Of a stretch of 64,000 nucleotides of DNA, positions 1 through 64,000 are shown one piece after another. Origin of the DNA: a virus; the IMG/VR virus record IMGVR_UViG_3300031521_000025, positions 1 to 64,000 of that record. One strand, 5' to 3'. Position 1 is the stretch's first letter. The number at the start of each line of letters is the position of its first letter. The notes beneath the pieces were generated by a model. That model was not told the origin of the DNA, did no database searches, and saw only the letters and a program-made list of their open reading frames with translations. A program made the position numbers and the translations under genes.

Positions 1-11
1 ATAATAGATTA

Positions 12-704
12 ATGAAAACAGAAAAAGAAAAGCAATTAGAAATAGACTTGTTAGTTGAAAAGATTCAACGTATTAGCAAAAAGAAAGTAGTATTTAAAGA
101 AGATGTTTATTATGGAGATAGATATCCAAAAAAAACAGATTCAGAAGTTGAAAAAGAAATAAAAGAAGCAATTTTAGAAGTAGTTAATATTGATGATGAA
201 ACCGAAACTTTAAGTGTAAGCAAAGGAGGAGAACTTGTTTCTTTCCAATGTAAGTTTTATACTAATAATAAAGGAAAAAGAGTTAGAGGTGCAGTTCATA
301 ATGTAGCAGAATGGGATGACACAATAGAAAGTATTCAAAGAATTTATCCAGATTATGAAGTTATAAACAAAACATTAAATGGTTTTGCTTTATCTAATTA
401 TAACAGTAAATCGCCTCTTAAAGAAGTTTCTTCTTTACCTATTGAAGAATCAACCGACAACATTGATACAAAAAATTACATAGCTATCGCAAGATGGACA
501 GAAGATGGAGAAGAAAAATGGGATGTAATTGGTGGAATTGGAGAAGAAAAACTTGATCAAAAAGAAGCTGAAGAATTAGCAAGAAAATCTTACTCAAGCT
601 GGAATAAAAACGCTCCAGAAGGGGGAAAAACATCTGATGTACAATACAAAGCATTAGTTGTTACTCAAGCAAGATACGATCAATTACTTAGTGAAGAAAA
701 GTAA
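12..704 (+). CDS. Hypothetical protein with N-terminal capsid-targeting-like tag
   Basis: The product is 230 aa. I do not recognise its main domain. Residues 8-30 form the tag shared by many proteins in this window: an amphipathic helix (LLVEKIQRIS) followed by KKKVVFKE, ending in F28-K29-E30, which fits the FxE/LxE cleavage rule of T4-type prohead proteases. The remaining protein has a small alpha/beta segment around residues 30-130. A linker, SLPIEEST, at about 140-147 resembles one in the next gene, and is followed by a second domain (YIAIARWTEDGEEKWDVI). The gene is followed by a strong terminator hairpin, so it ends a transcription unit. If the tag works as inferred, the protein would be packed in the head and trimmed. 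Function unknown; a real gene is very likely from its length and codon pattern. Confidence 0.85.
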   Translation: MKTEKEKQLEIDLLVEKIQRISKKKVVFKEDVYYGDRYPKKTDSEVEKEIKEAILEVVNIDDETETLSVSKGGELVSFQCKFYTNNKGKRVRGAVHNVAEWDDTIESIQRIYPDYEVINKTLNGFALSNYNSKSPLKEVSSLPIEESTDNIDTKNYIAIARWTEDGEEKWDVIGGIGEEKLDQKEAEELARKSYSSWNKNAPEGGKTSDVQYKALVVTQARYDQLLSEEK

Positions 705-723
705 TCAATTGACATTTAATTTA

Positions 724-769
724 CAAAAACCTCTTTTAAGTTATTTTAGAAGAGGTTTTTGTTTTTTTA
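724..769 (+). terminator. Rho-independent terminator
   Basis: A 12-bp perfect stem (724-735 pairs with 750-761) with a 14-base loop is followed by a T-rich run. It ends the unit of the 12-704 gene and is directly followed by a TTATATTTAA element. Confidence 0.85.
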
Positions 770-770
770 A

Positions 771-780
771 TTATATTTAA
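771..780 (+). promoter_or_regulatory. Candidate phage late promoter element TTATATTTAA
   Basis: Exact copy of the 10-base element that recurs before transcription-unit starts in this window. It lies 30 bases upstream of the ATG at 811 and immediately after a terminator. Assignment to the gp55-like factor is inference. Confidence 0.55.
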
Positions 781-810
781 TAAAAAACTTTAAACAAAAA
801 ATATAAAATA

Positions 811-2328
811 ATGATATTAAAAGAAGTTAGAAAACCAGCAGAGTTCGAAGAAATTTATGATGATGTAATTACACCTGAAGAGATTCAAAGTGAATTTGAT
901 ATTAATATTGAAGATTTAGAGCAAATTACATTAGAAGAATTATACTCCAAAACACCAAATCCAGACCCTCTTGACGAGTTTGATAACCCACCTTCAGGTC
1001 GATATTTTATTTTATTAGATAAAGAAAAAAATGTAGAATTTTTTATTGATACACAAGAGTATAATTATTGTAGATATGCTTATAAACTTGAAAGATCTTC
1101 AAATTCTGTAAATGAATCACAAACTGCTATTATAGATGCTCAACAATTACCTATTGAAGAAGAAACTTCTGTAGTTATGGAAAGTGATGATTTTAAATCT
1201 TGGATGATTAAAGAAAACAATTATTTCGAAAGAGAAGATGCAAAAAAAGGAGTAACTGTTTATCAATTAATGATATCTCCAGAAACTAATAAAGAATATC
1301 TTGATAGTGGAAAAGTAGTAGATGAAGATTGGGCTGCAGGTAATATAGATATTGTATGGCAAGACGAAGTTCACGAATTTGATGTTCCAATGAATTCTGT
1401 TTACTTAAAACCAGCTAAAGAAAACCAAATAGAAGAGGCAACAGAAGTAGAATTTAATAATGAAGAAAATATTAAAGTTTACAATTATGAGGTTTATATG
1501 AAAAACCCAGAAACTGGAGAAAATGGTTGGTCTATAAGCTTTTTTAATATTTTTGCAAAAGATAAAGAAGAATCAAGACAAATTTTAAGATCAATTCCTT
1601 ATTTTGATGCTGTAATTCTTTATAATGGAGAATCAAAAGCTACAGATAAAGATATAAAAGCTTATGCCGAAGGATACGATTACAAAGAAGTTGAGTCTTC
1701 ATCTGGAGAAAAGGATTCTCTTGAAGAAGGTTTCGAAGATTACGACGAAGATTACGATGATGAAGATAATGTTGAAGAAGTTAACGATACACGCGAGACT
1801 GAAAATTTTAAACTATATTTTAACCATGAAGACAATCTTTTTACAATAGACTTCCTTAATGAAAACTCAAACATATATAAAATTATTAAAAACTCAATGG
1901 GTAAACTTAATAATAATTATATATTTAACTTAGGAGTGGATTTAAACCAAGAAGATTTAGATATATTAATACCTATTTTGGAAAAACATAAACAAGATCC
2001 TGATGTTGAAGTTTTTTTAACAAGTCTAGTTGATTTGAAAAATCCTAAAAAAACTTTAGAAGAATCTGAATCTGCAAATGAAGAAACTTTTTCAGCATAT
2101 GTATGTGAAAGATGTGGGTTTATTTTTGATGTAGAAGAAAATAATTTTGAATTAAAATGTCCAATGTGTAAAAACGCTAACGAAGATGCTTTTGAAGAAG
2201 TTGCAATAACGGTAAATAACAAAGATAATGGTTTTAAAATATCTTCGATAAAGGTTGGCAATGAAGAAAAAATTAAAGATCCAGATTATTTGGAAAGTGC
2301 AGAAGTTTTTATAGACGAAAATAAATAA
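811..2328 (+). CDS. Hypothetical acidic multidomain protein with zinc ribbon
   Basis: A 505-aa, strongly acidic protein that I cannot assign to a family. It starts MILKE, which could be a minimal version of the (L/I)xE-ending tag seen in its neighbours. A linker QLPIEEET near residue 112 resembles the linker in the preceding gene, suggesting that the two proteins share modular architecture. A very acidic stretch lies at about 300-327, with repeated D/E/Y. Near the C-terminus (about 432-452) two CxxC pairs (YVCERCGF and LKCPMCKN) form a zinc-ribbon, often a nucleic-acid or protein-binding module. The gene has its own candidate promoter (771-780) and is followed by a terminator. Internal frames on both strands are shadows. 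Role unknown; possibly a virion-packaged protein. Confidence 0.85.
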   Translation: MILKEVRKPAEFEEIYDDVITPEEIQSEFDINIEDLEQITLEELYSKTPNPDPLDEFDNPPSGRYFILLDKEKNVEFFIDTQEYNYCRYAYKLERSSNSVNESQTAIIDAQQLPIEEETSVVMESDDFKSWMIKENNYFEREDAKKGVTVYQLMISPETNKEYLDSGKVVDEDWAAGNIDIVWQDEVHEFDVPMNSVYLKPAKENQIEEATEVEFNNEENIKVYNYEVYMKNPETGENGWSISFFNIFAKDKEESRQILRSIPYFDAVILYNGESKATDKDIKAYAEGYDYKEVESSSGEKDSLEEGFEDYDEDYDDEDNVEEVNDTRETENFKLYFNHEDNLFTIDFLNENSNIYKIIKNSMGKLNNNYIFNLGVDLNQEDLDILIPILEKHKQDPDVEVFLTSLVDLKNPKKTLEESESANEETFSAYVCERCGFIFDVEENNFELKCPMCKNANEDAFEEVAITVNNKDNGFKISSIKVGNEEKIKDPDYLESAEVFIDENK

Positions 2329-2339
2329 AAATAAAATTT

Positions 2340-2371
2340 AAACCCTTTTATAGAAATTTAAAAGGGTTTTT
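2340..2371 (+). terminator. Terminator fused to next promoter
   Basis: A 10-bp stem, AAACCCTTTT paired with AAAAGGGTTT (2340-2349 with 2360-2369), runs straight into TTTATATTTAA, so the T-tract of the terminator is also the start of the next promoter-like element. Confidence 0.8.
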
Positions 2372-2379
2372 ATATTTAA
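2370..2379 (+). promoter_or_regulatory. Candidate phage late promoter element TTATATTTAA
   Basis: Exact copy, only 11 bases before the ATG at 2391, so the transcript would have a very short leader. It overlaps the T-tract of the preceding terminator. Confidence 0.55.
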
Positions 2380-2390
2380 TAAAAAAAGAA

Positions 2391-3425
2391 ATGAATAATT
2401 CTCAAAAACTTCAAATATTAATAGAAAAACTTGAAAGTATATCTAATAAGTTAATTATACTTTCAGAAGATGAAAATGTAATTAATAAAGTTAACAAAAA
2501 AGAAGATATATCTGAATTAAAAAGAAAATTGGATTTATTAATTACTATTGATAAAAATGAAATAATCTTTAAAGGAATTTTAGGTTCTCAAGAATTAAAT
2601 ATCTTCAAAACTTATTATAAAAAATACACTATTAATGTTGAAGGCGATGTTTATATAAAAAGTTTAAATTTAAAAAGAATTCCTATTAATTTTGGTTATG
2701 TAAAAGGGAATTTTGATTGTTCTGATAATCAATTATTAACTTTAAAAAACGGACCAATTGCAGTATCTGGTATTTATAATTGCAGTCATAATCGTTTAGA
2801 ATCTTTAGAATATAGTCCTAAAAAACTTAATAGCAGTTTTTTATGTATGTATAATAGCTTGTTAACTTTAAAAGGATGTACTAATATAATTCCTGGAGTT
2901 TTAAATTGCTCTTTTAATGAATTATCATCTCTTGAAGGATGCGCAAGCAGTATAGGTAAAGATTTTTATTGTCATCATAATAAATTAAAAAGCTTATCTG
3001 GAGGACCACAGCAAGTAGGAATGTCTTACGAATGTCATAATAACAGTTTATTGTCTTTGACAGGAAGCCCTAGTGAAATTAATACAGATTTTAATTGTTC
3101 ATACAACCAATTAACTTCTTTAAAAAACGGACCTCAAAAGGTAAGAATAGATTTCAATTGCTCGTATAACAAATTAACTTCTTTAATCGGTTGTCCACAA
3201 AACATAGGAGATTTTTTTGATTGCTCTAACAATCAATTAATAAATCTAAAAGGAGGTCCAACTTATGTTGGAAATTATTATTCTTGTGCGAAAAATAACA
3301 TTAATTCTTTGGAAGGTATTTCGAAAAAAATAAATGGAGATTTTTGGTGTAATGATAATAGCAAAGTTTTTTCTAAAGAAGAAGTAAAACTAAAAAGTGC
3401 TATTTCTGGAAAAATTATTAGTTAA
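2391..3425 (+). CDS. LRR-like 21-residue repeat protein with capsid-targeting-like tag
   Basis: A 344-aa protein. Residues 5-26 are the shared tag (LQILIEKLESIS followed by NKLIILSE), ending in L24-S25-E26. From about residue 104 the protein is built of ten consecutive 21-residue repeats with the pattern (F/Y)xCSxNxLxSLxGxPxxVxxx. Leucines recur at fixed positions, there is an invariant N, and most repeats have Cys at position 3. This resembles the leucine-rich-repeat-like solenoids found in phage and effector proteins, which normally bind other proteins. A tagged LRR-like protein fits a role as a head-packaged, injected host-interacting factor; that is inference. The gene overlaps the 3' end of the convergent nuclease gene by four bases. 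Confidence 0.85.
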   Translation: MNNSQKLQILIEKLESISNKLIILSEDENVINKVNKKEDISELKRKLDLLITIDKNEIIFKGILGSQELNIFKTYYKKYTINVEGDVYIKSLNLKRIPINFGYVKGNFDCSDNQLLTLKNGPIAVSGIYNCSHNRLESLEYSPKKLNSSFLCMYNSLLTLKGCTNIIPGVLNCSFNELSSLEGCASSIGKDFYCHHNKLKSLSGGPQQVGMSYECHNNSLLSLTGSPSEINTDFNCSYNQLTSLKNGPQKVRIDFNCSYNKLTSLIGCPQNIGDFFDCSNNQLINLKGGPTYVGNYYSCAKNNINSLEGISKKINGDFWCNDNSKVFSKEEVKLKSAISGKIIS

Positions 3426-4081
3426 ATTTTTTCAATATATAATTGTTTTCCTTTTTGTTTGATTTTATAATTTGTAATCACTCCTTTTTTGATATATTTT
3501 TTTATACATCCTTGAGCGGAAGAAATATTTGAGTAATGATGGTCGATTTCTTTAAAAAGATCAGATAATTTATATTCTGTTTTATCTTTCATAAAATCAT
3601 TTATATTCGCGATTGTTTTTTTGTAAACTGTAAAGTATTCAGATTTAGCATTTCCAGCTTTTGACTTTTTCTGTTCTTCAAACAAAGGCGGTAGTTTAAA
3701 CTTAGGGTTAATTTCAGATTCTGTTAACATTTCTACATTACCATTTTCTGAAACTTCAAAAATCCCTACACCTAGTTTTTGACAAACATAAACAGCAAAT
3801 CTTCTTGATTTTACTGGTCTTCTTTTAGGTTTAGGAACTCCAATGTAAACTTTTTTTGCAAAAGCTTTCCATCTAAATGCTTGTTCTATTACTTTTAAAC
3901 TTAAAGTTGTTTTCACTTCAATTACAAATGCATCTACTATAACATCTTTTTCTTTTTTTACAAAATAGCAATCACATCTAATTGCTCCACCTGTACCTGA
4001 TTTGCTTACTTCTTTATAACAAGTAAGGTTTTTGTTTTCAAAATAAGTTACAATTTTTTTTGCAAGTACAGTTTCTTTCAT
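3422..4081 (-). CDS. Putative PD-(D/E)XK-fold nuclease
   Basis: A 219-aa protein. Around residues 33-75 it has RCDCYFV, then FVIEVKTTLSLKVIEQAFRW. That is the D...(E)xK plus downstream Q/W pattern of restriction-endonuclease-like nucleases (D37, E55, K57). After an alpha/beta core that includes VYIGVPKPKRRP, the C-terminal 80 residues look like a small winged-helix domain (YKLSDLFKEIDHHYSNISSAQGCIKKYIKKGVITNYKI). Likely a DNA nuclease or DNA-binding protein; substrate unknown. It is transcribed leftward from a divergent region that contains an exact promoter-like element on the minus strand (4095-4104). The nuclease call is by motif only. Confidence 0.7.
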   Translation of the reverse strand: MKETVLAKKIVTYFENKNLTCYKEVSKSGTGGAIRCDCYFVKKEKDVIVDAFVIEVKTTLSLKVIEQAFRWKAFAKKVYIGVPKPKRRPVKSRRFAVYVCQKLGVGIFEVSENGNVEMLTESEINPKFKLPPLFEEQKKSKAGNAKSEYFTVYKKTIANINDFMKDKTEYKLSDLFKEIDHHYSNISSAQGCIKKYIKKGVITNYKIKQKGKQLYIEKI

Positions 4082-4094
4082 ATTTTTGTTTTTT

Positions 4095-4104
4095 TTAAAT
4101 ATAA
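4095..4104 (-). promoter_or_regulatory. Candidate phage late promoter element (minus strand)
   Basis: Reads TTATATTTAA on the minus strand, 13 bases upstream of the start of the leftward nuclease gene. Confidence 0.5.
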
Positions 4105-4128
4105 CTTTTTGCGATTTTTATATTTTTA

Positions 4129-4138
4129 TTATATTTAA
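4129..4138 (+). promoter_or_regulatory. Candidate phage late promoter element TTATATTTAA
   Basis: Exact copy on the plus strand. It lies only 26 bases before a large hairpin, so it could drive a short leader or small RNA instead of, or before, the 4276 gene. Confidence 0.5.
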
Positions 4139-4139
4139 A

Positions 4140-4217
4140 ATTGGTTATGAGTCCAACACAAATACAAAGGGAGTATATCTAATTTTTATTTTTAGATACT
4201 ACTCCCTTTGTTATTTT
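4140..4217 (+). ncRNA. Candidate short transcript or leader with terminator-like hairpin
   Basis: Between the plus-strand promoter element and the 4276 gene lie a small hairpin (TTGG 4141-4144 with CCAA 4153-4156), an 11-codon ORF (MSPTQIQREYI, 4147-4182) and a 19-bp stem-loop (4164-4182 with 4192-4211, one bulged base) followed by TTATTTTTC. This arrangement looks like a small RNA or an attenuator leader. No homology is known to me; expression is inference. Confidence 0.35.
4164..4217 (+). terminator. Terminator or attenuator hairpin in divergent region
   Basis: The 19-bp stem with a 9-base loop includes ACAAAGGGAGTA paired with TACTCCCTTTGT and is followed by a T-rich tract. It sits upstream of a gene instead of after one, which is why attenuation is considered. 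Confidence 0.65.
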
Positions 4218-4275
4218 TCTTTCAAAAACAGTGTAAATTCGAATTAAATTAATATTTAGACATATATAGCTAAAA

Positions 4276-4938
4276 ATGAATAAACAAGAGAAAATACATA
4301 TGTTAAAAGAGCGTCTAGAGCTTGTAAGTAGTAAAAAAGTTATTCTTAAAGAAGTAAACGAAGGGAAGTATAAATTTGGATGCGCAATGTTGTATTTTGA
4401 CTTTCCTGAATTAAAAGATTTTCAAAAAAAAATATCAACAGATGATATTTATAATAAACCAGGATTCGGACTTGAAACTGAACCTCATTTAACTTTATTA
4501 TATGGTTTTCATTATAAAGAAACAAATAGTGAAGAAGTATTTAAAGAAATTCTAAAAACTAAACTTCCACAATTGCTTTTACATAATGTTTCTTCTTTTA
4601 ACAATAAAGATTTTGATGTACTTAAATTTGATTGCGAACAACAAGTAGGTAGAGGAATATATTCAAAGGAAAAAGATCCTTTGTTTAAAATTAATAAAGA
4701 TTTAACATTAAACTTTTCTTATACGTCAGATTTTCCTGATTATCATCCACACTCTACTATAGCTTATCTTAATTCAGGTACAGCAAAAAAATATATTGAA
4801 ATGTTTAAAGAAGAGTTTTTTACAGTTAATCCTTATAAAATTGTTTATTCGGAACCAATTGATAATGGAAATAAAACTAAAAAGTTTGAACATATTTTAT
4901 CAAAAGAGGAAAAATTACCGAAAACTATAATAAAATAA
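4276..4938 (+). CDS. 2H phosphoesterase-like protein with capsid-targeting-like tag
   Basis: A 220-aa protein. The first 26 residues are the shared tag (IHMLKERLELVS then SKKVILKE), ending in L24-K25-E26. The rest has the two signature motifs of the 2H phosphoesterase fold (LigT/cyclic phosphodiesterase/2'-5' RNA ligase-like): H71-L72-T73 in EPHLTLLYGFHY and H159-S160-T161 in HPHSTIAYL, about 88 residues apart as usual. 2H enzymes cleave or form 2',3'-, 2',5'- or cyclic phosphodiester bonds; phage members include Acb1-type anti-CBASS enzymes that destroy cyclic oligonucleotide signals. Whether this one acts on cyclic nucleotides or RNA ends cannot be told from sequence. The tag would deliver it with the DNA, which would suit an early anti-defence role. 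The terminase gene begins two bases after its stop. Confidence 0.8.
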   Translation: MNKQEKIHMLKERLELVSSKKVILKEVNEGKYKFGCAMLYFDFPELKDFQKKISTDDIYNKPGFGLETEPHLTLLYGFHYKETNSEEVFKEILKTKLPQLLLHNVSSFNNKDFDVLKFDCEQQVGRGIYSKEKDPLFKINKDLTLNFSYTSDFPDYHPHSTIAYLNSGTAKKYIEMFKEEFFTVNPYKIVYSEPIDNGNKTKKFEHILSKEEKLPKTIIK

Positions 4939-4940
4939 TT

Positions 4941-5567
4941 ATGCTGACTTTAGAATATTTAGGAACTTTAGATGATAGAACTAGAACAGAAGTAGTTCTC
5001 AAAGAATATATTAAGTGTATTAGAGATCCTTTATATACAATTAAAAATTATTTTCCTATTTCAGACCCTGCTACTGGTCTTGAATCTTTATTTAATCCTT
5101 ATCCTTATCAAGAAAGAGCAATAAAAAGTTTTGAAGAGTTTAGTTATAATTTAACTATGAAAACAAGACAAACAGGCTTAACAACTGTTTCTCAAGCTTA
5201 TGTTGCATGGTATATGGCAACAAAAAAGAAAAAAGTCGTAAATGCATTAGCACAAGAGAAAAAAACATCTCGTAAGTTTTTAAAAGGAGTTAGAGAGTTT
5301 TTAGATGGAGCAAGAAAAAAAGCTCCATGGTTAATACCTGATTATATTGTTGGTAATGATGCTAAAGAATCTTTTGGGTTAGTTAACGGTAGTACTATCT
5401 TAGCAGAAGCTAATAAACCTGATGCTTGTCGTGGAGATACAATATCACTTCTATGTATAGATGAATCCATTTCATTTGATACTAACGTATTAATACGAAA
5501 TAAATCAAGCAAAGCTTTAAGTAAAGTAGAAATAGGTAAAATATTTTATGATGAAAGTTATAAATAG
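4941..5567 (+). CDS. Terminase large subunit, N-terminal half fused to N-intein
   Basis: The product is 208 aa. Residues 1-175 are the N-terminal part of a T4 gp17-like packaging ATPase: adenine-binding-type NPYPYQERA, a Walker A variant MKTRQTGLTT (73-82, lacking the usual Lys as in many TerL proteins) and a Walker B LLCIDE ending at residue 175. Translation then enters an intein: residues 176-208 start SISFDTNVLI, matching block A of inteins (compare the metagenomic AceL-TerL intein, also with DT at positions 5-6). The gene stops after only 33 intein residues. The rest of the intein and of the terminase is encoded from 6515. The two products must associate and trans-splice to make active terminase. 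The gene is coupled to the upstream 2H gene. Confidence 0.93.
   Translation: MLTLEYLGTLDDRTRTEVVLKEYIKCIRDPLYTIKNYFPISDPATGLESLFNPYPYQERAIKSFEEFSYNLTMKTRQTGLTTVSQAYVAWYMATKKKKVVNALAQEKKTSRKFLKGVREFLDGARKKAPWLIPDYIVGNDAKESFGLVNGSTILAEANKPDACRGDTISLLCIDESISFDTNVLIRNKSSKALSKVEIGKIFYDESYK
5466..5567 (+). other. N-intein of a split terminase intein (33 aa)
   Basis: It starts with Ser1 directly after the Walker B Glu and ends at the TAG at 5565. The very short N-part, carrying block A only, is the atypical split-intein arrangement. The segment is rich in Lys, whereas the start of the C-part is acidic, which would favour association. Confidence 0.88.
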
Positions 5568-5578
5568 TTGATAATCCT

Positions 5579-5588
5579 TAGTATTTAA
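5579..5588 (+). promoter_or_regulatory. Variant late promoter element TAGTATTTAA
   Basis: Variant of the recurrent element, 18 bases before the ATG at 5607. It could give the two genes lying between the terminase halves, and the C-half, their own transcript. Confidence 0.35.
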
Positions 5589-5606
5589 AACAAAAAACAA
5601 ATTGTA

Positions 5607-5831
5607 ATGAAATTAGAAATATTTAAATGCGGAACTCCAGTAGTTATTATTGTAAGTAAACAAAAAGCAACAATTTCTATGGTTCAAATAAAATATGATC
5701 AAATTCTATATGAATGTTCCTTTTACAATCCAGAAATAAATTCTCACCAAACATTATTATTACATAGTGAAGAGTTTTCTATTAGACAAGGAGAAGGTAA
5801 AAATATAATTGGTTTTAAATATAAAATATAA
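5607..5831 (+). CDS. Small hypothetical protein inside the split terminase locus
   Basis: A 74-aa, all-beta looking protein (FKCGTPVVIIVSKQKATISM, then YDQILYECSFY) that resembles small SH3-like phage ORFs of unknown function. It sits between the two halves of the split terminase, a place where fractured phage genes often carry a homing endonuclease; no nuclease motif is visible here. It is separated from the N-half by 39 bases and from the following membrane protein by five. Function unknown. Confidence 0.75.
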   Translation: MKLEIFKCGTPVVIIVSKQKATISMVQIKYDQILYECSFYNPEINSHQTLLLHSEEFSIRQGEGKNIIGFKYKI

Positions 5832-5836
5832 AAAAA

Positions 5837-6514
5837 ATGAATTTAGCGTTATTAACTTCTATAGGAAAGTTTGTTTTAAATCCCAAAGTTTACAAAACAA
5901 TAGGGATAATAATAATTGTTTTAATGTTTTTGTATCTTTTTATTGATAGAAACAATCAAGAAGCTAATGCTATTAGACAAACAGCAAATGTCGCTGCTTT
6001 AAATAAACAATCAAAAGAATACAAAGATAAGTTAGATCAAATAGTAATTGAAAACGGCGTTTTAATTCTTTCAAAAAAAGAAATTAAAGAATCTAGCTCA
6101 AAAGAGATAGAATTTATGAAAAAACAATTAGAGGTAAAAGATATTAAAATTAGAAATTTAATATCAATGAATACTGGTTCTATAAAAACCCATAGTCAAG
6201 GAAGTGTTGTTTTACGTGATACTATTACTCAACATGATACTGTTGTAAGTAAAATTGATACTTTAATGTTTGGTGTATGGACTAATCCTTGGGATAGTAT
6301 TAATTTTAAATTAAAGATTCCTGAGTTCAAGCTTGATTTTGATTTATATACTAATGATACTATTTTTTGCGCAGTTTATAGATATAAAGAAAAACCTTGG
6401 AAAATTAAAAATATTCTCCCTTGGAATTTTAGAGAATGGGTTTATGGAGGAAGTGGTAATTTAACAAGACCTAATTCTAAAGTAAATTTAAAGTTTATTA
6501 ATAAAAAAGACTAA
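5837..6514 (+). CDS. Single-pass membrane protein, possible inner-membrane spanin-like
   Basis: A 225-aa protein. One transmembrane segment is clear at about residues 20-36 (TIGIIIIVLMFLYLFI), with a short N-terminal tail. It is followed by an alpha-helical, coiled-coil-like region (about 40-110) and a beta-rich C-terminal domain with Trp residues (VWTNPWDSINF, EKPWKIKNILPWNFREW). The layout resembles inner-membrane proteins of Bacteroidota phages that are sometimes proposed as i-spanins; that assignment is weak. It lies between the halves of the terminase, and its TAA stop is immediately followed, in the same frame, by the GTG start of the C-half, so the two are probably translationally coupled. 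Confidence 0.75.
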   Translation: MNLALLTSIGKFVLNPKVYKTIGIIIIVLMFLYLFIDRNNQEANAIRQTANVAALNKQSKEYKDKLDQIVIENGVLILSKKEIKESSSKEIEFMKKQLEVKDIKIRNLISMNTGSIKTHSQGSVVLRDTITQHDTVVSKIDTLMFGVWTNPWDSINFKLKIPEFKLDFDLYTNDTIFCAVYRYKEKPWKIKNILPWNFREWVYGGSGNLTRPNSKVNLKFINKKD

Positions 6515-6955
6515 GTGGATTATAACGAACTTCAAAAATATATAGAAGAAAATAATGTTGACTTACCTGAAGATGGTGATGAAATAGATTTTAATGTTAT
6601 CGATATAGATAATGTTAATGCTCAAGATTCAAAAGAAATAAAAAAAATATCTGAATGGGAAGTTTTAACACCAACCGGATGGAGTGACTTTTCTTCAATA
6701 AAAAAAATAACAAAACCCTATTGTTACGAAATTAAACTTTCTAATGGAAAAGAATTGACAGGCTCTCCTTATCATAAAATTAAAATGTTGGATGATTCTT
6801 TTCAATATTTAAAGTTTGTAAAAAAAGGAGATTTATTAGTTTCTGGAAGTAAAATAATTTCTAAAAAGAAAATAGTAAAAGAAATTGAATTATTTGACTT
6901 GTTAGATGTAGAGAAAGGTAGCGAATATTTTACAAACGAAATAGTGTCAAGCAAC
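6515..6955 (+). other. C-intein of the split terminase intein (147 aa)
   Basis: An acidic 45-residue leader is followed by a fold matching AceL-TerL: EWEVLTPTGWSDFSSIKK, then block B-like LTGSPYHKIKM, block F-like ELFDLLDVEKGSEYF and block G IVSSN with Cys as the first C-extein residue. The penultimate residue is Ser instead of the usual His. Confidence 0.88.
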
Positions 6956-9496
6956 TGCGCGGCTATCTCATGGATGACTGATATTTGGGCATCGGCAGGT
7001 CTTACTTTAACTAGATCTCAAGGGAGTTGTATCATAATTTCTTGTGTTACAGATGATACTTATGTCTTTACAGATAATGGTATTCAACAAATAAAAGATT
7101 TTATTCCAGAAGATATTGATTGTTCAAAGAAACAAACATGCGAAATAGAGCAATATAATGTTAGAGGAAAAGATATTAAACGCCAAGGTAGTCTTTTTCA
7201 TGTTAATGGTTATTGTGATACAAGAAAAATTACAACAAGTTTTAACTCTGTTGAAAGTAGTAACGAACATAAATATTGGTCATATAAAAATGGAGAATAT
7301 CAATGGACTAAAGCTAAAGAATTAGAAGTAGGAGATTGGTTATGTCACCAATATGGAACAGATTGTTGGGGGAATAATGATGATATTTCCGATTTTGTTA
7401 ATAAGTTAGGAAATGGTAGAAAAGAAGTTAATATTCCAAACTTTTTAACACCTGATTGGTGTTATTTTCTAGGTTTATATATAACAAAAGGGTCGTCGAG
7501 TCATAAGAGTATAACTATATCTTGTGGAGATGGAATTACTGAAATATTTGATAAATTAGGGTTAAGTTACTATAAAAACCCTAGTAATATAGGTGTATCT
7601 TATGAAATTTGCAGAAAAATTTTAATAGAGTTTTTAGAATATTTAGGATTTGATCTTAGTTATACAGCTTCAAAAAAACAAATACCTAAAAGACTAATGT
7701 CTATTAGTAAAGAAAACATGAAAGCTTTACTACAAGGTATATTCGATGGAGATGGTTATTCTACTATAAAAAAGAATAGAGTAGGTATAAATTTAAAATC
7801 ACCTTTGCTTATTGAGCAAATTAGAATTATATTATCTAATTTCGGAATTTTATCTTTGCTATCAATAATTCCGGTAGAAAAAATGAATTCTTATTATAGC
7901 AAAAAAGGAATAGTTCATAGATTTGATTCTCATAATTTAGAAATAGATGGTTTTTTTGCAACAAAGTTTCATGATGAAATAGGATTCAGGTTAGAAAGGA
8001 AGGCTAATACTAGAAAATCAAACAAAGAAGTATTTGCTAGACCAATTCCTAGCGGGATGAAAATTGTAAGAGAATTATGCAAAATAGGAAAAACTTCTGT
8101 AGATACAATTAGAACAAAACACAAAATTTATATTCATTACAATAGTAATCCTGGAAGAGCAAATATAGAAAAATTAATTAATCATATTTCATCGACCAAT
8201 GAAGATTTTTTAAACAATGAAAGAGTAAAAGAAATACAAGATAAAGTTTTAATTGAAAATTCGGTATGGACTCAAATCAAATCTATAGAAGAAAAACAGA
8301 ACTATACTTATGATTTTTCTTTACCTGAAACAAATGATGTAAACTGGTGTCATTCAGTGGTTTACAATTCAATAATCTCCCATAACACACCAAAAGGTAG
8401 CCAAGGATGGTACTTTGACCAGTATACAAACGCTGAAGAAAACGGCTGGAATATAATTGATGCACACTGGACTGAGCATCCGATTTATAACTTAGGTTTA
8501 TATAGATGGAAAATAGATAAAAATCATCCGGATGGAGGCACTTTAGAATTCATGAACGGAGATTCTTGGCCTGATATGACTAATAAAAAAAATGTTCAAC
8601 GTTATAAATGTAAATGCAAAGAGGAATATAATTTTATTAAAGATGGAAAAATAAGAAGTCCATGGTATGATATAGAAGCAAAAAAACTAGGCCCAAGACT
8701 AACTCGTTGTGAATTAGATTGCAGTTTTGCAGGTTCTGGTGGTGAAGTCTTAGATCCAGAAGTTATTAGAGAGCACGAGTTAATTGCGAAAGATATCCCT
8801 CAAATAAATGAAGTTAAAAGTGGCCCTTACAAAAATTACAAACAATACAAACCATATGTTGAAGGGTGTAAATATATTCTTGTTTCTGACGTTGCAACAG
8901 GAGATGGGTCGGATTATTCCACCTTTGTAATCATTAATTTAACTACTTTTGAAATTGTAGCTACTTATAAAGATCAATTTGAAACAACAAAATTTGCAGA
9001 AATAATATTCGAAAAAGCAAAAGAATATGGCAAAGCTTTAGTAATTATAGAACATCAGTTTGGTTTATCTGTTTTGTTAGTGTTAAGAGATTTTTATAAA
9101 TATACTAACATATTTTACTCTACTCTTAAAAAAGATGATCCTACAACTAAAGATAAAAAAAGAAAAATTGGATTTTGGCAATCAGAAAAAACTAGAGCAT
9201 TAGGTGGAGATAAACTTGAAGAAGTTTTAAGAACTAAAGAATTAATTATTCCTTGTACAATGATTATTAATGAAATGTACACATGGGTTTGGAGTAAAAG
9301 AGGAAGAAGAGACCATGCTGAAGGAAAACATGATGACCTACTTATGAGTTTAACAATGGCGTGTTTTTATATATTCTTCATAGAAAGAAAACAAGCTGAC
9401 TATAGAGATGGTATGTTAAAAACAATTGAAAGAAATTTTGTTAACTTAGGAAGCACTTATTCAGATGATAGTTATTTTGATCAATTATTAGAATAA
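6515..9496 (+). CDS. C-intein plus terminase large subunit C-terminal half, with second intein
   Basis: A 993-aa ORF. Residues 1-147 are the C-part of the split intein, ending SSN147 before Cys148. Residues 148-176 (CAAISWMTDIW to CIIIS) continue the terminase just after Walker B, as in T4 gp17. Residues 177-624 are a second, contiguous intein. Residues 625-993 contain the rest of the ATPase (TPKGSQGWYF) and the RNase H-like nuclease: D792 (VSDVATGDGSD), E846 (VIIEHQFG) and H939-D940-D941. Joined to the N-half, mature terminase would be 175+29+369 = 573 aa, close to T4 gp17 (610). GTG at 6515 is the only usual start codon before the intein core; it follows the TAA of the preceding gene directly. 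Terminase drives DNA into proheads and cuts the concatemer. Confidence 0.93.
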   Translation: MDYNELQKYIEENNVDLPEDGDEIDFNVIDIDNVNAQDSKEIKKISEWEVLTPTGWSDFSSIKKITKPYCYEIKLSNGKELTGSPYHKIKMLDDSFQYLKFVKKGDLLVSGSKIISKKKIVKEIELFDLLDVEKGSEYFTNEIVSSNCAAISWMTDIWASAGLTLTRSQGSCIIISCVTDDTYVFTDNGIQQIKDFIPEDIDCSKKQTCEIEQYNVRGKDIKRQGSLFHVNGYCDTRKITTSFNSVESSNEHKYWSYKNGEYQWTKAKELEVGDWLCHQYGTDCWGNNDDISDFVNKLGNGRKEVNIPNFLTPDWCYFLGLYITKGSSSHKSITISCGDGITEIFDKLGLSYYKNPSNIGVSYEICRKILIEFLEYLGFDLSYTASKKQIPKRLMSISKENMKALLQGIFDGDGYSTIKKNRVGINLKSPLLIEQIRIILSNFGILSLLSIIPVEKMNSYYSKKGIVHRFDSHNLEIDGFFATKFHDEIGFRLERKANTRKSNKEVFARPIPSGMKIVRELCKIGKTSVDTIRTKHKIYIHYNSNPGRANIEKLINHISSTNEDFLNNERVKEIQDKVLIENSVWTQIKSIEEKQNYTYDFSLPETNDVNWCHSVVYNSIISHNTPKGSQGWYFDQYTNAEENGWNIIDAHWTEHPIYNLGLYRWKIDKNHPDGGTLEFMNGDSWPDMTNKKNVQRYKCKCKEEYNFIKDGKIRSPWYDIEAKKLGPRLTRCELDCSFAGSGGEVLDPEVIREHELIAKDIPQINEVKSGPYKNYKQYKPYVEGCKYILVSDVATGDGSDYSTFVIINLTTFEIVATYKDQFETTKFAEIIFEKAKEYGKALVIIEHQFGLSVLLVLRDFYKYTNIFYSTLKKDDPTTKDKKRKIGFWQSEKTRALGGDKLEEVLRTKELIIPCTMIINEMYTWVWSKRGRRDHAEGKHDDLLMSLTMACFYIFFIERKQADYRDGMLKTIERNFVNLGSTYSDDSYFDQLLE
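7043..8386 (+). mobile_element. Contiguous LAGLIDADG intein in terminase (448 aa)
   Basis: It begins with Cys177 (CVTDDTYVFTDNGIQQI) and ends SIISHN624 before Thr625. The insertion splits the conserved CIIIS/TPKG motif of terminase. It has block B NEHKYW, and two LAGLIDADG motifs, FLGLYITKG (318-326) and LLQGIFDGDG (ending about 414). The first motif carries Lys325 where the catalytic Asp is normally found, while the second keeps D413, so the homing endonuclease may be inactive even if splicing is intact. Confidence 0.92.
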
Positions 9497-9534
9497 AATA
9501 TTTAGACTTTAAAAAGATAGAAACCAAACTTAAT

Positions 9535-9544
9535 CAATATTTAA
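9535..9544 (+). promoter_or_regulatory. Variant late promoter element CAATATTTAA
   Basis: Variant copy, 14 bases before the ATG at 9559. Confidence 0.3.
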
Positions 9545-9558
9545 AATAAAATATATAA

Positions 9559-10008
9559 ATGGAAATAACATCGCAAAATTATATTAACCCACAATTTGAA
9601 GAACAAAGTTATGTAATTCTTAATATGGTTTTAGCAGCAGCAAAGAGATCAGAGCCAAAGTTAAATACAACAAATAGTTTATCTGAGAAAGATGAAAAGG
9701 TTATGGTTGATTTTGGCGCTAAAGTTTTAAAAGGAAATACAACCGCAGAGTTATATGCAAATAAATTTATTTCTATAGTAGAAAAAATAATAGGTGGAAA
9801 GATTTCTGAAAAAGACTATTTAAAAACTAAAATACAAAATTACATCAAAAGAGATTTTTTAGAAGATAAAAACAATATATTAGAACTTTCATTGTTGAAA
9901 GAAAAACTTGAGAGAATGAGTAAAAAAAAGGTTATAATAGGAGAAGATACAGGTAGTTTGGGGTTTAAAGAAAAAATCAAAACATTGTTTAAAGAAAATT
10001 ATTGTTAG
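9559..10008 (+). CDS. Hypothetical protein with C-terminal tag motif
   Basis: A 149-aa protein. Its first 100 residues are alpha-helical and not recognised. The shared tag is present but near the C-terminus: LLKEKLERMS then KKKVIIGE, ending I127-G128-E129, leaving a 20-residue tail that includes GFKEKIKTLFKENY. In other proteins the tag starts the chain or divides two domains, so this gene may be a fusion whose downstream domain has been lost, or the tag may also work from this end. It stands alone between the terminase and a short gene. Function unknown. Confidence 0.75.
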   Translation: MEITSQNYINPQFEEQSYVILNMVLAAAKRSEPKLNTTNSLSEKDEKVMVDFGAKVLKGNTTAELYANKFISIVEKIIGGKISEKDYLKTKIQNYIKRDFLEDKNNILELSLLKEKLERMSKKKVIIGEDTGSLGFKEKIKTLFKENYC

Positions 10009-10040
10009 TAAAAAAAATAACTTATTTTAATAATAAAAGT

Positions 10041-10319
10041 ATGAATAAAATTATTTTAGTGTGTTATGTTAACACAGCAGGATTAACAACTCAAGAAGCA
10101 TATGAGGTTATTAAAAAAGTAAGAAAAGAACTTAATCTTTTTCATGTTGAAGATATAATTCATTATGTTATTCCAAACACTATAGGAGATAGTAGAATTG
10201 AATGTATAAACCCAACTATAGTTTCAGAAGTTGATTATAGTTTAGTGAAAAAAAGGCTTGATAAAATTACAAAAGATTTTGAAGAGAGTTTAGAGAGAAT
10301 AAAAAAGGAAGTTAATTAA
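10041..10319 (+). CDS. Small hypothetical protein
   Basis: A 92-aa protein from the ATG at 10041, chosen because it is preceded by the A-rich leader typical of this genome; an upstream TTG would overlap the previous gene. It begins with a hydrophobic beta-strand (KIILVCYVNTAG) and has helices at the C-terminus (VKKRLDKITKDFEESLERI), an alpha/beta ferredoxin-like pattern. No family recognised. Its stop codon lies inside the loop of a strong bidirectional terminator. Confidence 0.7.
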   Translation: MNKIILVCYVNTAGLTTQEAYEVIKKVRKELNLFHVEDIIHYVIPNTIGDSRIECINPTIVSEVDYSLVKKRLDKITKDFEESLERIKKEVN

Positions 10320-10333
10320 CTTCCTTTTTTTTT
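10301..10333. terminator. Bidirectional terminator
   Basis: A perfect 13-bp palindromic stem (10301-10313 with 10318-10330, 4-base loop) is flanked by A6 and T9 runs. It lies between convergent genes, so it can end transcription from both sides. Confidence 0.88.
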
Positions 10334-10335
10334 GT

Positions 10336-10668
10336 TTAATATTTTAAATGTTCTATTTGTTTTTGAAAGAAAATATTTTCATTTGCTAATACTTTAAAAG
10401 CTCTTTCATAATTTTCACATAATTTTAAAAAATCATTTGCTTCTTTATTTGTCAAATAAAACCATTCTCCTCTTTTGTGTGATCCGAAATATCTTTTATG
10501 TAAATTGGTTTCTATTTTAGTGGAAAATTCAGATTTAAATTTATTTACAATAACTAAAGTTTCACTATTACCTGTTTGTAAAGTTTTTATTCTTTTTTCA
10601 GGTTTAACACCAACCCCAATTTTGTATTCTTCAGTTCCTTCTTTATTAATTAAATAAACATATCTCAT
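10336..10668 (-). CDS. GIY-YIG-type (T5orf172/MUG113) nuclease-like protein
   Basis: A 110-aa protein. The start YVYLINKEG, followed by YKIGVGVKPEKRIKTLQTGN, the helix with IETNLHKRYF, and GEWFYLT match the T5orf172/MUG113 branch of GIY-YIG domains: YVY/KIG, R for catalysis, E for metal. These stand-alone domains are common in phages and can be homing-type or DNA-repair nucleases. Here the domain covers the whole protein, so DNA targeting must come from elsewhere. It is next to the divergent/convergent small-gene cluster downstream of the intein-rich terminase, in keeping with the many selfish elements of the window. Confidence 0.82.
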   Translation of the reverse strand: MRYVYLINKEGTEEYKIGVGVKPEKRIKTLQTGNSETLVIVNKFKSEFSTKIETNLHKRYFGSHKRGEWFYLTNKEANDFLKLCENYERAFKVLANENIFFQKQIEHLKY

Positions 10669-10692
10669 ATTTTATAAAATAAGATATTAAAG

Positions 10693-11265
10693 TTAATTTT
10701 CGTTAAAATATTTAATTATATTTTTAAAATCATTAAAATCTTCAATCAAATGCCCACTAAGTTTTATATCACCATTAGGATATATTAATGCTAGTTTTGA
10801 AAGGTTTTTTACGACGATTTCGCAAGCTAAAATGTCACTACTTAGTTTTTTTATATTAGAAATTTTTAGTTTTATTTGAGCAGCCCAAGTTTTTATATTT
10901 TCTTTTGATAATTCTTGATCTACTAAAACTTCTTCTTCGTTTTCATTACTTTCAGGAATTTCTACGTTGAAATCACCATCTTCAGATTCAGTTATATTAA
11001 TATCTGCAGTTTCTGAAACATCTCCTAATTTTTTTGTGTCAATTTTATCCAAAACTTCTGCGGAAACATTAATATTTTCTACAAGAACATCTTCTAAATC
11101 GAAAATAACTTCTTGATCGTCTCTTACAGTTTTTCCAACCACAGTATTATCTCCTGTAATTTTTTCTGGAATTATTTTATAAAAATTAACTATATTTCCT
11201 TTACTAACAGAAATTCTAATAGGCTTTTTTTCTTCAATAGCTGTAAATATCTTTTTTCTATCCAT
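10693..11265 (-). CDS. Hypothetical acidic protein
   Basis: A 190-aa protein. Residues 1-75 are beta-rich (KPIRISVSKGNIVNFYKI, TVVGKTVRDDQEVIFDLEDV) and resemble a small barrel. The middle (85-120) is a low-complexity acidic linker, and the C-terminal 60 residues are helical. It is transcribed leftward ahead of the GIY-YIG gene and has a variant promoter element (minus strand 11283-11292). No family recognised. Confidence 0.75.
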   Translation of the reverse strand: MDRKKIFTAIEEKKPIRISVSKGNIVNFYKIIPEKITGDNTVVGKTVRDDQEVIFDLEDVLVENINVSAEVLDKIDTKKLGDVSETADINITESEDGDFNVEIPESNENEEEVLVDQELSKENIKTWAAQIKLKISNIKKLSSDILACEIVVKNLSKLALIYPNGDIKLSGHLIEDFNDFKNIIKYFNEN

Positions 11266-11282
11266 TTTAGTGTATTTTTCTT

Positions 11283-11292
11283 TTAAATATTA
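11283..11292 (-). promoter_or_regulatory. Variant late promoter element (minus strand)
   Basis: Reads TAATATTTAA on the minus strand, 17 bases upstream of the leftward gene starting at 11265. Confidence 0.35.
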
Positions 11293-11312
11293 AATTTTTA
11301 AAAAAAAATTAC

Positions 11313-11322
11313 TTATATTAAA
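11313..11322 (+). promoter_or_regulatory. Variant late promoter element TTATATTAAA
   Basis: Variant copy, 24 bases upstream of the folE2 start at 11347, in the divergent region. Confidence 0.3.
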
Positions 11323-11346
11323 GTTAAAGTTAAACAAATAAATAAA

Positions 11347-12276
11347 ATGGGATTAGATAAAAAATACGACGCAGGGTTAGTAGTTGATAAAAACTACATT
11401 GCAACTCTTCCAGATTTACAAAATTCAGGAAACATTCACATTCAAGGGCAAAATGTGAAAATTCAAAGAGTAGGGATTCATAATTTTAACTTACCTTTAA
11501 ACTTTCAAACGAAAGAAGGTAATACAATTAATTTGAAAACATCTATTTGTGGATCAGTATCTCTTGAGGCTGACAAAAAAGGAATTAACATGAGTAGAAT
11601 TGTTAGAACTTTTTATGAATATGAAAACCAAGTTTTCAATTTATCATTATTAGAAGATATTTTGAAAAAATACAAAGAAGAACTTGATACTTTTGAAGCT
11701 TCGATTTCTTTAAATTTTTCTTATCCTATTAAGCAAAAATCTTTAAGATCAAGTCTTGACGGTTGGCAATATTACAATGTAACACTTGAAGGAAAGCTAA
11801 ACCAAAAAGGAGATTTTGATAAGTTTATTCATTTTGATTTTATTTACTCAAGTGCATGTCCATGTTCTTATGAGTTAGGAAGACATGCTACTAAAGAAAG
11901 AAACAAAGCAGTAGTTCCTCATTCTCAAAGAAGTACAGCAAGAGTTTCTGTAAAGTTTGATGGGTTTGTTTGGATTGAAGATTTACAACAAATTTGTTTA
12001 GAAGCTTTAAAAACAGAAACACAAGTTATGGTTAAAAGAGAAGACGAACAAGCTTTTGCTGAACTAAACGGATCTTATTTAAAATTTGTAGAAGATGCTG
12101 CAAGACTTCTTTATCAAGAATTAGTTAAAGAAGAAAAGATTACAGATTTTAAAGTTATTTGTTCACACGCTGAATCTCTTCATAACCACAATGCAATCAG
12201 CGTAATTGTTAAAGGTGTTGAAAACGGTTTTAAAGATGATGTTGATTACAATGTTTTTAATTCACTAATTAATTAA
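11347..12276 (+). CDS. folE2: GTP cyclohydrolase FolE2 (type IB)
   Basis: A 309-aa protein of the usual length. Family signatures are clear: QRVGIHNFNLPL near residue 40, GINMSRIVR (79-87), the zinc/nucleophile motif C171-P-C173-S, P191-HSQRSTARV, KREDEQAFAELNG and HAESLHNHNA near the C-terminus. FolE2 converts GTP to 7,8-dihydroneopterin triphosphate, the first step of both folate and queuosine/7-deazaguanine synthesis. In phages such genes usually feed 7-deazaguanine DNA modification or nucleotide supply; no queD/queE/queC gene is visible in this window, so the pathway end point is open. It heads a plus-strand run of closely packed genes. Confidence 0.95.
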   Translation: MGLDKKYDAGLVVDKNYIATLPDLQNSGNIHIQGQNVKIQRVGIHNFNLPLNFQTKEGNTINLKTSICGSVSLEADKKGINMSRIVRTFYEYENQVFNLSLLEDILKKYKEELDTFEASISLNFSYPIKQKSLRSSLDGWQYYNVTLEGKLNQKGDFDKFIHFDFIYSSACPCSYELGRHATKERNKAVVPHSQRSTARVSVKFDGFVWIEDLQQICLEALKTETQVMVKREDEQAFAELNGSYLKFVEDAARLLYQELVKEEKITDFKVICSHAESLHNHNAISVIVKGVENGFKDDVDYNVFNSLIN

Positions 12277-12301
12277 TTCAAACCTAAAAAGCCACTAACC
12301 A

Positions 12302-12649
12302 ATGTTTAAAGCACTCGAGCCTTATTTTAAAGAAAACAATGTTTCTTTAAAGCATCAAAAAAGTATTGTTTTTTATTTAGAGCAATATAACCGCGACAAT
12401 ACTAAACAAACTTTTAAAGATTACTGCGAAGTACTTATAAAAAATAGAGTTTTTTCAAAAATAAAAAAAGACCAAATAGATAATTGTGCAAACGAAACAT
12501 TTACAGGTTTAATTATATTAATTTTCCCAGATTGGGATATCAAACAATTAGAGTTTGAAGTCAAAGTTGATGATATCAATAAAACAGTGAAAATAGTTGA
12601 AAAAAACGAATTAGCAAATAGACTTTTTAATACAATAATTAATTTTTAA
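12302..12649 (+). CDS. Hypothetical protein downstream of folE2
   Basis: A 115-aa protein. It is mainly helical in the first 65 residues (YLEQYNRDNTKQTFKDYCEV) and beta-like at the end (QLEFEVKVDDINKTVKIVE). It lies 25 bases after folE2 and 3 bases before the metallopeptidase-like gene, so it is probably co-transcribed with both. No family recognised. Confidence 0.75.
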   Translation: MFKALEPYFKENNVSLKHQKSIVFYLEQYNRDNTKQTFKDYCEVLIKNRVFSKIKKDQIDNCANETFTGLIILIFPDWDIKQLEFEVKVDDINKTVKIVEKNELANRLFNTIINF

Positions 12650-12652
12650 AAA

Positions 12653-13192
12653 ATGGAATTACAAGAATTAAATGTTAGTTTAATAAACACTAAAGACGAA
12701 ATATGTCAAAAATTTGGTTTTACTTGCACTCAAGTTCCGATTGCAAATTGGCCTTCAGACGACACTAAGTTTTTATTAGCTGACGAAGTATTTGAAATAG
12801 CAAAGCAATTAATAGAAAGATTCAGACCAGATTTGAGATCTTACACTATTGGTTATGTGTTTAAACAAAAAGCTTCAAAAAAAGGAGATGGTTATACTTT
12901 AGGTCAAGCAAAAGTTGAAAGTGACTTGCAAAAAACTTTACATGGTTATGATGCAACTATAATTATAGGTTTTGATACATGGTTAGAGTTAGAGATAGAT
13001 CAAAAGTTTAGACTAATTCATCATGAGTTACAACATTACGAAGTAGATCCTGAAAAAGATAAACTTGTTATAGTTGACCATGTTACAAAAGAATTTCCAG
13101 CTACTATTGAAATATTTGGACCAGGAGATGATTCAGATGTGGCTTTTATTAGAGCTTATCAAAAGTTTCAAAAAGATAATGGAAGATTCTAA
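12653..13192 (+). CDS. Putative phage metallopeptidase
   Basis: A 179-aa protein. It has the zinc-metallopeptidase motif HHELQHY (HExxH-type, about residues 122-128) after the helix-strand YDATIIIGFDTWLELEID. The preceding region (ADEVFEIAKQLIERFRPDLR, GYVFKQKASKKGDG, LGQAKVES) fits the small phage-encoded putative metallopeptidase family often found in tailed phages. The substrate is unknown; such proteins may act in virion maturation or against host factors. Its stop overlaps the start of the next gene by one base. Confidence 0.75.
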   Translation: MELQELNVSLINTKDEICQKFGFTCTQVPIANWPSDDTKFLLADEVFEIAKQLIERFRPDLRSYTIGYVFKQKASKKGDGYTLGQAKVESDLQKTLHGYDATIIIGFDTWLELEIDQKFRLIHHELQHYEVDPEKDKLVIVDHVTKEFPATIEIFGPGDDSDVAFIRAYQKFQKDNGRF

Positions 13193-14166
13193 TGTCGGAT
13201 TCAGTAATAGTACAAAATAATATTGATTTGAGAAAGAAACAACATATTTCTTTCTCAGAATATTATTTATATAGACAATGCCCATTTAGATGGTATCTTC
13301 AATATTATTTAGGAATAAAAGAGCCTGCAAACGAGTTTTTAGTATTCGGCAGTGCAATTCATGAATCAATTGAAGAAATTCTTAAAGATTCGTCGAAAAA
13401 AGACAAAATAGGTGACATTTTAAGAGAAAAAATTAAAGAAAATAGTAATTCTACAATGGCAAATTCTTTTTTTGGAAAGAATATGGCAAAAGATGGAGTT
13501 GATATTCTTAAAAAGTTAAATTTTTATGAAAGATTTAGAGGAATAGATATTGCAGGTATAGAGGATGATCTTTATTTACCTTTAGTAGAAGTTAACGGAA
13601 TTCAAATTTATTTCAAAGGATTTATAGATTTCTTAGGACAGTATCAAAAAGAAGATAGATATATTGTTTTAGATTGGAAAAGCGCAATTAAAGAATGGAA
13701 TCTTGAGAAAAAAATTGGAACAATACCTTTTTCTGAAATAAATAAAAAAATAAAGAACAATGAAGAGTTAACTAGAGAAGAATACGAAAGTTTAAGTGCT
13801 AAATACTTCTTTGGACAAACTGCTTTGTATCAACATTTTACTTCTGAAAAATACGAAATTGATGTAAATAAAATTGATGTTGAATATTGTACTTTAATTA
13901 GACAACCAGCTGATGTTAAAGAATATAGAATTAATGTTACTGATGAATTTAGAGAATGGGCATTAGAAGATATTAAAAAGGTTGCAAAAGAAATTTATAC
14001 TTTTAAAGAAGGTCAATTCCTAAATAAAGTTAAAATTGAAAGAAAACTAAAAAAATATTGCGGATTTTGTTTTTACAAAAAAGACATCTGTAATGATTGC
14101 GAAAAACAATCTTTAAGTAAAGAAGAAGTTAAAATAATAGAAGAAAATTTACAAAAAAATGGATAG
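13192..14166 (+). CDS. RecB/Cas4-like PD-(D/E)XK nuclease with cysteine cluster
   Basis: A 324-aa protein. The N-terminal ISFSEYYLYRQCPFRWYLQY includes C30; GSAIHESIEE (53-62) supplies the motif I His/Glu; GFIDF and then IVLDWKSA contain the catalytic D...D-x-K; QTALYQHF is the Q-x3-Y motif. The C-terminal KYCGFCFYKKDICNDC together with C30 forms the four-cysteine arrangement typical of Fe-S-containing AddB/Cas4-type exonucleases. Likely a DNA exonuclease acting in recombination, repair or host DNA degradation. It overlaps the following gene by 8 bases. Confidence 0.87.
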   Translation: MSDSVIVQNNIDLRKKQHISFSEYYLYRQCPFRWYLQYYLGIKEPANEFLVFGSAIHESIEEILKDSSKKDKIGDILREKIKENSNSTMANSFFGKNMAKDGVDILKKLNFYERFRGIDIAGIEDDLYLPLVEVNGIQIYFKGFIDFLGQYQKEDRYIVLDWKSAIKEWNLEKKIGTIPFSEINKKIKNNEELTREEYESLSAKYFFGQTALYQHFTSEKYEIDVNKIDVEYCTLIRQPADVKEYRINVTDEFREWALEDIKKVAKEIYTFKEGQFLNKVKIERKLKKYCGFCFYKKDICNDCEKQSLSKEEVKIIEENLQKNG

Positions 14167-14791
14167 AAGAAAAGTAGGAATAGTTATAGATTTCACATTA
14201 AGATTTCCTGAGTTTGTTTCATGTTATAATTTAATGAAACAAGAAGTTATTAACGGAGAATTATCAGGAAACACAGATGATGATGAAATTAATATAGATG
14301 CCACATATTTTAAAAATTTAAGCAAAAAATGTAGAGAAGCTTATGATTTTTATTTAAACACACCAACTCCAGAGTATAATGACTCTTTTGATTACAGTTT
14401 TAGAAACTATTTCTTTTGTCAAAAGGATTTAGAAAAGTTTTTAGAAAACTGGTCTTTTAATTTATATGCATCTATTGATACTTTAAGAAAGAATAATGTA
14501 GAGTTTATTAACATATGTCAAAGTAAATTATGTGATGTAGTTTTAATCGATAAAACAGTTAATACTAGAAAAATTCCTATAACATTAAGTTTTTTAAGCA
14601 AATCAAGAGTTTTCTTTAAAGAGTTAGTATGGATAAAATCAGGAAACGAATTAAGAAATTTAAGAAAAGATTTATTTGATTTATTCGATCCAACAGAGCA
14701 ATTTGAAAATAAAAAAATTGATTACACAGCAAAAGAAAATAAATTATTAAATTGGTTACAAGAATTAGAAGTAAAATTAAATAAAGAATAA
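14159..14791 (+). CDS. Hypothetical protein
   Basis: A 210-aa protein with an alpha/beta N-terminus (KVGIVIDFTLRFPEF), several Tyr/Phe-rich helices (ACREAYDFYL-type, SFRNYFFCQKDLEKFL) and a central strand-helix pair (VEFINICQSKLCDVVLIDKT, KIPITLSFLSKSRVFFKELVW). The pattern of strands near Asp is faintly reminiscent of HAD-like nucleotidases, but catalytic motifs are not convincing. Translationally coupled to the upstream nuclease gene by an 8-base overlap and followed five bases later by the glycosyltransferase-like gene. Function unknown. Confidence 0.75.
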   Translation: MDRRKVGIVIDFTLRFPEFVSCYNLMKQEVINGELSGNTDDDEINIDATYFKNLSKKCREAYDFYLNTPTPEYNDSFDYSFRNYFFCQKDLEKFLENWSFNLYASIDTLRKNNVEFINICQSKLCDVVLIDKTVNTRKIPITLSFLSKSRVFFKELVWIKSGNELRNLRKDLFDLFDPTEQFENKKIDYTAKENKLLNWLQELEVKLNKE

Positions 14792-14796
14792 AAAAA

Positions 14797-15996
14797 ATGA
14801 AAATAAAAAAAGATAAAAAATCAGAATTTGTTAAAGAGTTAGAAAGCTCAAAAAAAAGACAATATGATAAAAGTTTACCTTTAGAAGTAAGGCAAGAAAA
14901 AAGATATGACAAATTAGATGTTATATTTGAAGAAATTGCTAATAAAGAGAATAAATATTTGTTATATTGCCCAGATATTCCTTTTGCTTGTTCTTTAGTA
15001 AAAATAATTTACGAATACGCAAAAATAATGAAAGATGCAGGATTTAACGTTGTTGTTCTTCATGAAGTTGACGGGTTTGTTCCTAAATGGTTAGATTTCG
15101 AATGGGTAAAAGACATCCCAAAAGGATATTTAAGTTCAAAAAAAGAAAGAACTCAACCTGAATGGAAATTTGCTCCATCTGACACAATTATTATACCTGA
15201 AGGGTTCTTTTCTATAATGAAAAGTTTTTACCAGTTTAATCCTTTACATAAAGTTGTTTTAGCTTTAGGATATAACGGTTTAGCTTCTATGGAGCCAGGA
15301 GTTAACTGGGGTGTTTTAGGCTTTAAAGATGTAATTTGTATTTCTGAAGACATAAAAGACAAATACCAACAAGTTTTCCCAGCATTAAATTATTACGTAA
15401 CAAGTTATGTAGTTAACGAAGAATTACTTACTCCAGTAAATTCAAACGAAGTTGCTCCTACAATAGGTTTAATGATTAGAGATAGAGAGTTAGCTTCTAA
15501 AATTGTAAATATTTTTACAAACAAATACCCTCATTTTAATTATTTCCAATTTAAAGTGTTAAAAAAACAAACAGTTAAACAATACTGTGAAGAATTAAGA
15601 AAATGTGCAGTTATTGTGTTTGCTGATGATAAAAGTGCTATTCCTGCTCCTCTTGTAGAAGCTGTTTGTGCAAAAGTTCCTGTTATAACACATCAAAATA
15701 ATTTCTTGAAAACTTTCGTAGGAATTGAAAGTTTTAACGTAATAGATATCAGTGATGAATTTGCTTTCGCAGATTATTTAGCAGAATTTTGCAACTTATG
15801 GAGTAGCAACTCTACAGCGTTGTTTCAAACAACAGGTTCTTCTGCTGATTTAATCATAGATAACTTCAGAGAAAGTAATGTTAAAGAAAGTTTAATTAAA
15901 GTTGTTAATTTACTTCAAGAAGAAAAAATTAAAACATTTACAGCTATTGACGAAATGGTTCAAAAAGGAGAATTAGATAATTACGAAAAAAAATAA
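14797..15996 (+). CDS. GT-B glycosyltransferase-like protein
   Basis: A 399-aa protein. After a charged N-terminus (about 45 aa), the chain has two Rossmann-like halves: LLYCPDIPFACSLVKIIYEYAKIMKDAGFNVVVLHE in the first (described here by its position, about 50-87) and TIGLMIRDRELASKIVNIF, then CAVIVFADDKSAIPAPLVEAVCAKVPVI in the second. The latter resembles the donor-binding EAxAxGxPVI region of family 4 glycosyltransferases. Probable role is sugar transfer to phage DNA, virion protein or a host factor. It lies in a tight gene run with an acidic protein and a GT-A-like protein, suggesting a shared modification pathway. Confidence 0.7.
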   Translation: MKIKKDKKSEFVKELESSKKRQYDKSLPLEVRQEKRYDKLDVIFEEIANKENKYLLYCPDIPFACSLVKIIYEYAKIMKDAGFNVVVLHEVDGFVPKWLDFEWVKDIPKGYLSSKKERTQPEWKFAPSDTIIIPEGFFSIMKSFYQFNPLHKVVLALGYNGLASMEPGVNWGVLGFKDVICISEDIKDKYQQVFPALNYYVTSYVVNEELLTPVNSNEVAPTIGLMIRDRELASKIVNIFTNKYPHFNYFQFKVLKKQTVKQYCEELRKCAVIVFADDKSAIPAPLVEAVCAKVPVITHQNNFLKTFVGIESFNVIDISDEFAFADYLAEFCNLWSSNSTALFQTTGSSADLIIDNFRESNVKESLIKVVNLLQEEKIKTFTAIDEMVQKGELDNYEKK

Positions 15997-15999
15997 AAA

Positions 16000-16557
16000 A
16001 TGGCAAAGAAAAATGAAAAAAAATCTGTATTTTCAGATACAGAAGAAATTATAAAAGCACATGTTGAGTCTGAAAATACTAAAGTTGTTGATTTTACATC
16101 TCCAGAAGATTTAATTTCTGAAGAATTAGAAGAACTTCCAAGTACTCCTTCTTTATCTGTAAAGCAAATAACAGATAATTTATCTTTTGATCTACCAACT
16201 TCAGAAGAATTAGCTGAAATTATGAAAAAACTTGAAGAAGAAGATAAAGATTTTATAAACGAAGATGGTGATGAAGACGAAGAAGATGATGATAAAAATG
16301 TTTCGTTAACAGAGCAAGTTGTAACAACAAATTATTATTCAAACAACAATCAAAGCGCTTTTAATGCAAAATCAGAAAACGCAAGAACAGCAAAAGAAGA
16401 GTTAGAAGAATATAAAAAAGGAATACAGGATTTAATAAATTCACATGGTTATTCTTTTTTTAAAGCAAAAGAAATATACGAAAACTCTTTGAAACAAACA
16501 AGTTCAAACCAAGAAACAGGAAATAAAATAGTACAAATAATTAGAGTAAATAATTAA
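16000..16557 (+). CDS. Hypothetical acidic protein
   Basis: A 185-aa protein of low complexity. Residues 1-60 are charged, residues 80-105 are nearly all Asp/Glu (EEEDKDFINEDGDEDEEDDD), followed by an Asn/Ser-rich linker and a C-terminal helix (KEELEEYKKGIQDLINS). It may be a disordered scaffold or adaptor. It sits between the two glycosyltransferase-like genes with spacings of 3 and 1 bases. No family recognised. Confidence 0.75.
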   Translation: MAKKNEKKSVFSDTEEIIKAHVESENTKVVDFTSPEDLISEELEELPSTPSLSVKQITDNLSFDLPTSEELAEIMKKLEEEDKDFINEDGDEDEEDDDKNVSLTEQVVTTNYYSNNNQSAFNAKSENARTAKEELEEYKKGIQDLINSHGYSFFKAKEIYENSLKQTSSNQETGNKIVQIIRVNN

Positions 16558-16558
16558 A

Positions 16559-17185
16559 ATGAAAATATTAGGAATTATAGTTGAAAAAGAAGGCATAGGT
16601 GAAAAAATATATGACCTTGAAAATGTTTTTGAAGATTTTGTAAGAGTTGTAGTAGATGAAAAAAACGATGAAGCTACAGTTTTAAATAAAGCAATTAAAG
16701 AAGCTAAAGATGATTATACCCATATCGTTATATTGCCTCAAGATTTTTCTTTAAACGAAAATTATCTTTCGTTAATTAAAGAATATTGTAAAGATGAAAA
16801 AACAGTTTATTTACCTTTAGTAGAATTACAAGATTTAGAAGGTAATTTTAAAGGCGTTATTAACAGTTCTTTTTGGTGGGCTAACTTTTGTATCGAACAA
16901 GGAAAGTTAGACGATTCTACAGCTTTAAAACAAGTAGATACTACCTTATATAGTGGGTTAATACCTTTATCAGTTGCAAAAAAATATAAATTTAAAAAAG
17001 ATTTAAGAATTTATTACCATTTTGAGTTTTTAAATAAAATTACAAGTAGTAAAGTTGCAGTAGTTGGAGTTCCTAAAATATTATCTACTATTTCTTATGA
17101 TTATACTTTAGAAGGTATTAGTAAAGAAGAAAAAATAGAGTTATTTGAAGCAGCAAGAAAAGAATATTCTAAGTCAAATATTTAA
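16559..17185 (+). CDS. GT-A (family 2-like) glycosyltransferase-like protein
   Basis: A 208-aa protein. Residues 1-60 read like the nucleotide-sugar-binding half of a GT-A fold (VLNKAIKEAKDDYTHIVILP, with ILPQDFSLNENYLSLI in place of the usual DDD region). The middle has FWWANFCIEQGKLDD, LYSGLIPLSVAKKYKF and LRIYYHFEFLNKI, where an acceptor-binding part would be. It is short for an independent enzyme and lacks a clear DxD, so activity is uncertain. Grouped with the GT-B-like gene upstream. Confidence 0.55.
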   Translation: MKILGIIVEKEGIGEKIYDLENVFEDFVRVVVDEKNDEATVLNKAIKEAKDDYTHIVILPQDFSLNENYLSLIKEYCKDEKTVYLPLVELQDLEGNFKGVINSSFWWANFCIEQGKLDDSTALKQVDTTLYSGLIPLSVAKKYKFKKDLRIYYHFEFLNKITSSKVAVVGVPKILSTISYDYTLEGISKEEKIELFEAARKEYSKSNI

Positions 17186-17196
17186 TTTATAGTTTA

Positions 17197-17871
17197 ATGA
17201 GTAAAATTCAAGATAAATATTTTGGAAAAAGAGAAGAGCAGGCTATAAAAACTTATTTAAGTTCTGATTCTAAAAGAGAAAAAGATAAACTATTTGAAGA
17301 AATAATTAATCCTGCTTTAATAAAATTAATTGACGGTGTGCAACAAATGCCTATGTTTCAAAAAATAATAGGTATTACTAGGGAAGAGTTAGCAGAAAAA
17401 ACCTATCATCATATAATAAATAATATAGAAAAATTTGATGAATCAAAAGTAGGCAAAGATGGTAAACCTGTTAAAGCTTATTCATATTTCGGAACAGCTG
17501 CTAAAAATTTTATCTTATATGAAAAAATACAAAACGATAAAATGATAGCAAAAAGAGGTGGAGTTTTAAATTCTGATGATTTTTGTAATGTGATTGAAGA
17601 TAAAAGTAGAGGAGAAGCTATATTTAAAGAATCAAGAGAAGAAACTATAAGAAAGTTGAAACATTTTGGTTTAAGCAATAATAGCTCTAAAAACGACTTG
17701 CTAGTTTGTAGTCATTTAGTTTATATGTTGAAAAACTGGGAGCAATTAGAGTTTAGTAATAAAAACGAATTTGTAAGACTTTTATTAAATTACACAGGAT
17801 TAAAAAGTAATACAGTTACTTCTTCTTTAAAAAAAATTAAATTATATTTAAAAGAAAAAGATAATGGATGA
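17197..17871 (+). CDS. gp55-like late sigma factor
   Basis: A 224-aa protein. The N-terminal KYFGKREEQAIKTYL and the central KAYSYFGTAAKNFILYEKIQ match the region 2-like core of T4 gp55-type phage sigma factors (AYSYF.TAAKN pattern); the C-terminal part is helical. T4 gp55 binds host RNA polymerase core and directs it to late promoters whose only essential element is an 8-base TATAAATA box. The presence of this gene supports reading the recurrent TTATATTTAA boxes in the window as late promoters. It lies directly upstream of the baseplate genes and overlaps the next gene by 8 bases. Confidence 0.75.
   Translation: MSKIQDKYFGKREEQAIKTYLSSDSKREKDKLFEEIINPALIKLIDGVQQMPMFQKIIGITREELAEKTYHHIINNIEKFDESKVGKDGKPVKAYSYFGTAAKNFILYEKIQNDKMIAKRGGVLNSDDFCNVIEDKSRGEAIFKESREETIRKLKHFGLSNNSSKNDLLVCSHLVYMLKNWEQLEFSNKNEFVRLLLNYTGLKSNTVTSSLKKIKLYLKEKDNG
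17842..17851 (+). promoter_or_regulatory. Candidate late promoter element inside a gene end
   Basis: Exact TTATATTTAA within the last codons of the gp55-like gene, 12 bases before the ATG at 17864, so it could start the baseplate transcript. Confidence 0.4.
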
Positions 17872-18217
17872 AATTTCGAAAATTGAGTTAAACGAAGCAG
17901 GGTTAAAAACATTAACTCAAAATATTTTAAAAGGATTAGTTGAAGACTTAGAAGAAGCTCAAATTAATATAGAAAACTATAAAACAAAAATGGAGCAATC
18001 AACAGGATTTGATGTTTATGGTAGTCTTTTTAACGATTCATTAAAAATTAAAGGTTCTGTTAGAGATAAATTAATAAAAGTAGCATCTATGATTAAAGAT
18101 AAAGCTTCAACATCTAACGCTTCTAATATACAACAGTTTGACAATAAATTTATTTCTTCATTAGCTGATCAAGTTTTAGCAGAACATGATAAACAAAAAA
18201 ACAATAATAATGGATAA
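17864..18217 (+). CDS. Hypothetical helical protein, baseplate cluster
   Basis: A 117-aa, largely helical protein (LVEDLEEAQINIENYKTKM, SVRDKLIKVASMIKDKAST) with a polar Asn-rich tail. It overlaps the gp55-like gene upstream and the next small ORF downstream. The position at the head of the baseplate block suggests a structural or assembly role. No family recognised. Confidence 0.7.
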   Translation: MDEISKIELNEAGLKTLTQNILKGLVEDLEEAQINIENYKTKMEQSTGFDVYGSLFNDSLKIKGSVRDKLIKVASMIKDKASTSNASNIQQFDNKFISSLADQVLAEHDKQKNNNNG

Positions 18218-18407
18218 ATTATTAATTTATAAAAAATATGAAAATCTAGAAACTATTGAGATTGAAAACAAACTATCTTTTCTTAATAATAAAATTGAAA
18301 TTCTCAAGAAAGATGTTTTGAGAAAAACAAAAGAAATGGAAGAATGTTGTATTGAGTCAATAGAAATTATAGAATTACTCAATGAAAGACAGAATAAGGG
18401 CGTCTAA
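18210..18407 (+). CDS. Small coiled-coil protein, baseplate cluster
   Basis: A 65-aa protein taken from the ATG at 18210 (an earlier in-frame ATG at 18186 would lie deeper in the previous gene). It is a heptad-like helix (IEIENKLSFLNNKIEILKKD). It overlaps the preceding gene by 8 bases and the gp5-like gene by 26. Such small helical ORFs are common between T4-like baseplate genes. Function unknown. Confidence 0.65.
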   Translation: MDKLLIYKKYENLETIEIENKLSFLNNKIEILKKDVLRKTKEMEECCIESIEIIELLNERQNKGV

Positions 18408-19296
18408 CCCAGGACAATCGATAGCAAGTGCAATATTAGATAGCAGTGTAGAAAATAACTACACTGCTTTGTCTGTTTTTCACTTTGGCCAAGTAATAAG
18501 TGTATCAGATGATAAAAATTCTAATAGAATTAAAGTTAGAATCCCTTTACTTGATAATAGTTTATATTACAACGAAAAAGGACAATTAGAAGACAACTCA
18601 GGTGATGATAAACTTTCTTGGTGTATACCAGCTTTCGGAAGATTTATAGAAACTCCTGAAATAAATAGTGTTGTTTTAGTAGCTCTACTTGACCCAACTT
18701 CTCCATTTAGCGGTAGAGTTTGGTTTTCTGCAATTAAATCAATGTCAAGTTCTGATTTGTTTAGCGAACTAAAAGGTGAAATTGAAGGAGAAGATGCATG
18801 GGCTTTAGTAGAACAAGCTTTAGAAATAAAAAGAGAACAATTTCCAAATGAAAAAGGAAATAAAATAAATAAAAAAAAATCTGCAGTTAATTTCAAACTT
18901 GGAATTAGAGGAAAGTCTAATAACAAGCTGTTGTTTGACGAAAAAGAAACTACTTTGATTCAAGACGAAGGTAAAGATTCTGAATCTAAATTAGTTTTAT
19001 CTAAATTAGTTTTATTAAAAGGGAAAAATATAGATATTTTATCTTCTAGTTCTACAAAAGAACATAGACCTGTTTTTGCAGACCCTTTATTTGATTATTT
19101 GACAAACATTCACAATATATTAATGCAAATTGCGACTTTATTACTTTCTCCTGGGTCAATAAGTGTTCCATCTCCAGGAGCACCAATAGCTCCAAGCACT
19201 TCAGCTCCTAATATTTTATCTAAAGTAATTTCAGAACAACTTACTTTGGAAAAACTTAAAATAAATGGAAAAAGCAAATATATAAAAATTAACTAA
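18382..19296 (+). CDS. gp5-like baseplate hub OB-fold protein
   Basis: A 304-aa protein. Residues 30-130 form an OB-fold of the gp5/VgrG type: FHFGQVISVSDDKNSNRIKV, RIPLLD, LSWCIPAFGRFIETPEINSV, VVLVALLDPTSPFSGRVWF. The C-terminal part (FADPLFDYLTNIHNILMQIATLLL) is short and carries no lysozyme domain and no long beta-helix, unlike T4 gp5. It is thus likely the hub-centre OB protein with the spike and lytic parts encoded separately. Followed one base later by gp25. Confidence 0.82.
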   Translation: MKDRIRASNPGQSIASAILDSSVENNYTALSVFHFGQVISVSDDKNSNRIKVRIPLLDNSLYYNEKGQLEDNSGDDKLSWCIPAFGRFIETPEINSVVLVALLDPTSPFSGRVWFSAIKSMSSSDLFSELKGEIEGEDAWALVEQALEIKREQFPNEKGNKINKKKSAVNFKLGIRGKSNNKLLFDEKETTLIQDEGKDSESKLVLSKLVLLKGKNIDILSSSSTKEHRPVFADPLFDYLTNIHNILMQIATLLLSPGSISVPSPGAPIAPSTSAPNILSKVISEQLTLEKLKINGKSKYIKIN

Positions 19297-19297
19297 A

Positions 19298-19687
19298 ATG
19301 GCAAAAAAACAATACGGTTCTATTTTATTCCCATTTGAAGAAACCACTGATGGGACACAAAGTATATTAAAAAGAACAGAGAATATAAATGATACGTTAA
19401 TTTCCGCATTAAAGGCGTTTTTTTTAACTAGAAGAGGGCAAAGAAGAGGAAACATCATTGGAAGCGTTTTAGGCGATTATAAGCATACTTTAATAAAAAA
19501 AGAAGCATTATACGCAGTAGAAGATGAAGTTAAACAAGAGCTTAACACTTACTTTAGAGGTGTATCTTTTATAGTTGTAGAAATTTCTCAAAAAACTGAT
19601 AATGAAACTAATGTACCAACTTTAACGGTTAGTATTCAATTTGCACTTCCAGGAAAAGAATTACAAACTTTAGTAGTTTTAATTTAA
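19298..19687 (+). CDS. gp25-like baseplate wedge protein
   Basis: A 129-aa protein of standard gp25 length. It has the family features NINDTLISALKAFFLTRRGQ, RRGNIIGSVLGDYKHTLI (the loop with conserved arginines and Gly), an internal helix VEDEVKQELNTYF and C-terminal strands TLTVSIQFALPGKEL. In T4, gp25 joins the baseplate wedge to the sheath and nucleates sheath assembly. Its neighbours gp5-like and gp6 fit this role. Confidence 0.92.
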   Translation: MAKKQYGSILFPFEETTDGTQSILKRTENINDTLISALKAFFLTRRGQRRGNIIGSVLGDYKHTLIKKEALYAVEDEVKQELNTYFRGVSFIVVEISQKTDNETNVPTLTVSIQFALPGKELQTLVVLI

Positions 19688-19730
19688 CAGTTTTAGCTAC
19701 AATACAATATTTAAGATAAAACCTATTTTA

Positions 19731-19973
19731 ATGAAAAAAGAAAAAACAAACCTCAAAGAAGAAATGACAACAGCTAGTATTGCAACTACAGACGGCGGAC
19801 TTCCATCTGCTCAAAAAGTGTATGATTTTTATCTTGATAATGTAAAAAAAAGAAAAGACGGTAATTTTACAATCAAAAATGATGATAAATTTTTTTCTGA
19901 TAAAGATATTAACAAACTTTACGAAAGTTTTCAAAAGCATGTTTTTTCTAAAGTGAAAAAAACAAATGGATAA
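19731..19973 (+). CDS. Small hypothetical protein
   Basis: An 80-aa charged protein (MKKEKTNLKEEMTTAS, then LPSAQKVYDFYLDNVKKRKD). NLKEE near the N-terminus again gives an LxE pattern, but the long tag is absent. It overlaps the next gene by 8 bases and so is probably coupled to it. Function unknown. Confidence 0.65.
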   Translation: MKKEKTNLKEEMTTASIATTDGGLPSAQKVYDFYLDNVKKRKDGNFTIKNDDKFFSDKDINKLYESFQKHVFSKVKKTNG

Positions 19974-20574
19974 AAATAAAATAACAATAGAAAAACTTAA
20001 AAAAGTTTTTGAAAATAACATGTTTTCTTTATGCAACAAAGATGATAAAGATTTTAATTTAAATATTATTGGTGTTAGAAGTAATGATTTAACACCAAAT
20101 GTATTTAATGATTTAATTTGCATCGCTTGGGTTTATAAAGGAATATGGAATTTAAAAATATATGAAGCTACTACAGATCCTGGGTTGTATTGGTTGCAAA
20201 ACCCTATGAATGTTAAAGGTGCTGCAATAATGGTTCCTGGACAATACCATGGTTGTTATGTAGTAGGGTTACATAAAGATTACAAAGCTTTAAGACAAGT
20301 TAAACCAATGAAATATTATAGAGATTATAATAGAGACAACAAACTTGATTTTAATCAAGTTACTATTGTTGAAGAAATTGGACTTACAAATATCCATAGA
20401 GCAAACGAAGTAAAAACTAGCACAATTGTTGATAAATGGTCTGCAGGTTGTCAAGTTATTGCAAACCCTATAGAATTTGATGAATTTATGACTTTATGTC
20501 AAAAAGCTAAAGAAACTTGGGGAAATAGCTTTTCTTATACATTAATAACAGAAAAAGATTTAGATAATGCTTAA
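19966..20574 (+). CDS. Putative cell-wall hydrolase with SxGC motif
   Basis: A 202-aa protein. The C-terminal half has IHRAN followed by DKWSAGCQVI (His at about 143, Cys at about 163), then FDEFMTLC. The H...S-x-G-C arrangement resembles L,D-transpeptidase/YkuD-like active sites, and similar proteins occur in many marine and T4-like phages as suspected endolysins or tail-associated lysins. The N-terminal half (LICIAWVYKGIWNLKIYEAT, MVPGQYHGCYVVGLH) is beta-rich. The place within the baseplate block favours a virion-associated cell-wall enzyme. It overlaps genes on both sides by 8 bases. Confidence 0.6.
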   Translation: MDKNKITIEKLKKVFENNMFSLCNKDDKDFNLNIIGVRSNDLTPNVFNDLICIAWVYKGIWNLKIYEATTDPGLYWLQNPMNVKGAAIMVPGQYHGCYVVGLHKDYKALRQVKPMKYYRDYNRDNKLDFNQVTIVEEIGLTNIHRANEVKTSTIVDKWSAGCQVIANPIEFDEFMTLCQKAKETWGNSFSYTLITEKDLDNA

Positions 20575-21637
20575 AGAAGAAAAAAATAATTTAATAATTA
20601 ATTCTTTAATTAAATTATTAGAAGAAAAAACAAATAAAAAAATATTTCTTGAAGAAATTAGTTGGAAAATCCCTACTGATTTTCTTACCTGGATTGTAGA
20701 TTCTTACTCTATTCAATCTAGAAACGGTTTTCACTTTGGAGAATTTGGGGTAAATATAATAGAAAAAGATAAAAAAGAAATTCTTAGCAAACTAAAATCT
20801 TTGATATCTTCAAACCCTAAAATGTTAAGAGAATTTGAAGATCTTAAAGGATATGTTGAAGTTTTTGTTAGAAACGCTAAAATTGCAAAAGATGGAGAAA
20901 CTTATATTGATTATGATGGAAAACGTTATAGTAATAAAAACACAGATATTGTAATAAAAGCTTTTTTAAAAGATAGATACATTAGTTCAATTAAACACAC
21001 AAGTGATAGATCAAAAGAAGAATGGAAAAAAGAGGCTGAAGAAACTTTAAAGGTTGTAAAATATTTGTTTGATACTAAAAATATGAGAAAAGAAACACAT
21101 ATTTTGTTTATTAAATTAGCTCAAGAGTATATAAAAAATAAAACTTTTGAATCAAAAGATTATATAGATGCGTTTGCAAACCTTTATAATAGTAAACCAA
21201 GTTTACCTAACTATAAAGATGCGTTTGCAAACCTTTATAATAGTAAACCAAGTTTACCTAACTATAAAGATGCTTTAAAAGCTGCATTAAAATTTAATCC
21301 AAGAGCTAACGAACAAGTAAGATTTTTAAAAGGAATAACTTTTAAAACAGATATGGAATCTTCTAATCCTTATTATAATTTAGATCTTTCTCAAGTAGAA
21401 GAAAGTAAAAGAGTTCCTTTGCTTAAAGCTATAAATGATGCAAGAAATATATTAAGAGTAGATGTAACTTTTAAAAATAAACCAGCTCAATCTGTTAATA
21501 CTTTAGTAAATCAAATAAGTAAAAAATATGGAGAAGATAAAGATCCTGCTTTTGATGAATACAATAAAGGATTATTCTCTATTATTACAGATGCTGTAAA
21601 AAAATACGTAGTATTAAAACCTCTTAAAAACATTTAA
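20567..21637 (+). CDS. Hypothetical tagged protein with a 51-bp internal duplication
   Basis: A 356-aa protein. The shared tag is N-terminal (LIINSLIKLLEEKT then NKKIFLEE), ending F27-L-E29 or L28-E-E30. The remaining domain is not recognised. Residues 201-217 and 218-234 are identical 17-residue units (DAFANLYNSKPSLPNYK), encoded by perfectly identical 51-bp repeats (21167-21217 and 21218-21268), so the duplication is recent. Overlaps the upstream hydrolase-like gene by 8 bases and precedes gp6 by two. Possibly packaged in the head despite its position in the baseplate block. Confidence 0.82.
   Translation: MLKEEKNNLIINSLIKLLEEKTNKKIFLEEISWKIPTDFLTWIVDSYSIQSRNGFHFGEFGVNIIEKDKKEILSKLKSLISSNPKMLREFEDLKGYVEVFVRNAKIAKDGETYIDYDGKRYSNKNTDIVIKAFLKDRYISSIKHTSDRSKEEWKKEAEETLKVVKYLFDTKNMRKETHILFIKLAQEYIKNKTFESKDYIDAFANLYNSKPSLPNYKDAFANLYNSKPSLPNYKDALKAALKFNPRANEQVRFLKGITFKTDMESSNPYYNLDLSQVEESKRVPLLKAINDARNILRVDVTFKNKPAQSVNTLVNQISKKYGEDKDPAFDEYNKGLFSIITDAVKKYVVLKPLKNI
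21167..21268 (+). repeat. Perfect 51-bp tandem duplication
   Basis: Two identical, in-frame 51-base units lie head to tail (21167-21217, 21218-21268). There are no differences at any position, including synonymous sites. Confidence 0.97.
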
Positions 21638-21639
21638 AA

Positions 21640-23730
21640 ATGTCACAACCAACAGTAAATTATCTTAGTAGAGATTTCCTTAATATAAAAAACGATTTAA
21701 TAAATTGGGCTAAAACGTATCATTCTGATAAATTAGTTTTTTTTAATGATGCAAACACTGATATTATGTATCTTGAAATGGTTGCATATGTTGGAGACAT
21801 GTTATCTTATTATACAGATAAAACATTTAACGAAAATTTCAGAACAACTGCTCAAGCTTTAGAATCTTTAGTAAGAATTTCTAATAATTTAGGTTTTTAC
21901 AACACTGGAGCTATGAGTTCTATCGTAGAGGTAGAAGTAAGTGTTAAAATTCCTTTCACTTCATCTACTATAGGCGCAATCTCACCAGATTATAAATTTT
22001 GTCCTATTTTAAGTACAGGAACTAAATTAAAATCTGATTCAGGTGTAAGTTTTGAAATTACAGAGGCTGTTAACTTTACATTAAGTCAAAATCGAACTGA
22101 AACTCCAAATTATGATGGAAACGGAGCTGTTATAGATTACACAATAACAAAAAAAGTAACAGCAAAAGCAGGAGAAACAAGAATTCAAAGTTTTTATGTT
22201 AGCGAAGCTTTATATAAACCATTTTTGTCGTTTGTTTTAAATGATTTAGATATTACAGAAATTGTAGGGTTAGTAGTAGTACAAGGAAAACAAACAGTTG
22301 CTCCTACAGATTATAGTTTTGTTAATTATAATGTTGCTTATTATCAAGTAAGAGAATTAACTCAATCTAAAGCTTTTTTTGAAACAAATATAGATAATAC
22401 ATCTAGCACTGCTTTAATTAAACAAGGAGCTTATCAACCAATCCCTAGAAGATTTATAGTTAGAAGGGATGCTAAAAACACTACAACTATTACCTTTGGA
22501 AATCAATATAACGAAGATGTTACAGAAAAACTTTATTCTCCAGTAACAGCAGATGAATATTTTAATAATGTTCATGATGATGTTGATTTAGGAACATTAC
22601 CTCCTGTAAATAGCACGATTTTTGTAAAATATAGAATAAAAGGAGGGTCTTCTACAAATGTTGTAAGTGGAACAATTAACTCAATTACAGCAAAACAATG
22701 GGAAGCGGTAGATTTATCTTTACCGATGCCTCTTATAAATAAAATTAGAAGTTCTTTAAAAGTAACAAACCCTTTGGATGCATCAGGAGGTAGAGATACT
22801 CCTACATTAGAAGAATTAAGAGAAATATCTGGAAAAACTTTTGCAGCTCAAGATAGAGGAGTTACTTCTGAAGATATTAAAACTATGGTTAAATTAATGC
22901 CTCCTAAATTTGGCAATCCTTTTAGAGTTTCTTATGATGTTATAGGTCCAAGAGTCGCAAATTCTAAAACAATAGAAATTGATATATTAGCATTAACAGA
23001 TAAGTTAATTAACTCAACTATACAAAGCGAAAGAATATTGATTTCAAGCCAAATTAAAGATTATTTTAAAAATTACAATACTAATGCTGTAAAAAACAAT
23101 ATGTTAGTTGCTGATCCTAATTTATGGTTAGGAGAAAAAGGTTTATTATATATTATTGGACAAACAGAAGATGGCCAATTAAATACAATACAAAAAAATG
23201 CTTCAGGAGCTTGGGTATCCCCTAATCAAATTTTAAAAGAAAATATTAAAAACTTTTTAATAGATAAAAGAGTAATAGGAGATTGGATTGATATTTTAGA
23301 TGGTAAAATTTATAATTTACAAGTAGAATTTACAATTTTTGCAGATTCAAACAATAAACAACAAACATTAATTGATTGTTTACAAAAACTTGTAGCTTAT
23401 TTTGATGTAAATAATTGGCAAATGGGACAACCGATTTACATTTCAAATGTTTCAACAATATTACAAGAAATTAGTGGAGTAATTAGTGTAGCTGATTTAA
23501 AGTTTTATAATATAATAGGAACAGGAGTTGATTCTGTTGATCCTGTATCTGGTAGAAAATATCAACCGCTTGAAATAGGGTTATATCCTGAAATTAACCC
23601 AACATATCTTAATAGCTATGGGAGTAAATTTGAAGTTTTAGCAAATAATAATATAATTAAAGGTTATCCTAATAGTATTTTTGAAGTAAAATACCCAGAA
23701 TCAGACATAATTGGAAAACTTTATAGTTAA
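21640..23730 (+). CDS. gp6-like baseplate wedge protein (J-like)
   Basis: A 696-aa protein. The N-terminus is highly characteristic of T4 gp6/baseplate J-like proteins: VNYLSRDFLNIKNDLINWAK, then YLEMVAYVGDMLSYYTDKTF. The middle and C-terminal regions (DRGVTSEDIKTMVKLMPPKF, IGDWIDILDGKIYNL, NVSTILQEISGVISVADLKF) also follow the family. In T4, gp6 dimers form the core bundle and ring of the wedge. Length is close to T4 gp6 (660). Last gene of the baseplate block before the tRNA region. Confidence 0.93.
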   Translation: MSQPTVNYLSRDFLNIKNDLINWAKTYHSDKLVFFNDANTDIMYLEMVAYVGDMLSYYTDKTFNENFRTTAQALESLVRISNNLGFYNTGAMSSIVEVEVSVKIPFTSSTIGAISPDYKFCPILSTGTKLKSDSGVSFEITEAVNFTLSQNRTETPNYDGNGAVIDYTITKKVTAKAGETRIQSFYVSEALYKPFLSFVLNDLDITEIVGLVVVQGKQTVAPTDYSFVNYNVAYYQVRELTQSKAFFETNIDNTSSTALIKQGAYQPIPRRFIVRRDAKNTTTITFGNQYNEDVTEKLYSPVTADEYFNNVHDDVDLGTLPPVNSTIFVKYRIKGGSSTNVVSGTINSITAKQWEAVDLSLPMPLINKIRSSLKVTNPLDASGGRDTPTLEELREISGKTFAAQDRGVTSEDIKTMVKLMPPKFGNPFRVSYDVIGPRVANSKTIEIDILALTDKLINSTIQSERILISSQIKDYFKNYNTNAVKNNMLVADPNLWLGEKGLLYIIGQTEDGQLNTIQKNASGAWVSPNQILKENIKNFLIDKRVIGDWIDILDGKIYNLQVEFTIFADSNNKQQTLIDCLQKLVAYFDVNNWQMGQPIYISNVSTILQEISGVISVADLKFYNIIGTGVDSVDPVSGRKYQPLEIGLYPEINPTYLNSYGSKFEVLANNNIIKGYPNSIFEVKYPESDIIGKLYS

Positions 23731-23828
23731 TAAAAAAAATAATTAAAAATCCGTGGATTGTATTAAATCTAGTTATATCTTTAGGGTATCAAATTAATTA
23801 AGAATAATTGACAAAAAAAATAAAATAA

Positions 23829-23838
23829 TTATATTTAA
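23829..23838 (+). promoter_or_regulatory. Candidate late promoter element TTATATTTAA
   Basis: Exact copy in the gp6-tRNA interval, 12 bases before a 21-codon ORF and 110 bases before a terminator. A possible TTGAC lies 17-20 bases upstream. Confidence 0.5.
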
Positions 23839-23850
23839 AATAAAAACAAA

Positions 23851-23916
23851 ATGAAAATTATTAACAACATATTAGAGGTTTTGGAACAGTTACAAGAACA
23901 GTTACTGATGACCTAG
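23851..23916 (+). CDS. Very small ORF, uncertain
   Basis: A 21-codon ORF (MKIINNILEVLEQLQEQLLM plus one residue) with an A-rich leader and an upstream promoter-like element, followed by a terminator at 23948-23987. Another frame across the same bases reads GFGTVTRTVTDDLVYVV before a stop, which looks protein-like but has no start. The rest of the 23731-24009 interval holds no gene I can see. This may be a micro-protein, a small RNA or a remnant of a lost gene. Confidence 0.25.
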   Translation: MKIINNILEVLEQLQEQLLMT

Positions 23917-23947
23917 TGTATGTAGTTATAATAACAATATAACAAAC

Positions 23948-23987
23948 AAAAAACCCTAGGTTAGTAAAATAGCTTAGGGTTTTTTTG
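23948..23987 (+). terminator. Rho-independent terminator
   Basis: AAAAAACCCTAGG pairs with CTTAGGGTTTTTT (about 12 bp, 13-base loop) followed by more T. It separates the gp6-side interval from the tRNA cluster. Confidence 0.8.
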
Positions 23988-24009
23988 TGATCTTTGAAAT
24001 ATAATAAAT

Positions 24010-24094
24010 GGTTCAGTGTTGTAACTGGAAAGCCAAGACGGTTTTAAACGCCGTTGTCCTTTGAGGCGTGTGGGTTCGAGTCCCACCTGAACTA
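24010..24094 (+). tRNA. tRNA-Leu (UAA)
   Basis: The 85-base cloverleaf has a 7-bp acceptor stem (GGTTCAG with CTGAACT), a 5-bp anticodon stem with loop TTTAAAC (anticodon TAA), a long variable arm as expected for Leu and a T-arm GTGGG/CCCAC with TTCGAGT loop. No CCA is encoded. UUA is the dominant Leu codon of these genes. Confidence 0.9.
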
Positions 24095-24109
24095 CTTTTA
24101 TAAATTTAT

Positions 24110-24182
24110 GTCCGGTTCATATAGTTGGTTAGTATTCATGGTTTTCATCCATGCCACACGAGTTCGAATCTCGTACCGGGTA
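24110..24182 (+). tRNA. tRNA-Glu (UUC)
   Basis: The 73-base cloverleaf has acceptor GTCCGGT with ACCGGGT, anticodon stem CATGG/CCATG with loop TTTTCAT (anticodon TTC), and T-arm ACGAG/CTCGT with TTCGAAT loop. No CCA is encoded. Confidence 0.88.
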
Positions 24183-24191
24183 CAAATAAAT

Positions 24192-24266
24192 GTCAGGTTA
24201 GTGTAATTGGCTAACACGTCTGGTTTTCATCCAGGAGATTACGGGTTCGATCCCCCGTACTTGATA
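24192..24266 (+). tRNA. Second tRNA-Glu-like gene (UUC), atypical T-loop
   Basis: Acceptor GTCAGGT pairs with ACTTGAT, and the anticodon stem TCTGG/CCAGG surrounds loop TTTTCAT (anticodon TTC again). The T-stem ACGGG/CCCGT encloses 8 bases (TTCGATCC) instead of 7. It may be a diverged duplicate of the preceding tRNA. Confidence 0.75.
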
Positions 24267-24275
24267 CAGTTAAAT

Positions 24276-24360
24276 GTCATAGTAGGCTAGCGGTCTAGGC
24301 AACAGACCTTCAATCTGTCTTCGAGAAATCGATTCGTGGGTTCGAATCCCATCTATGATA
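24276..24360 (+). tRNA. Type II tRNA with unusual anticodon loop (CAA or UCA)
   Basis: Acceptor GTCATAG/CTATGAT, a long variable arm with TCGA-GAAA-TCGA hairpin, and T-arm GTGGG/CCCAT are clear, so it is a Leu, Ser, Tyr or Sec/suppressor-type tRNA. The best 5-bp anticodon stem ACAGA/TCTGT gives loop CCTTCAA, which lacks U at position 33. Shifting by one base gives anticodon UCA, by two CAA (Leu). Identity unresolved. Confidence 0.7.
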
Positions 24361-24383
24361 CTAAAATAATTAAATAGTTATAT

Positions 24384-24456
24384 TGACTTATGATGTAATG
24401 GATAAGCATACAAAATTTTGAATTTTGTTGTCAAGGTTCGAATCCTTGTGAGTCAA
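24384..24456 (+). tRNA. tRNA-Gln (UUG)
   Basis: The 73-base cloverleaf has acceptor TGACTTA with TGAGTCA, anticodon stem CAAAA/TTTTG with loop TTTTGAA (anticodon TTG) and T-arm CAAGG/CCTTG with TTCGAAT loop. Confidence 0.88.
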
Positions 24457-24536
24457 CAAATAAAAACAAAATTAATTACAGATTACTAAAGTGTTAAACG
24501 TTTTTTTAAGAAAAAGGTTAACTTTACAACATTTAG

Positions 24537-24546
24537 TTATATTTAA
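24537..24546 (+). promoter_or_regulatory. Candidate late promoter element TTATATTTAA
   Basis: Exact copy, 21 bases before the ATG of the HNH endonuclease gene at 24568. Confidence 0.5.
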
Positions 24547-24567
24547 TAATATATTAAATGCAACTAA

Positions 24568-25407
24568 ATGAAAACTTGTTTAAAATGCAACAAAGAACAT
24601 AATGGATCTTTTGGGTCTGGAAACTATTGCTGCAAATCTTGTGCAAATAGTCATGTTAGAACTGATGAAAGCAAATTATTAACGTCAAAGTCAGTTAAGA
24701 ACAGTGAAAAGGTTATTCAAGCGGTAAAAGAAAGAAGCATCAAAAGAGAAGCTTTGAAAAAAAATAAAAAAACTATAGAAGAAAAATACCCTGATCGATC
24801 AAAAGTTTTTACTCAAAATAAAAAAGAAATTTTATTAAAAACACTAGAGTGGATTAATAATAAAAAGTCTTTAACTTATATATGTAATAAGTTAGAATGT
24901 AGTAGAAATACTTTAAAAAAATTTTTCAAAATAAATAAAATTATTTATAATGGAAACCAAGGAAACAAAGGAGTGTATGTAACAAACCCTTTGGTGGATA
25001 ACTTTAAAGGATCTATTGGTACAGTAAAACAAAGAATTAAAGATGAAAATTTATTAGATTATAGTAAATGTGGAGAGTGTGGAATAAAAGAATGGAATAA
25101 AAAAGAAATAGGTTTAGAACTACACCACAAAAACGGAAACAGAAAAGACAATAGATTAGAAAATTTAATTTACTTATGTCCTAATTGTCATTCACAAACC
25201 GATACTCATAGGGCTAAAAATAAAAAATATTTAAAAAAAATAACTTCAGAAGAACTTTTAGAAATATTAAAAAAAAGCAAAAGTATAAATGAAGCTTTAA
25301 AAGAAGCGAATATGAGTACATCTCAAACTAACTATGCAAGAGCTAAAAGACTTGTAAAAAAGTTTGAGCTATTTAAAGAAGATAACAACCCTTATAGTTT
25401 TAATTAA
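24568..25407 (+). CDS. HNH homing endonuclease with N-terminal zinc finger
   Basis: A 279-aa protein. Residues 4-29 form a zinc-finger-like module (CLKCNKEH ... YCCKSC). A central basic region contains a helix-turn-helix-like segment (LTYICNKLECSRNTLKKFFK). The HNH nuclease lies at about 165-215: CGECGIKEW, LELHHKNGNRKDNRLENLIYL, CPNCHSQTDTH, with both zinc-binding CxxC pairs and the catalytic HH. The C-terminus has another DNA-binding-like segment (SINEALKEANMSTSQTNYAR). It is a free-standing homing endonuclease placed next to a tRNA cluster, a frequent site for such elements. Confidence 0.92.
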   Translation: MKTCLKCNKEHNGSFGSGNYCCKSCANSHVRTDESKLLTSKSVKNSEKVIQAVKERSIKREALKKNKKTIEEKYPDRSKVFTQNKKEILLKTLEWINNKKSLTYICNKLECSRNTLKKFFKINKIIYNGNQGNKGVYVTNPLVDNFKGSIGTVKQRIKDENLLDYSKCGECGIKEWNKKEIGLELHHKNGNRKDNRLENLIYLCPNCHSQTDTHRAKNKKYLKKITSEELLEILKKSKSINEALKEANMSTSQTNYARAKRLVKKFELFKEDNNPYSFN

Positions 25408-25412
25408 ACCTA

Positions 25413-26537
25413 TTAAATTAAAACAACCTTTTTCCCAATTAATTTCTCTAATTTTTCTATTAAGTATTTTTCAGCTTTTTTTTCAGCTACAGGTTCATCT
25501 ATTATCCCTGCTTTATATAATTTAGTATAATACTTAGGGTTATCATTAATATGATCTGTAGCTATTTTTTTTCGTAACTCATAAGAATTACCATGTTCTC
25601 TTTCTACCTCTACTCCTACTATAAATTCTGGGTTAGCTAACTTATAAGTTTGATAAAATTCTTTTTTTGCAATTCTATAAACTTCTTTTGTATCAGGGTT
25701 TATACATAAAAAATCACCTTTTTTAGCAACCATATTCTCACCCCAAGGAGCTAAAAATTTAAAAGTTTGCTTTAAATTGAATTTTTCTAAAAAAGCTTTA
25801 GAAATTTTTACAGCAATACATTCTCCAGTAGGTTCATATACATTTATGTCTGAAGTTGGAATATATCTAGTTTTAAATGTTTTATCATTTATCAAATATT
25901 GTTCTTTTGCTTCTGTTTCTATATTTGTAATAAGATAATCACCATCTTTCGCAACGTTTTCTGTTTCTTTTCCATCCGAAGTCATGGTTACTACTTTTTG
26001 ACCTTTTTTTGCAGGTACAGCTAATACTTTTGCAAACTTTTTAAATATTGTGCCTTCTTTTTCAATATACGAAGCAATATTTAACAATTCCATTCGTTCA
26101 AGTAAAATTTTCTTTTTATTGATACTTTCTGTCATAATCCAATTATTTTTATCTGATAAAGTTTCACTTATTTTAAATCCGAATTTGTTAATCATTATAT
26201 CTTTCATTTTTGGGTTAACAACCTCAATTTTCATCAAGTAATCATCTCCATAAATAGTTTTCAACTCTTCATATTCTTCAATAGCTTTAGTTATAAGAAT
26301 TTTACCTATACCTTCTCCATCGTAATCTTTTGAAACTGCAACATCCCAGGAAAAATCGTCAACATTATCAGATATAAATAAAACACCTACAATATCTTCA
26401 TCATCCATGATATAATAAAGTAATTCTTTACCATAATGAATTTTCAAATTTCTTTCTTTAGTTATTTCTAATGCTTTTTTATATATTTTTTTTTCAGCAT
26501 CTTTTGAAACATTGTATTTTATTAATTTATATGACAT
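25413..26537 (-). CDS. GNAT acetyltransferase-like protein with tag motif at C-terminus
   Basis: A 374-aa protein. Residues 1-150 form a GNAT N-acetyltransferase: ELLYYIMDDEDIVGVLFI, DVAVSKDYDGEGIGKILI (acetyl-CoA loop), then IEVVNPKMKDIMINKFGFK. A linker NKKKILLERMELL at about 140-152 looks like a partial tag. Two related beta-rich repeats follow (FKKFAKVLAVPAKKGQKVV and FKFLAPWGENMVAKKGDF regions, each ending with Y(R/K)I-type strands). The last 17 residues, IEKLEKLIGKKVVLI, are the shared tag without its final Glu. The enzyme would acetylate a small molecule or protein; the tag could link it to the virion. Convergent with the HNH gene. Confidence 0.82.
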   Translation of the reverse strand: MSYKLIKYNVSKDAEKKIYKKALEITKERNLKIHYGKELLYYIMDDEDIVGVLFISDNVDDFSWDVAVSKDYDGEGIGKILITKAIEEYEELKTIYGDDYLMKIEVVNPKMKDIMINKFGFKISETLSDKNNWIMTESINKKKILLERMELLNIASYIEKEGTIFKKFAKVLAVPAKKGQKVVTMTSDGKETENVAKDGDYLITNIETEAKEQYLINDKTFKTRYIPTSDINVYEPTGECIAVKISKAFLEKFNLKQTFKFLAPWGENMVAKKGDFLCINPDTKEVYRIAKKEFYQTYKLANPEFIVGVEVEREHGNSYELRKKIATDHINDNPKYYTKLYKAGIIDEPVAEKKAEKYLIEKLEKLIGKKVVLI

Positions 26538-26550
26538 TGTATTTTTTTAA

Positions 26551-26904
26551 TTACAAACTCCAAATTTTATTAATAGTAGTAATATTTTTAACTACTTTTT
26601 CTTTTTTTCTTCTTTCTTTATATTCAAGAGAAGTTGAATACCTGAAACATTCTGTACAGCAAAATTTTCTATCTAAACCTTTTGATGTAACAATAAATTC
26701 TTTTTTGCAAAAATGATTTTTGCAAACTTTTTTAATAGTTCTTGGGTTGTGTGTTTTATGATATTCAACCATAGATCTACCTTGAACTTCATTTAAACAC
26801 TTTCTGCAGCAGTATTTTGCTTTATGTTTCCTCCAAGGTAATACAAAAAATTCTGAGCCACAATTATGACAAATAATTTTTATAGGTTCCTTTTTTTTGC
26901 ACAT
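26551..26904 (-). CDS. Double zinc-finger protein, possible homing-endonuclease remnant
   Basis: A 117-aa protein with two four-cysteine modules: CHNCGSEF...YCCRKC and CKNHFCKKEF...FCCTEC. Each closely resembles the N-terminal zinc finger of the HNH homing endonuclease encoded at 24568, but no nuclease domain follows. It could be a truncated homing endonuclease, a DNA-binding partner, or a repressor of such elements. It begins leftward next to the macro-domain gene and is 13 bases upstream of the GNAT gene start, so both may be co-transcribed. Confidence 0.75.
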   Translation of the reverse strand: MCKKKEPIKIICHNCGSEFFVLPWRKHKAKYCCRKCLNEVQGRSMVEYHKTHNPRTIKKVCKNHFCKKEFIVTSKGLDRKFCCTECFRYSTSLEYKERRKKEKVVKNITTINKIWSL

Positions 26905-26919
26905 TTTGATAAAAAATTC

Positions 26920-26929
26920 TTATATTTAA
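26920..26929 (+). promoter_or_regulatory. Candidate late promoter element TTATATTTAA
   Basis: Exact copy, 9 bases before the ATG of the macro-domain gene. Confidence 0.5.
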
Positions 26930-26938
26930 TATAAAACT

Positions 26939-27550
26939 ATGTTTAATTCACCAAGTTATAACTTTACAATACAAAACATCAGTGATAACAAATCTGATGT
27001 TTTAATTTTATGGACTTCAAGTAGTTTACTTGCAGGTGATGAAAGTTTTGTGAAAATTCATAACGAAGCAGGCTCTACTGTAAGAAAAGAAGTCTATAAT
27101 ATTAAATATGACTATAATACAAATAATTTTAAATTTGGAGATAATATTATTACGAATGCAGGTTTTTTAAAAACAGATAAGCTTGTTCACAGTGTTTTGC
27201 CAAATTATAAAATCATTTCTGATAAAAAACAAAGACTAGCTTTATTAAAAACAACATTGTATAATATAAACGAAACATTAAAATATTTTGAAAAAACTAA
27301 TTACAAGGTACTCAATATTACTTTTCTTCCTATATCAACAAAAATTTACGGAGAGGTTGATAAAGAAACAATTAATGTGTTTTTATCTTGCATTATAGAT
27401 TTTTTTAAAGATTTTCATTCTATTACTATAATATTTGATGATGAAAAAGATAGACAACAATATTTTAACGTATTTAAAAGAAAAAAAATTTATTTTTTAC
27501 AAAAAATTATAATATATGCAAAGTATTTCGGAATTAGTATTAAAATATAA
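26939..27550 (+). CDS. Macro-domain (ADP-ribose-binding) protein
   Basis: A 203-aa protein. The pattern of a macro domain can be followed: SDVLILWTSSSLLAGDESF (strand and ADP-ribose-binding loop; the usual Asn is replaced), IHNEAGSTVRKEV, NAGFLKTDKLVHSVLPNY (the G-x-L...H-x-V-x-P segment), LLKTTLYNINETLKYFE and ITFLPISTKIYG (the phosphate-loop region). Macro domains bind or remove ADP-ribose and related metabolites; in phages they could counter ADP-ribosylating or NAD-derived defence signals, or process ADP-ribose 1''-phosphate after tRNA repair. Activity is not proved by sequence. It overlaps the helicase start by 35 bases. Confidence 0.72.
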   Translation: MFNSPSYNFTIQNISDNKSDVLILWTSSSLLAGDESFVKIHNEAGSTVRKEVYNIKYDYNTNNFKFGDNIITNAGFLKTDKLVHSVLPNYKIISDKKQRLALLKTTLYNINETLKYFEKTNYKVLNITFLPISTKIYGEVDKETINVFLSCIIDFFKDFHSITIIFDDEKDRQQYFNVFKRKKIYFLQKIIIYAKYFGISIKI

Positions 27551-29897
27551 AGGACCTCACCCTTATTTAAAGATTTTAAGAAAAAAAATCGAAGACGGTT
27601 TCGAATTAGACGAAATGCAAATAAATATGGCAAGCAAAATGTTAGTATCGGTTGCTGCTATAAAAAAAGATAAAACCTTACTTCCTTTAGAGGAAATAAA
27701 AGATTTCAATGTAGATTGGAATAAATATTCAAAAAGACCGCCTTATAATCATCAAAAAATCGCAACTAATTGGCTTTTAAATAAAAATAAGGCAATTTTA
27801 GCAGATGATATGGGGCTTGGGAAGCGAATTGCAAATGATGTTCCTGTTTTAACTCCAGATGGTTGGGTGCTTCACGGATCTTTAAAAGTAGGTGATTATG
27901 TAATTGGATCAGATGGAAAAAAAACTAAAGTATTAGCAACTTATCCAAGTAATTCAGATAATTATTATACTATAACTTTTACTGATGGAACAAAAGTTGA
28001 ATCTTGCGAAAATCATTTATGGGCGGTTACAACATTAAATCGAAAAAAAAACAATTCTGGATATATAAATTTAACCATAAAACAAATGTTAGATAGAAAT
28101 CTAACATTAGAAAATGGAGAATGTAGCTATTATAAACTTAATGGAAATTGCAAATGGTATATTCCTATTGTAAAACCAGTAGAGTTTACTCCAAAACCTA
28201 TTGAACTTGATCCTTATTTAGTTGGAATGATATCTGATATCAAACAATTTATTGCAAAAAAATATAAATATAATTCTATTGATGTTAGACTTAGCTTACT
28301 ACAAGGAATATTAGATACTGAAAAAAGCACTTGTTTAGAAAATGGGTTAATTAAATATTACAGTAAATCAAAAGAATTTTTAAGTGATGTTAAAGAATTA
28401 GTACAATCTTTAGGTGGAACAGCTAAAGAAGAGCAATGTTTTTTGTTAATTAACTTACCTGAATGTATTGTTCCTTTTAATATACAAAGTAAAATTGAAG
28501 ATTTTTCTAAAAAAATCAGACATCAACCTTCAAGAGGTATAAAAAAGATTGAGTTTTCAAGAGAAACAAAAGGGCAATGCATAAAAGTAGATGCAGAAGA
28601 TTCTTTATATGTTATAGATAATTATGTTGTGACTCACAATACCCAGTCAATAGTAATGTCTATTCTTGAAAAGGATGAAAAAACCATTATCATTTGCCCA
28701 AAAACATTAAGGTTAAATTGGAAAATTGAACTTTCATGCTTTACTGATGAAAAGAAAATATCTATAATTGATAACAAATGGGTTGATAATAAAATTGTTA
28801 TTATTAATTATGATAAAATTCATAAATATGTAAACGAGATTGTAAAAGCCAAATTCAAATTAGTTGTTTCAGACGAATCTCATTATGTTAAAAACGGTAC
28901 AAAATCAAGAAGAGGTAAAGTTTTCAACAAAATAGCGAATAAATCAAAAGTTACTTGGTTAATTACAGGAACTCCTATGGCAAACAAACCTATGGATTTT
29001 TTTAATTTATTGAAAATTTGCAAACATGAATTAGGAAAAAATAAAGGTGATTTTGGAAGAAGATATTGTGATGGAAAACAAACCGATTTTGGTTGGGATT
29101 ATAGTGGAGCTTCAAACTTAAAAGATTTACATTATAGAACGCAAGATGTAATGCTTAGAAGATTAACAAACGAAGTTATCGAACTTCCAGATAAGCAAAG
29201 AATTCCATATTATTTAGAGTTTACATCATCTCAATCAAAAGCTTATTTAAAAGCAGTAGAAGATAAGTTTCAAGATATTTATAATAATGTAAGCAACCCT
29301 GATTCAGAACATTATCAAAAGAATTTATTTTCAGGAGAAGGGTTTATTGAACTTTCTGCAAAAAGAATGTTTTGTGCTTTAGAAAAACTTAAAGATGGGT
29401 CTTTAATAGAAATATTAGACAACTTCATTAGTCAAGGACATAAAATTGTAATATTCACAAACTTTACTGCAGTTATAAACTTTATAAAAGAAACATATGG
29501 TAAAAAATGTGTTATTTTAGATGGTAGTGTTAAAGAAAAACAAAGACAACAAAATATTGAAAAATTTCAAACTGATTCTTCTATAGATATTTGTGCTTGC
29601 AACTATATAGTAGGAGCTGAAGGAACTACTTTAACTTCGGCAACAATTATGATTATGAATGATTTGCCTTTTTCTCCTCACTTGGTACTACAAGCAGAAA
29701 AGCGTATTCATAGAATTGGTCAAAAAAATAAAGTACAAATATATTTTCCAATATATAAAAACACAAAAGACGAAGAAATATTTGAAGCTATAAAGCAAAA
29801 AATGGAATATATAAATACAGCGATTGATAACATAGATGGTGTAGATTTCAAATCTGAAGGGGATTTGATTAAATCATTAATAAAATCTAAGAAATGA
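27516..29897 (+). CDS. SNF2-family helicase interrupted by a class 3 intein
   Basis: A 793-aa precursor. Host protein motifs: PYNHQKIATNWLL (Q-like), Walker A ADDMGLGK/T split by the intein, IIICPKTLRLNWKIEL (Ia), VVSDESHYVKN (II, DESH), TWLITGTPMANKP (III), IVIFTNF (IV), GAEGTTLTSA and RIHRIGQKNK (V-VI). Without the 272-aa intein it is a 521-aa single-chain SNF2/SMARCAL1-like ATPase, probably acting in phage replication-fork remodelling or recombination like T4 UvsW. It starts inside the macro-domain gene and its TGA overlaps the ATG of the next gene (ATGA). Confidence 0.92.
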   Translation: MQSISELVLKYKGPHPYLKILRKKIEDGFELDEMQINMASKMLVSVAAIKKDKTLLPLEEIKDFNVDWNKYSKRPPYNHQKIATNWLLNKNKAILADDMGLGKRIANDVPVLTPDGWVLHGSLKVGDYVIGSDGKKTKVLATYPSNSDNYYTITFTDGTKVESCENHLWAVTTLNRKKNNSGYINLTIKQMLDRNLTLENGECSYYKLNGNCKWYIPIVKPVEFTPKPIELDPYLVGMISDIKQFIAKKYKYNSIDVRLSLLQGILDTEKSTCLENGLIKYYSKSKEFLSDVKELVQSLGGTAKEEQCFLLINLPECIVPFNIQSKIEDFSKKIRHQPSRGIKKIEFSRETKGQCIKVDAEDSLYVIDNYVVTHNTQSIVMSILEKDEKTIIICPKTLRLNWKIELSCFTDEKKISIIDNKWVDNKIVIINYDKIHKYVNEIVKAKFKLVVSDESHYVKNGTKSRRGKVFNKIANKSKVTWLITGTPMANKPMDFFNLLKICKHELGKNKGDFGRRYCDGKQTDFGWDYSGASNLKDLHYRTQDVMLRRLTNEVIELPDKQRIPYYLEFTSSQSKAYLKAVEDKFQDIYNNVSNPDSEHYQKNLFSGEGFIELSAKRMFCALEKLKDGSLIEILDNFISQGHKIVIFTNFTAVINFIKETYGKKCVILDGSVKEKQRQQNIEKFQTDSSIDICACNYIVGAEGTTLTSATIMIMNDLPFSPHLVLQAEKRIHRIGQKNKVQIYFPIYKNTKDEEIFEAIKQKMEYINTAIDNIDGVDFKSEGDLIKSLIKSKK
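27825..28640 (+). mobile_element. Class 3 intein with degenerate LAGLIDADG region (272 aa)
   Basis: It spans residues 104-375, between GLGK and TQSIV. Residue 1 is Arg (RIANDVPVLTPDGW), not a nucleophile. The class 3 signature is present: Trp in block B (NHLWAV, W169), Cys in block F (GQCIKVDAEDSLY, C355) and Thr in block G (VVTHN, T373), with Thr as the first C-extein residue. The middle retains weak LAGLIDADG traces (YLVGMISDIK, LLQGILDTEKS) and is too short for a full endonuclease. Confidence 0.88.
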
Positions 29898-30388
29898 AAT
29901 TAACTATAAATAATATAGGACAGTTTTTTGATCTTAAAAGATCTAACCCTAATAGTTTAAAACCAGGGATGCTTTATATGTTTGAATATAACGCTGATAA
30001 TATCCATGATCAAAGACCTTTAATTTGGGTTTTAGAAGTAAAATCAGATAGAATTTGGGGTTTAAATTTACATTATGATTTAAAAATATTAGCAGATATT
30101 TTAAAATTTAAAGAAAGCGAAATTAAAGGATCTACTTTAAAAGAAAAACAAAAGATACAAGACGAAAAGTTAAGACAAGATAAATTAAAAGGGAAAGATC
30201 TTTCTGAAAAAAATCCAAATGTAGTAGATTCAAAAATAAAAAATGATGAAACAACCGCTAAACTACCTTCAGATATATTAGAAAACTTTAGCAATTACTC
30301 TATAGGAAACAATTCCAAGATTTTAAGAAATTACTTAAATAGAAATATTCGAAATTCTTATAAATTATCTTTTAAAACACCTAAATAA
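29894..30388 (+). CDS. Hypothetical phage protein with GLNLHY motif
   Basis: A 164-aa protein. The N-terminal half contains LKPGMLYMFEYNADN and RIWGLNLHYDLKIL, a pattern seen in a widespread family of T4-like phage proteins, some of which have been annotated as DNA-end protectors; the function is not settled. The C-terminal half is a charged Lys/Glu linker and a basic tail. It overlaps the helicase stop by four bases and is followed directly by a terminator, closing the macro/helicase unit. Confidence 0.65.
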   Translation: MKLTINNIGQFFDLKRSNPNSLKPGMLYMFEYNADNIHDQRPLIWVLEVKSDRIWGLNLHYDLKILADILKFKESEIKGSTLKEKQKIQDEKLRQDKLKGKDLSEKNPNVVDSKIKNDETTAKLPSDILENFSNYSIGNNSKILRNYLNRNIRNSYKLSFKTPK

Positions 30389-30418
30389 CTTTCCTCTCAA
30401 GAAAGTTATTTTTTTTGT
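30384..30418 (+). terminator. Rho-independent terminator
   Basis: AATAACTTTC (30384-30393) pairs with GAAAGTTATT (30401-30410), with a 7-base loop and a T8 tail. It includes the stop codon of the preceding gene and precedes a promoter element by 19 bases. Confidence 0.88.
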
Positions 30419-30436
30419 TCTTTTTTTAACTTTTTT

Positions 30437-30446
30437 TTATATTTAA
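30437..30446 (+). promoter_or_regulatory. Candidate late promoter element TTATATTTAA
   Basis: Exact copy, 17 bases before the ATG at 30464; it heads the fibre gene block. Confidence 0.55.
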
Positions 30447-30463
30447 AACAAAAAGTATATTAA

Positions 30464-30862
30464 ATGGCTGGGACTGGCGAAATATTTGATAAAAGAGTTT
30501 ATAATACATATCCTTATATAGTTTTACAAAAAGACATGTACAATGCTCATTTAGGAGAAAACTTAAATCTTTTTGCAAATGTTTATCAAAAGGATAATTT
30601 ATTTGGAGACAAACTCCCTTTAAATTTAGCTGGTTTAATTATTAACTTTAGAGTATATGATGAAAGTAGTAATTTGGTTGCCAAAAGTAAAAGTATGATA
30701 ACTAATTTCGAAACATCAGAAATAAATGCAATAATAGATCCTTTTTTTATTAAATCAAGTGGGATATATTATGGTTATTTTACTTTTTTAGATTTAGATT
30801 CAACTTCTTTTTCTTTACCAACTCCCAATAGTATAACAAGAATTAAAATGCAATTTAACTAA
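30464..30862 (+). CDS. Putative baseplate/fibre adaptor (BppU N-domain-like)
   Basis: A 132-aa beta-rich protein. GLIINFRVYDESSNLVAKSK, INAIIDPFFIKSSGIYYGYF and SFSLPT resemble the Ig-like N-terminal domain of BppU-type baseplate proteins, where hydrophobic strands alternate with a GxYxxxF ending. It heads the fibre operon and probably anchors fibres. Overlaps the next gene by one base. Confidence 0.6.
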   Translation: MAGTGEIFDKRVYNTYPYIVLQKDMYNAHLGENLNLFANVYQKDNLFGDKLPLNLAGLIINFRVYDESSNLVAKSKSMITNFETSEINAIIDPFFIKSSGIYYGYFTFLDLDSTSFSLPTPNSITRIKMQFN

Positions 30863-31185
30863 TGGATTATATAGATAAATCAAAAAAAACTGCCTTAGCT
30901 AATGCAATTGTAGTCACACCTAATACTTCAGAAGGGTTAGTTGCAGATAATATTAAAACTGAATTGCAAGGAAAAACAGCAATTGTAAAAGACCCAAATA
31001 CTTATCAAGTATTACATCATATTATTCTTAGAAACGTTAATGATTGGTATAGAGAAGGAAAAACGTTAGTTATTGAAGAAGTTAATAACACTATTCCTAT
31101 TAAATTAACTTTTATAACAAAATTTCATGCAGAAAGCGCAGATAATAGATTTACTAAAATAATGAATGGAGGAATTTTACTATAA
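30862..31185 (+). CDS. Hypothetical structural protein
   Basis: A 107-aa protein, beta-rich with TPNTSEGLVADNIKTELQGK and LVIEEVNNTIPIKLTFITKF. One-base overlaps on both sides tie it to a fibre gene unit. No family recognised; likely a small virion or assembly component. Confidence 0.7.
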   Translation: MDYIDKSKKTALANAIVVTPNTSEGLVADNIKTELQGKTAIVKDPNTYQVLHHIILRNVNDWYREGKTLVIEEVNNTIPIKLTFITKFHAESADNRFTKIMNGGILL

Positions 31186-32546
31186 TGGCACTAAATCCAA
31201 ATAAATTTATAGCATCTTACAAAAATACTGACATTGCAATAGTTTTTTTAGATTCTAATGGAATAATTATAAAAAGTATTAACGTTTGTAGATATTTAAG
31301 CAATAATACAGAAGAAAACATTTTATGGGTATTACTTGAAGGAAATAAAACACTCACATTCGAGTTTGATACTGATGAAGATGCAATAATTGGTTCAAAT
31401 TTTCTTCAAGAAGCAGTAAATACTCTTTCAAATAATTGTCAAATTGGTGGATCTGGAGGCGGAGGAAGCGAACCAATCCCAGAACCTGTTGTAAAAACAT
31501 TAACTCAATATAAAACTTTAGCTAGTTCAGGAGAATTAATTCCTTTACAATGGTATGACGTTACAGATACTTTAAATTCTTTAGGACAAGGGTTAGGTCA
31601 AGTTTTTAGAATTTTAGCTTTAACTCCAGATGATTTATATCCACAAGGAATTGTTTTAGGTGTTGTAAAAAATAATGAAAAAATAATTTTTGATTTAAAT
31701 AGTAATAAGGTTTCGTTTTCAATTAACGTACAAGAAACTACTATCAAAACTCTAAATTCAACAGTTGCTTCAGTAAATTCATCGAAAATATTTGCGATAG
31801 CATCTCAAGGTCATGTTGAAAACTGCCAAGATCTATTTTTAGATAATTCAAATGTTAATTTGTTAAATTCTTTACACATAAGAACTTTTAACTCTAATAT
31901 TTCTTTGGAAAATTCAACAAATTGTGTTTTTGAAAATATTTCTGGAGATTTCAGCTCTTTAAATTTAAATAATATTTTTGTTAACAATTCAACATCTTTA
32001 GGAAAGCAAGGAAAAGAAACTTTAGCTTTATCTTCTAATAATGTTAGTTTAACAGCATATGAAAACAAAATTGTTCAAATTTTAGAAGGAACTTTAACTT
32101 CACATGTTATAATTACATTAGTTAATCCTATAGCTGCGGCAAATGCAAGTTTTATAGTTAATATAAGTCCAACATTAGTATTTTCAAATAAAACAATTAG
32201 TATTAAAGATAATTTATCTTCTGAAGTTTTATTAATTATTAAAGAAGGAGATAATGGAAAAACATTTGATTTTAAATACGAAGCAGGAAGTTTTTACACT
32301 TTAGGTTTATTAGACAATTCTATAATAAAAACAAGTTTAACAGTAGATGTTGATAATAAAACAATCTTCTCAAACGTTTTAAACTTTACACCATCTTCTT
32401 TAGAAAATTCTCAATTATACGTTAACGGTATAAAATACGTTTATGGAAATTCTGAAGATTACCATATAGATAATAAAGATTTAATATGGTCAAATAAAAA
32501 ATTTAAATTAGAAACAACTGATAAAGTTGAAATATATTATTGGTAA
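31185..32546 (+). CDS. Putative tail fibre protein with beta-solenoid region
   Basis: A 453-aa protein. The N-terminal 85 residues are a compact domain (DIAIVFLDSNGIIIKSINV), followed by a glycine linker GGSGGGGSEPIPEP at about 88-101. The middle is Asn/Ser-rich with short hydrophobic strands (NSNVNLLNSLHIRTFNSNIS), typical of a beta-solenoid shaft, and the end forms a beta-domain (NSQLYVNGIKYVY). This is a common fibre layout. Overlaps the next gene start by one base (TAATG). Confidence 0.75.
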   Translation: MALNPNKFIASYKNTDIAIVFLDSNGIIIKSINVCRYLSNNTEENILWVLLEGNKTLTFEFDTDEDAIIGSNFLQEAVNTLSNNCQIGGSGGGGSEPIPEPVVKTLTQYKTLASSGELIPLQWYDVTDTLNSLGQGLGQVFRILALTPDDLYPQGIVLGVVKNNEKIIFDLNSNKVSFSINVQETTIKTLNSTVASVNSSKIFAIASQGHVENCQDLFLDNSNVNLLNSLHIRTFNSNISLENSTNCVFENISGDFSSLNLNNIFVNNSTSLGKQGKETLALSSNNVSLTAYENKIVQILEGTLTSHVIITLVNPIAAANASFIVNISPTLVFSNKTISIKDNLSSEVLLIIKEGDNGKTFDFKYEAGSFYTLGLLDNSIIKTSLTVDVDNKTIFSNVLNFTPSSLENSQLYVNGIKYVYGNSEDYHIDNKDLIWSNKKFKLETTDKVEIYYW

Positions 32547-35101
32547 TGCAAGAAGGAAGCGTACAATCAAAACAAATTAGCAGAATATTAAGTGGATATA
32601 TTAATATTCCAAATTTTTCTGTTACTGCAAATAGTAGTAGTGTAAATGTTTTTTCATCATTAACTACAATAATAGCAACAGCTGGGTATAAAAATAACCC
32701 TTTAGCTGTAAAACAATCTACTAATGAAACTGAAGACGGTATTATATTTAGTGGTAATAATATAGTTTTAATTAATAAAGTAGCAAGCAATAGAAAAGTT
32801 TTTTCTAACAATTTTGAAGTTTATGGGAAAATAAACTATATAGATTTAACTAATTTTACTGTAAATTTTTATTATTTAACACAATCAGGTATAGAAACTA
32901 GTTATACTTTTACTCAAACAACTAATGTTTCTTTAAAAATACCTTATAGATATTTTTTACATGACTTTCCTTCTGATTCTATTATTAATTTAAAATCTTT
33001 AATTAAAGGAGAAACAGAAGAATCAACAGCTTCTACTCCTGGGTCTTCAAAATCTGATACTTGGAATAATAGTGTAATCGATGTTGTTAATGATCCTTTA
33101 TCTTTATTATTATCTAACGGAGATAAATATTTAGTAGGAACACAACCTATGGGTGATTTTTCTGATTACGAAAATCAAATAGCAACATGGAATGATCCAG
33201 TTTGGTCTTTCGAAGCTCCAACAGATGGTTATACTATAAAAAGTAAAAACTTAGATACAGCATTATATCAATATAACGGAGATTTTCCTTCAGGAGAATG
33301 GATTATTCAACCTTTTTTAACAAGTTCTTTAGGATTACCTTCTAGCGGTACTTGGAATGATGGCCTTTTTAATTTTGAATCATCTACTTCAGTTGACGCA
33401 ATTAGTGAGTTAAACAAAATTATTTTAGCATTAGCTCCTCCAGCTGCACCTGTTTTAACTTCATGGAATGAATTATCAGGAACTCCAAAAGTTTCAGGAA
33501 AAATGAGTTTTAGTACATCTACTCCTTTAATTAACTATAGTCCAGCAGATGCAAACGGAATCCCTAATCCAATTGGACTAAATGGAATTTTTCAATTATC
33601 AGGAAGTAGATTAGGTATTACTTCTAATGGTGGAAACAAATTGTCAGGATTATTTAACTATGATGTTCCTGTAAGTAATACATTACCTACACCTTCTTAT
33701 ATAGCTTGTTCTTTTAGTAAAGCAGATAAAGGTAATTTAGTTTTATATATTAATGACATAGAGGTAGCAAATATTAATTTAGCGAACTCTTCATTAGCTG
33801 TAGATACTACTTTAGGTGGAACACAAACAGGTCTTTATGTATCAGCTTCGTCGTCTGCGCATTTTTCTTCAGGAGCTTCTTTTGATGGAATAAAACATAG
33901 AATAGGAAGTTGGGTTGTTATAAAAAATTCTTTAAGATCAGGGTATAATAAAATACAAGTTAAACATATAGTTTCTTTAGGTGAAATAAAAACTTTAAAT
34001 GCTTTTGATATAGTAGTTGATCGAGATACTACAGCAACTACTTTCAATACACCTACTTTTGGCGCACTTACTTTTTCTCCTAGTTTGAATTATTTATCAG
34101 GGATAGCTTTTTACAGAACAGGAACAGCTCCATATAGTGTTATAATATCTAATGCTTACAAAAATACTTATAATTTAGATAATGACGCTATTTCTTTCAA
34201 TTCTTCAAATGGTTGTAGTATAGCTTCTCAAGCAATTCCTGTAAACACTTCAGGAATTACGCAAACTATATCAATTAATACAACAGCAACTATTAATTCT
34301 TCTTTATTAGTAAAAGAACCTGTTTCTACATTTTGTACTGTTAAAAGAACAGTTCAAGCAACAACTGCGAGTTTAGCAGCTACTATAAATGATATTTTAC
34401 TAGATAATTCTTCTGATTTAAATACTAATTATATAGAAAAATTCACAAGTGAAAGTAGAAGATTACCTTCTACATTAGATTTTGATAATTTTAATTCTTT
34501 CTTATCGTCTACTTGGAATAGTTATTATTCTTTAAAAGATGGAGGCGTTGGGTATAATAACGGATTACAAGTTGTAAAAAATCAATTAATTTATCCAGGA
34601 AAAAATATTAATATCCCTGGAGATTTTAGAACATCAAATATAACAAATGGACCAGTTTTCAACAACGGAGGCAGTTATGGAGGTCCAAGAAATTATTCAG
34701 GAGGAATGACAGCAATAGGAGATAGAACTTATTGTCGTTATTTTAGACAAGTTTCCCCTACAACATCTAATTTTATTTTAAAAATAAAAGGAAATTCTGT
34801 AGTATTCGTTCCTATGACAACTTTATTGTCAAGTGTTGCGAATAGTTGTCGTGTAGAATTAAAAGCTCCTAGTCAAACAGGATGGTTAGATTGCTATAAT
34901 GATTTTGAAACAGAAATGTTTACAGATGGCAAAGGATGTAGAAGTGCTTCTTTAGGAATAGGAAGAGATTTAAATACAGATTGGGGTTTAACAATAGGAA
35001 CAAAAAGTATAGCGAATACAGGTGGGTATTTAGTTTTAAGAATAACTGTAGGACAAAATTTTACAGGAAATATAAGTGAAATTGCAATGCAATTTGTTTA
35101 A
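32546..35101 (+). CDS. Large tail fibre protein
   Basis: An 851-aa protein from the ATG at 32546; an in-frame TTG six bases upstream is less likely because the ATG overlaps the previous stop in the usual TAATG manner. Around residues 195-255, GDKYLVGTQPMGDFSDYENQ, ATWNDPVWSFEAPTDGY and QYNGDFPSGEWI resemble the DUF2793-like carbohydrate-facing domain of phage fibres. Further beta-rich, Ser/Thr/Asn-rich domains follow, with several Cys residues near the C-terminus. Probable long tail fibre subunit or receptor-binding protein. Confidence 0.8.
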   Translation: MQEGSVQSKQISRILSGYINIPNFSVTANSSSVNVFSSLTTIIATAGYKNNPLAVKQSTNETEDGIIFSGNNIVLINKVASNRKVFSNNFEVYGKINYIDLTNFTVNFYYLTQSGIETSYTFTQTTNVSLKIPYRYFLHDFPSDSIINLKSLIKGETEESTASTPGSSKSDTWNNSVIDVVNDPLSLLLSNGDKYLVGTQPMGDFSDYENQIATWNDPVWSFEAPTDGYTIKSKNLDTALYQYNGDFPSGEWIIQPFLTSSLGLPSSGTWNDGLFNFESSTSVDAISELNKIILALAPPAAPVLTSWNELSGTPKVSGKMSFSTSTPLINYSPADANGIPNPIGLNGIFQLSGSRLGITSNGGNKLSGLFNYDVPVSNTLPTPSYIACSFSKADKGNLVLYINDIEVANINLANSSLAVDTTLGGTQTGLYVSASSSAHFSSGASFDGIKHRIGSWVVIKNSLRSGYNKIQVKHIVSLGEIKTLNAFDIVVDRDTTATTFNTPTFGALTFSPSLNYLSGIAFYRTGTAPYSVIISNAYKNTYNLDNDAISFNSSNGCSIASQAIPVNTSGITQTISINTTATINSSLLVKEPVSTFCTVKRTVQATTASLAATINDILLDNSSDLNTNYIEKFTSESRRLPSTLDFDNFNSFLSSTWNSYYSLKDGGVGYNNGLQVVKNQLIYPGKNINIPGDFRTSNITNGPVFNNGGSYGGPRNYSGGMTAIGDRTYCRYFRQVSPTTSNFILKIKGNSVVFVPMTTLLSSVANSCRVELKAPSQTGWLDCYNDFETEMFTDGKGCRSASLGIGRDLNTDWGLTIGTKSIANTGGYLVLRITVGQNFTGNISEIAMQFV

Positions 35102-35141
35102 TAAATAATTAAGAGAGAACAAACAAATAAAACTATAAATA

Positions 35142-35594
35142 ATGGGAGAAAATAGCTATGAAACAAAATTTTCTGTATTAATTGCCGAAGTTAGATCTTC
35201 TAATGATGTTTTACATGCACAATTAAAGCATTTACAAGAGCTTTTTACTGAAAAACTAGATAGAATTCATACAGAATACAAAACAACTAATGATCAAGTT
35301 GAAAAACATGAAAAGAAAATTGAAGCTTTGCAAGAAAAGCTTACTGAAATGATTTCTTTTAAAGAAAAACTTGAAGATCTTAATACTCGTTTCGATAATG
35401 AAAAAAAATCAACTGAAGAAAGATTTAAAAAAACAGATGATAGTATAGATGGGTTAGAAAAAGAAACTGAGTTAGTTAGAGTTGAACAAAAAAACCCTGG
35501 TTTTTCAAAATACAGTGAATTAGGCAAGTTAGCACAAAATGTATTAATTTTAGCAACCTTAGGTACTTTACTTTATCAAATAATGTCGAAATAA
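35142..35594 (+). CDS. Coiled-coil protein with C-terminal membrane segment (XhlA-like, possible holin)
   Basis: A 150-aa protein. Residues 20-115 are a long coiled coil (LKHLQELFTEKLDRIHTEYK, VEKHEKKIEALQEKLTEM). The last 20 residues are a hydrophobic helix (LAQNVLILATLGTLLYQIM). Coiled coil plus C-terminal transmembrane helix is the XhlA/hemolysin-accessory layout, often part of phage lysis modules. No endolysin is adjacent, so a lysis role is plausible but unproved. Followed by a strong terminator. Confidence 0.7.
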   Translation: MGENSYETKFSVLIAEVRSSNDVLHAQLKHLQELFTEKLDRIHTEYKTTNDQVEKHEKKIEALQEKLTEMISFKEKLEDLNTRFDNEKKSTEERFKKTDDSIDGLEKETELVRVEQKNPGFSKYSELGKLAQNVLILATLGTLLYQIMSK

Positions 35595-35614
35595 AAGAAA
35601 AAAAATAAGTTAAA

Positions 35615-35666
35615 AAGAAATGCCTTAAAAAAATAATTACATTCTTGTTTTTTTAAGGCATTTCTT
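35615..35666 (+). terminator. Terminator with 19-bp perfect stem
   Basis: 35615-35633 pairs perfectly with 35648-35666, with a 14-base loop. The stem contains AAATGCCTT/AAGGCATTT and an A7/T7 segment, so it can act in both directions. The stem end overlaps the next promoter-like element. Confidence 0.85.
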
Positions 35667-35674
35667 GTATTTAA
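35665..35674 (+). promoter_or_regulatory. Variant late promoter element TTGTATTTAA
   Basis: One-base variant of the common element, 20 bases before the ATG of the 1,685-aa fibre gene, overlapping the terminator stem. Confidence 0.45.
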
Positions 35675-35694
35675 AATTATAAAATTGAAATATA

Positions 35695-38600
35695 ATGTCT
35701 TTAGATCAAATTACTAAAACAAACATAGCTTACAAAGCTTTATTAGGAAAAGCCCATACTGAAAATATTAAAGGTTTGTCAAATGAAGCAGAAGGTAGTT
35801 TTTTGAATTTACCTTCAAGTAAAATATTCGTTGATGAAATAGACCCTGATCCTACTGTTGCAGTACTTGATGGAATAGCTTTATTAATAACAGCTGATTT
35901 AATAGAAGATAATACATCTAATGGTCACGCTTTTTTTGCTGTTTATACTCAAGATATTGTTTCTTTAGGAGTTTCTGCAGGAGATAGAGTTAAAAACGCA
36001 ATTTCTCCTGCTTTTGGGTTTAAATATGAAGCAAAACCTTATGAACAAACTACAAATAATAAAATTTCTATAGATGACCCAAGAAGTTGGGTATATCAAT
36101 ATGAAGCTGGAGTGTTTTACCAACAAAATATTGTTGCAACAAAACCTGCGACAATTGAATTATATGTATATAAAGGAACTACCTTAATAGACATAGGAAG
36201 TAGAAAAGCAAATACGTCAGGAAATAATATAGAAAGTAAAATATTTAGTAAAAATTTATTAACAAATATTACTACAGATTTAGATATTTATGTTAGCTCT
36301 ATTGGAGATGATTCTTCAGGAGATGGAACAGAAAGTCTCCCTTATTTGACTTTAGAAAAAGTTTTAACCTTATTAAGTTTTTCTACAATTTCAAACAATT
36401 CTACTATAACAATTCATTTAAGTAGTAATTCTTTTGAAATTACATCTTTTGTAGTAGATTTATTTTCAACAATAAATTTTAAAGACAATAGTTCAATAGT
36501 TTTTAAAGGAAGTGATTTAATTTTATCAAAAACACTTACTGGTGTTTTACCAGACTTTTTAATACCTTTTAAATACAACGTAACAGGATTAACTGAAACA
36601 AGCTTAGATTATTATAGAGGTTGTTTCGTGAAAAATAATGATAATAATTATTTTCCTGTAGCTAGTAGTGGTAATGGTTTTTTATATACACAAAAATCTT
36701 TAACTTTTACTACTGTTTACAATTTAACTTCTACAATTACAAGTAGTTTAATAGATCCTTTTGGTGTTTTATCAAAAGGAGTAAAAGAAGGTGCAATTAG
36801 TTTTAAAAACATATTGTTTGATTTTTCTAATAATATTGAAGTTTATTCAGAACTAGGATGTTCTTTTAAATTTGACACTTGTTTCTTCAATAAAAATATC
36901 ACTTTCTTTAGTGATGTTAATCTAAATTCTCAATATACAGTTTTTAAATCATTAGAATTTAAAACAAACGGCTTAGTAAATGCTATAAACTCTTCTATAA
37001 CTGATTTTAAAGCTGGTTTAACAGATTATAATGATAAAGTGTTAGAGAATATCATTTTATACAAAAACAACTCTAATTTCGACTATATAATAGATTCTAA
37101 TTGTTTGATAAAAGGAGATAGTTTAGTTAAAAGTGGTGTTGGTTTGTTGCAAGTTTTTAAATTACAAGAAAAAATTGTAGGAGAAAACATTTGGACTGAA
37201 TTAGATTCTGCGACTGAGTTAATTCAGTTTATAAATAATAAAAATGTTACTTTTGTTTTTGATGATATTCAAAATTATAAATTAACAAATGATCAAATAA
37301 CATCTTTAGGGGATGTTTCTCTTAAAAAATTTATTTTATCAGGAAATATAAATAAAGAATACTTTAATTCACATCTTTGTGGTTTTAAATTAAAAACAGA
37401 TATTGCTTTTATTAATTACCCTATAGTTTTTTGTAGAGAAAACAACAAGATTTACAAATATGTTGCAAGTAGTTCATATACACCCGACAACGAACATGTT
37501 TTAAACACATCTGATGGCGGAAGTTCAAGATATGTTTCTGTTGATTACAACCAAATAAAAATTGATAATAATGGAGATGTAGTAGATCATACTGGAACTC
37601 CAATAACTAATATAAAAACCGCTAATATTGATTCAAATTCATTAGCTATAGGACTTGTTGATAATGATAAATTAGCAACTCAAGGTTATGTTGAACAATT
37701 TGTAAATACAACTTTAGGCGCAATTGTTTCTTTACAAGGAGATTGGGATGCAAATACAGATAGTCCATCTATTGTAGAAGCAACAACTGCAGGATACGCT
37801 TGGAGGGTTTCTGTAAACGGAGCAACTAATCTTGGAGGAATTACAGATTGGAAAATAGGCGATTTAGCTGTTAAAACCGCTACAGGGTGGTTAAAAATAG
37901 ATAATGAAGATATATCAGCACTTTGGGGAAACATTACAGGTGATGTTTTAAATCAAACAGATTTAATAGATTACATAAACAGTGTTCTCCCTTCTACTAT
38001 GACTTTAACAGTTCATAATGAAACTGAATTAGCTAGCGCCATTGCTGCAGTTAATTCAGCGAGTTTATCAGGAACTATTTTGTTTAAAAACAACATTTCT
38101 TTATCTTCACCTAAAACATATAACTTAGAATCAATTACTTTAGATTTAAATAATTATTTTTTAATTCAAAATACAAATCTTTTAAGTATATCAGGTCAAA
38201 GTTTTGCTTTAAAAAATGGTCGTTTAGTATGGGATTCTCTTGTTTACAATGATGTAAAGCATAAAAATGATACAGGTGTAGAACTTTTAGGAGTAGGATC
38301 TCCTAATTCTGTTAGTTTATCAGCTGTGTTTGACAATATAACTTTTACAGATTACATAGGTGTTGATTTAATTGATAACGATATACCTTGTATGACAATT
38401 CCAAATACTTCTGGAAGTGCTGGATCTTTAACTTTAAGTAATTGTTATTTTTTAAGCAATACAGGTGCGCCTGGTGGTGCAGATACTTTAATTAATAGTC
38501 CTTTTGTGATAGGAGCTCCTGTTGTAAATGGATTTACTTTTAATGTATTTAACTATAAAGGTATGTTTGAAAAGTCTGGTGATTTTTCAAAATGTGTTAA

Positions 38601-40752
38601 GTTATTAGTAACAACAGCTAGTAATAAAATTTATATGGTTACTGATGGTTCTGTAAATATTACAAATACAATTGTAGGAAGTTCACCATCAGCAGGTCAA
38701 GCAGTAATAGATTACCCTGCTATCCCTTTAAACGGTATAATTTCTTTAAGTGTATCTGGAGTAGGAGCTTTAATAAATTATAGACCTACTTTAGTAGATT
38801 TAACAGGATCAGAGGTTTTAGTTCAAAAAAATGGAGTTTTATATAAAATCCCTGTAGATAGTACTTTAGCAGCTTATTTATCTAAATCACAAAACTTAAA
38901 TGATGTAGAAAATAAACAAACCGCGTTAAATAACTTAACAGGTGTTTCAAATGCTACCAACGAATTTGTTTTAACTAAAGATACTGATACAGGTAATGTT
39001 ATATGGAAAGCTGGTGGAGGCGGTGGATCTAATTTTAGTAGAACAATTTATGTAGATTCAAAAAACGGAAATGATGCTACTGCTACCGGTCAGTTAGATA
39101 AAATGTTTAAAACATTAGAAGGTGTAGTAAATGCTATAGGGACAACAATTAGTTTATATTCTACAATAACAGGTGATATACAAGCTGGAAATACAATTAC
39201 AAATTGTTCATCTGTAGTAAATATATCAATTGGGCAAACAATAACACATGCAAATATACCGTTCGGAGCAGTTGTTGCAAACATTGTTGGATCTACTATT
39301 ACTATGTCAGAAACAATGACAGCTAGTTCAGGTGCTACTATAAAAATTTGGACACCATACAGTGTAATATGTCAAGGTAATTTTAATCCTGATACTTCAA
39401 AAAATTATTGTATCGATGGAATTCGTTGGTGTTTTCAAACGAATAGTAATTTATTTGTAAATAATTTTAAGTTTTGTCACACTAATTTTACTGTAGAAAC
39501 AAACACTTGGGGTTTTGAAGGTTTATTTGATGCTTATGTTACAGGAAACAATGGATGGTTGTATATGACTAATTTCACTTTAGATGTTGACGTATATCAG
39601 AAGCCAAACACAAATATTTATTTGCAATGCAGAAACTTAACTACGACTGGTAGTAATTATGCTATTGATTATTGGTTTTATCAAAACACTTTCCATGTAA
39701 CGTTTTCTGTAAATAAGATAATTGCTAAAAATGGATATGTTTGTTACTCTCGTACTTATGCAAATACATCATTTCAAATCATTGACTGTACTTATGCTTT
39801 TGGTTATTTAGGCGGAGTGTACTGTAGTGGAGAATCAATTGTTATTAATATTGCTAAATTAGAATCATATGGGTATTCATTAAAACATCCAGATAATGAT
39901 CAGGCTTTTACTTTCAACGGCAATGTCATAGGGGCAGTTTATTGTAACGCAAGAGCTACACTAACCCCACTGACAATAAATGGTTATGTTAGTCATAGTT
40001 CTACTAATTCTATTTATAATGGTGTTTGTATAATAAACGGTGCAGTTGTTTCGACAGTAGAGTGTTATGTTTATGGCGAACTAATTATCAATGGAAACTT
40101 TGGAGGATTGATGAGAGTACTTAACGGAGGACTTGTAGATCTTTACGGACAAATGCAAAATACTGGTATTGATAACGTTTTTAACATAGAATCAGGAGGT
40201 CAACTTGTAAACCATTCAAGCAATATAACTGCATCTATTAGTATGATTTGGAACGTTGCGGGCTTATTAGTCAATAAAGGTTTAATGTATTTTAACCCAA
40301 GTGCTTTAGCAATTACTGGAGGCACTATAGATAATTATGGAACTATGTATTTACATACTAATGCTAATGATACTGACTTTCTTTTAAATAACGGAACAAT
40401 TATAAACAGAAATCATTTCGAATTTCTTCAATCATATGCAGGTAGAATATTTCGAATTGCAATTTCAGGTACAGGTAAGTTTTTTAGTTTATCGGGAATT
40501 ATAAAATCAAATAGAGATAATGATAACGGATGTTTTTACAAAACAGGTGGTTTACTTCAATTAATAAATACTAAAGTTATTTTACCTGCTGGTTATCACT
40601 TAATAGCTACAGATAATTCAACCGTTGGGAAGACTATACAGTTATCTAATGTATTATGTAATGTTATAGACGGAGTATCTAAAGATAAAGATGGTAATGT
40701 AATGTATGATGAAATTGGCGGAACTTTAATTGAAAACATAAATTTAATATAA
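35695..40752 (+). CDS. Very large fibre/tailspike-like protein with pectate-lyase-type solenoids
   Basis: A 1,685-aa protein. The N-terminal 180 residues are a globular virion-attachment-like region. At about 198, DIYVSSIGDDSSGDGTESLP begins a beta-helix of the type that starts pectate-lyase-like solenoids; near 680 a small domain reads LQGDWDANTDSPS...WRVSVNGATNLGGITDWKIG. At about 1117, TIYVDSKNGNDATATG starts a second beta-helix with repeated short strands to the C-terminus. It may bind or cleave a surface polysaccharide. Two solenoids in one chain suggest gene fusion or internal duplication. Longest gene in the window. Confidence 0.85.
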   Translation: MSLDQITKTNIAYKALLGKAHTENIKGLSNEAEGSFLNLPSSKIFVDEIDPDPTVAVLDGIALLITADLIEDNTSNGHAFFAVYTQDIVSLGVSAGDRVKNAISPAFGFKYEAKPYEQTTNNKISIDDPRSWVYQYEAGVFYQQNIVATKPATIELYVYKGTTLIDIGSRKANTSGNNIESKIFSKNLLTNITTDLDIYVSSIGDDSSGDGTESLPYLTLEKVLTLLSFSTISNNSTITIHLSSNSFEITSFVVDLFSTINFKDNSSIVFKGSDLILSKTLTGVLPDFLIPFKYNVTGLTETSLDYYRGCFVKNNDNNYFPVASSGNGFLYTQKSLTFTTVYNLTSTITSSLIDPFGVLSKGVKEGAISFKNILFDFSNNIEVYSELGCSFKFDTCFFNKNITFFSDVNLNSQYTVFKSLEFKTNGLVNAINSSITDFKAGLTDYNDKVLENIILYKNNSNFDYIIDSNCLIKGDSLVKSGVGLLQVFKLQEKIVGENIWTELDSATELIQFINNKNVTFVFDDIQNYKLTNDQITSLGDVSLKKFILSGNINKEYFNSHLCGFKLKTDIAFINYPIVFCRENNKIYKYVASSSYTPDNEHVLNTSDGGSSRYVSVDYNQIKIDNNGDVVDHTGTPITNIKTANIDSNSLAIGLVDNDKLATQGYVEQFVNTTLGAIVSLQGDWDANTDSPSIVEATTAGYAWRVSVNGATNLGGITDWKIGDLAVKTATGWLKIDNEDISALWGNITGDVLNQTDLIDYINSVLPSTMTLTVHNETELASAIAAVNSASLSGTILFKNNISLSSPKTYNLESITLDLNNYFLIQNTNLLSISGQSFALKNGRLVWDSLVYNDVKHKNDTGVELLGVGSPNSVSLSAVFDNITFTDYIGVDLIDNDIPCMTIPNTSGSAGSLTLSNCYFLSNTGAPGGADTLINSPFVIGAPVVNGFTFNVFNYKGMFEKSGDFSKCVKLLVTTASNKIYMVTDGSVNITNTIVGSSPSAGQAVIDYPAIPLNGIISLSVSGVGALINYRPTLVDLTGSEVLVQKNGVLYKIPVDSTLAAYLSKSQNLNDVENKQTALNNLTGVSNATNEFVLTKDTDTGNVIWKAGGGGGSNFSRTIYVDSKNGNDATATGQLDKMFKTLEGVVNAIGTTISLYSTITGDIQAGNTITNCSSVVNISIGQTITHANIPFGAVVANIVGSTITMSETMTASSGATIKIWTPYSVICQGNFNPDTSKNYCIDGIRWCFQTNSNLFVNNFKFCHTNFTVETNTWGFEGLFDAYVTGNNGWLYMTNFTLDVDVYQKPNTNIYLQCRNLTTTGSNYAIDYWFYQNTFHVTFSVNKIIAKNGYVCYSRTYANTSFQIIDCTYAFGYLGGVYCSGESIVINIAKLESYGYSLKHPDNDQAFTFNGNVIGAVYCNARATLTPLTINGYVSHSSTNSIYNGVCIINGAVVSTVECYVYGELIINGNFGGLMRVLNGGLVDLYGQMQNTGIDNVFNIESGGQLVNHSSNITASISMIWNVAGLLVNKGLMYFNPSALAITGGTIDNYGTMYLHTNANDTDFLLNNGTIINRNHFEFLQSYAGRIFRIAISGTGKFFSLSGIIKSNRDNDNGCFYKTGGLLQLINTKVILPAGYHLIATDNSTVGKTIQLSNVLCNVIDGVSKDKDGNVMYDEIGGTLIENINLI

Positions 40753-40771
40753 ACAATAATCAATAAATATA

Positions 40772-41383
40772 ATGAAAAAACCCAGAATAATAATAGACGA
40801 AAAATTAGAAAGCATATTAATATGTGTAGATAGTACATCTACTATACAATTTGATTATGCATCTTTAACAGTAGATGAAACCGCTAAATTAAATGCATTT
40901 TTAGATGTTTGTGAAACTAAAAAACCGATTATCCCATTGCCAACAGATCCAGGTCAACCAGTATTCTCAGTTCCAGAAACTTGTCCTTTAGATTCTACTT
41001 TAAACCCAAGAGTTTACTATGTAGCTTTTGAAAAAAACAGTAATTCTTTTAAAATGGATATTTTAGTTACTCATTTTAAAGCAAATGGAGATAGAGTAAC
41101 AAAATATGATGCTATTGATACTATTTTAGCAGATATGAGTGAAGAAAGAAAAGTAGATGTTACACCTGCAGGATTTATAGCGGTAGAAGATGCATTAGGA
41201 GTAGTAAGACTAGAGCCTGATACATATATTTTATTACCTGAAGAAAAGCTTACTAAAATAACAGAATATTCGTTTGTTTTAGCTAATTCTATGATTGGGC
41301 AAGGAATGAGTATTCCTCAACTTATTGGAATGTCAGCTCAAGTATGGTATGCAGATGGAAGTTGGTTAAGAATCTACAATTAA
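40772..41383 (+). CDS. Hypothetical virion-associated protein
   Basis: A 203-aa protein. It has an alpha/beta N-terminus (PRIIIDEKLESILICVDSTS), a Pro-rich linker (KKPIIPLPTDPGQPVF) and a C-terminal domain with YVAFEKNSNSFKMDILVTHF and SAQVWYADGSWLRIY. Follows the giant fibre gene at 20 bases. Likely a fibre accessory or connector. No family recognised. Confidence 0.7.
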   Translation: MKKPRIIIDEKLESILICVDSTSTIQFDYASLTVDETAKLNAFLDVCETKKPIIPLPTDPGQPVFSVPETCPLDSTLNPRVYYVAFEKNSNSFKMDILVTHFKANGDRVTKYDAIDTILADMSEERKVDVTPAGFIAVEDALGVVRLEPDTYILLPEEKLTKITEYSFVLANSMIGQGMSIPQLIGMSAQVWYADGSWLRIYN

Positions 41384-41391
41384 TATTTAAT

Positions 41392-41448
41392 ATGGAGATA
41401 TCAAGAGAAGAAATTGAACTTATAATTTTTGAATTATATAGGTTTTAA
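41392..41448 (+). CDS. Very small ORF, uncertain
   Basis: An 18-codon ORF (MEISREEIELIIFELYRF) in the 90-base gap between two fibre-cluster genes, with an upstream TAATATTTAA-like run. It could be the remnant of a larger gene. I see nothing else in this gap. Confidence 0.2.
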   Translation: MEISREEIELIIFELYRF

Positions 41449-41473
41449 ATTTAACATAATATAAATATATAAA

Positions 41474-42151
41474 ATGGCGGTTACTACAGTAATATTTAGA
41501 AAACATGATGCAGGGCAGATTATTTCTTCTGGAAATGGAACTCCTGATAATAATTATTTAGGATCTAACGGAGATAAATATACTGATGAAAGTACAGGTG
41601 TTGAATATTTATATGCAAATAGTAAATGGAATGCATTAGTAGGAGGAGGAGTTTCTAAAACAAAAATACAACTCCTTCCTTCAGATGCAAATTTAACAGG
41701 ATCAATATATGAGCCTTTGTTTGTTGGAATTCAAGGTACTTATATTAACTGGGATGAATTAAGATTTGATGATACTACTTCGCAAAGTGCAAAATATACA
41801 ATTCCTTTAGCATCAACTACTGGTTATGCTGGTGGACAAATAACTTGTAAAATTGAATGGAAAACAACCGCTATCACTGGGGGTGTTGTATGGAAAATAT
41901 CTATGTTAAGTAGAACAACTGGTGATCAAATAGACACAGCTTATTATAGTGGTGCAACTCATAGTGGTACAACTACTGTTACTGGTTCAACAGAATTAAT
42001 AAATACAACAACAATATCTTTCACACCAAATGCAGCTGAATTAACTGCTGCTAAAGATTGTTTTATTCAATTGACTAGATTAACAACAGATGCTGGCGAT
42101 ACAATGGTTGGTGATGCTAAAGTTATTACAATAAATATAAATGAGGATTAG
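41474..42151 (+). CDS. Fibre-associated protein with NGDKYTD module
   Basis: A 225-aa protein. Residues 13-58 hold a module GNGTPDNNYLGSNGDKYTDE followed by TGVEYLYANSKWN, which is repeated in the 44461 gene. The C-terminal domain is a jelly-roll-like, Thr-rich beta region (KYTIPLASTTGYAGGQITCK, TVTGSTELINTTTISF). Two bases before the LamG-like gene. Likely a tail tip or fibre-end protein. Confidence 0.7.
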   Translation: MAVTTVIFRKHDAGQIISSGNGTPDNNYLGSNGDKYTDESTGVEYLYANSKWNALVGGGVSKTKIQLLPSDANLTGSIYEPLFVGIQGTYINWDELRFDDTTSQSAKYTIPLASTTGYAGGQITCKIEWKTTAITGGVVWKISMLSRTTGDQIDTAYYSGATHSGTTTVTGSTELINTTTISFTPNAAELTAAKDCFIQLTRLTTDAGDTMVGDAKVITININED

Positions 42152-42153
42152 TT

Positions 42154-44043
42154 ATGACATACGATAAAATTATATCTGTTGAAGCACCTTACTACTCATT
42201 AACTACTAGTGGGGTGTATACACCATCTAATACACGAAGTGAATCTTTATCTACAGACGTACCAACTAACTTTACATTAGTTGTTAGTTGTGGTAATATG
42301 GTTAAACCAACAAATTACTATTCTTCAATAGCATATTTTGGAAATAGTAATGGGTGTGGCATTGCTGTTAATAATCAAAATAAAATATCTATTTGGAACA
42401 GTACTGTAGGAATTATACCTTCAAGTTACACGATAACTGGAAATGAATTTGAAATGATTCTAGTTTTAACTAAAAACGGTTCAAATTGGGTTCTGTATAA
42501 AGATAATGTAGTGATATTAAACTATACGGGTAATTTGTCGGGAGTTCCACAAAAGTTATTTACAATAAATACAGTAGGTACTTATATTGATGGTAATCAA
42601 CCAAATACGAATAATAAGTATGCTTTTAATTCTATAACGGTTAATTATGTCAAGCTTTACGATTTGGATAAAGACGTAAAAAACTCATTAGTAGGGTTTT
42701 GGAATGGTGTAAATATATCTGTTTCAACAATTAATGATAGAAGTTATTACCAAAATAATGGTACTGTAAGTGGTTCTATTGCTACTACTCAAGGTAAAGT
42801 TGGTAATTCAATGGTATTTAATGGTTCAAGTGCTATAATTTTAAACAATCCAACATTATTAAGTAATAAGTTTTCAATCAATACTAGATTTAAAGCAAAT
42901 GTGGTTGATATGATATCTCCAATATTTTGCCAAAGATTTGTCAACACGAGTTCTAACGACTATTCTTACATTTTTATTGGAATAGGTGGTTCTGGTGATT
43001 GGATATCAAATCTTAATAAAGGTAAGAAGTTAGTTGTTGGTATGTTTGCTGGTGCTACTGGCTGGTGTGTTAGTAGTTATGCTGATATTGCTGATGGCAA
43101 GTATCATAATTTACAAGTATCATTAGATGGTAGTGCTTTAACTACTTTAAAGGTAATACTTGATGGTAATTCGTTATCATATACTTTCGGTAATCTAACC
43201 AGTTATACTGTTAGTCCAACTAATGCAACTGCTGTATCTTCAATAGGTGCTATGTTTTTAAAAGGTCAAACTGAAGCAATTTATCCAGAATCTTATTTTA
43301 GTGGCGAAATTAATTATGTACAGTTGTTTAACTATGCTAGAACATTTAGAGAATTAAAGCAAGGTAATCAATTAAAACTATTGATAACTGGCAATAATGT
43401 AATTGGTAATACTGTATATTCTCCAATGGGCAATAATGGTACAATAAATGGCAGTACTGTATCTGTAGTTGCTGATTCGACTGGTAATGGGTTTTCATTC
43501 ACTAACAGTGGATATATATCAGTACCAAGTTCAAATGATTATTCTTTTGTTTCACCAACTAAAGATTTACCATTTACCATTTCATTTGATATGACAACAC
43601 CAAGTTGGTTATCAGATACTGTTGAATTAGGTTCAAATATGTACATAATGTGTAAAACTACATCTTCAGTATATGAGTGGATTATAGCAACAGCTAAAGT
43701 TAATGGTATTTATTTTATATACTTAGCCGTTGTTAACTCTAATGCAACAAGTATTATGTATCAAGGGTTTAGTTTACCAAGTACTAATATATACACACAC
43801 AACATATTTACGTATGATGGTACAGCTAGTCCTACAAGTATGACATTTACATCTAATGGTGTTAATATGTCAAGACTTACCCATCTCAACGCTGGTAATT
43901 ACAATGGAACAAGTAACAGAATGTCAGAAACTGGAGTACCTATATTAATTGGTTCACAACCTTCACCAAATAACATAAGTGATTACAGATGTAAAGGTGT
44001 ATTAAATAATATTAAAATTTATAAAAATCAAATCGGAGAATAA
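42154..44043 (+). CDS. Receptor-binding-type protein with concanavalin/LamG-like domains
   Basis: A 629-aa protein. Three lectin-like segments can be traced: residues 1-175 (TNFTLVVSCGNMVKP, SITVNYVKLYDLDKDV), 180-400 (SLVGFWNG, YYQNNGTVSG, GNSMVFNGSSAIIL, FSGEINYVQLFNYARTF) and 420-629 (GNNGTINGSTVS, YISVPSSNDYSF, KGVLNNIKIYKNQ). This is the LamG/concanavalin pattern of carbohydrate-binding phage adhesins. Its Gly codons are mostly GGT whereas neighbours favour GGA, so it may have been acquired separately. Overlaps the next gene by one base. Confidence 0.78.
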   Translation: MTYDKIISVEAPYYSLTTSGVYTPSNTRSESLSTDVPTNFTLVVSCGNMVKPTNYYSSIAYFGNSNGCGIAVNNQNKISIWNSTVGIIPSSYTITGNEFEMILVLTKNGSNWVLYKDNVVILNYTGNLSGVPQKLFTINTVGTYIDGNQPNTNNKYAFNSITVNYVKLYDLDKDVKNSLVGFWNGVNISVSTINDRSYYQNNGTVSGSIATTQGKVGNSMVFNGSSAIILNNPTLLSNKFSINTRFKANVVDMISPIFCQRFVNTSSNDYSYIFIGIGGSGDWISNLNKGKKLVVGMFAGATGWCVSSYADIADGKYHNLQVSLDGSALTTLKVILDGNSLSYTFGNLTSYTVSPTNATAVSSIGAMFLKGQTEAIYPESYFSGEINYVQLFNYARTFRELKQGNQLKLLITGNNVIGNTVYSPMGNNGTINGSTVSVVADSTGNGFSFTNSGYISVPSSNDYSFVSPTKDLPFTISFDMTTPSWLSDTVELGSNMYIMCKTTSSVYEWIIATAKVNGIYFIYLAVVNSNATSIMYQGFSLPSTNIYTHNIFTYDGTASPTSMTFTSNGVNMSRLTHLNAGNYNGTSNRMSETGVPILIGSQPSPNNISDYRCKGVLNNIKIYKNQIGE

Positions 44044-44483
44044 TGAATAAAATTTGGATGACACGCAATGGAATTGTAGAGCAATTCGATGCGGATAGAT
44101 TAGAAAATCTATTAATTAAAGGATGGGTAGTTTGTGATGAACCAATACCACCAATACCTATTATACCAGACCCATATGATATATTTGATGCAAAACAAGT
44201 TTTAAAAGAATTACAAGTAATATTTGCATTAGATATAGGCGTTTTAGCAGGGCAAGCTTCAATGATTATATGGTTTACGGAAAATAAATATTTTTACGAT
44301 TTAAATAGATATTTAATTCTTGCGGAATCTCAAAGTATAATAACGGCAGAATATCACGCATCAGTATGTAATGTTTTTGTTAACCAAAATATAGATTTAA
44401 GTAAAGAACCTTATAGAGCAAGAAAAAAAATAGAAACACCAATTATTAATATTCCAATAGATGGCAGCGGTATTATTATTTAA
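44043..44483 (+). CDS. Hypothetical fibre-cluster protein
   Basis: A 146-aa protein. N-terminal MNKIWMTRNGIVEQFDADRL and GWVVCDEPIPPIPIIPDPYD form a short domain with Pro-rich linker, followed by a helical region (VLKELQVIFALDIGVLAGQA). The layout resembles small fibre-assembly or fibre-cap proteins. The end overlaps the next gene by 23 bases. Confidence 0.65.
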   Translation: MNKIWMTRNGIVEQFDADRLENLLIKGWVVCDEPIPPIPIIPDPYDIFDAKQVLKELQVIFALDIGVLAGQASMIIWFTENKYFYDLNRYLILAESQSIITAEYHASVCNVFVNQNIDLSKEPYRARKKIETPIINIPIDGSGIII

Positions 44484-44889
44484 AAAAAAAGAAATGGGGA
44501 AAACCATTTCTACAGGAAACGGAGTTCCTGATAACAATCTTAGTGGAATTAATGGAGATAAATATACAGACTTAGATACAGGTATTGAGTATTCATATAT
44601 AAATAACAAATGGAGTGAACCAGCAGGTTCTGTTTCAAGCATTCCTAATCCAATTGTTTTTACTTATTCTGGAAATTTAATTATAAAATCTATTGAAGAT
44701 TTAGGAGAAAGTTTAACTATTGAAAAAAGATATAGGTATTATTCAGGAGGATCTGCACAAGATGGTTCTCTTGATATTGTAGAGATAAAAAACAGCAAAA
44801 CTAACCAATGGGTTAGATCAACATATATTTACACAAATGGCAAACTAACTTCAATGAATAATGAAATTATAACATCTTGGACAATATGA
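44461..44889 (+). CDS. Fibre-associated protein with NGDKYTD module (second copy)
   Basis: A 142-aa protein. Its N-terminus repeats the module of the 41474 gene (GNGVPDNNLSGINGDKYTD, then TGIEYSYINNKWSEP) with a different C-terminal beta-domain (LTIEKRYRYYSGGSAQDGSL). Module sharing suggests interchangeable attachment domains for fibre parts. Overlaps neighbours on both sides; its stop is TGA. Confidence 0.65.
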   Translation: MAAVLLFKKKEMGKTISTGNGVPDNNLSGINGDKYTDLDTGIEYSYINNKWSEPAGSVSSIPNPIVFTYSGNLIIKSIEDLGESLTIEKRYRYYSGGSAQDGSLDIVEIKNSKTNQWVRSTYIYTNGKLTSMNNEIITSWTI

Positions 44890-45356
44890 TAATAGATTTA
44901 AAAGGTCATATATATGACACAGAACTTGATTTTGATAATCAAACAGAAGATACTAAAAATTTCGTAAATGAAATTTTAATTACAGTTAACTCTACATTTA
45001 CTTTTGATGATTCATATAGAATTATTGAATATAAATATAAAATTGATAACAAATACGAAGTTGTAAAAACACAAGTTTTTTCAGAACCAGCTCCTAGTTG
45101 TGCTATTGAAAGTGTAGAAATTATTGTAAGAGTTGCTAATTTATGGCATGAACCAAATTATAGTATTCAAATAATATTAACTTTAGAACAACAAGTTAAC
45201 TTATTAAGAGCATACCCTGATTTTGCTTTATATACTAGTCAAAGTAATTTACCCACCTATGTAGAAGGAAATAAATTATATACGTATGACAATGTTTTAC
45301 GTAAAGAATATAGAGATTTATTACAACACTTTGGTGGAATAATAACAGATAAATAA
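44877..45356 (+). CDS. Hypothetical fibre-cluster protein
   Basis: A 159-aa protein, beta-rich N-terminus (FVNEILITVNSTFTFDDSYR) and a helical C-terminal part (QQVNLLRAYPDFALYTSQSN). It overlaps the upstream gene by 13 bases and stands 26 bases before a CBM-like fibre gene. No family recognised. Confidence 0.65.
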   Translation: MDNMIIDLKGHIYDTELDFDNQTEDTKNFVNEILITVNSTFTFDDSYRIIEYKYKIDNKYEVVKTQVFSEPAPSCAIESVEIIVRVANLWHEPNYSIQIILTLEQQVNLLRAYPDFALYTSQSNLPTYVEGNKLYTYDNVLRKEYRDLLQHFGGIITDK

Positions 45357-45382
45357 TTTTATAACAAAATAATTAAAATATA

Positions 45383-47182
45383 ATGGCAACATTTAACGTT
45401 AAAGAAGAATCTGACAAAATGTATGTTTACTGCTCTAAAAATGCAGTATCCGATATAGCTGCTAGTGTTTTTTTTGGAAAAGCAGCTGCTTGGGTAAGTG
45501 GAGGAACTTATTCTTCTGGAGATAGAGTGACATCAAGTTCAATTCAATATAGAAACTTTACAGGAGTTAACACTACGACAGCTCCAGCAAGTGATACAGC
45601 AAACTGGGTTTTTGATTTGGATAATTATCAATCTTATTTAACTACAAAAAATTATGTAGTTGGAAGTAAAACAAATTATAATAATGAACACTATATTTGT
45701 ATAACTAATACATCTGGAACGTTTGATATTACTAAATGGACTAAACAGATTATAAGTAATAGAGATGTTCCTTATAAGTTACAAAATACTGCAATAAATT
45801 TAATAAATTCGGATGCTAGGTTTGTAAGTTATGAGTTATTAGACTATACTAATAATGTTGCATATCACAATATTTATTGTATATTAAGTAATGGAATATG
45901 GGCAGAAACTTTAACTAATCCAACTAAGTACATACGTTTTGTGGGTCAAAGTAATTTAAAAACACAGATGCTTAATCATATAACAGGTTTTTTCTATGAT
46001 AATATGTACATATATAGCGCTGTAAATTTTAACATTTTCAAATGTAATTCATGTATGTTTTATTCTATTAGTTCTTCAAATAATACCTATTATTATTATA
46101 CATTCAGTTTTTTTTATAAAAATGTTGTTCAGAATACTACACCTTCTTGTTGTTACGTATATCATTTCAATAATAACACATTAATCAACGGAGGGTTGTT
46201 TTATGAGCCTATAACATATTATGCAAATACGGTTATTCGTAATAATATTATAAAAGGCGTTTCTTTTATGGGATCTACATATATGATTCAGCGTATACCT
46301 TTAGGTAATTTTGATTACAACTGTTATTGTGGTATAGTTTATATTGATGGTGTTGCAAAATCGACTCTTGTATCTATACAATCTGCAACAGTAAACCAGA
46401 ATATATACTCAGTATATAATACTAATATATCATTAAATCCAGATTATACATTACCAGTAGGGTCCCCTTTAATAAAAACTGGATCAAATGGAAACAATAT
46501 AGGGGCAGAAGGAGTTGGGTATCCACAAACAAATTCAGGTATTTTTGATTCTCTAAACGGAGCTGTGTATAAAAACATTACTAAATACGGAACTACACTT
46601 ACACGCCAGCAAATATCTAAACAAGCTCAAGGTGGAGGTAATAATTATATTACTTTAGAATCAGCTGCGTCATCTGTAAATTTTGAATATAATGGGTTTA
46701 GAATTTATATTTCATCTGGTACTGGTGTAGGACAAACAAGAACAATTTTAACATATAATGCATCTACAAAAGATGCAACTGTAGATTTAAATTGGACTAT
46801 TAATCCTGATTCAACTTCTATTTATGAAATTTTAGATGGAGAAATAACTTCTTCTGTAGGAGATTTAGGTAGTGTTCAAACTGTAAAAAAATTACTTATA
46901 CAGGCAACAAACTTCTATGATGCAACCGGTTATATTTTAACTCAAAGTGTATCTGAAACAGATTGTCGTTTAGATAATCCTGCTGCTTTAACATTTGATT
47001 TAAGAGTAAGTAACTCTAGTGACCTAAGTGCGGTTTCTTATAGAAGATTTGTACAAGATGAATTTTTAAAAATTGATAGTAACGATAAAGGATGTGGAGA
47101 CTCAGCATATAGTTGTGCTAATTTAGTTTCAAGTGTTTTATCATTTAGATATTTCCAAATTAGATTAATGCTTAGAAAATAA
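45383..47182 (+). CDS. Beta-helix fibre/spike protein with carbohydrate-binding modules
   Basis: A 599-aa protein. Two successive modules resemble CBM5/12 chitin-binding domains: AAWVSGGTYSSGDRVTSSSI...NWV (about 32-72) and YLTTKNYVVGSKTNYNNEHY...W (about 80-110). A beta-solenoid follows, rich in Asn, Tyr and Phe (ITGFFYDNMYIYSAVNFNIF, YVYHFNNNTLINGGLFYEP). The end of the solenoid, ALPVGSPLIKTGSNGNNIGA-like, resembles polysaccharide-lyase ends, and a final beta-domain follows. Probably a tail spike binding or digesting surface glycans. Confidence 0.72.
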   Translation: MATFNVKEESDKMYVYCSKNAVSDIAASVFFGKAAAWVSGGTYSSGDRVTSSSIQYRNFTGVNTTTAPASDTANWVFDLDNYQSYLTTKNYVVGSKTNYNNEHYICITNTSGTFDITKWTKQIISNRDVPYKLQNTAINLINSDARFVSYELLDYTNNVAYHNIYCILSNGIWAETLTNPTKYIRFVGQSNLKTQMLNHITGFFYDNMYIYSAVNFNIFKCNSCMFYSISSSNNTYYYYTFSFFYKNVVQNTTPSCCYVYHFNNNTLINGGLFYEPITYYANTVIRNNIIKGVSFMGSTYMIQRIPLGNFDYNCYCGIVYIDGVAKSTLVSIQSATVNQNIYSVYNTNISLNPDYTLPVGSPLIKTGSNGNNIGAEGVGYPQTNSGIFDSLNGAVYKNITKYGTTLTRQQISKQAQGGGNNYITLESAASSVNFEYNGFRIYISSGTGVGQTRTILTYNASTKDATVDLNWTINPDSTSIYEILDGEITSSVGDLGSVQTVKKLLIQATNFYDATGYILTQSVSETDCRLDNPAALTFDLRVSNSSDLSAVSYRRFVQDEFLKIDSNDKGCGDSAYSCANLVSSVLSFRYFQIRLMLRK

Positions 47183-47192
47183 TATTATTACA

Positions 47193-48185
47193 ATGGCAGA
47201 TATTAATTCAGGTTTAATAGCTTATTACCCATTTAATGGGAATGCAAATGATGAAAGTGGAAATAATCATAATGCAATATTTAATAATGCATCGTTAACA
47301 CCAGACAGACATGGTTTAGTTGATAGTGCTTATAACTTTGCAGGTAATCAAAATATAGCTGTATTTAACAAAGAAGTATTACCTCTTACTGATATAACTA
47401 TAAGTATGTGGATATATAAAACACCTACAGCTAGTAATGAGAATAATAGACCATTTGGTAATGATAATTCGTTATCAGAATCAGATGGTCTTGCTATGTG
47501 GTTTAATACAAACACACCATCTTTAATTATGCGAAATAATGGTGTTAATAATGATACTAATTGGGGTCTTACAGTATCTAATAATACTTGGTATTTATAT
47601 ACTGTTACTATATCATCAACTACAGGATTACATTTATATCTAAATGGTGTAAATGTTGCAAATAATGCAAATGCGAAAGCATATTCAAGATCAAATAACA
47701 CTTATTTTTATATAGGATCGGCAGGTAACCCCAATTACTATTTCACTGGTAAAATGGATGAAATACGTTTTTATAACAGAGTGTTATCTGATATAGATGT
47801 TTCGACATTATATTTTTCAACAAAGGATGGAAAAGAAAACCTAAATTCAGTATCAATAATACAAAACATAGATATATCTCAATCTTTTGATGAAAAAGTT
47901 GGATTAATTAGTCCGGTTTTAAACCTTGACGTAGCTCAATCTTTAGAAGAAAAAGTAGGTTTAGTAAGTCCAGTAGTTAATCTTGATATAGCTGCAACAT
48001 TAGAAGAAAGAACATTAGCTTTTACTCTTATATTAGGGCAAGAAAACGAAAATCAAAGAAATGTAATTCATCATTGTGGAACATCTTCTCAAAATCAATC
48101 AAATTCAAACAAAATTTGGATAGATAAAGGTTTTGTGAAAATAATAGCTCAAAGTAATATAGAACACAGTCAAATTGTTGTTTAA
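47193..48185 (+). CDS. LamG-like lectin protein with C-terminal tandem repeats
   Basis: A 330-aa protein. Residues 8-215 are a LamG/concanavalin domain: GLIAYYPFNGNANDESGNNH, YNFAGNQNIAVF, ITISMWIYKTPTA, YLYTVTISSTTGLHLYLNGV, GKMDEIRFYNRVLS. From about 222 come three copies of a 21-residue repeat with the pattern (L/I)xQxxDEKVGLxSPVxNLD. The C-terminus is a small beta-domain. Its codon use (GGT-rich) resembles the 42154 gene. Last gene of the fibre block; likely the receptor-binding tip. Confidence 0.78.
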   Translation: MADINSGLIAYYPFNGNANDESGNNHNAIFNNASLTPDRHGLVDSAYNFAGNQNIAVFNKEVLPLTDITISMWIYKTPTASNENNRPFGNDNSLSESDGLAMWFNTNTPSLIMRNNGVNNDTNWGLTVSNNTWYLYTVTISSTTGLHLYLNGVNVANNANAKAYSRSNNTYFYIGSAGNPNYYFTGKMDEIRFYNRVLSDIDVSTLYFSTKDGKENLNSVSIIQNIDISQSFDEKVGLISPVLNLDVAQSLEEKVGLVSPVVNLDIAATLEERTLAFTLILGQENENQRNVIHHCGTSSQNQSNSNKIWIDKGFVKIIAQSNIEHSQIVV

Positions 48186-48225
48186 AAAAAATAAAAGATT
48201 TATTTACTTTTTTGTTTGTTTTTTT

Positions 48226-48235
48226 TTATATTTAA
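48226..48235 (+). promoter_or_regulatory. Candidate late promoter element TTATATTTAA
   Basis: Exact copy, 30 bases upstream of the small membrane ORF at 48266, heading the receiver/amidohydrolase unit. Confidence 0.55.
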
Positions 48236-48265
48236 AATAAAAATAATTACCATATTTTTTAGAAA

Positions 48266-48427
48266 ATGACTTTTAAATATTACATATTACTTTTTGTAAT
48301 TATAAGTTTTCTTATAATAATTATAGGTTTAGAAAAACAAACTAAAAGTGAATATAAAAGATATTTAAAAAAAGGAGGAGTTTTATCTTTCAAAGAATTC
48401 AAAAAAAAATACTATACTGAAGATTGA
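48266..48427 (+). CDS. Small membrane protein upstream of receiver gene
   Basis: A 53-aa protein. A single transmembrane helix occupies residues 5-22 (YYILLFVIISFLIIIIGL), followed by a basic cytoplasmic-like tail (QTKSEYKRYLKKGG, FKEFKKKYYTED). It has a promoter element upstream and its TGA is immediately followed by the ATG of the receiver gene, so the three genes form one unit. It may anchor or sense for the receiver protein; function unknown. Confidence 0.65.
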   Translation: MTFKYYILLFVIISFLIIIIGLEKQTKSEYKRYLKKGGVLSFKEFKKKYYTED

Positions 48428-48787
48428 ATGAAAATACTTATTGTAGACGACTCTAAAACATCCGTAAAACTCATAGAAGAGCTCATTAAACACGCTTTTA
48501 GAGATTTTGTATACCAAAGTGCATTTAATGGAAAAGAAGGTTTAGAATGCTATAATAAAACAAAAGATTTTGACTTAATTATTACAGATTATCAAATGCC
48601 TTGCATAAACGGTAATTGTTTAATCAAACAAATAAAACAAATAAACTCTAATATTTTAAGTATTTGTATATCTTCTGAAAGTTTTATAAAAGATGATGAT
48701 ATATTTGATTTTATTTTACAAAAGCCAATCCATAAAGAAGAATTTATCTCTATTTTACAAAAAATAAAAAACAACTATAATGTTTAA
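48428..48787 (+). CDS. Stand-alone CheY-like response regulator receiver
   Basis: A 119-aa protein consisting only of a receiver domain. The fold signature is complete: MKILIVDDSKTSVKLIEELI with acidic pair D7-D8, phospho-acceptor D54 in LIITDYQMPCINGN, S82/S83 in CISSES, and K99 in LQKPIH. No output domain is attached. Such proteins relay phosphate from a histidine kinase to a partner. No kinase is visible in the window, so a host kinase could feed it. It overlaps the amidohydrolase gene by 8 bases, implying linked function. Rare in phages. Confidence 0.93.
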   Translation: MKILIVDDSKTSVKLIEELIKHAFRDFVYQSAFNGKEGLECYNKTKDFDLIITDYQMPCINGNCLIKQIKQINSNILSICISSESFIKDDDIFDFILQKPIHKEEFISILQKIKNNYNV

Positions 48788-49820
48788 TACTCATATTCAT
48801 GTTTTCACAAAAGAAGATGTTCCTTCAAATTTTCTTCCTTTTAAATTAGTAAGAATTTTAGCAGACAAAGAAGGATACGAAATAATTGCAAGAGTTTTAC
48901 ATAATTTAAATCCTTGGACAAAAAATGATGTATTTGATAGATATTTAGAGTTTGTAAAAGAGGGAAGACTCGGTAGTCAAACTAACATTTTTGAAGATGT
49001 AGCAAAGTTTTATCCAATAGATACAAAGTTTTTTGTTTTACCTATGGATATGGAATATATGGGTGCAGGAACTACAGCAAGAGTATATAGAGATCAACTT
49101 AAAGAATTAATAGAATTATCTAAAGTTGATAAAAGAGTTGTTCCTTTTGTAATGGTTGACCCAAGAAGACCAGAAATAGAAGGTTTTGTTTTAAACAATA
49201 ATTTTGCAGGTATAAAACTATATCCAAATTTAGGATACTTTCCTTATGATAAAGATTTAATGTGGATATATAATTATTGCAGTAAATTTAATAAACCAAT
49301 TGTTGCGCATTGCACTCCTGATAATCCAGTACATTTTAAAGGATCAAAACAAGAATTAAAAGAATTATTGTTAAAATCTAAAGGTGTAGTAAATTTAAAA
49401 GGATCTAATCAAAAATTATGTGCTCAATTTATGGATCCTTATAATTATGTTTCTATTTTAAATAACTATAAAGATGTAAATATTTGTTTAGCTCATATGG
49501 GCGGAGAACAAGAAGTTTTAAAATATTTAAAAGGAGAAAAAAACACAATTACAGAAAAAATTTTAAATTTAATTGTAATGTATCCTAATCTTTATACAGA
49601 TATTAGTTATACATTATCAAACAAAAAACTATATTCTTTCCTTGATAAATTATTAGATGATGATAGATATAAAAACCGTATTCTTTTTGGAAGCGATTTT
49701 TATATGAATAAAACCAAAGGAGATGAAACTCTATTTAGCAAAAATATTAAAGAAATGTTAGGAGATAAAAAATTTGAATTAATTAGTAACACAAATGTTA
49801 ATAGTTTTTTGAAATCTTAA
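48780..49820 (+). CDS. Amidohydrolase-family metal-dependent TIM-barrel hydrolase
   Basis: A 346-aa protein. It has the metal-binding signature of the amidohydrolase-2 (ACMSD/decarboxylase-like) group: NTHIHVF (H5, H7), FAGIKLYPNLGYFPYD, PIVAHCTPDNP (His), NICLAHMGG (His) and RILFGSDFYM (Asp). Members hydrolyse or decarboxylate small molecules. The substrate here is unknown. Its start overlaps the receiver stop by 8 bases, so the enzyme may be controlled by or coupled to that protein. It is convergent with the following minus-strand gene (4-base overlap). Confidence 0.87.
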   Translation: MFNTHIHVFTKEDVPSNFLPFKLVRILADKEGYEIIARVLHNLNPWTKNDVFDRYLEFVKEGRLGSQTNIFEDVAKFYPIDTKFFVLPMDMEYMGAGTTARVYRDQLKELIELSKVDKRVVPFVMVDPRRPEIEGFVLNNNFAGIKLYPNLGYFPYDKDLMWIYNYCSKFNKPIVAHCTPDNPVHFKGSKQELKELLLKSKGVVNLKGSNQKLCAQFMDPYNYVSILNNYKDVNICLAHMGGEQEVLKYLKGEKNTITEKILNLIVMYPNLYTDISYTLSNKKLYSFLDKLLDDDRYKNRILFGSDFYMNKTKGDETLFSKNIKEMLGDKKFELISNTNVNSFLKS

Positions 49821-50323
49821 ATTTGTGATTCTAAATATTTCTCTTTGTTAAATTTATCTAGCAAGTTATTTAAATTTCTTTTAGAATTTACACCTACTTC
49901 ATCATGCACAGTAGGTTTTAAATAAGGAACAATAGCAGGTGTCGTTATCATATTTGCTTTTTCTCCTTTATAGTTATAGTTTACCCATTCTATTTGAGGA
50001 ACTAAAGTATCTTTATTTATTTTTTCTAAAATTTTAGGAAACAATTTCAAAAAAGTAGGTAAATCTTGTTTTAAGTTAGAAATTATTTCGTTTATCAACT
50101 CTTTATATTCTTTTGAAGTAGCATTATTGTTTGGTTGCTTACAAAGACGAGATAATTGCAAATTTCTTATTTCTATTCTTGCTTTAAGTATTTTTCTTTC
50201 TAAAATTCTTTTTTTTTGTGTTTTATTTAAAGTAATTTCATTTTCTATTAAAATAACTTTAGTTTTTGAAAGACTTTGGAGTTGTTCTACTAAAAAGTCT
50301 AATTTGTTTTTAACTTTATTCAT
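49817..50323 (-). CDS. Tagged hypothetical protein, paralogue of neighbour's C-domain
   Basis: A 168-aa protein. The N-terminal tag (KLDFLVEQLQSLS then KTKVILIE) ends in L25-I26-E27. The remaining domain is paralogous to the C-terminal part of the upstream gene product: DLPTFLKLFPKILEKINKD here versus YLPTFLKLFPKINEELNKS there, and LLDKFNKEKYL versus VLDNFNKKTYL. The second gene lies only four bases upstream, so this is a tandem duplication. Function unknown; the pair is a good test of the tag hypothesis. Confidence 0.85.
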   Translation of the reverse strand: MNKVKNKLDFLVEQLQSLSKTKVILIENEITLNKTQKKRILERKILKARIEIRNLQLSRLCKQPNNNATSKEYKELINEIISNLKQDLPTFLKLFPKILEKINKDTLVPQIEWVNYNYKGEKANMITTPAIVPYLKPTVHDEVGVNSKRNLNNLLDKFNKEKYLESQI

Positions 50324-50327
50324 TTTT

Positions 50328-51713
50328 TTAAGCTAAATTTCGGTTTAAATAAGTTTTTTTGTTAAAATTGTCTAAAACACTTTGCATATGTGACTTAAAA
50401 TCTTCGCTTATTGTGTCCGTACCTTTTCTTATTCCTAAATACCAAGCAATTGCATAAGGAATAATTACATCTTTATTATTTAATTGAGTTTTAAACACAA
50501 GAGGTTTAGATTTATTTAATTCTTCATTTATTTTAGGGAATAATTTTAAAAATGTAGGTAAATATTCATTTATATTGTTTTTTATTTCTTTTACAAAATC
50601 AATATAATTCGAATGTGTTTCATTATTTTTAATTTCTTTATAAATAGAGTTTAGTTTTAAACCATCAACTTCTTTTTTTGCGTTTAAAATATCTTGATTT
50701 AATTGTTTTTCAAGTTTTTCTTTTTTTGATAGCCCAAAGATTTCTACCAACAAAACTTCTTTTCCTGTAGTTCTTTCTAATTGTTCTATTAAAATTTTAA
50801 GAACAACTTCTTCTTTTTTTAAACTTTTTTGATCACTAAAGTATTTAGAATAATAAATATTATAAAGAGTAATTCCTTTACTTGTTAATTTAGATGTTAT
50901 TCCATAAGAGTTTAATTGCCCTTGAACAACTTTTGCCATCATTGTATCACAAATAAGATTAACTTCTTTGTATTTTCCTACATTTACTAAATCAATAGAT
51001 CCAGAGCATTTAAAAGAAACAGGTTTTACTCCACTTGGAGTTTTAAGATTTATTTCAAAAGGAGAGCGGTTTGAATATTCTCCTTTTACTACATAAGGAA
51101 GATCTTCTTTTTTTACAATATTTTTTTGAACATCTCCAGATAAGTTTTTAATTATAGCATCTATGTTAATTTCGGTTGTTTTAGGTTCATAGATTTGAAC
51201 CTTTGCCGTGTGATATTTAATATATTCGTTAGAAACAGCAGATCCTCCTTTTGTTATTCCAATTTCTTCATGAGACTTCATATATTTCTCCATACTACCT
51301 GTATCATTAGATAGTAAAATTGTTTTAGCAATATCATTATAAACAGGACTCCAAAATATATTTCCTGTTTTTGAATTACCCACTTCACTATCTTTTGAAG
51401 AAACTGCAATCGCAGCAGGGTAAATGTTATTATTATATTTACAAGTAAATATCCCAAAGATAAAAGCACCATATTCAAATTTACTATGTTCAGCTTCAAT
51501 AATTTTACTTGATATAGTGTCAACAATTTTACTTTTTATATCTTGTTCTATTTCTTTTTTGTATTTCAAATGTTCTGAATTTAAAAAATCAACAGATACA
51601 GAACAGTTATCTATTCTTGTTTTTTTTCTTTCCCAAAAATGTGTATCTTTTTCTTTAGTTCGAGCTTCTCTCGATGCATCGCGATATTTTAATTCTTTTA
51701 AAAGAAGTTTCAT
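50328..51713 (-). CDS. Two-domain protein with an internal tag between domains
   Basis: A 461-aa protein. It starts MKLLLKELKYRD (LKE again at residues 5-7). The N-terminal domain to about 298 is not recognised (FEYGAFIFGIFTCKYNNNIY, IFWSPVYNDIAKTIL). At about 300-323 the complete tag appears internally (VLKILIEQLERTT then GKEVLLVE, ending L321-V322-E323), and the domain after it is the paralogue of the next gene. If a prohead protease cuts at such sites, this protein would be split into two mature pieces, like a small polyprotein. A variant promoter (51734-51743) lies upstream. Confidence 0.83.
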   Translation of the reverse strand: MKLLLKELKYRDASREARTKEKDTHFWERKKTRIDNCSVSVDFLNSEHLKYKKEIEQDIKSKIVDTISSKIIEAEHSKFEYGAFIFGIFTCKYNNNIYPAAIAVSSKDSEVGNSKTGNIFWSPVYNDIAKTILLSNDTGSMEKYMKSHEEIGITKGGSAVSNEYIKYHTAKVQIYEPKTTEINIDAIIKNLSGDVQKNIVKKEDLPYVVKGEYSNRSPFEINLKTPSGVKPVSFKCSGSIDLVNVGKYKEVNLICDTMMAKVVQGQLNSYGITSKLTSKGITLYNIYYSKYFSDQKSLKKEEVVLKILIEQLERTTGKEVLLVEIFGLSKKEKLEKQLNQDILNAKKEVDGLKLNSIYKEIKNNETHSNYIDFVKEIKNNINEYLPTFLKLFPKINEELNKSKPLVFKTQLNNKDVIIPYAIAWYLGIRKGTDTISEDFKSHMQSVLDNFNKKTYLNRNLA

Positions 51714-51733
51714 TATATTCTTTATTTGTGTTT

Positions 51734-51743
51734 TTAAATATGA
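51734..51743 (-). promoter_or_regulatory. Variant late promoter element (minus strand)
   Basis: Reads TCATATTTAA on the minus strand, 20 bases upstream of the leftward gene starting at 51713. Confidence 0.35.
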
Positions 51744-51812
51744 TATTTTTAATTATCTCACAAAAAGTAAGCTAATCATCAAGGTTGAAATAATAAGCTT
51801 AAATTAATAGGT

Positions 51813-52364
51813 TTAAATAAGTTTGAAATCTAAATTTGTTTGTTTAAAATGTTTTAACATTTTAATTAAAGCTGCGTAAACAAAAGGATCTTGTGCTTTA
51901 AGAAAGTTATCTGTCCAAAAACATTTAGCTTCTTTTTCTAGCTTACTTCCATCAGTAGTAGCTTTTCCTTTTTCTTTGTTTGTTAAATCAACAGTAAACA
52001 AATAATAAACAGTATCTGAACTTTTAATTCCAAACATTTCTCCTAATTCAACAATATCTTCTTTAGTTATAGAGTAACCAGCTTCTTCTTTAAGTTCTAT
52101 AATGGCAGTTTCTAAAGGACTATTATTTTTTTCAACACTTCCTGTTAAAGAAGAAATAATTTTTTTATTTAAATCCCAACAAGGAGTTAATTCATCTCTT
52201 AAAAGAATTTCAAATTTACCTTTTTGATTTCTATATGGTAAAATTACAATTTTTTTTCCATCACAACTTTTCTCATGACTATAAACGTAACCATTTATTC
52301 CTTTTTTTTCATCAACAAGTTCTCTTAACTCTATCCATTTATTGGTTTTAAGGATGTTTATCAT
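51813..52364 (-). CDS. Nudix hydrolase
   Basis: A 183-aa protein. The Nudix box is recognisable as GSVEKNNSPLETAIIELKEE followed by AGY; it has a slightly longer spacer than GX5EX7REUXEEXGU and Ile in place of Arg, but the catalytic EE pair is kept. Flanking strands KKIVILPYRNQKGKFEILL and DTVYYLFTVDL fit the fold. Nudix enzymes hydrolyse nucleoside diphosphate derivatives such as ADP-ribose, NAD or dNTPs; with a macro-domain protein in the same genome, ADP-ribose metabolism is a possibility. Overlaps the upstream small gene by four bases. Confidence 0.85.
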   Translation of the reverse strand: MINILKTNKWIELRELVDEKKGINGYVYSHEKSCDGKKIVILPYRNQKGKFEILLRDELTPCWDLNKKIISSLTGSVEKNNSPLETAIIELKEEAGYSITKEDIVELGEMFGIKSSDTVYYLFTVDLTNKEKGKATTDGSKLEKEAKCFWTDNFLKAQDPFVYAALIKMLKHFKQTNLDFKLI

Positions 52365-52600
52365 TTTTTTATTTTTATTGTTAAACTTTGATTAAAACTA
52401 TTTTCTTTGCTAAAAAAAACTAATTCGCAAAAATTGTTTATTTTTTTGCAAATTTGGTAAAGTTCATTGAACTCGTTGCTACTAAAACAACTTGTTGTTA
52501 GTTCAACTTCAATAACTTCTTTTTCTAAAAAACAATAATTAAATAAAACTAAATTGTTTTTGTTTAACCATTCTAAAATAAAATCTAGATTTTTATCCAT
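52361..52600 (-). CDS. Small hypothetical protein
   Basis: A 79-aa alpha/beta protein (KNLDFILEWLNKNNLVLFNY, KEVIEVELTTSCFSSNEFNE). It heads the Nudix transcript and has a variant promoter element upstream (52619-52628, minus). No family recognised. Confidence 0.7.
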   Translation of the reverse strand: MDKNLDFILEWLNKNNLVLFNYCFLEKEVIEVELTTSCFSSNEFNELYQICKKINNFCELVFFSKENSFNQSLTIKIKK

Positions 52601-52618
52601 AATATTTAATGTTTTGTT

Positions 52619-52628
52619 TTAAATATCA
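52619..52628 (-). promoter_or_regulatory. Variant late promoter element (minus strand)
   Basis: Reads TGATATTTAA on the minus strand, 18 bases upstream of the leftward start at 52600. Confidence 0.35.
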
Positions 52629-52712
52629 AAAAAAACACATATTGCTGGAAAATAACTATAGATTTTTAAAAAAAGTTATAAAAAAAAACTTATTTTAAAA
52701 TAAAAAAGATAA

Positions 52713-53390
52713 ATGGAAATAAATTATTTTAATTACATTGGACAAGCAGCTGTTTTTGTAATAACAACTAAAGTTTTAGTTACTTTTTATAAAAACCAAG
52801 CAAGTAAAATAAAAGAGAAGAAAGCAAAAAAGCTTCAGGAAGTAGAAAAAGACAAAGAAATAGAAGATTGGGAAATAGGGGATTTAATTCAAGTATCTCC
52901 AGAAAAGTTCGGAAAAGAATTTGTCGAAATTAATTCAAACAGACCAGGTGTTTTGTTTGCAACATTATCAAAATGGAATAAAGAGAAATGCGAAGCTGTT
53001 TTTAATAATGGATTATCAGTTATTTTTTTAATTAACGAAATAGTAGCTAATCATTCTTTTCTTGCAAGAAAAGATAAAAACCAAATGACAAGTTTTATGG
53101 AAAAAACAAAAAACAAACCATTTGATCAATTATTACAAGAATATCAAAAAGAATCCAAAAATACTGACAAGTTTTCTACAATTAGTGGAGAAATTAAAAG
53201 TTTAAACCCAGAAGTGATTCAAAATTGCTCGTTTAATTTTGAAGAAATCGAAGTTTTAGGAGTTCCTCTTATTGAAATGCATAAAAATGAATTAGATCTA
53301 GTAATGGATTTAGCTATTTCTTTTGAAAACTACGAACTCGCAGGCGCTATAAAAAACTTTATTGAAGAAAGATTTCCTGAAGTAAAATAA
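52713..53390 (+). CDS. Membrane-anchored hypothetical protein
   Basis: A 225-aa protein. The first 25 residues include a hydrophobic anchor (YIGQAAVFVITTKVLVTF), followed by a very basic stretch (KIKEKKAKKLQEVEKDKE). A beta-rich middle (EIGDLIQVSPEKFGKEFVEI, GVLFATLSKWNKEKCEAVF) looks like an SH3/Tudor-like domain. The C-terminal helix pair (LDLVMDLAISFENYELAGAI) resembles UVR-type helical hairpins. Stands alone between divergent and downstream genes. Function unknown. Confidence 0.75.
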   Translation: MEINYFNYIGQAAVFVITTKVLVTFYKNQASKIKEKKAKKLQEVEKDKEIEDWEIGDLIQVSPEKFGKEFVEINSNRPGVLFATLSKWNKEKCEAVFNNGLSVIFLINEIVANHSFLARKDKNQMTSFMEKTKNKPFDQLLQEYQKESKNTDKFSTISGEIKSLNPEVIQNCSFNFEEIEVLGVPLIEMHKNELDLVMDLAISFENYELAGAIKNFIEERFPEVK

Positions 53391-53406
53391 TTTTTTTTGT
53401 TAAATT

Positions 53407-53416
53407 TTATATTTAA
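53407..53416 (+). promoter_or_regulatory. Candidate late promoter element TTATATTTAA
   Basis: Exact copy, 9 bases before the ATG at 53426. Confidence 0.5.
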
Positions 53417-53425
53417 AGTAAAAAA

Positions 53426-53656
53426 ATGATACTTAAAGAATATAGTTTAAAAGAAAAATCCAAATTAGTTAAACTCATTAACTATTTACAACCTTTAGTT
53501 CCAGAAGATAGTATGGAAAAAGTTTTAGATTTTTACGAATATTTCGATGAAAGTTTTTATGAAATTGAAAATATAGCTGTTTATGATGAATTTATGGACA
53601 GTTTAAAACAACTAGCTGAGAAAAATACAATTAAATTACCAGAAGAATTATTATAA
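53426..53656 (+). CDS. Small hypothetical protein starting MILKE
   Basis: A 76-aa, helical, acidic protein (LVKLINYLQPLVPEDSMEKV, FYEIENIAVYDEFMDSLKQL). It begins with MILKEYSLKE, the same five residues as the 811 gene product. Its own promoter element lies 9 bases upstream. Followed one base later by another small ORF. Function unknown. Confidence 0.7.
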   Translation: MILKEYSLKEKSKLVKLINYLQPLVPEDSMEKVLDFYEYFDESFYEIENIAVYDEFMDSLKQLAEKNTIKLPEELL

Positions 53657-53657
53657 A

Positions 53658-53819
53658 ATGTCAAAAATTATAGATTTAGATTCTCTTTCTTTAGAAGAAA
53701 AAGAATCTATTATTGTTTTATTACAAAAAGAAATTCAAGAAGAAAAAGAAAAAAAAGAAGCTGCTAAAAACGTAGCAGCTTACAAAGAACTAATGAGTTG
53801 TATAACTAAAAAAAGTTAA
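53658..53819 (+). CDS. Small helical protein
   Basis: A 53-aa protein (MSKIIDLDSLSLEEKESIIV...), nearly all helical and charged. Starts one base after the preceding stop, so it is co-transcribed. Its 3' end abuts a minus-strand gene. Function unknown. Confidence 0.6.
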   Translation: MSKIIDLDSLSLEEKESIIVLLQKEIQEEKEKKEAAKNVAAYKELMSCITKKS

Positions 53820-53996
53820 TCAACTTTCAGTTTTTATACAAAAAATTAAATAACTAGTAGCAACAGGTGCTCCAATAGGAACAAGCTTGTCTACATAATA
53901 GTTTTGTTCAACTAAATCATCTACAAAAGATTTTAAACCATTAACAGTAATTGTAATTGGTTGGTAAATAAATGTTTCTTGTTTTGGTACTGCCAT
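53820..53996 (-). CDS. Small beta-rich hypothetical protein
   Basis: A 58-aa protein read leftward (MAVPKQETFIYQPITITVNG, then VDKLVPIGAPVATSYLIF), with a TGA stop immediately adjacent to the convergent gene end. It follows the polymerase-like gene's end region by 21 bases and ends that side of the leftward block. A-rich leader and sensible codons support it. Function unknown. Confidence 0.6.
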   Translation of the reverse strand: MAVPKQETFIYQPITITVNGLKSFVDDLVEQNYYVDKLVPIGAPVATSYLIFCIKTES

Positions 53997-54017
53997 TTTT
54001 TATGTTTTAAAGTTAAA

Positions 54018-55550
54018 TTATTCTAAATCTTTCCAATTCTTTCCGAACTTTAAAGAAGTTTTTGCAATTAATTGCTTTTCAGGTTCTTCTAATATTTTTA
54101 TTATATCTTCAACAATTTCAGTATTATTTATTAGACTAACACTAAGGTTAAATAAAATTGAATCATGTTTTTGTAATAATATTCTATTTGTAGAAGGGTA
54201 TTGTTGTAAATATTTTTTTAATTTATCTATTTTTGTTATTAAAAAGTCTGCAGCTGTAGATTGAATAAAGTTATTTAAATAAGCCCATTCTTTTTCTGGA
54301 TATATATTCCTACCAAAATAATTAATTATTTTATTTGAATTCTTAAACTCTAATTCTAGTGCCATCTTCGTTTCTTCAAAAGGCTTTACAAACTCTTCTA
54401 ATTGTTCTTGAAGTTTTTCTTCGTTTAAATTAAAATTTGGAAATTCTCCTTTTAAAGATTTTATTGAATTCGAAATAGATTGTCCGTATAAAATACTATA
54501 ATTGATTCTTTTAGCAACATCTCTATAACTTTCATCATTAAACAACTCTTTAGCTAACTTTAAATGAGGATCTTCTGAAAAATCTAAACCACAAAGTTGT
54601 CTTAATAAAGAATATTCAAAATAATCATAATCAAATTCTAATAACATACATTTTTTTTCTGCGATTACTATATCTCTATTGTTTTTAGATAAGTTTTGGA
54701 TATTAAAATTCTTTTTTGAAGAATATATTCTACCTGTAATTTTATCAGTGCCTTTATAAGCTTGTTTTAAATATTCTTCATTTTCTAAGTTATTTAATAT
54801 ACTAAAATAAATATTATCTTCTAAGTTTAAAATTTTTTCTTTATCAATTCTAACTTTTAAAGAAGATAAATAACTTTCAACTTCATAAGCTTTATTCCAA
54901 ATGGCTAATGTTTCTTGAGATAAACCAAGATTGTTAAATTTATCAACCCATTCTAAACAAGCAACTCCTATATGTAAATCTATTTTATCATCAAATAAAT
55001 GTAATTTTTTGAAATCTTTTAAAGAAATATAATAGTTTGTGGTTTTTAAATAAGATTGAAAATAAAAATAATTATCCCAAGAATAAAAAACACAATCTGG
55101 AAATAATTCTTTTAGTTGCTTAATTAATTTTTTTGTATTTAAAGTTTTAGCATAAAAAAAGTTATAAATTTTCTTATCTATATAATAAACTTTATCACCA
55201 GATGTTATAGTTAAAAAAAGATCAGTTTCAAAAACAAATACTGATTTTGATAAAGTTATGTTTTCAAATTCTAAATAATTTTTTACAATAGTAAATTTTT
55301 TTATTAAGTTTTTGTAACAATGATAAAGAAAATTGTTTAAAGATTCTTCATATTTATCAGATTCTGTTTCAGAAAATATATAATATACATTTTCTTTTAT
55401 TTTTTTATTAGAAACATTTAATTCTGGATATAAACCAATAGCTCTATTCATACCTACAATTAATACAGGCTTATCTCTATTTTCTATAGAAGTAGAACTA
55501 ATTGTTTCTAATAAAGGGTGTTCATCACCAACTATATATCCTAAATACAT
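54018..55550 (-). CDS. Family A DNA polymerase-like protein
   Basis: A 510-aa protein. The C-terminal half carries polymerase motifs: TGRIYSSKKNFNIQNLSKNN, motif A LLEFDYDYFEYSLLRQLCG (about 300-318, Asp and the following Glu kept), motif B RDVAKRINYSILYGQS (about 341-356) and FIQSTAADFL, motif C LLQKHDSILF (about 459), where the usual HDE is HDS. The N-terminal half is diverged, with no clear 3'-5' exonuclease signature. It is shorter than Pol I Klenow-type enzymes (about 600). It may be the phage replicase, or a specialised second polymerase with altered activity. Confidence 0.82.
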   Translation of the reverse strand: MYLGYIVGDEHPLLETISSTSIENRDKPVLIVGMNRAIGLYPELNVSNKKIKENVYYIFSETESDKYEESLNNFLYHCYKNLIKKFTIVKNYLEFENITLSKSVFVFETDLFLTITSGDKVYYIDKKIYNFFYAKTLNTKKLIKQLKELFPDCVFYSWDNYFYFQSYLKTTNYYISLKDFKKLHLFDDKIDLHIGVACLEWVDKFNNLGLSQETLAIWNKAYEVESYLSSLKVRIDKEKILNLEDNIYFSILNNLENEEYLKQAYKGTDKITGRIYSSKKNFNIQNLSKNNRDIVIAEKKCMLLEFDYDYFEYSLLRQLCGLDFSEDPHLKLAKELFNDESYRDVAKRINYSILYGQSISNSIKSLKGEFPNFNLNEEKLQEQLEEFVKPFEETKMALELEFKNSNKIINYFGRNIYPEKEWAYLNNFIQSTAADFLITKIDKLKKYLQQYPSTNRILLQKHDSILFNLSVSLINNTEIVEDIIKILEEPEKQLIAKTSLKFGKNWKDLE

Positions 55551-55603
55551 TTGCTTTTTTACTAGTAAAATAAGTAAAAAAAAGCAAAATAGGTAATTAT
55601 TAC

Positions 55604-58600
55604 TTAAGTATAAGCACTATTTAATCCAGGTATTAATTTACCGCTTTGAGATGTTACATTTACATTATCTTTTTGAGGAATATCATACGAAGGTTTTGTA
55701 AAACTCATTTCTTTTTGAATATTTAATACGGCTTGTGCTTGTCTAACAGTTTTTTTATACTGTCTGGCTTTAGAAGCATCATTTAAATCAGTATTTTGTT
55801 GTTTTAAACCATCAACATTAATTTTTAAATCTTCAACAGCTGTAAACATTAAAGCTTCATCTTCAGGATCAGGATCCATTCCAGAGTCGGTAGTTTGACT
55901 ATCTGTTCTAATACAATCAGGAATATAATAAATATCTTCAATATCATAATCTTTTCTATGATAAAATCTACAATATTCAGAAGACGGTTCATCTTCATGT
56001 ATAATATCAATATTTAGAGAAACTTGAACACCCATTGGCATTGCTCCTACCTTTGATGCATTTAAATCTACAGCCATGTTTTCGTAATCATCTACATTTA
56101 ACCCTGTTATTCTTCCTGTAGCGTCTATAAAATCACCAATTCTTATTCTTATAATTGGTTGTTCTTTCATTTTTCCATCGTTTCTATACCAAGGATAACA
56201 ACATTGAGCTAAAAATGTTAATTTACTCCATAACATTTCTGGAGTTCCTGTCATTTGTCCAGGAACAATTCCTGAATACATTCCTCTTGTAAAAGAAGGA
56301 AACCCTAAAGTTCCAGAACCCCATTCAGGTAAATACTTTCTTAACTCTTCCAATCTTTCTTTGTCAGTTAATTGATTTTCATATATATCTTTTGCTTCTG
56401 CTTTATTTTTTTTTGCAATTTTAGCTAACTCAGGATCTTTATTTATTTCTTTTTGTTCAGCCATATCTTTAGCAGCTTTTATTCCCGCTAAAAGAACTTC
56501 TGTTGAAAAATCAGAAGCCATATAAAAAGATATTGTTAATTGTCTTGATGTTGATTTATATATTCCAACCTTTTCACTTCTACCGTAAAACTCTTGAGTA
56601 CTCCATTCAGGTGTGTAACTATCATTATAGCTTTGAATGTAAGCAGGAAAAACCATTCTATTTGGAATTTCAGATCTTAATTGTCCGTTTTTAATAGGGT
56701 TTTTTGTGTAAAAATCGCCATTAGTATGTCTACCATGTAGTTTTTCAATAAAAAATTTATATGAACCAGGTGTGTAATTTCTATATTGGTTCAACATTTC
56801 TTCTAATTTCTTAGTAGTAGGGACATCAGGTGTTCCATATGTATAAGGGTTTTGCCCTTCAGGTACAGAAAATCCTTTATTTATTGTTCCGCCTGAAAAT
56901 TTATACGATGTTAAGTTTGCAATTTTTCTTCCATTCGCTGAATCTTGAGTAGAAATATTTTCTCCATGTTTTGGAAAAGTAGAAGCATTTGAAGTCAACC
57001 CAGAAGATTCGTAAGAAGTTCTAGGATCAGTACTAGTTGCTGAATCTTTAGAGTTTGAAGAATTATCTCCTATGTTTGTAGAAGTAGGATGATGTTGAGC
57101 AAAAAGTTTTTTTGCTTTTTGCGATTTTGCTTCGTTAATTTCTAAAGTTGTCTTTTTTTCGTTTTCTTTAGCTGATTTATCAGAAGAAGTTGTGCTGAAT
57201 CCTTCACTTGTTGAAGATTTTTGTGATAAAATATCTCTTACATAGTTGATTTTTTTTTCATATGTTTTATCATTTGAATTAATTAAAGGATCTTTTGAGA
57301 AATCAATACCACTTTCTGAAGCATTTTGAGACTCTACCGCAGATGAAAAATATTTATTTGTTGCGTCTAAAAAATCTGTATTATTTGTAGCATTTTTTTC
57401 GCTTTTTGATTTGTCAAGAGATGCGCTTTGTGTTAATTCTTTCCCTGTATCTCCAGTAGCAGATACTAATCCAGGATTAGGGTTATTATTTACGAAACCT
57501 TTATCTAAAATTTCTTTTTGTTGTTTTATTATTTTTTCTGGATTGTTTTCTGTAACATTATTAGGGTTAACGATTTTTTTGTCTATTTTTTTTTCAACAG
57601 TTAAATCATCTAAAGAATATCTAGTTTTAATATTATTTTTTCTTGCAAAATCTTTAGCTTGTTTATCTAAGCCACCGTAATATTTTTGAATACTCAAATC
57701 AAATTGAATTCCTTTATATTCTACTCCAAGACCTCCTCCAAAACTTAAAGTACTTGGATCAAGATGAAATCCCCAATCAGCATATAATTTATTATCTTTT
57801 AGTTTGTCAATAATTGTATTAAAAGATATTTTTTGTGCAATAGCATGTTTTGCAACATCTTTATAATAATTAGCGGTTGACTTTAAACCATAGTTGTTGT
57901 CAATAATGTTTTTGTTTTGATTAGCTTTCCCTAAAAGAGTATTTTGCATTATATACAAATCTTTTTTTGTATCACTAAAAGTTTTTACATTTTTTGCATC
58001 TAATTGATTTTCATCGCTAATATTTTCAACATCTTTATAATATTTAGAAGTATCTTTATTTTCTTCAGTTATAATAACTTTTTCTTCTAATTGATTAGAG
58101 TTACTTAATTGACTTATTTCTTTATTGTAATAAAGCTCAGTTTCTTTATCAGCTTCGCTATTTTGTTGAACTTCACTTAATTGGTTTAAATTACTTAAAT
58201 TTTCAACATCTTTATAATATTTAGAAGTATCTTTATTTTCTTCAACCACAATAACTTTTTCTTCAAGTTGGTTTAAGTTGCTTAAAGGGATAACTTCATC
58301 TTTATAATACTTAGAAGTGTCTTTATTCTCCTCAATTATAATAGCCTGTTCTTCTAATTGATTAGAATCACTTAAAGGTGTAACAACATCTTTATAATAT
58401 ACAGAAGTGTCTTTGTTTTCCTCGATTACAATAACTTGCTCTTCAAGTTGATTTGAGTTACTTAAAGGAGTAACAAGATCTTTGTAATACTTAGAAGTAT
58501 CTTTATCTTCCTCAACTACAATAACTTTTTCTTCCAACTGGTTTGAATTGCTTAATTCAGATAATTGAGAATAATATTCTTTGGTTATTTTACCGTAATC

Positions 58601-58861
58601 AGTTTGAGGCGCAAAAGTTAATCCAAGCTCTTTTATTTTTTCATAATAAGCTATAATATTATCATCTGTTGTCTTATGAGTTTCTTGTTGTTGTTTTAAA
58701 TATATTAAACCTAAGTTAGCAACATTTTTATAATAAGATGTTAATTCAAGTTCAGTAAATTTTTCTGAAGAAATAATTTTACCTTTTAGTGCTTCTTGTA
58801 AAAAAACAACTTCTTTTAAGCTGTTTTTAATACTTTCTTCTATATTTTTTAAATCTGCCAT
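55604..58861 (-). CDS. Baseplate/tail tube protein (gp48/54-like C-domain) with long repeat region
   Basis: A 1,085-aa protein taken from the ATG at 58861 (MADLKNIEES), seven bases after the tape-measure stop; an upstream ATG at 58915 would overlap that gene. Residues about 100-300 hold six to seven 30-residue repeats (LSNSNQLEE...EENKDTSKYYKD). A Ser/Thr/Asn-rich linker follows. The last 350 residues (RMVFPAYIQSYNDSYTPEWS, YGRSEKVGIYKSTSRQLTIS, LTFLAQCCYPWY, PIIRIRIGDFIDATGRITGL, VSLNIDIIHEDEPSSEY) match the conserved domain of T4 gp48/gp54-type tube cap and initiator proteins. Likely sits where the tail tube starts on the baseplate. Confidence 0.78.
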   Translation of the reverse strand: MADLKNIEESIKNSLKEVVFLQEALKGKIISSEKFTELELTSYYKNVANLGLIYLKQQQETHKTTDDNIIAYYEKIKELGLTFAPQTDYGKITKEYYSQLSELSNSNQLEEKVIVVEEDKDTSKYYKDLVTPLSNSNQLEEQVIVIEENKDTSVYYKDVVTPLSDSNQLEEQAIIIEENKDTSKYYKDEVIPLSNLNQLEEKVIVVEENKDTSKYYKDVENLSNLNQLSEVQQNSEADKETELYYNKEISQLSNSNQLEEKVIITEENKDTSKYYKDVENISDENQLDAKNVKTFSDTKKDLYIMQNTLLGKANQNKNIIDNNYGLKSTANYYKDVAKHAIAQKISFNTIIDKLKDNKLYADWGFHLDPSTLSFGGGLGVEYKGIQFDLSIQKYYGGLDKQAKDFARKNNIKTRYSLDDLTVEKKIDKKIVNPNNVTENNPEKIIKQQKEILDKGFVNNNPNPGLVSATGDTGKELTQSASLDKSKSEKNATNNTDFLDATNKYFSSAVESQNASESGIDFSKDPLINSNDKTYEKKINYVRDILSQKSSTSEGFSTTSSDKSAKENEKKTTLEINEAKSQKAKKLFAQHHPTSTNIGDNSSNSKDSATSTDPRTSYESSGLTSNASTFPKHGENISTQDSANGRKIANLTSYKFSGGTINKGFSVPEGQNPYTYGTPDVPTTKKLEEMLNQYRNYTPGSYKFFIEKLHGRHTNGDFYTKNPIKNGQLRSEIPNRMVFPAYIQSYNDSYTPEWSTQEFYGRSEKVGIYKSTSRQLTISFYMASDFSTEVLLAGIKAAKDMAEQKEINKDPELAKIAKKNKAEAKDIYENQLTDKERLEELRKYLPEWGSGTLGFPSFTRGMYSGIVPGQMTGTPEMLWSKLTFLAQCCYPWYRNDGKMKEQPIIRIRIGDFIDATGRITGLNVDDYENMAVDLNASKVGAMPMGVQVSLNIDIIHEDEPSSEYCRFYHRKDYDIEDIYYIPDCIRTDSQTTDSGMDPDPEDEALMFTAVEDLKINVDGLKQQNTDLNDASKARQYKKTVRQAQAVLNIQKEMSFTKPSYDIPQKDNVNVTSQSGKLIPGLNSAYT
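57990..58575 (-). repeat. Coding 30-residue tandem repeats
   Basis: Seven diverged units of about 90 bases in the tube-protein gene. The protein consensus is LSNSNQLEExVIVxEENKDT plus SKYYKDxxxP; the fifth and seventh units are the most diverged. Confidence 0.9.
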
Positions 58862-58868
58862 TTTTATA

Positions 58869-61730
58869 TTACTTTTGTTGAACTGATATTTTACCTCCAC
58901 CGAATAAAGGATCACTACTTGAATTAACTATTACTGTGTTATTGTTGTTATTTGTATTATTATTTGCTACTGAAGCGCTTGTACCTCTTGCGTTTTGATC
59001 TGATCTTTCACCAGTTGCTCTTGTAGGGACAATATCTTTAACTGAACTAAGAGCCATTGAATATTCTCCTTTATCTCCTTTAATATTTGCTTCAGGAGTA
59101 ACAGGAGAAGCATTAGATGCTACACCAAACATTTCATCCCATGAATTTGCACTAATATCTTTTTTTGCTGGTTCTGAATCAAAAAAGTTTAAATATTTTA
59201 CTAAAGAGTTAAATCCGTCTATTAATTCATCTAAACCATTAGAGAACCACCCTAAAATATCATTTATAGGTAAAAAATAATTAATAAAATCAAGTATAGT
59301 ACTTCCAACTTTATTAAATATATTAGAAAACCAATTAGAAGTGTTTTGCCATATATTAGAAAACCAACTTGCCGTGTTTTGCCATATATTAGAAAACCAA
59401 TTAGAAATATCTTTCCACATGTCAGAAAACCAATCTCCAATTTTATCTGCAACCCAAGAAATACCTTTCCATAGTAATTCAAAAGATTTATAAACTAAAT
59501 ATCCAACTGCAATTAAAGGTAAAAAAGCTATTTTAATAATATCCCATATAACATCTTTAAATTCGTAAATAACATATCCTAATAAAGCTATTGCTGCAAC
59601 GACTGCTATTACAGGCCATGATATAGTTAAAAGCGCAAAACCGGCTGCTAAAGCTTCTGCAGCTAATAAACCTAAAGGAATAACGTTTGCTAAAGCTGCA
59701 AAAGCCATAGCTGTTAAAGAAGGTAAATAAGCAATAGCTATAATACCAATAACATACCCTAAATATTCTCCTAAAGTTTGCAAAGTGCTTGAAACTACTT
59801 CAACGACTGGCATGATGTAAGAACTTATACTATCCCAAATAGAAGAAAGAGCTCCAAAAACATATGTAAACGTTTCACCTACTCCTGTTATAACACCTAT
59901 AAGAAAATCTAATCCAGTAATTATAAAAGCAATTGAAATTGCAAAATCAAGAATAGGTTTAACAAATGACCAAATTGCAGAAGTAATATCAATAAATGCT
60001 TTTATTAAAGGGCCAAAAACTTTAGCTAATGGGTCAACTATTGTACTCCGTAAACTTCCTGATAGCATAGAAAGTGATTCTAGTATTGTTCTGTTTTTAA
60101 CTTCTTCGTTTTTTATCTGTAATTTTTGAAAGAAATTAGCCTTTTCTGGACTCATTAGTTTTTCAAGAGCAATACCTGTCTCTTCTGACATTTTTCCTAA
60201 ACGACTAACAGCTTGAATAGCTTCTTGATCTATTCCTGCTCCTTTTAGGGTTGCTATACCAGCGTTAGTAACTCCATGCTCTCCCATCATACCTTTAGCT
60301 TTTAAATCTTTAGCTAAATTTCCAACCATTATTCCTATTGCTTTATCGCCTTGGCCTGTTTGTTTTAAAGCATATATTTTAGCCATATTGTTTGCTGTAT
60401 TCCCTAATTCTAACGCAGCAAATGATTGTTGTTTGGTAAATAAATCTGTAACTGATTCTAATCCACCGATTGAACCCATTAAAGTGTTTACATTTGAACC
60501 TAAGAGTGTAGCATATAAAGCTAAGTTTTTCATACCTTGAAGTTGAGTGAAATAATAACTTCCTGCTAATGCTGCTACTTGTTGTAAATTTTTAACTGCT
60601 GCTTCCATACTTAATCCTGCGTCTTTTGCAGCATCTGCAGTTTCTGTAGCTAAAAGTGTTGATTCTTTTAACCCAGTATTGTAATTCATTGTTAATTCTC
60701 TTACAGCTTCTGATAAATTAACACCCCAAAGTTTGCTATACTTTGCAGCTTCTTTTCCGAAATATAACATTTCGTCTCCAGCTTCTTTCAAGTTTGTTTT
60801 CATTCCAGCTATTTGGCCAAACCCATCTGTAAATAACCCACCCATTGCTTTTGAAAAATCTTCCATAGAAAGATTACTCATTAATAGTTGTGTTTTTAAA
60901 CTTTCAGCAGAGCCAGTCATGTTACCCATTGCATCAGAATTTATCATAAATGCATTAAATAAACCGCTAGAATTTCTAGTCATTTCAATTAAGACACTGT
61001 TTAGCTCGGTTATCTGTTTCCAAACCATTTCTGCAACATCTTTAAGGATATCAAAAGCTACTTTTACTAACATTAACTCTTCGGCTGTATATCCAGCTTC
61101 AACTCCTGCAGTAATAATAGAGTTTTCGAAAGAAGTCATAAAGTTATCTTTTAACGCATTTTGCACGTTGTTAATACCTCCTTGAAAAGTTTTTAAATTA
61201 TCCATAGCAAATCCTTTATCTAAAAGACTTTTCATTTTGTCTTCAAATTCAGCTCCAGATATTGCACCAAAATCAAGTTCGTCTTTTAATTTATCTATTT
61301 GTAAAGATAAATCTTTTGCTGCTTTTTCAGCAACATCTATTTTAGAAAACTTTGATTGATAATTGTCAAATGATTTAATAAGTTTTTCGTTAGCTTTTTC
61401 TGTAGCTTTTTCTTGACTTTCTATTTGTTTGTTTATTATTAAAGCTTTTGCTCTTTGTTTGTCTAAATTTTTCTCTAAAGCTTCAATTTTTTCAAGATTT
61501 TCAGGCTCTTTTCTCCTAACATCATCAAGTTTTTTTTGAGCTTTTACTATTCTTTCTGTTATAGTATTAGCTGTAACTTCTAATTCTTCTAAATTTTTAG
61601 TAGCTTTATCAAAATTTAAAGCAGCACCTTCAGGAGTACTAGCTTTATTTGTTACAGACGATTTTCCTGAGGTTTTAATTATAGAACTAAAACCTTGCCC
61701 CATAAGATCAAATAATTGGCCGAATTTCAT
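58869..61730 (-). CDS. Tail tape measure protein
   Basis: A 953-aa protein. The N-terminal 150 residues are coiled coil (ITERIVKAQKKLDDVRRKEP, IEALEKNLDKQRAKALIINK). A helical central part holds LAALAGSYYFTQLQ-like Gly/Ala-rich segments. Several hydrophobic helices lie at about 560-740 (ITSAIWSFVKPILDFAISIA, SWPVIAVVAAIALLGYVIYE). Then comes a Trp-rich repeat of WFSNIWQNT units (about 770-805). Coiled coil plus internal membrane-like helices is the tape measure layout that sets tail length and helps DNA entry. Its place between the tube protein and the gp26-like gene fits T4 gp29. An exact promoter element lies 12 bases upstream. Confidence 0.88.
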   Translation of the reverse strand: MKFGQLFDLMGQGFSSIIKTSGKSSVTNKASTPEGAALNFDKATKNLEELEVTANTITERIVKAQKKLDDVRRKEPENLEKIEALEKNLDKQRAKALIINKQIESQEKATEKANEKLIKSFDNYQSKFSKIDVAEKAAKDLSLQIDKLKDELDFGAISGAEFEDKMKSLLDKGFAMDNLKTFQGGINNVQNALKDNFMTSFENSIITAGVEAGYTAEELMLVKVAFDILKDVAEMVWKQITELNSVLIEMTRNSSGLFNAFMINSDAMGNMTGSAESLKTQLLMSNLSMEDFSKAMGGLFTDGFGQIAGMKTNLKEAGDEMLYFGKEAAKYSKLWGVNLSEAVRELTMNYNTGLKESTLLATETADAAKDAGLSMEAAVKNLQQVAALAGSYYFTQLQGMKNLALYATLLGSNVNTLMGSIGGLESVTDLFTKQQSFAALELGNTANNMAKIYALKQTGQGDKAIGIMVGNLAKDLKAKGMMGEHGVTNAGIATLKGAGIDQEAIQAVSRLGKMSEETGIALEKLMSPEKANFFQKLQIKNEEVKNRTILESLSMLSGSLRSTIVDPLAKVFGPLIKAFIDITSAIWSFVKPILDFAISIAFIITGLDFLIGVITGVGETFTYVFGALSSIWDSISSYIMPVVEVVSSTLQTLGEYLGYVIGIIAIAYLPSLTAMAFAALANVIPLGLLAAEALAAGFALLTISWPVIAVVAAIALLGYVIYEFKDVIWDIIKIAFLPLIAVGYLVYKSFELLWKGISWVADKIGDWFSDMWKDISNWFSNIWQNTASWFSNIWQNTSNWFSNIFNKVGSTILDFINYFLPINDILGWFSNGLDELIDGFNSLVKYLNFFDSEPAKKDISANSWDEMFGVASNASPVTPEANIKGDKGEYSMALSSVKDIVPTRATGERSDQNARGTSASVANNNTNNNNNTVIVNSSSDPLFGGGKISVQQK

Positions 61731-61742
61731 TTTTGTTTTAGT

Positions 61743-61752
61743 TTAAATATAA
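61743..61752 (-). promoter_or_regulatory. Candidate late promoter element (minus strand)
   Basis: Reads TTATATTTAA on the minus strand, 12 bases upstream of the tape measure start; divergent from the 61803-61812 copy. Confidence 0.5.
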
Positions 61753-61802
61753 AGAAGTTAATCTGTTTTTGAGTAATTGTTAATAAAAGATAAAAAAAAA
61801 TC

Positions 61803-61812
61803 TTATATTTAA
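61803..61812 (+). promoter_or_regulatory. Candidate late promoter element TTATATTTAA
   Basis: Exact copy, 23 bases before the ATG of the gp26-like gene. Confidence 0.5.
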
Positions 61813-61835
61813 ATTAAAAAAGTAAATTTAAAAAT

Positions 61836-62756
61836 ATGGATGAAATTTTAGAAAAAGCAGAAGATAGAGGATCAACTGTTAGTACCTCTAACATTAATAA
61901 CGCAGATGGAGAAGCAGAATATGTTTATTTGCCATCTAAAGGTGTTTTTTATAAAGGTAAGTTTAAAGGTCTAGATAAATTAAAAGTTAGAAAATTAGAT
62001 TACACAGATGAAGATATTCTTACAACAAAATCTTATTATGACAATAATACTTTGTTTGATGAAATACTAAAAAACACTATTGTTGACGAAAATGGATTTA
62101 AAGCAGAAGATTTAGTTCCAATCGATCGTGATACTATTATTTGGTGGTTAAGAATAGGTTCGTTTGGTTCTGAATACCAAATACCTTATACTTGTACTAA
62201 CCCTAAATGTAAAGTGAAAACTAATATTATTTGGGATTTGTCTGATTTCGACATGCCTGATTTACCTATTGAAGTTGAAGAAGAAATAGTTGAAACAGGT
62301 GGAATTCTTATTACTTTACCTCTTTCTAAATTAAAGTGTAAAATAACTGTTGCGTCTATAGGAAAAGAGCTTAAAGTTCATAAGTTTTTAACAAAAAGAA
62401 AAGAAACCGTTAATAAAAAGAACCCAAGTTTAAATATTACAAAAGAATTTACAATAACTGGTCGTCTTTTAGCTGCTATTGAAAAAGTTTATGATATTTC
62501 AGGTAAAGAATATTCAGGGATTGATGAAACTATAAATTGGTTAAATTCAGCATATAACGGAAAACCACTTCCTATTATAGATTCTCGCTATATAATTAAA
62601 AAAATTAAAGAAATCACAATGGAAGTTAATACAAAGAAAGATATAGAATGTCCTTCTTGTAACCACATTGAGGAGGGTGTGAGAATGCCAATGAGCATTT
62701 ACTTTTTTTGGCCTGAATTTGAAGAGTTATCGGGAGTATCTAATAAAATCAATTAA
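61836..62756 (+). CDS. gp26-like baseplate hub/assembly protein
   Basis: A 306-aa protein of the T4 gp26-type family: EAEYVYLPSKGVFYKGKFKG, VRKLDYTDEDILTTKSYYDN, DLVPIDRDTIIWWLRIGSFG, then YTCTNPKCKVKTNIIWDLSDF and, near the end, DIECPSCNHIEEGVRMPMSI plus FFWPEF. CxxxxC and CPSC can bind zinc. In T4, gp26 acts with gp51 in hub assembly around the tape measure. The gene is divergent from the tape measure, and its end overlaps an unusual second-frame ORF (62695-62877). Confidence 0.87.
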   Translation: MDEILEKAEDRGSTVSTSNINNADGEAEYVYLPSKGVFYKGKFKGLDKLKVRKLDYTDEDILTTKSYYDNNTLFDEILKNTIVDENGFKAEDLVPIDRDTIIWWLRIGSFGSEYQIPYTCTNPKCKVKTNIIWDLSDFDMPDLPIEVEEEIVETGGILITLPLSKLKCKITVASIGKELKVHKFLTKRKETVNKKNPSLNITKEFTITGRLLAAIEKVYDISGKEYSGIDETINWLNSAYNGKPLPIIDSRYIIKKIKEITMEVNTKKDIECPSCNHIEEGVRMPMSIYFFWPEFEELSGVSNKIN

Positions 62757-62877
62757 TTTTTTAGTCTTCTGGGGGAGAATAGATTACCAATCAACTTTAA
62801 GAATGCCAATAAAAAAAAGAAGAGATTGGTTAAAATTAACCCAAGAGAATTTAAAAATATTATATGGAAAAAAATAA
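62695..62877 (+). CDS. Overlapping +1-frame ORF, gp51-like, possibly reached by frameshift
   Basis: This frame is open from 62695 and ends at TAA 62875-62877, one base before a terminator stem. The protein-like part reads FWGRIDYQSTLRMPIKKRRD, then WLKLTQENLKILYGKK, a short basic helical peptide like T4 gp51-type hub assembly proteins. The only ATG (62803) lies inside the conserved-looking part, and a TTG at 62719 is the other candidate start. The ORF overlaps the gp26-like gene by 62 bases in the +1 frame, with a T7 run at 62703-62709, so expression by frameshift is possible. The alternative is a non-ATG start. Confidence 0.5.
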   Translation, partial: AFTFFGLNLKSYREYLIKSINFLVFWGRIDYQSTLRMPIKKRRDWLKLTQENLKILYGKK

Positions 62878-62916
62878 CAAAAAAGGTGAAACAATAAAAT
62901 TTCACCTTTTTTGTTG
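62878..62916 (+). terminator. Rho-independent terminator
   Basis: A 14-bp perfect stem (62878-62891 with 62900-62913) contains AAGGTGAAA/TTTCACCTT, 8-base loop, A6/T6 flanks. It directly follows the stop of the overlapping ORF, which argues that this ORF is the true end of the gp26 unit. The remaining bases to 62976 hold no gene. Confidence 0.88.
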
Positions 62917-62976
62917 AAATAATTTGGTTTGAATAAAAAAAAATAATAAATTTAACAAATTTTAAAAACAAAAAAA

Positions 62977-63471
62977 ATGAATAGACCAATAGAAAGAATA
63001 GATTATTTTCTTGATAATATTGATTGGGTAAACCTAATTAGAAATATTTGGAAAATTGAAGGCGATTTAATTTTTCAACTTGAGGGGTTTGAATTGGAAA
63101 AATTCGCGAAAGAATTATCTCTTTGTAAAGAAGATATAAGAAAAAAATGGAGACAAGAAAGTGATTTAAGAATATCACAAGTGTTAATTACCAATAACTA
63201 CCTTCCTTACATACCAGGGTTTTGGTATGGACTTGAAGATTGGCAAATTTTATTAAAACAAGGAATAAATCCAAGAAATTTTTTACTTTGGGGAACTTTT
63301 GGAGTTAACAGAGATACATTTAAATGGATTTTAGTTAAAAACATGAGTTTTTCTCATATTAAAAACATTTTAAATGATTTTCAAAGCAAAAATCAACTAC
63401 TACATCCAGAATTTTTAAAAGCTTTCAAAGATGAATTAAAATATGACTTTAAAACCATTGAAAATGAATAA
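62977..63471 (+). CDS. Hypothetical protein
   Basis: A 164-aa helical protein rich in Trp and aromatic residues (IDYFLDNIDWVNLIRNIWKI, IPGFWYGLEDWQILLKQGIN, LLWGTFGVNRDTFKWILVKN). No family recognised. Its end overlaps the start of the phosphoribosyltransferase gene by 8 bases, so the two are probably translated together. Confidence 0.75.
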   Translation: MNRPIERIDYFLDNIDWVNLIRNIWKIEGDLIFQLEGFELEKFAKELSLCKEDIRKKWRQESDLRISQVLITNNYLPYIPGFWYGLEDWQILLKQGINPRNFLLWGTFGVNRDTFKWILVKNMSFSHIKNILNDFQSKNQLLHPEFLKAFKDELKYDFKTIENE

Positions 63472-64000
63472 AAAAGTCACATTACATGATAAAAATTTTG
63501 TCTTATTTAAGACACAAGATCAAATAAACAATACAATAAAGAAAATTGCAACAAGTATAAACAGTATGAACCCTATTAATTCAGTGTTTATCCCTGTTTT
63601 AAACGGTTCTTTTATGTTTACAAGTGATTTGTGTAAAGAACTAAAAATACTTCCGGAAATTCAATTTATTAAAGTCAAATCTTATGAAGATTTTGAATCA
63701 TCTGGCAAGGTTACTGAATTAATAGGCTTAAAAGATTCTTTAGAAGGAAAAACTGTTTTTATTATTGAAGATATAGTTGATACTGGTATAACAATATCAA
63801 ATCTTTATAATAAAATTAAACTTATGAATCCTAAAGAAATTTATGTAGTTACTTTATTGTTTAAACCAGATAAATATAATGGAGGTCTTGATATAAACAT
63901 TTTATATGGTTTTTCAATTGCAAATGATTTTGTGGTTGGTTATGGAATGGATTATAATGAACTCGGTAGAAATCTTAAAGAAATTTATGTTTTAAAAGAA
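63464..64000 (+). CDS. hpt: Hypoxanthine phosphoribosyltransferase (3' end outside window)
   Basis: 179 codons are visible, nearly the full length of the family (about 175-185 aa). The PRPP-binding loop is clear: TVFIIEDIVDTGITISNL. Upstream, FIPVLNGSFMFTSDL is the flexible-loop/GS region, and FVVGYGMDYNELGRNLKEIY is the conserved HPRT C-terminal motif. The enzyme makes IMP/GMP from hypoxanthine/guanine and PRPP, salvaging purines from degraded host nucleic acid. Together with FolE2 it points to phage control of the purine pool. No stop codon is reached before the window ends. Confidence 0.93.
   Translation, partial: MNKKVTLHDKNFVLFKTQDQINNTIKKIATSINSMNPINSVFIPVLNGSFMFTSDLCKELKILPEIQFIKVKSYEDFESSGKVTELIGLKDSLEGKTVFIIEDIVDTGITISNLYNKIKLMNPKEIYVVTLLFKPDKYNGGLDINILYGFSIANDFVVGYGMDYNELGRNLKEIYVLKE

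Follow-up and report, generated by a model that had tools for sequence, protein, structure and literature searches.

A phage terminase cut at Walker B by an atypically split intein, with predicted assembly by protein trans-splicing and a second intein in cis

The large terminase subunit (TerL) of the phage described here is encoded by two separate genes, and we consider it very probable that their two precursor products are joined by protein trans-splicing into a 573-aa terminase, with a contiguous (cis) intein excising itself. The window that we analyzed spans 64,000 nucleotides (positions 1 to 64,000 of the 111-kb IMG/VR record IMGVR_UViG_3300031521_000025), and all features below lie on the plus strand unless noted. 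Trans-splicing is the best explanation for the observed gene layout, homology, residues, predicted folds of the C-terminal intein fragment (IntC) and of the second intein, and lack of another TerL in the record. Judged from sequence, the arrangement is known and widespread, and what distinguishes this phage is Ser1, the non-nuclease genes between the halves, and a 40-aa acidic extension.

TerL is cut directly after the Walker B glutamate. TerL-N (4941–5567) encodes 208 aa, comprising a 175-aa extein (4941–5465) that forms the ATPase lobe through the Walker B Asp-Glu (PHROG terminase large subunit, E=6e-29; 57% identity to the contiguous TerL L005) and a 33-aa N-terminal intein fragment (IntN, 5466–5564). 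The junction reads ...LLCIDE/SISFDTNVLIRNKSSKALSKVEIGKIFYDESYK, followed by the stop at 5565–5567. After a gap of exactly 947 bases (5568–6514), TerL-C (6515–9496, 993 aa, GTG start) begins with 147 intein residues ending IVSSN/CAAISW. These are followed by a 29-aa middle extein (6956–7042, CAAISW...CIIIS), the 448-aa second intein (residues 177–624), and a 369-aa C-extein that includes the nuclease domain (8387–9493, stop at 9494–9496; PHROG terminase, 3e-13; PDB 3c6a, terminase large subunit, E=1e-9). The joined exteins total 573 aa and align end to end with the contiguous intein-free terminases L003, L005, and L006 (52–57% identity, E=0), gapless across both junctions (DE/CA and IS/TPKG). 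The original prediction had anticipated this layout: terminase to LLCIDE plus 33 intein residues at 4941, the remaining 147 intein residues (SSN/C) and terminase 947 bases on at 6515, a second 448-aa intein at CIIIS/TPKG, and a mature length of 573 aa. Each of these held, and the second intein proved to be a LAGLIDADG cis intein.

The record is metagenomic and its completeness is not stated, which would fit an assembly artefact of unrelated pieces or a dead terminase decaying in a defective phage. We regard this as extremely improbable. The same layout recurs in L002, a contig of a different metagenome (IMGVR 3300030339) that is 99.93% identical over 13.56 kb, and thus did not arise as a chimera in a single assembly. 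The two differ by 7 bases near 5834, an intergenic position, and reading frames are intact in both. The gapless extein join and the occurrence of the same split in cultured phages also argue against an artefact. Assembly error and a contiguous terminase elsewhere were among the dangers named in the original prediction; the layout recurs in L002, and no other TerL was found in the 111-kb record, itself possibly incomplete. Joining at the mRNA level by a group I or II intron is just as improbable, even though introns are known from phage terL genes (ICP1, PMC10448857). We rejected an intron in the gap because no intron or other Rfam RNA family matched at E<=1 in 4900–9600. Moreover, intein parts are encoded on both sides of the break, and the N-half ends at a stop of its own, whereas the C-half opens with its own start in a different frame.

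The 107-aa core of IntC (6635–6955; block B SPYH, block F FDLLDVE, end VSSN) matches CatC (PDB 6dsl_B) at E=5e-11 in a phmmer search with the window protein alone as query, and CatC (6dsl) is also the top Foldseek hit of its predicted structure (E=2.9e-9). Among 1,453 window ORFs, it is the sole match (E=6e-37) to a profile of relatives built without the window sequence. IntN (Ser1 codon TCC, block A FDTNV) aligns with the N-fragments of relatives of both forms, split and contiguous, which have Cys1. Against an IntN profile of DE/C-site relatives it ranked first among the 1,453 ORFs, with a weak score (E=0.04–0.13) for a short fragment and a profile with Cys1, and at 33 aa it was too short to give a match in the PDB. 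One AceL sequence was included in the alignment for catalytic positions and in the bacterial pattern search. The phmmer, profile, and Foldseek tests did not use it, but many relatives in the latter two were found via the alignment containing it.

Alignment with relatives indicates that DTxV, the block B His, the block F Asp, and the terminal Asn are retained. The split intein has the features of a class 1 intein (Ser1, SPYH, FDLLDVE, and SSN/C, with nucleophiles at 1 and +1), although the usual but non-obligatory penultimate His is absent and Ser stands in its place. Class 3 (WCT triplet, internal Cys at F:4) was rejected for this intein, as its F:4 is Asp. The split intein has a single His, that of block B; like GOS-TerL as published, it therefore lacks an NX-type His. 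A short IntN (33 aa, within about 25–37), split after the first helix and hosted by a terminase, is the mark of atypically split TerL inteins, and the split position could be mapped because two contiguous inteins at the same site (L088 and SRB7757) read through it. On sequence and modeled fold, the DE/CA element thus belongs with the atypically split TerL inteins Cat, AceL, and GOS. The earlier label "AceL-type" is apt for fold and split position, but not for insertion site, which is DE/CA (Walker B) here vs. FE/CEFLG in the AceL-type relatives that we fetched. We take FE/CEFLG to be the probable site of AceL itself, given the near-identity of L133 to the AceL sequence. Site was treated as non-defining, as several TerL sites occur. 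A tree of these inteins was poorly resolved except for a few pairs.

We infer the association of the halves, the chemistry, and the order of steps as follows. The 33-aa IntN, split off after the first helix (S2-type), would dock onto the 147-aa IntC to complete the HINT fold. Ser1 would then attack the Glu-Ser bond (N-O shift), giving an oxoester that would pass to Cys+1 by transesterification to form a thioester. The terminal Asn would cyclize without the usual penultimate His, and an S-N shift would link Glu to Cys and so rebuild the Walker B/ATPase core. At IS/TP, the 448-aa cis intein would self-splice by a Cys1/Asn/Thr+1 route.

Alternatively, the halves may never ligate, with the intein parts acting as a docking clamp for a non-covalent terminase complex and Ser1 marking a dead intein. 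We judge this unlikely, though less so than an artefact or an intron. The Ser1/Cys+1 pair renders AceL-TerL inactive (PMC11766414), so activity of the window intein is not to be assumed. The missing penultimate His points the same way, as does a phage RNR split by a HEG that works as two peptides, cited in PMC10448857. However, GOS-TerL splices with Ser1/Cys+1 according to PMC11766414, and the window intein has kept its terminal Asn, block B His, and block F Asp. Its Cys+1 occupies the position of a Val in the nearest intein-free relatives, a change required by splicing chemistry, and the cut falls inside the Walker B region. Trans-splicing remains our preferred reading. The 40-aa extension at the GTG start of TerL-C (6515–6634), modeled at low confidence over a good part of its length (pLDDT per block of 10: 75, 76, 61, 54), could be an obstacle to docking. 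The original prediction of opposite charges was correct, with +2 on the 33-aa N-part and a net −11 on this extension, which is absent from relatives.

We compared the intein with ~60 fetched viral loci (many of them near copies) whose TerL contains a split or contiguous intein of this family; a pattern search of bacterial genomes returned no relative. Ser1 is unique to this phage among relatives with a readable N-half. Within TerL inteins, the strict pattern IDE/S returned this phage alone and EFE/S returned none, but these patterns need exact junction residues, so other Ser1 cases may escape them. Most of the features proposed as new are already known or present in relatives. Ser1/Cys+1 has been published for the split GOS-TerL intein (PMC11766414 and PMC10189870), which PMC10189870 (2023) names as the single natural case. 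Penultimate Ser also occurs in L088, L089, and L090 (cis, same site), L096–L098 (split, same site), L120, L159, and Campylobacter phage CP21. The 33-residue N-part falls within the 31–34 aa of L087, L091, L092, L094, L095, L098, L099, and L100. A stacked cis intein is likewise shared: L096–L098 combine a split and a cis intein at these same two positions, and stacking also occurs in CP21, L094, and L120.

As described in PMC11766414 and PMC10189870, GOS-TerL resembles the window intein in being atypically split in a phage-type terminase, with Ser1, Cys+1, and no NX-type His. Its fragments are 37 (IntN) and 115 aa (IntC) (Bachmann and Mootz 2015, via the same papers), and the window intein for its part has a penultimate Ser, an acidic extension, and a cis intein 29 residues downstream. 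AceL-TerL and Cat-TerL (PDB 6dsl) share the fold and S2-type split, but have Cys1 and a penultimate His, and AceL-type relatives sit away from Walker B. The T4-like phages Yersinia TG1, Salmonella SEA1, Pseudomonas PspYZU05, Escherichia HY03, Shigella JK32, and Shewanella Thanatos-2 share the DE/C site and split region, and their intein parts are likewise separated by a gene or frame. Unlike the window intein, they have Cys1 and an SHN end, with N-fragments of about 41–43 aa where separate. The first four, all cultured, have one intervening gene in the DE/CA split vs. two here. In JK32 and Thanatos-2, the N-half and the intervening frame form a fusion. The closest intein found (L087, 46% identity) is split at the same site, but has Cys1 and SHN. 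L096–L098 likewise pair a split intein at DE/C that ends SSN/C with a downstream LAGLIDADG cis intein at IS/TP, but they differ in having Cys1, a gap of only about 20 bases and no gene between the halves, and a second intein ending in Gln. In the Campylobacter phages CP21 and IBB_35, a single TerL likewise hosts multiple inteins, of which one is split. The intein at DE/C in CP21 has a VSN/C end but is contiguous, and IBB_35 TerL has been described as containing an intein and an intron (PMC3322345).

The second intein (7043–8386; Cys1, ending ISHN/T) combines a HINT fold and LAGLIDADG at the TerL coupling motif, ISTPKG, with its boundary at IISHN/TPKG. It matches Pfam Intein_splicing (3e-12) and LAGLIDADG_3 (4e-8), its AF2 model (pLDDT 82) retrieves the TliVMA intein in Foldseek (E=1e-21), and same-site homologues occur in L096–L098 (39% identity). 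A LAGLIDADG cis intein at this motif belongs to a known site class (cf. mycobacteriophage TerL6-f, PMC5050341).

No endonuclease gene, the hallmark of a fractured gene, was found between the halves. The two genes there, which lack nuclease matches, encode a 74-aa protein (5607–5831; no Pfam, PHROG, or PADLOC match of note and no match in phages) and a 225-aa DUF6549 protein with a hydrophobic N-terminal stretch followed by a charged region (5837–6514; PF20186, E=4e-14). The non-endonuclease nature of these genes had been overlooked in the original prediction. The DUF6549 gene occurs in the window record and its near-identical contig and is missing from the intein-free L003–L006 records, which are short; it has no relative in viral contigs outside this phage and one weak phage match. 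By contrast, a gene between the L087 halves has a Pfam match to a TnsA-like nuclease (2.5e-6). Similar intervening genes were seen by sequence inspection in L092, L095, L099, and L100, and none in L091, L094, or L098. The ancestor would have been a fractured terminase gene with a nuclease gene between the halves, as in many relatives, that was probably lost here, with the two non-nuclease genes now in its place. A T5orf172/MUG113 (GIY-YIG-like) gene on the minus strand, 840 bases past TerL-C (10336–10668; PF13455, 4e-11; PF10544, 8e-9), is only a candidate for a collaborating endonuclease.

Ser1/Cys+1 transesterification was once considered unfavorable. A probable second natural case, with Cys1 sisters such as L087 and no penultimate His, allows the residues behind that chemistry to be asked about. 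The split intein is also a candidate tool.

Three more split-intein genes lie in the 111-kb record outside the window, encoding RNR, a DnaB-like helicase, and DNA polymerase III alpha. The intervening ORF is nuclease-like in DnaB, RNR also has an intervening ORF, and polymerase III alpha retains a short nuclease-like remnant. The record thus seems to show stages of one process, from an intervening ORF (DnaB and RNR) to a short remnant (polymerase III alpha) to none but other genes (TerL). More speculatively, the phage might rely on four trans-splicing reactions, for its terminase, ribonucleotide reductase, replicative helicase, and replicative polymerase. The terminase would then be the domesticated one, its nuclease lost, its gap taken by phage genes, and its Ser1/Cys+1, His-poor route perhaps serving as a slow packaging timer.

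The terminase gene at 4941 (TerL-N, 4941-5567) runs only 33 residues past the Walker B DE of a T4-type terminase before it stops; the remainder of the enzyme is encoded from 6515, in a reading frame opened by GTG. This second gene (TerL-C, 6515-9496) begins with 147 residues of intein; its extein then comes in stretches of 29 and 369 residues, separated by a further intein of 448. Removing both inteins leaves 573 residues, the mature length originally predicted, and these joined exteins are 57%, 53%, and 52% identical to the contiguous terminases of three other viral contigs (L006, L003, and L005, respectively). The alignments were gapless at both DE/CA and IS/TP, confirming that one terminase carries a split intein (intein 1, at DE/CA) and a contiguous intein (intein 2, at IS/TPKG). 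Because the contiguous relatives read IDE-VAAI and IS-TPKG at these positions, both insertion sites are seen empty. Against an assembly error, a second metagenome yielded a contig with the same layout (99.93% identity); against a contiguous copy elsewhere, the terminase in pieces was the only one in the 111,457-base record. No known introns were found in the terminase region. Among the intein-free terminase relatives, L006 appears to hold three contiguous inteins in its portal protein (L006:9792-15305), and L004 has a GIY-YIG-like gene inserted right where its terminase gene begins, with the MLTLD start repeated (L004:2802-3476).

Intein 1 was expected to be of the atypically split AceL-TerL type, and its C-fragment bears this out. 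Among solved structures, TerL-C alone matched 6dsl_B (E=5e-11), which is CatC, the consensus engineered from terminase inteins with the atypical split. Foldseek also ranked that entry first (E=2.9e-9) when given the C-fragment as modeled by AlphaFold (mean pLDDT 86). A profile built from 24 relatives, leaving this sequence out, found the C-fragment as its sole match in the window (E=6e-37). Out of 1,453 ORFs, the short N-fragment scored best against a profile made from the N-fragments of relatives, although the E was only 0.04, probably partly because that profile expects Cys1. Pfam matches and the predicted fold mark intein 2 as an ordinary LAGLIDADG intein of class 1.

Scanning viral contigs by pattern yielded 152 C-fragment relatives, of which we read the best 80. 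Inteins at the DE/C site occur in contiguous form (L088, L089, L090, L093, L107, L143, and phage SRB7757) and in split form (L087, L091, L092, L094, L095, L096-L098, L099, L100, and T4-like cultured phages). The closest among those read, L087 (46% identity, support 94/87), is split, with Cys1 and SHN. The original prediction was right in kind but over-stated novelty: L088-L090, L096-L098, L120, and L159 also have the penultimate Ser, and L096-L098 bear the same two inteins at the same two sites. Because these features recur, the anatomy is a known one and Ser1 is the odd feature. Residue 1 was Cys in every relative with a readable N-half among the best 80 of 152 and Ser in the window phage alone, and searches for Ser1 at IDE/S with two strict DNA patterns matched only this phage.

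Other arrangements were also seen. The terminase C-gene of L096 (817-4884) has a third, contiguous intein at HDDL/C, beyond the split and coupling-motif inteins. The terminase of Campylobacter phage CP21 (L027), annotated only as pieces, contains three inteins; one is split, its halves flanking a gene that by inspection is of GIY-YIG type. Gln (HQ/C, KQ/C, SQ/C) seems to replace Asn as the last residue of the TerL-type C-fragments in L114, L122, L124, L127, L132, and L154.

All class 1 residues are present in intein 1 (Ser1, DTNV, block B His, block F Asp, and Asn-Cys), and its single His is the one in block B. Splicing from Ser1 to Cys+1 would require an oxoester-to-thioester transfer. Such chemistry is already known from GOS-TerL; Ser1/Cys+1 engineered into AceL was reported inactive (PMC11766414). 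Val occupies the +1 position in the nearest intein-free relatives (L003-L006), so the Cys of the window phage fits acquisition along with splicing or selection for it. The C-fragment begins with a 40-residue acidic extension (charge -11), absent from relatives and modeled by AlphaFold largely at low confidence; our guess is that it captures the basic N-fragment electrostatically. We infer that the terminase halves are spliced in trans.

The genes between the halves vary among relatives. In L087, the intervening gene matches a TnsA-like nuclease, and those of L092, L095, L099, and L100 look similar to it by inspection only; L091, L094, and L098 have almost nothing there, with 45-133 bases to the conserved core. 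The window phage has two genes there, one of 74 aa and the other a DUF6549 gene of 225 aa, neither with a nuclease match, and we infer that a nuclease gene formerly lay between its halves. On the other strand, 840 bases past the terminase, is a T5orf172 gene; a link to the intein would be speculation. The gene before TerL-N (4276-4938) has two weak matches, to 2'-5' RNA ligase at 3e-5 and to anti-CBASS Acb1 at 1e-3, neither of which reaches its curated cut-off.

Three further intein-split genes lie outside the window in the same record (G000, which includes stretches L179 and L181). A class II ribonucleotide reductase is split between 65117-66277 and 67071-68813 (L179:2118-5814; IntN 98, IntC 42 aa); the Pfam barrel profile breaks and continues at 212/212, and the only match of the intervening 265-aa ORF is a weak one to DUF790. 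The halves of a DnaB-like helicase (73479-74810 and 76069-76518; L179:10480-13519; IntN 91, IntC 44 aa) flank a 418-aa ORF with a DUF559-type nuclease match. DNA polymerase III alpha is split at PDID/C (93775-95361 and 95549-98029; L181:1276-5530; IntN 95, IntC 43 aa), joining at profile positions 106/110. One frame of its 187-base gap codes for ~60 residues that match the end of the ORF just before the C-half of another split terminase, in L131 (E=1.5e-6 in a small local search); the gap looks like it carries a nuclease-gene remnant. Separately, an SNF2-type helicase in the window (27516-29897) has a 272-aa intein-like insert at GLGK/T (27825-28640) that begins with Arg and, by inspection, has features of class 3 inteins (HLW, a block F Cys, and THN/T); the scan gave no Pfam intein match for it.

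Like the window phage, the cultured Yersinia phage TG1 has several fractured genes. In its annotation, the terminase, RecA-like, and RNR genes each consist of two pieces separated by another gene, and two of the three intervening genes are labeled homing endonucleases. The intein split was seen directly in the TG1 terminase, and intein C-terminal matches suggest that the other two genes are also intein-split. Intein 1 is apparently the second natural Ser1/Cys+1 intein, and its host is a fractured terminase with no nuclease gene between the halves, one of four fractured genes in this phage.
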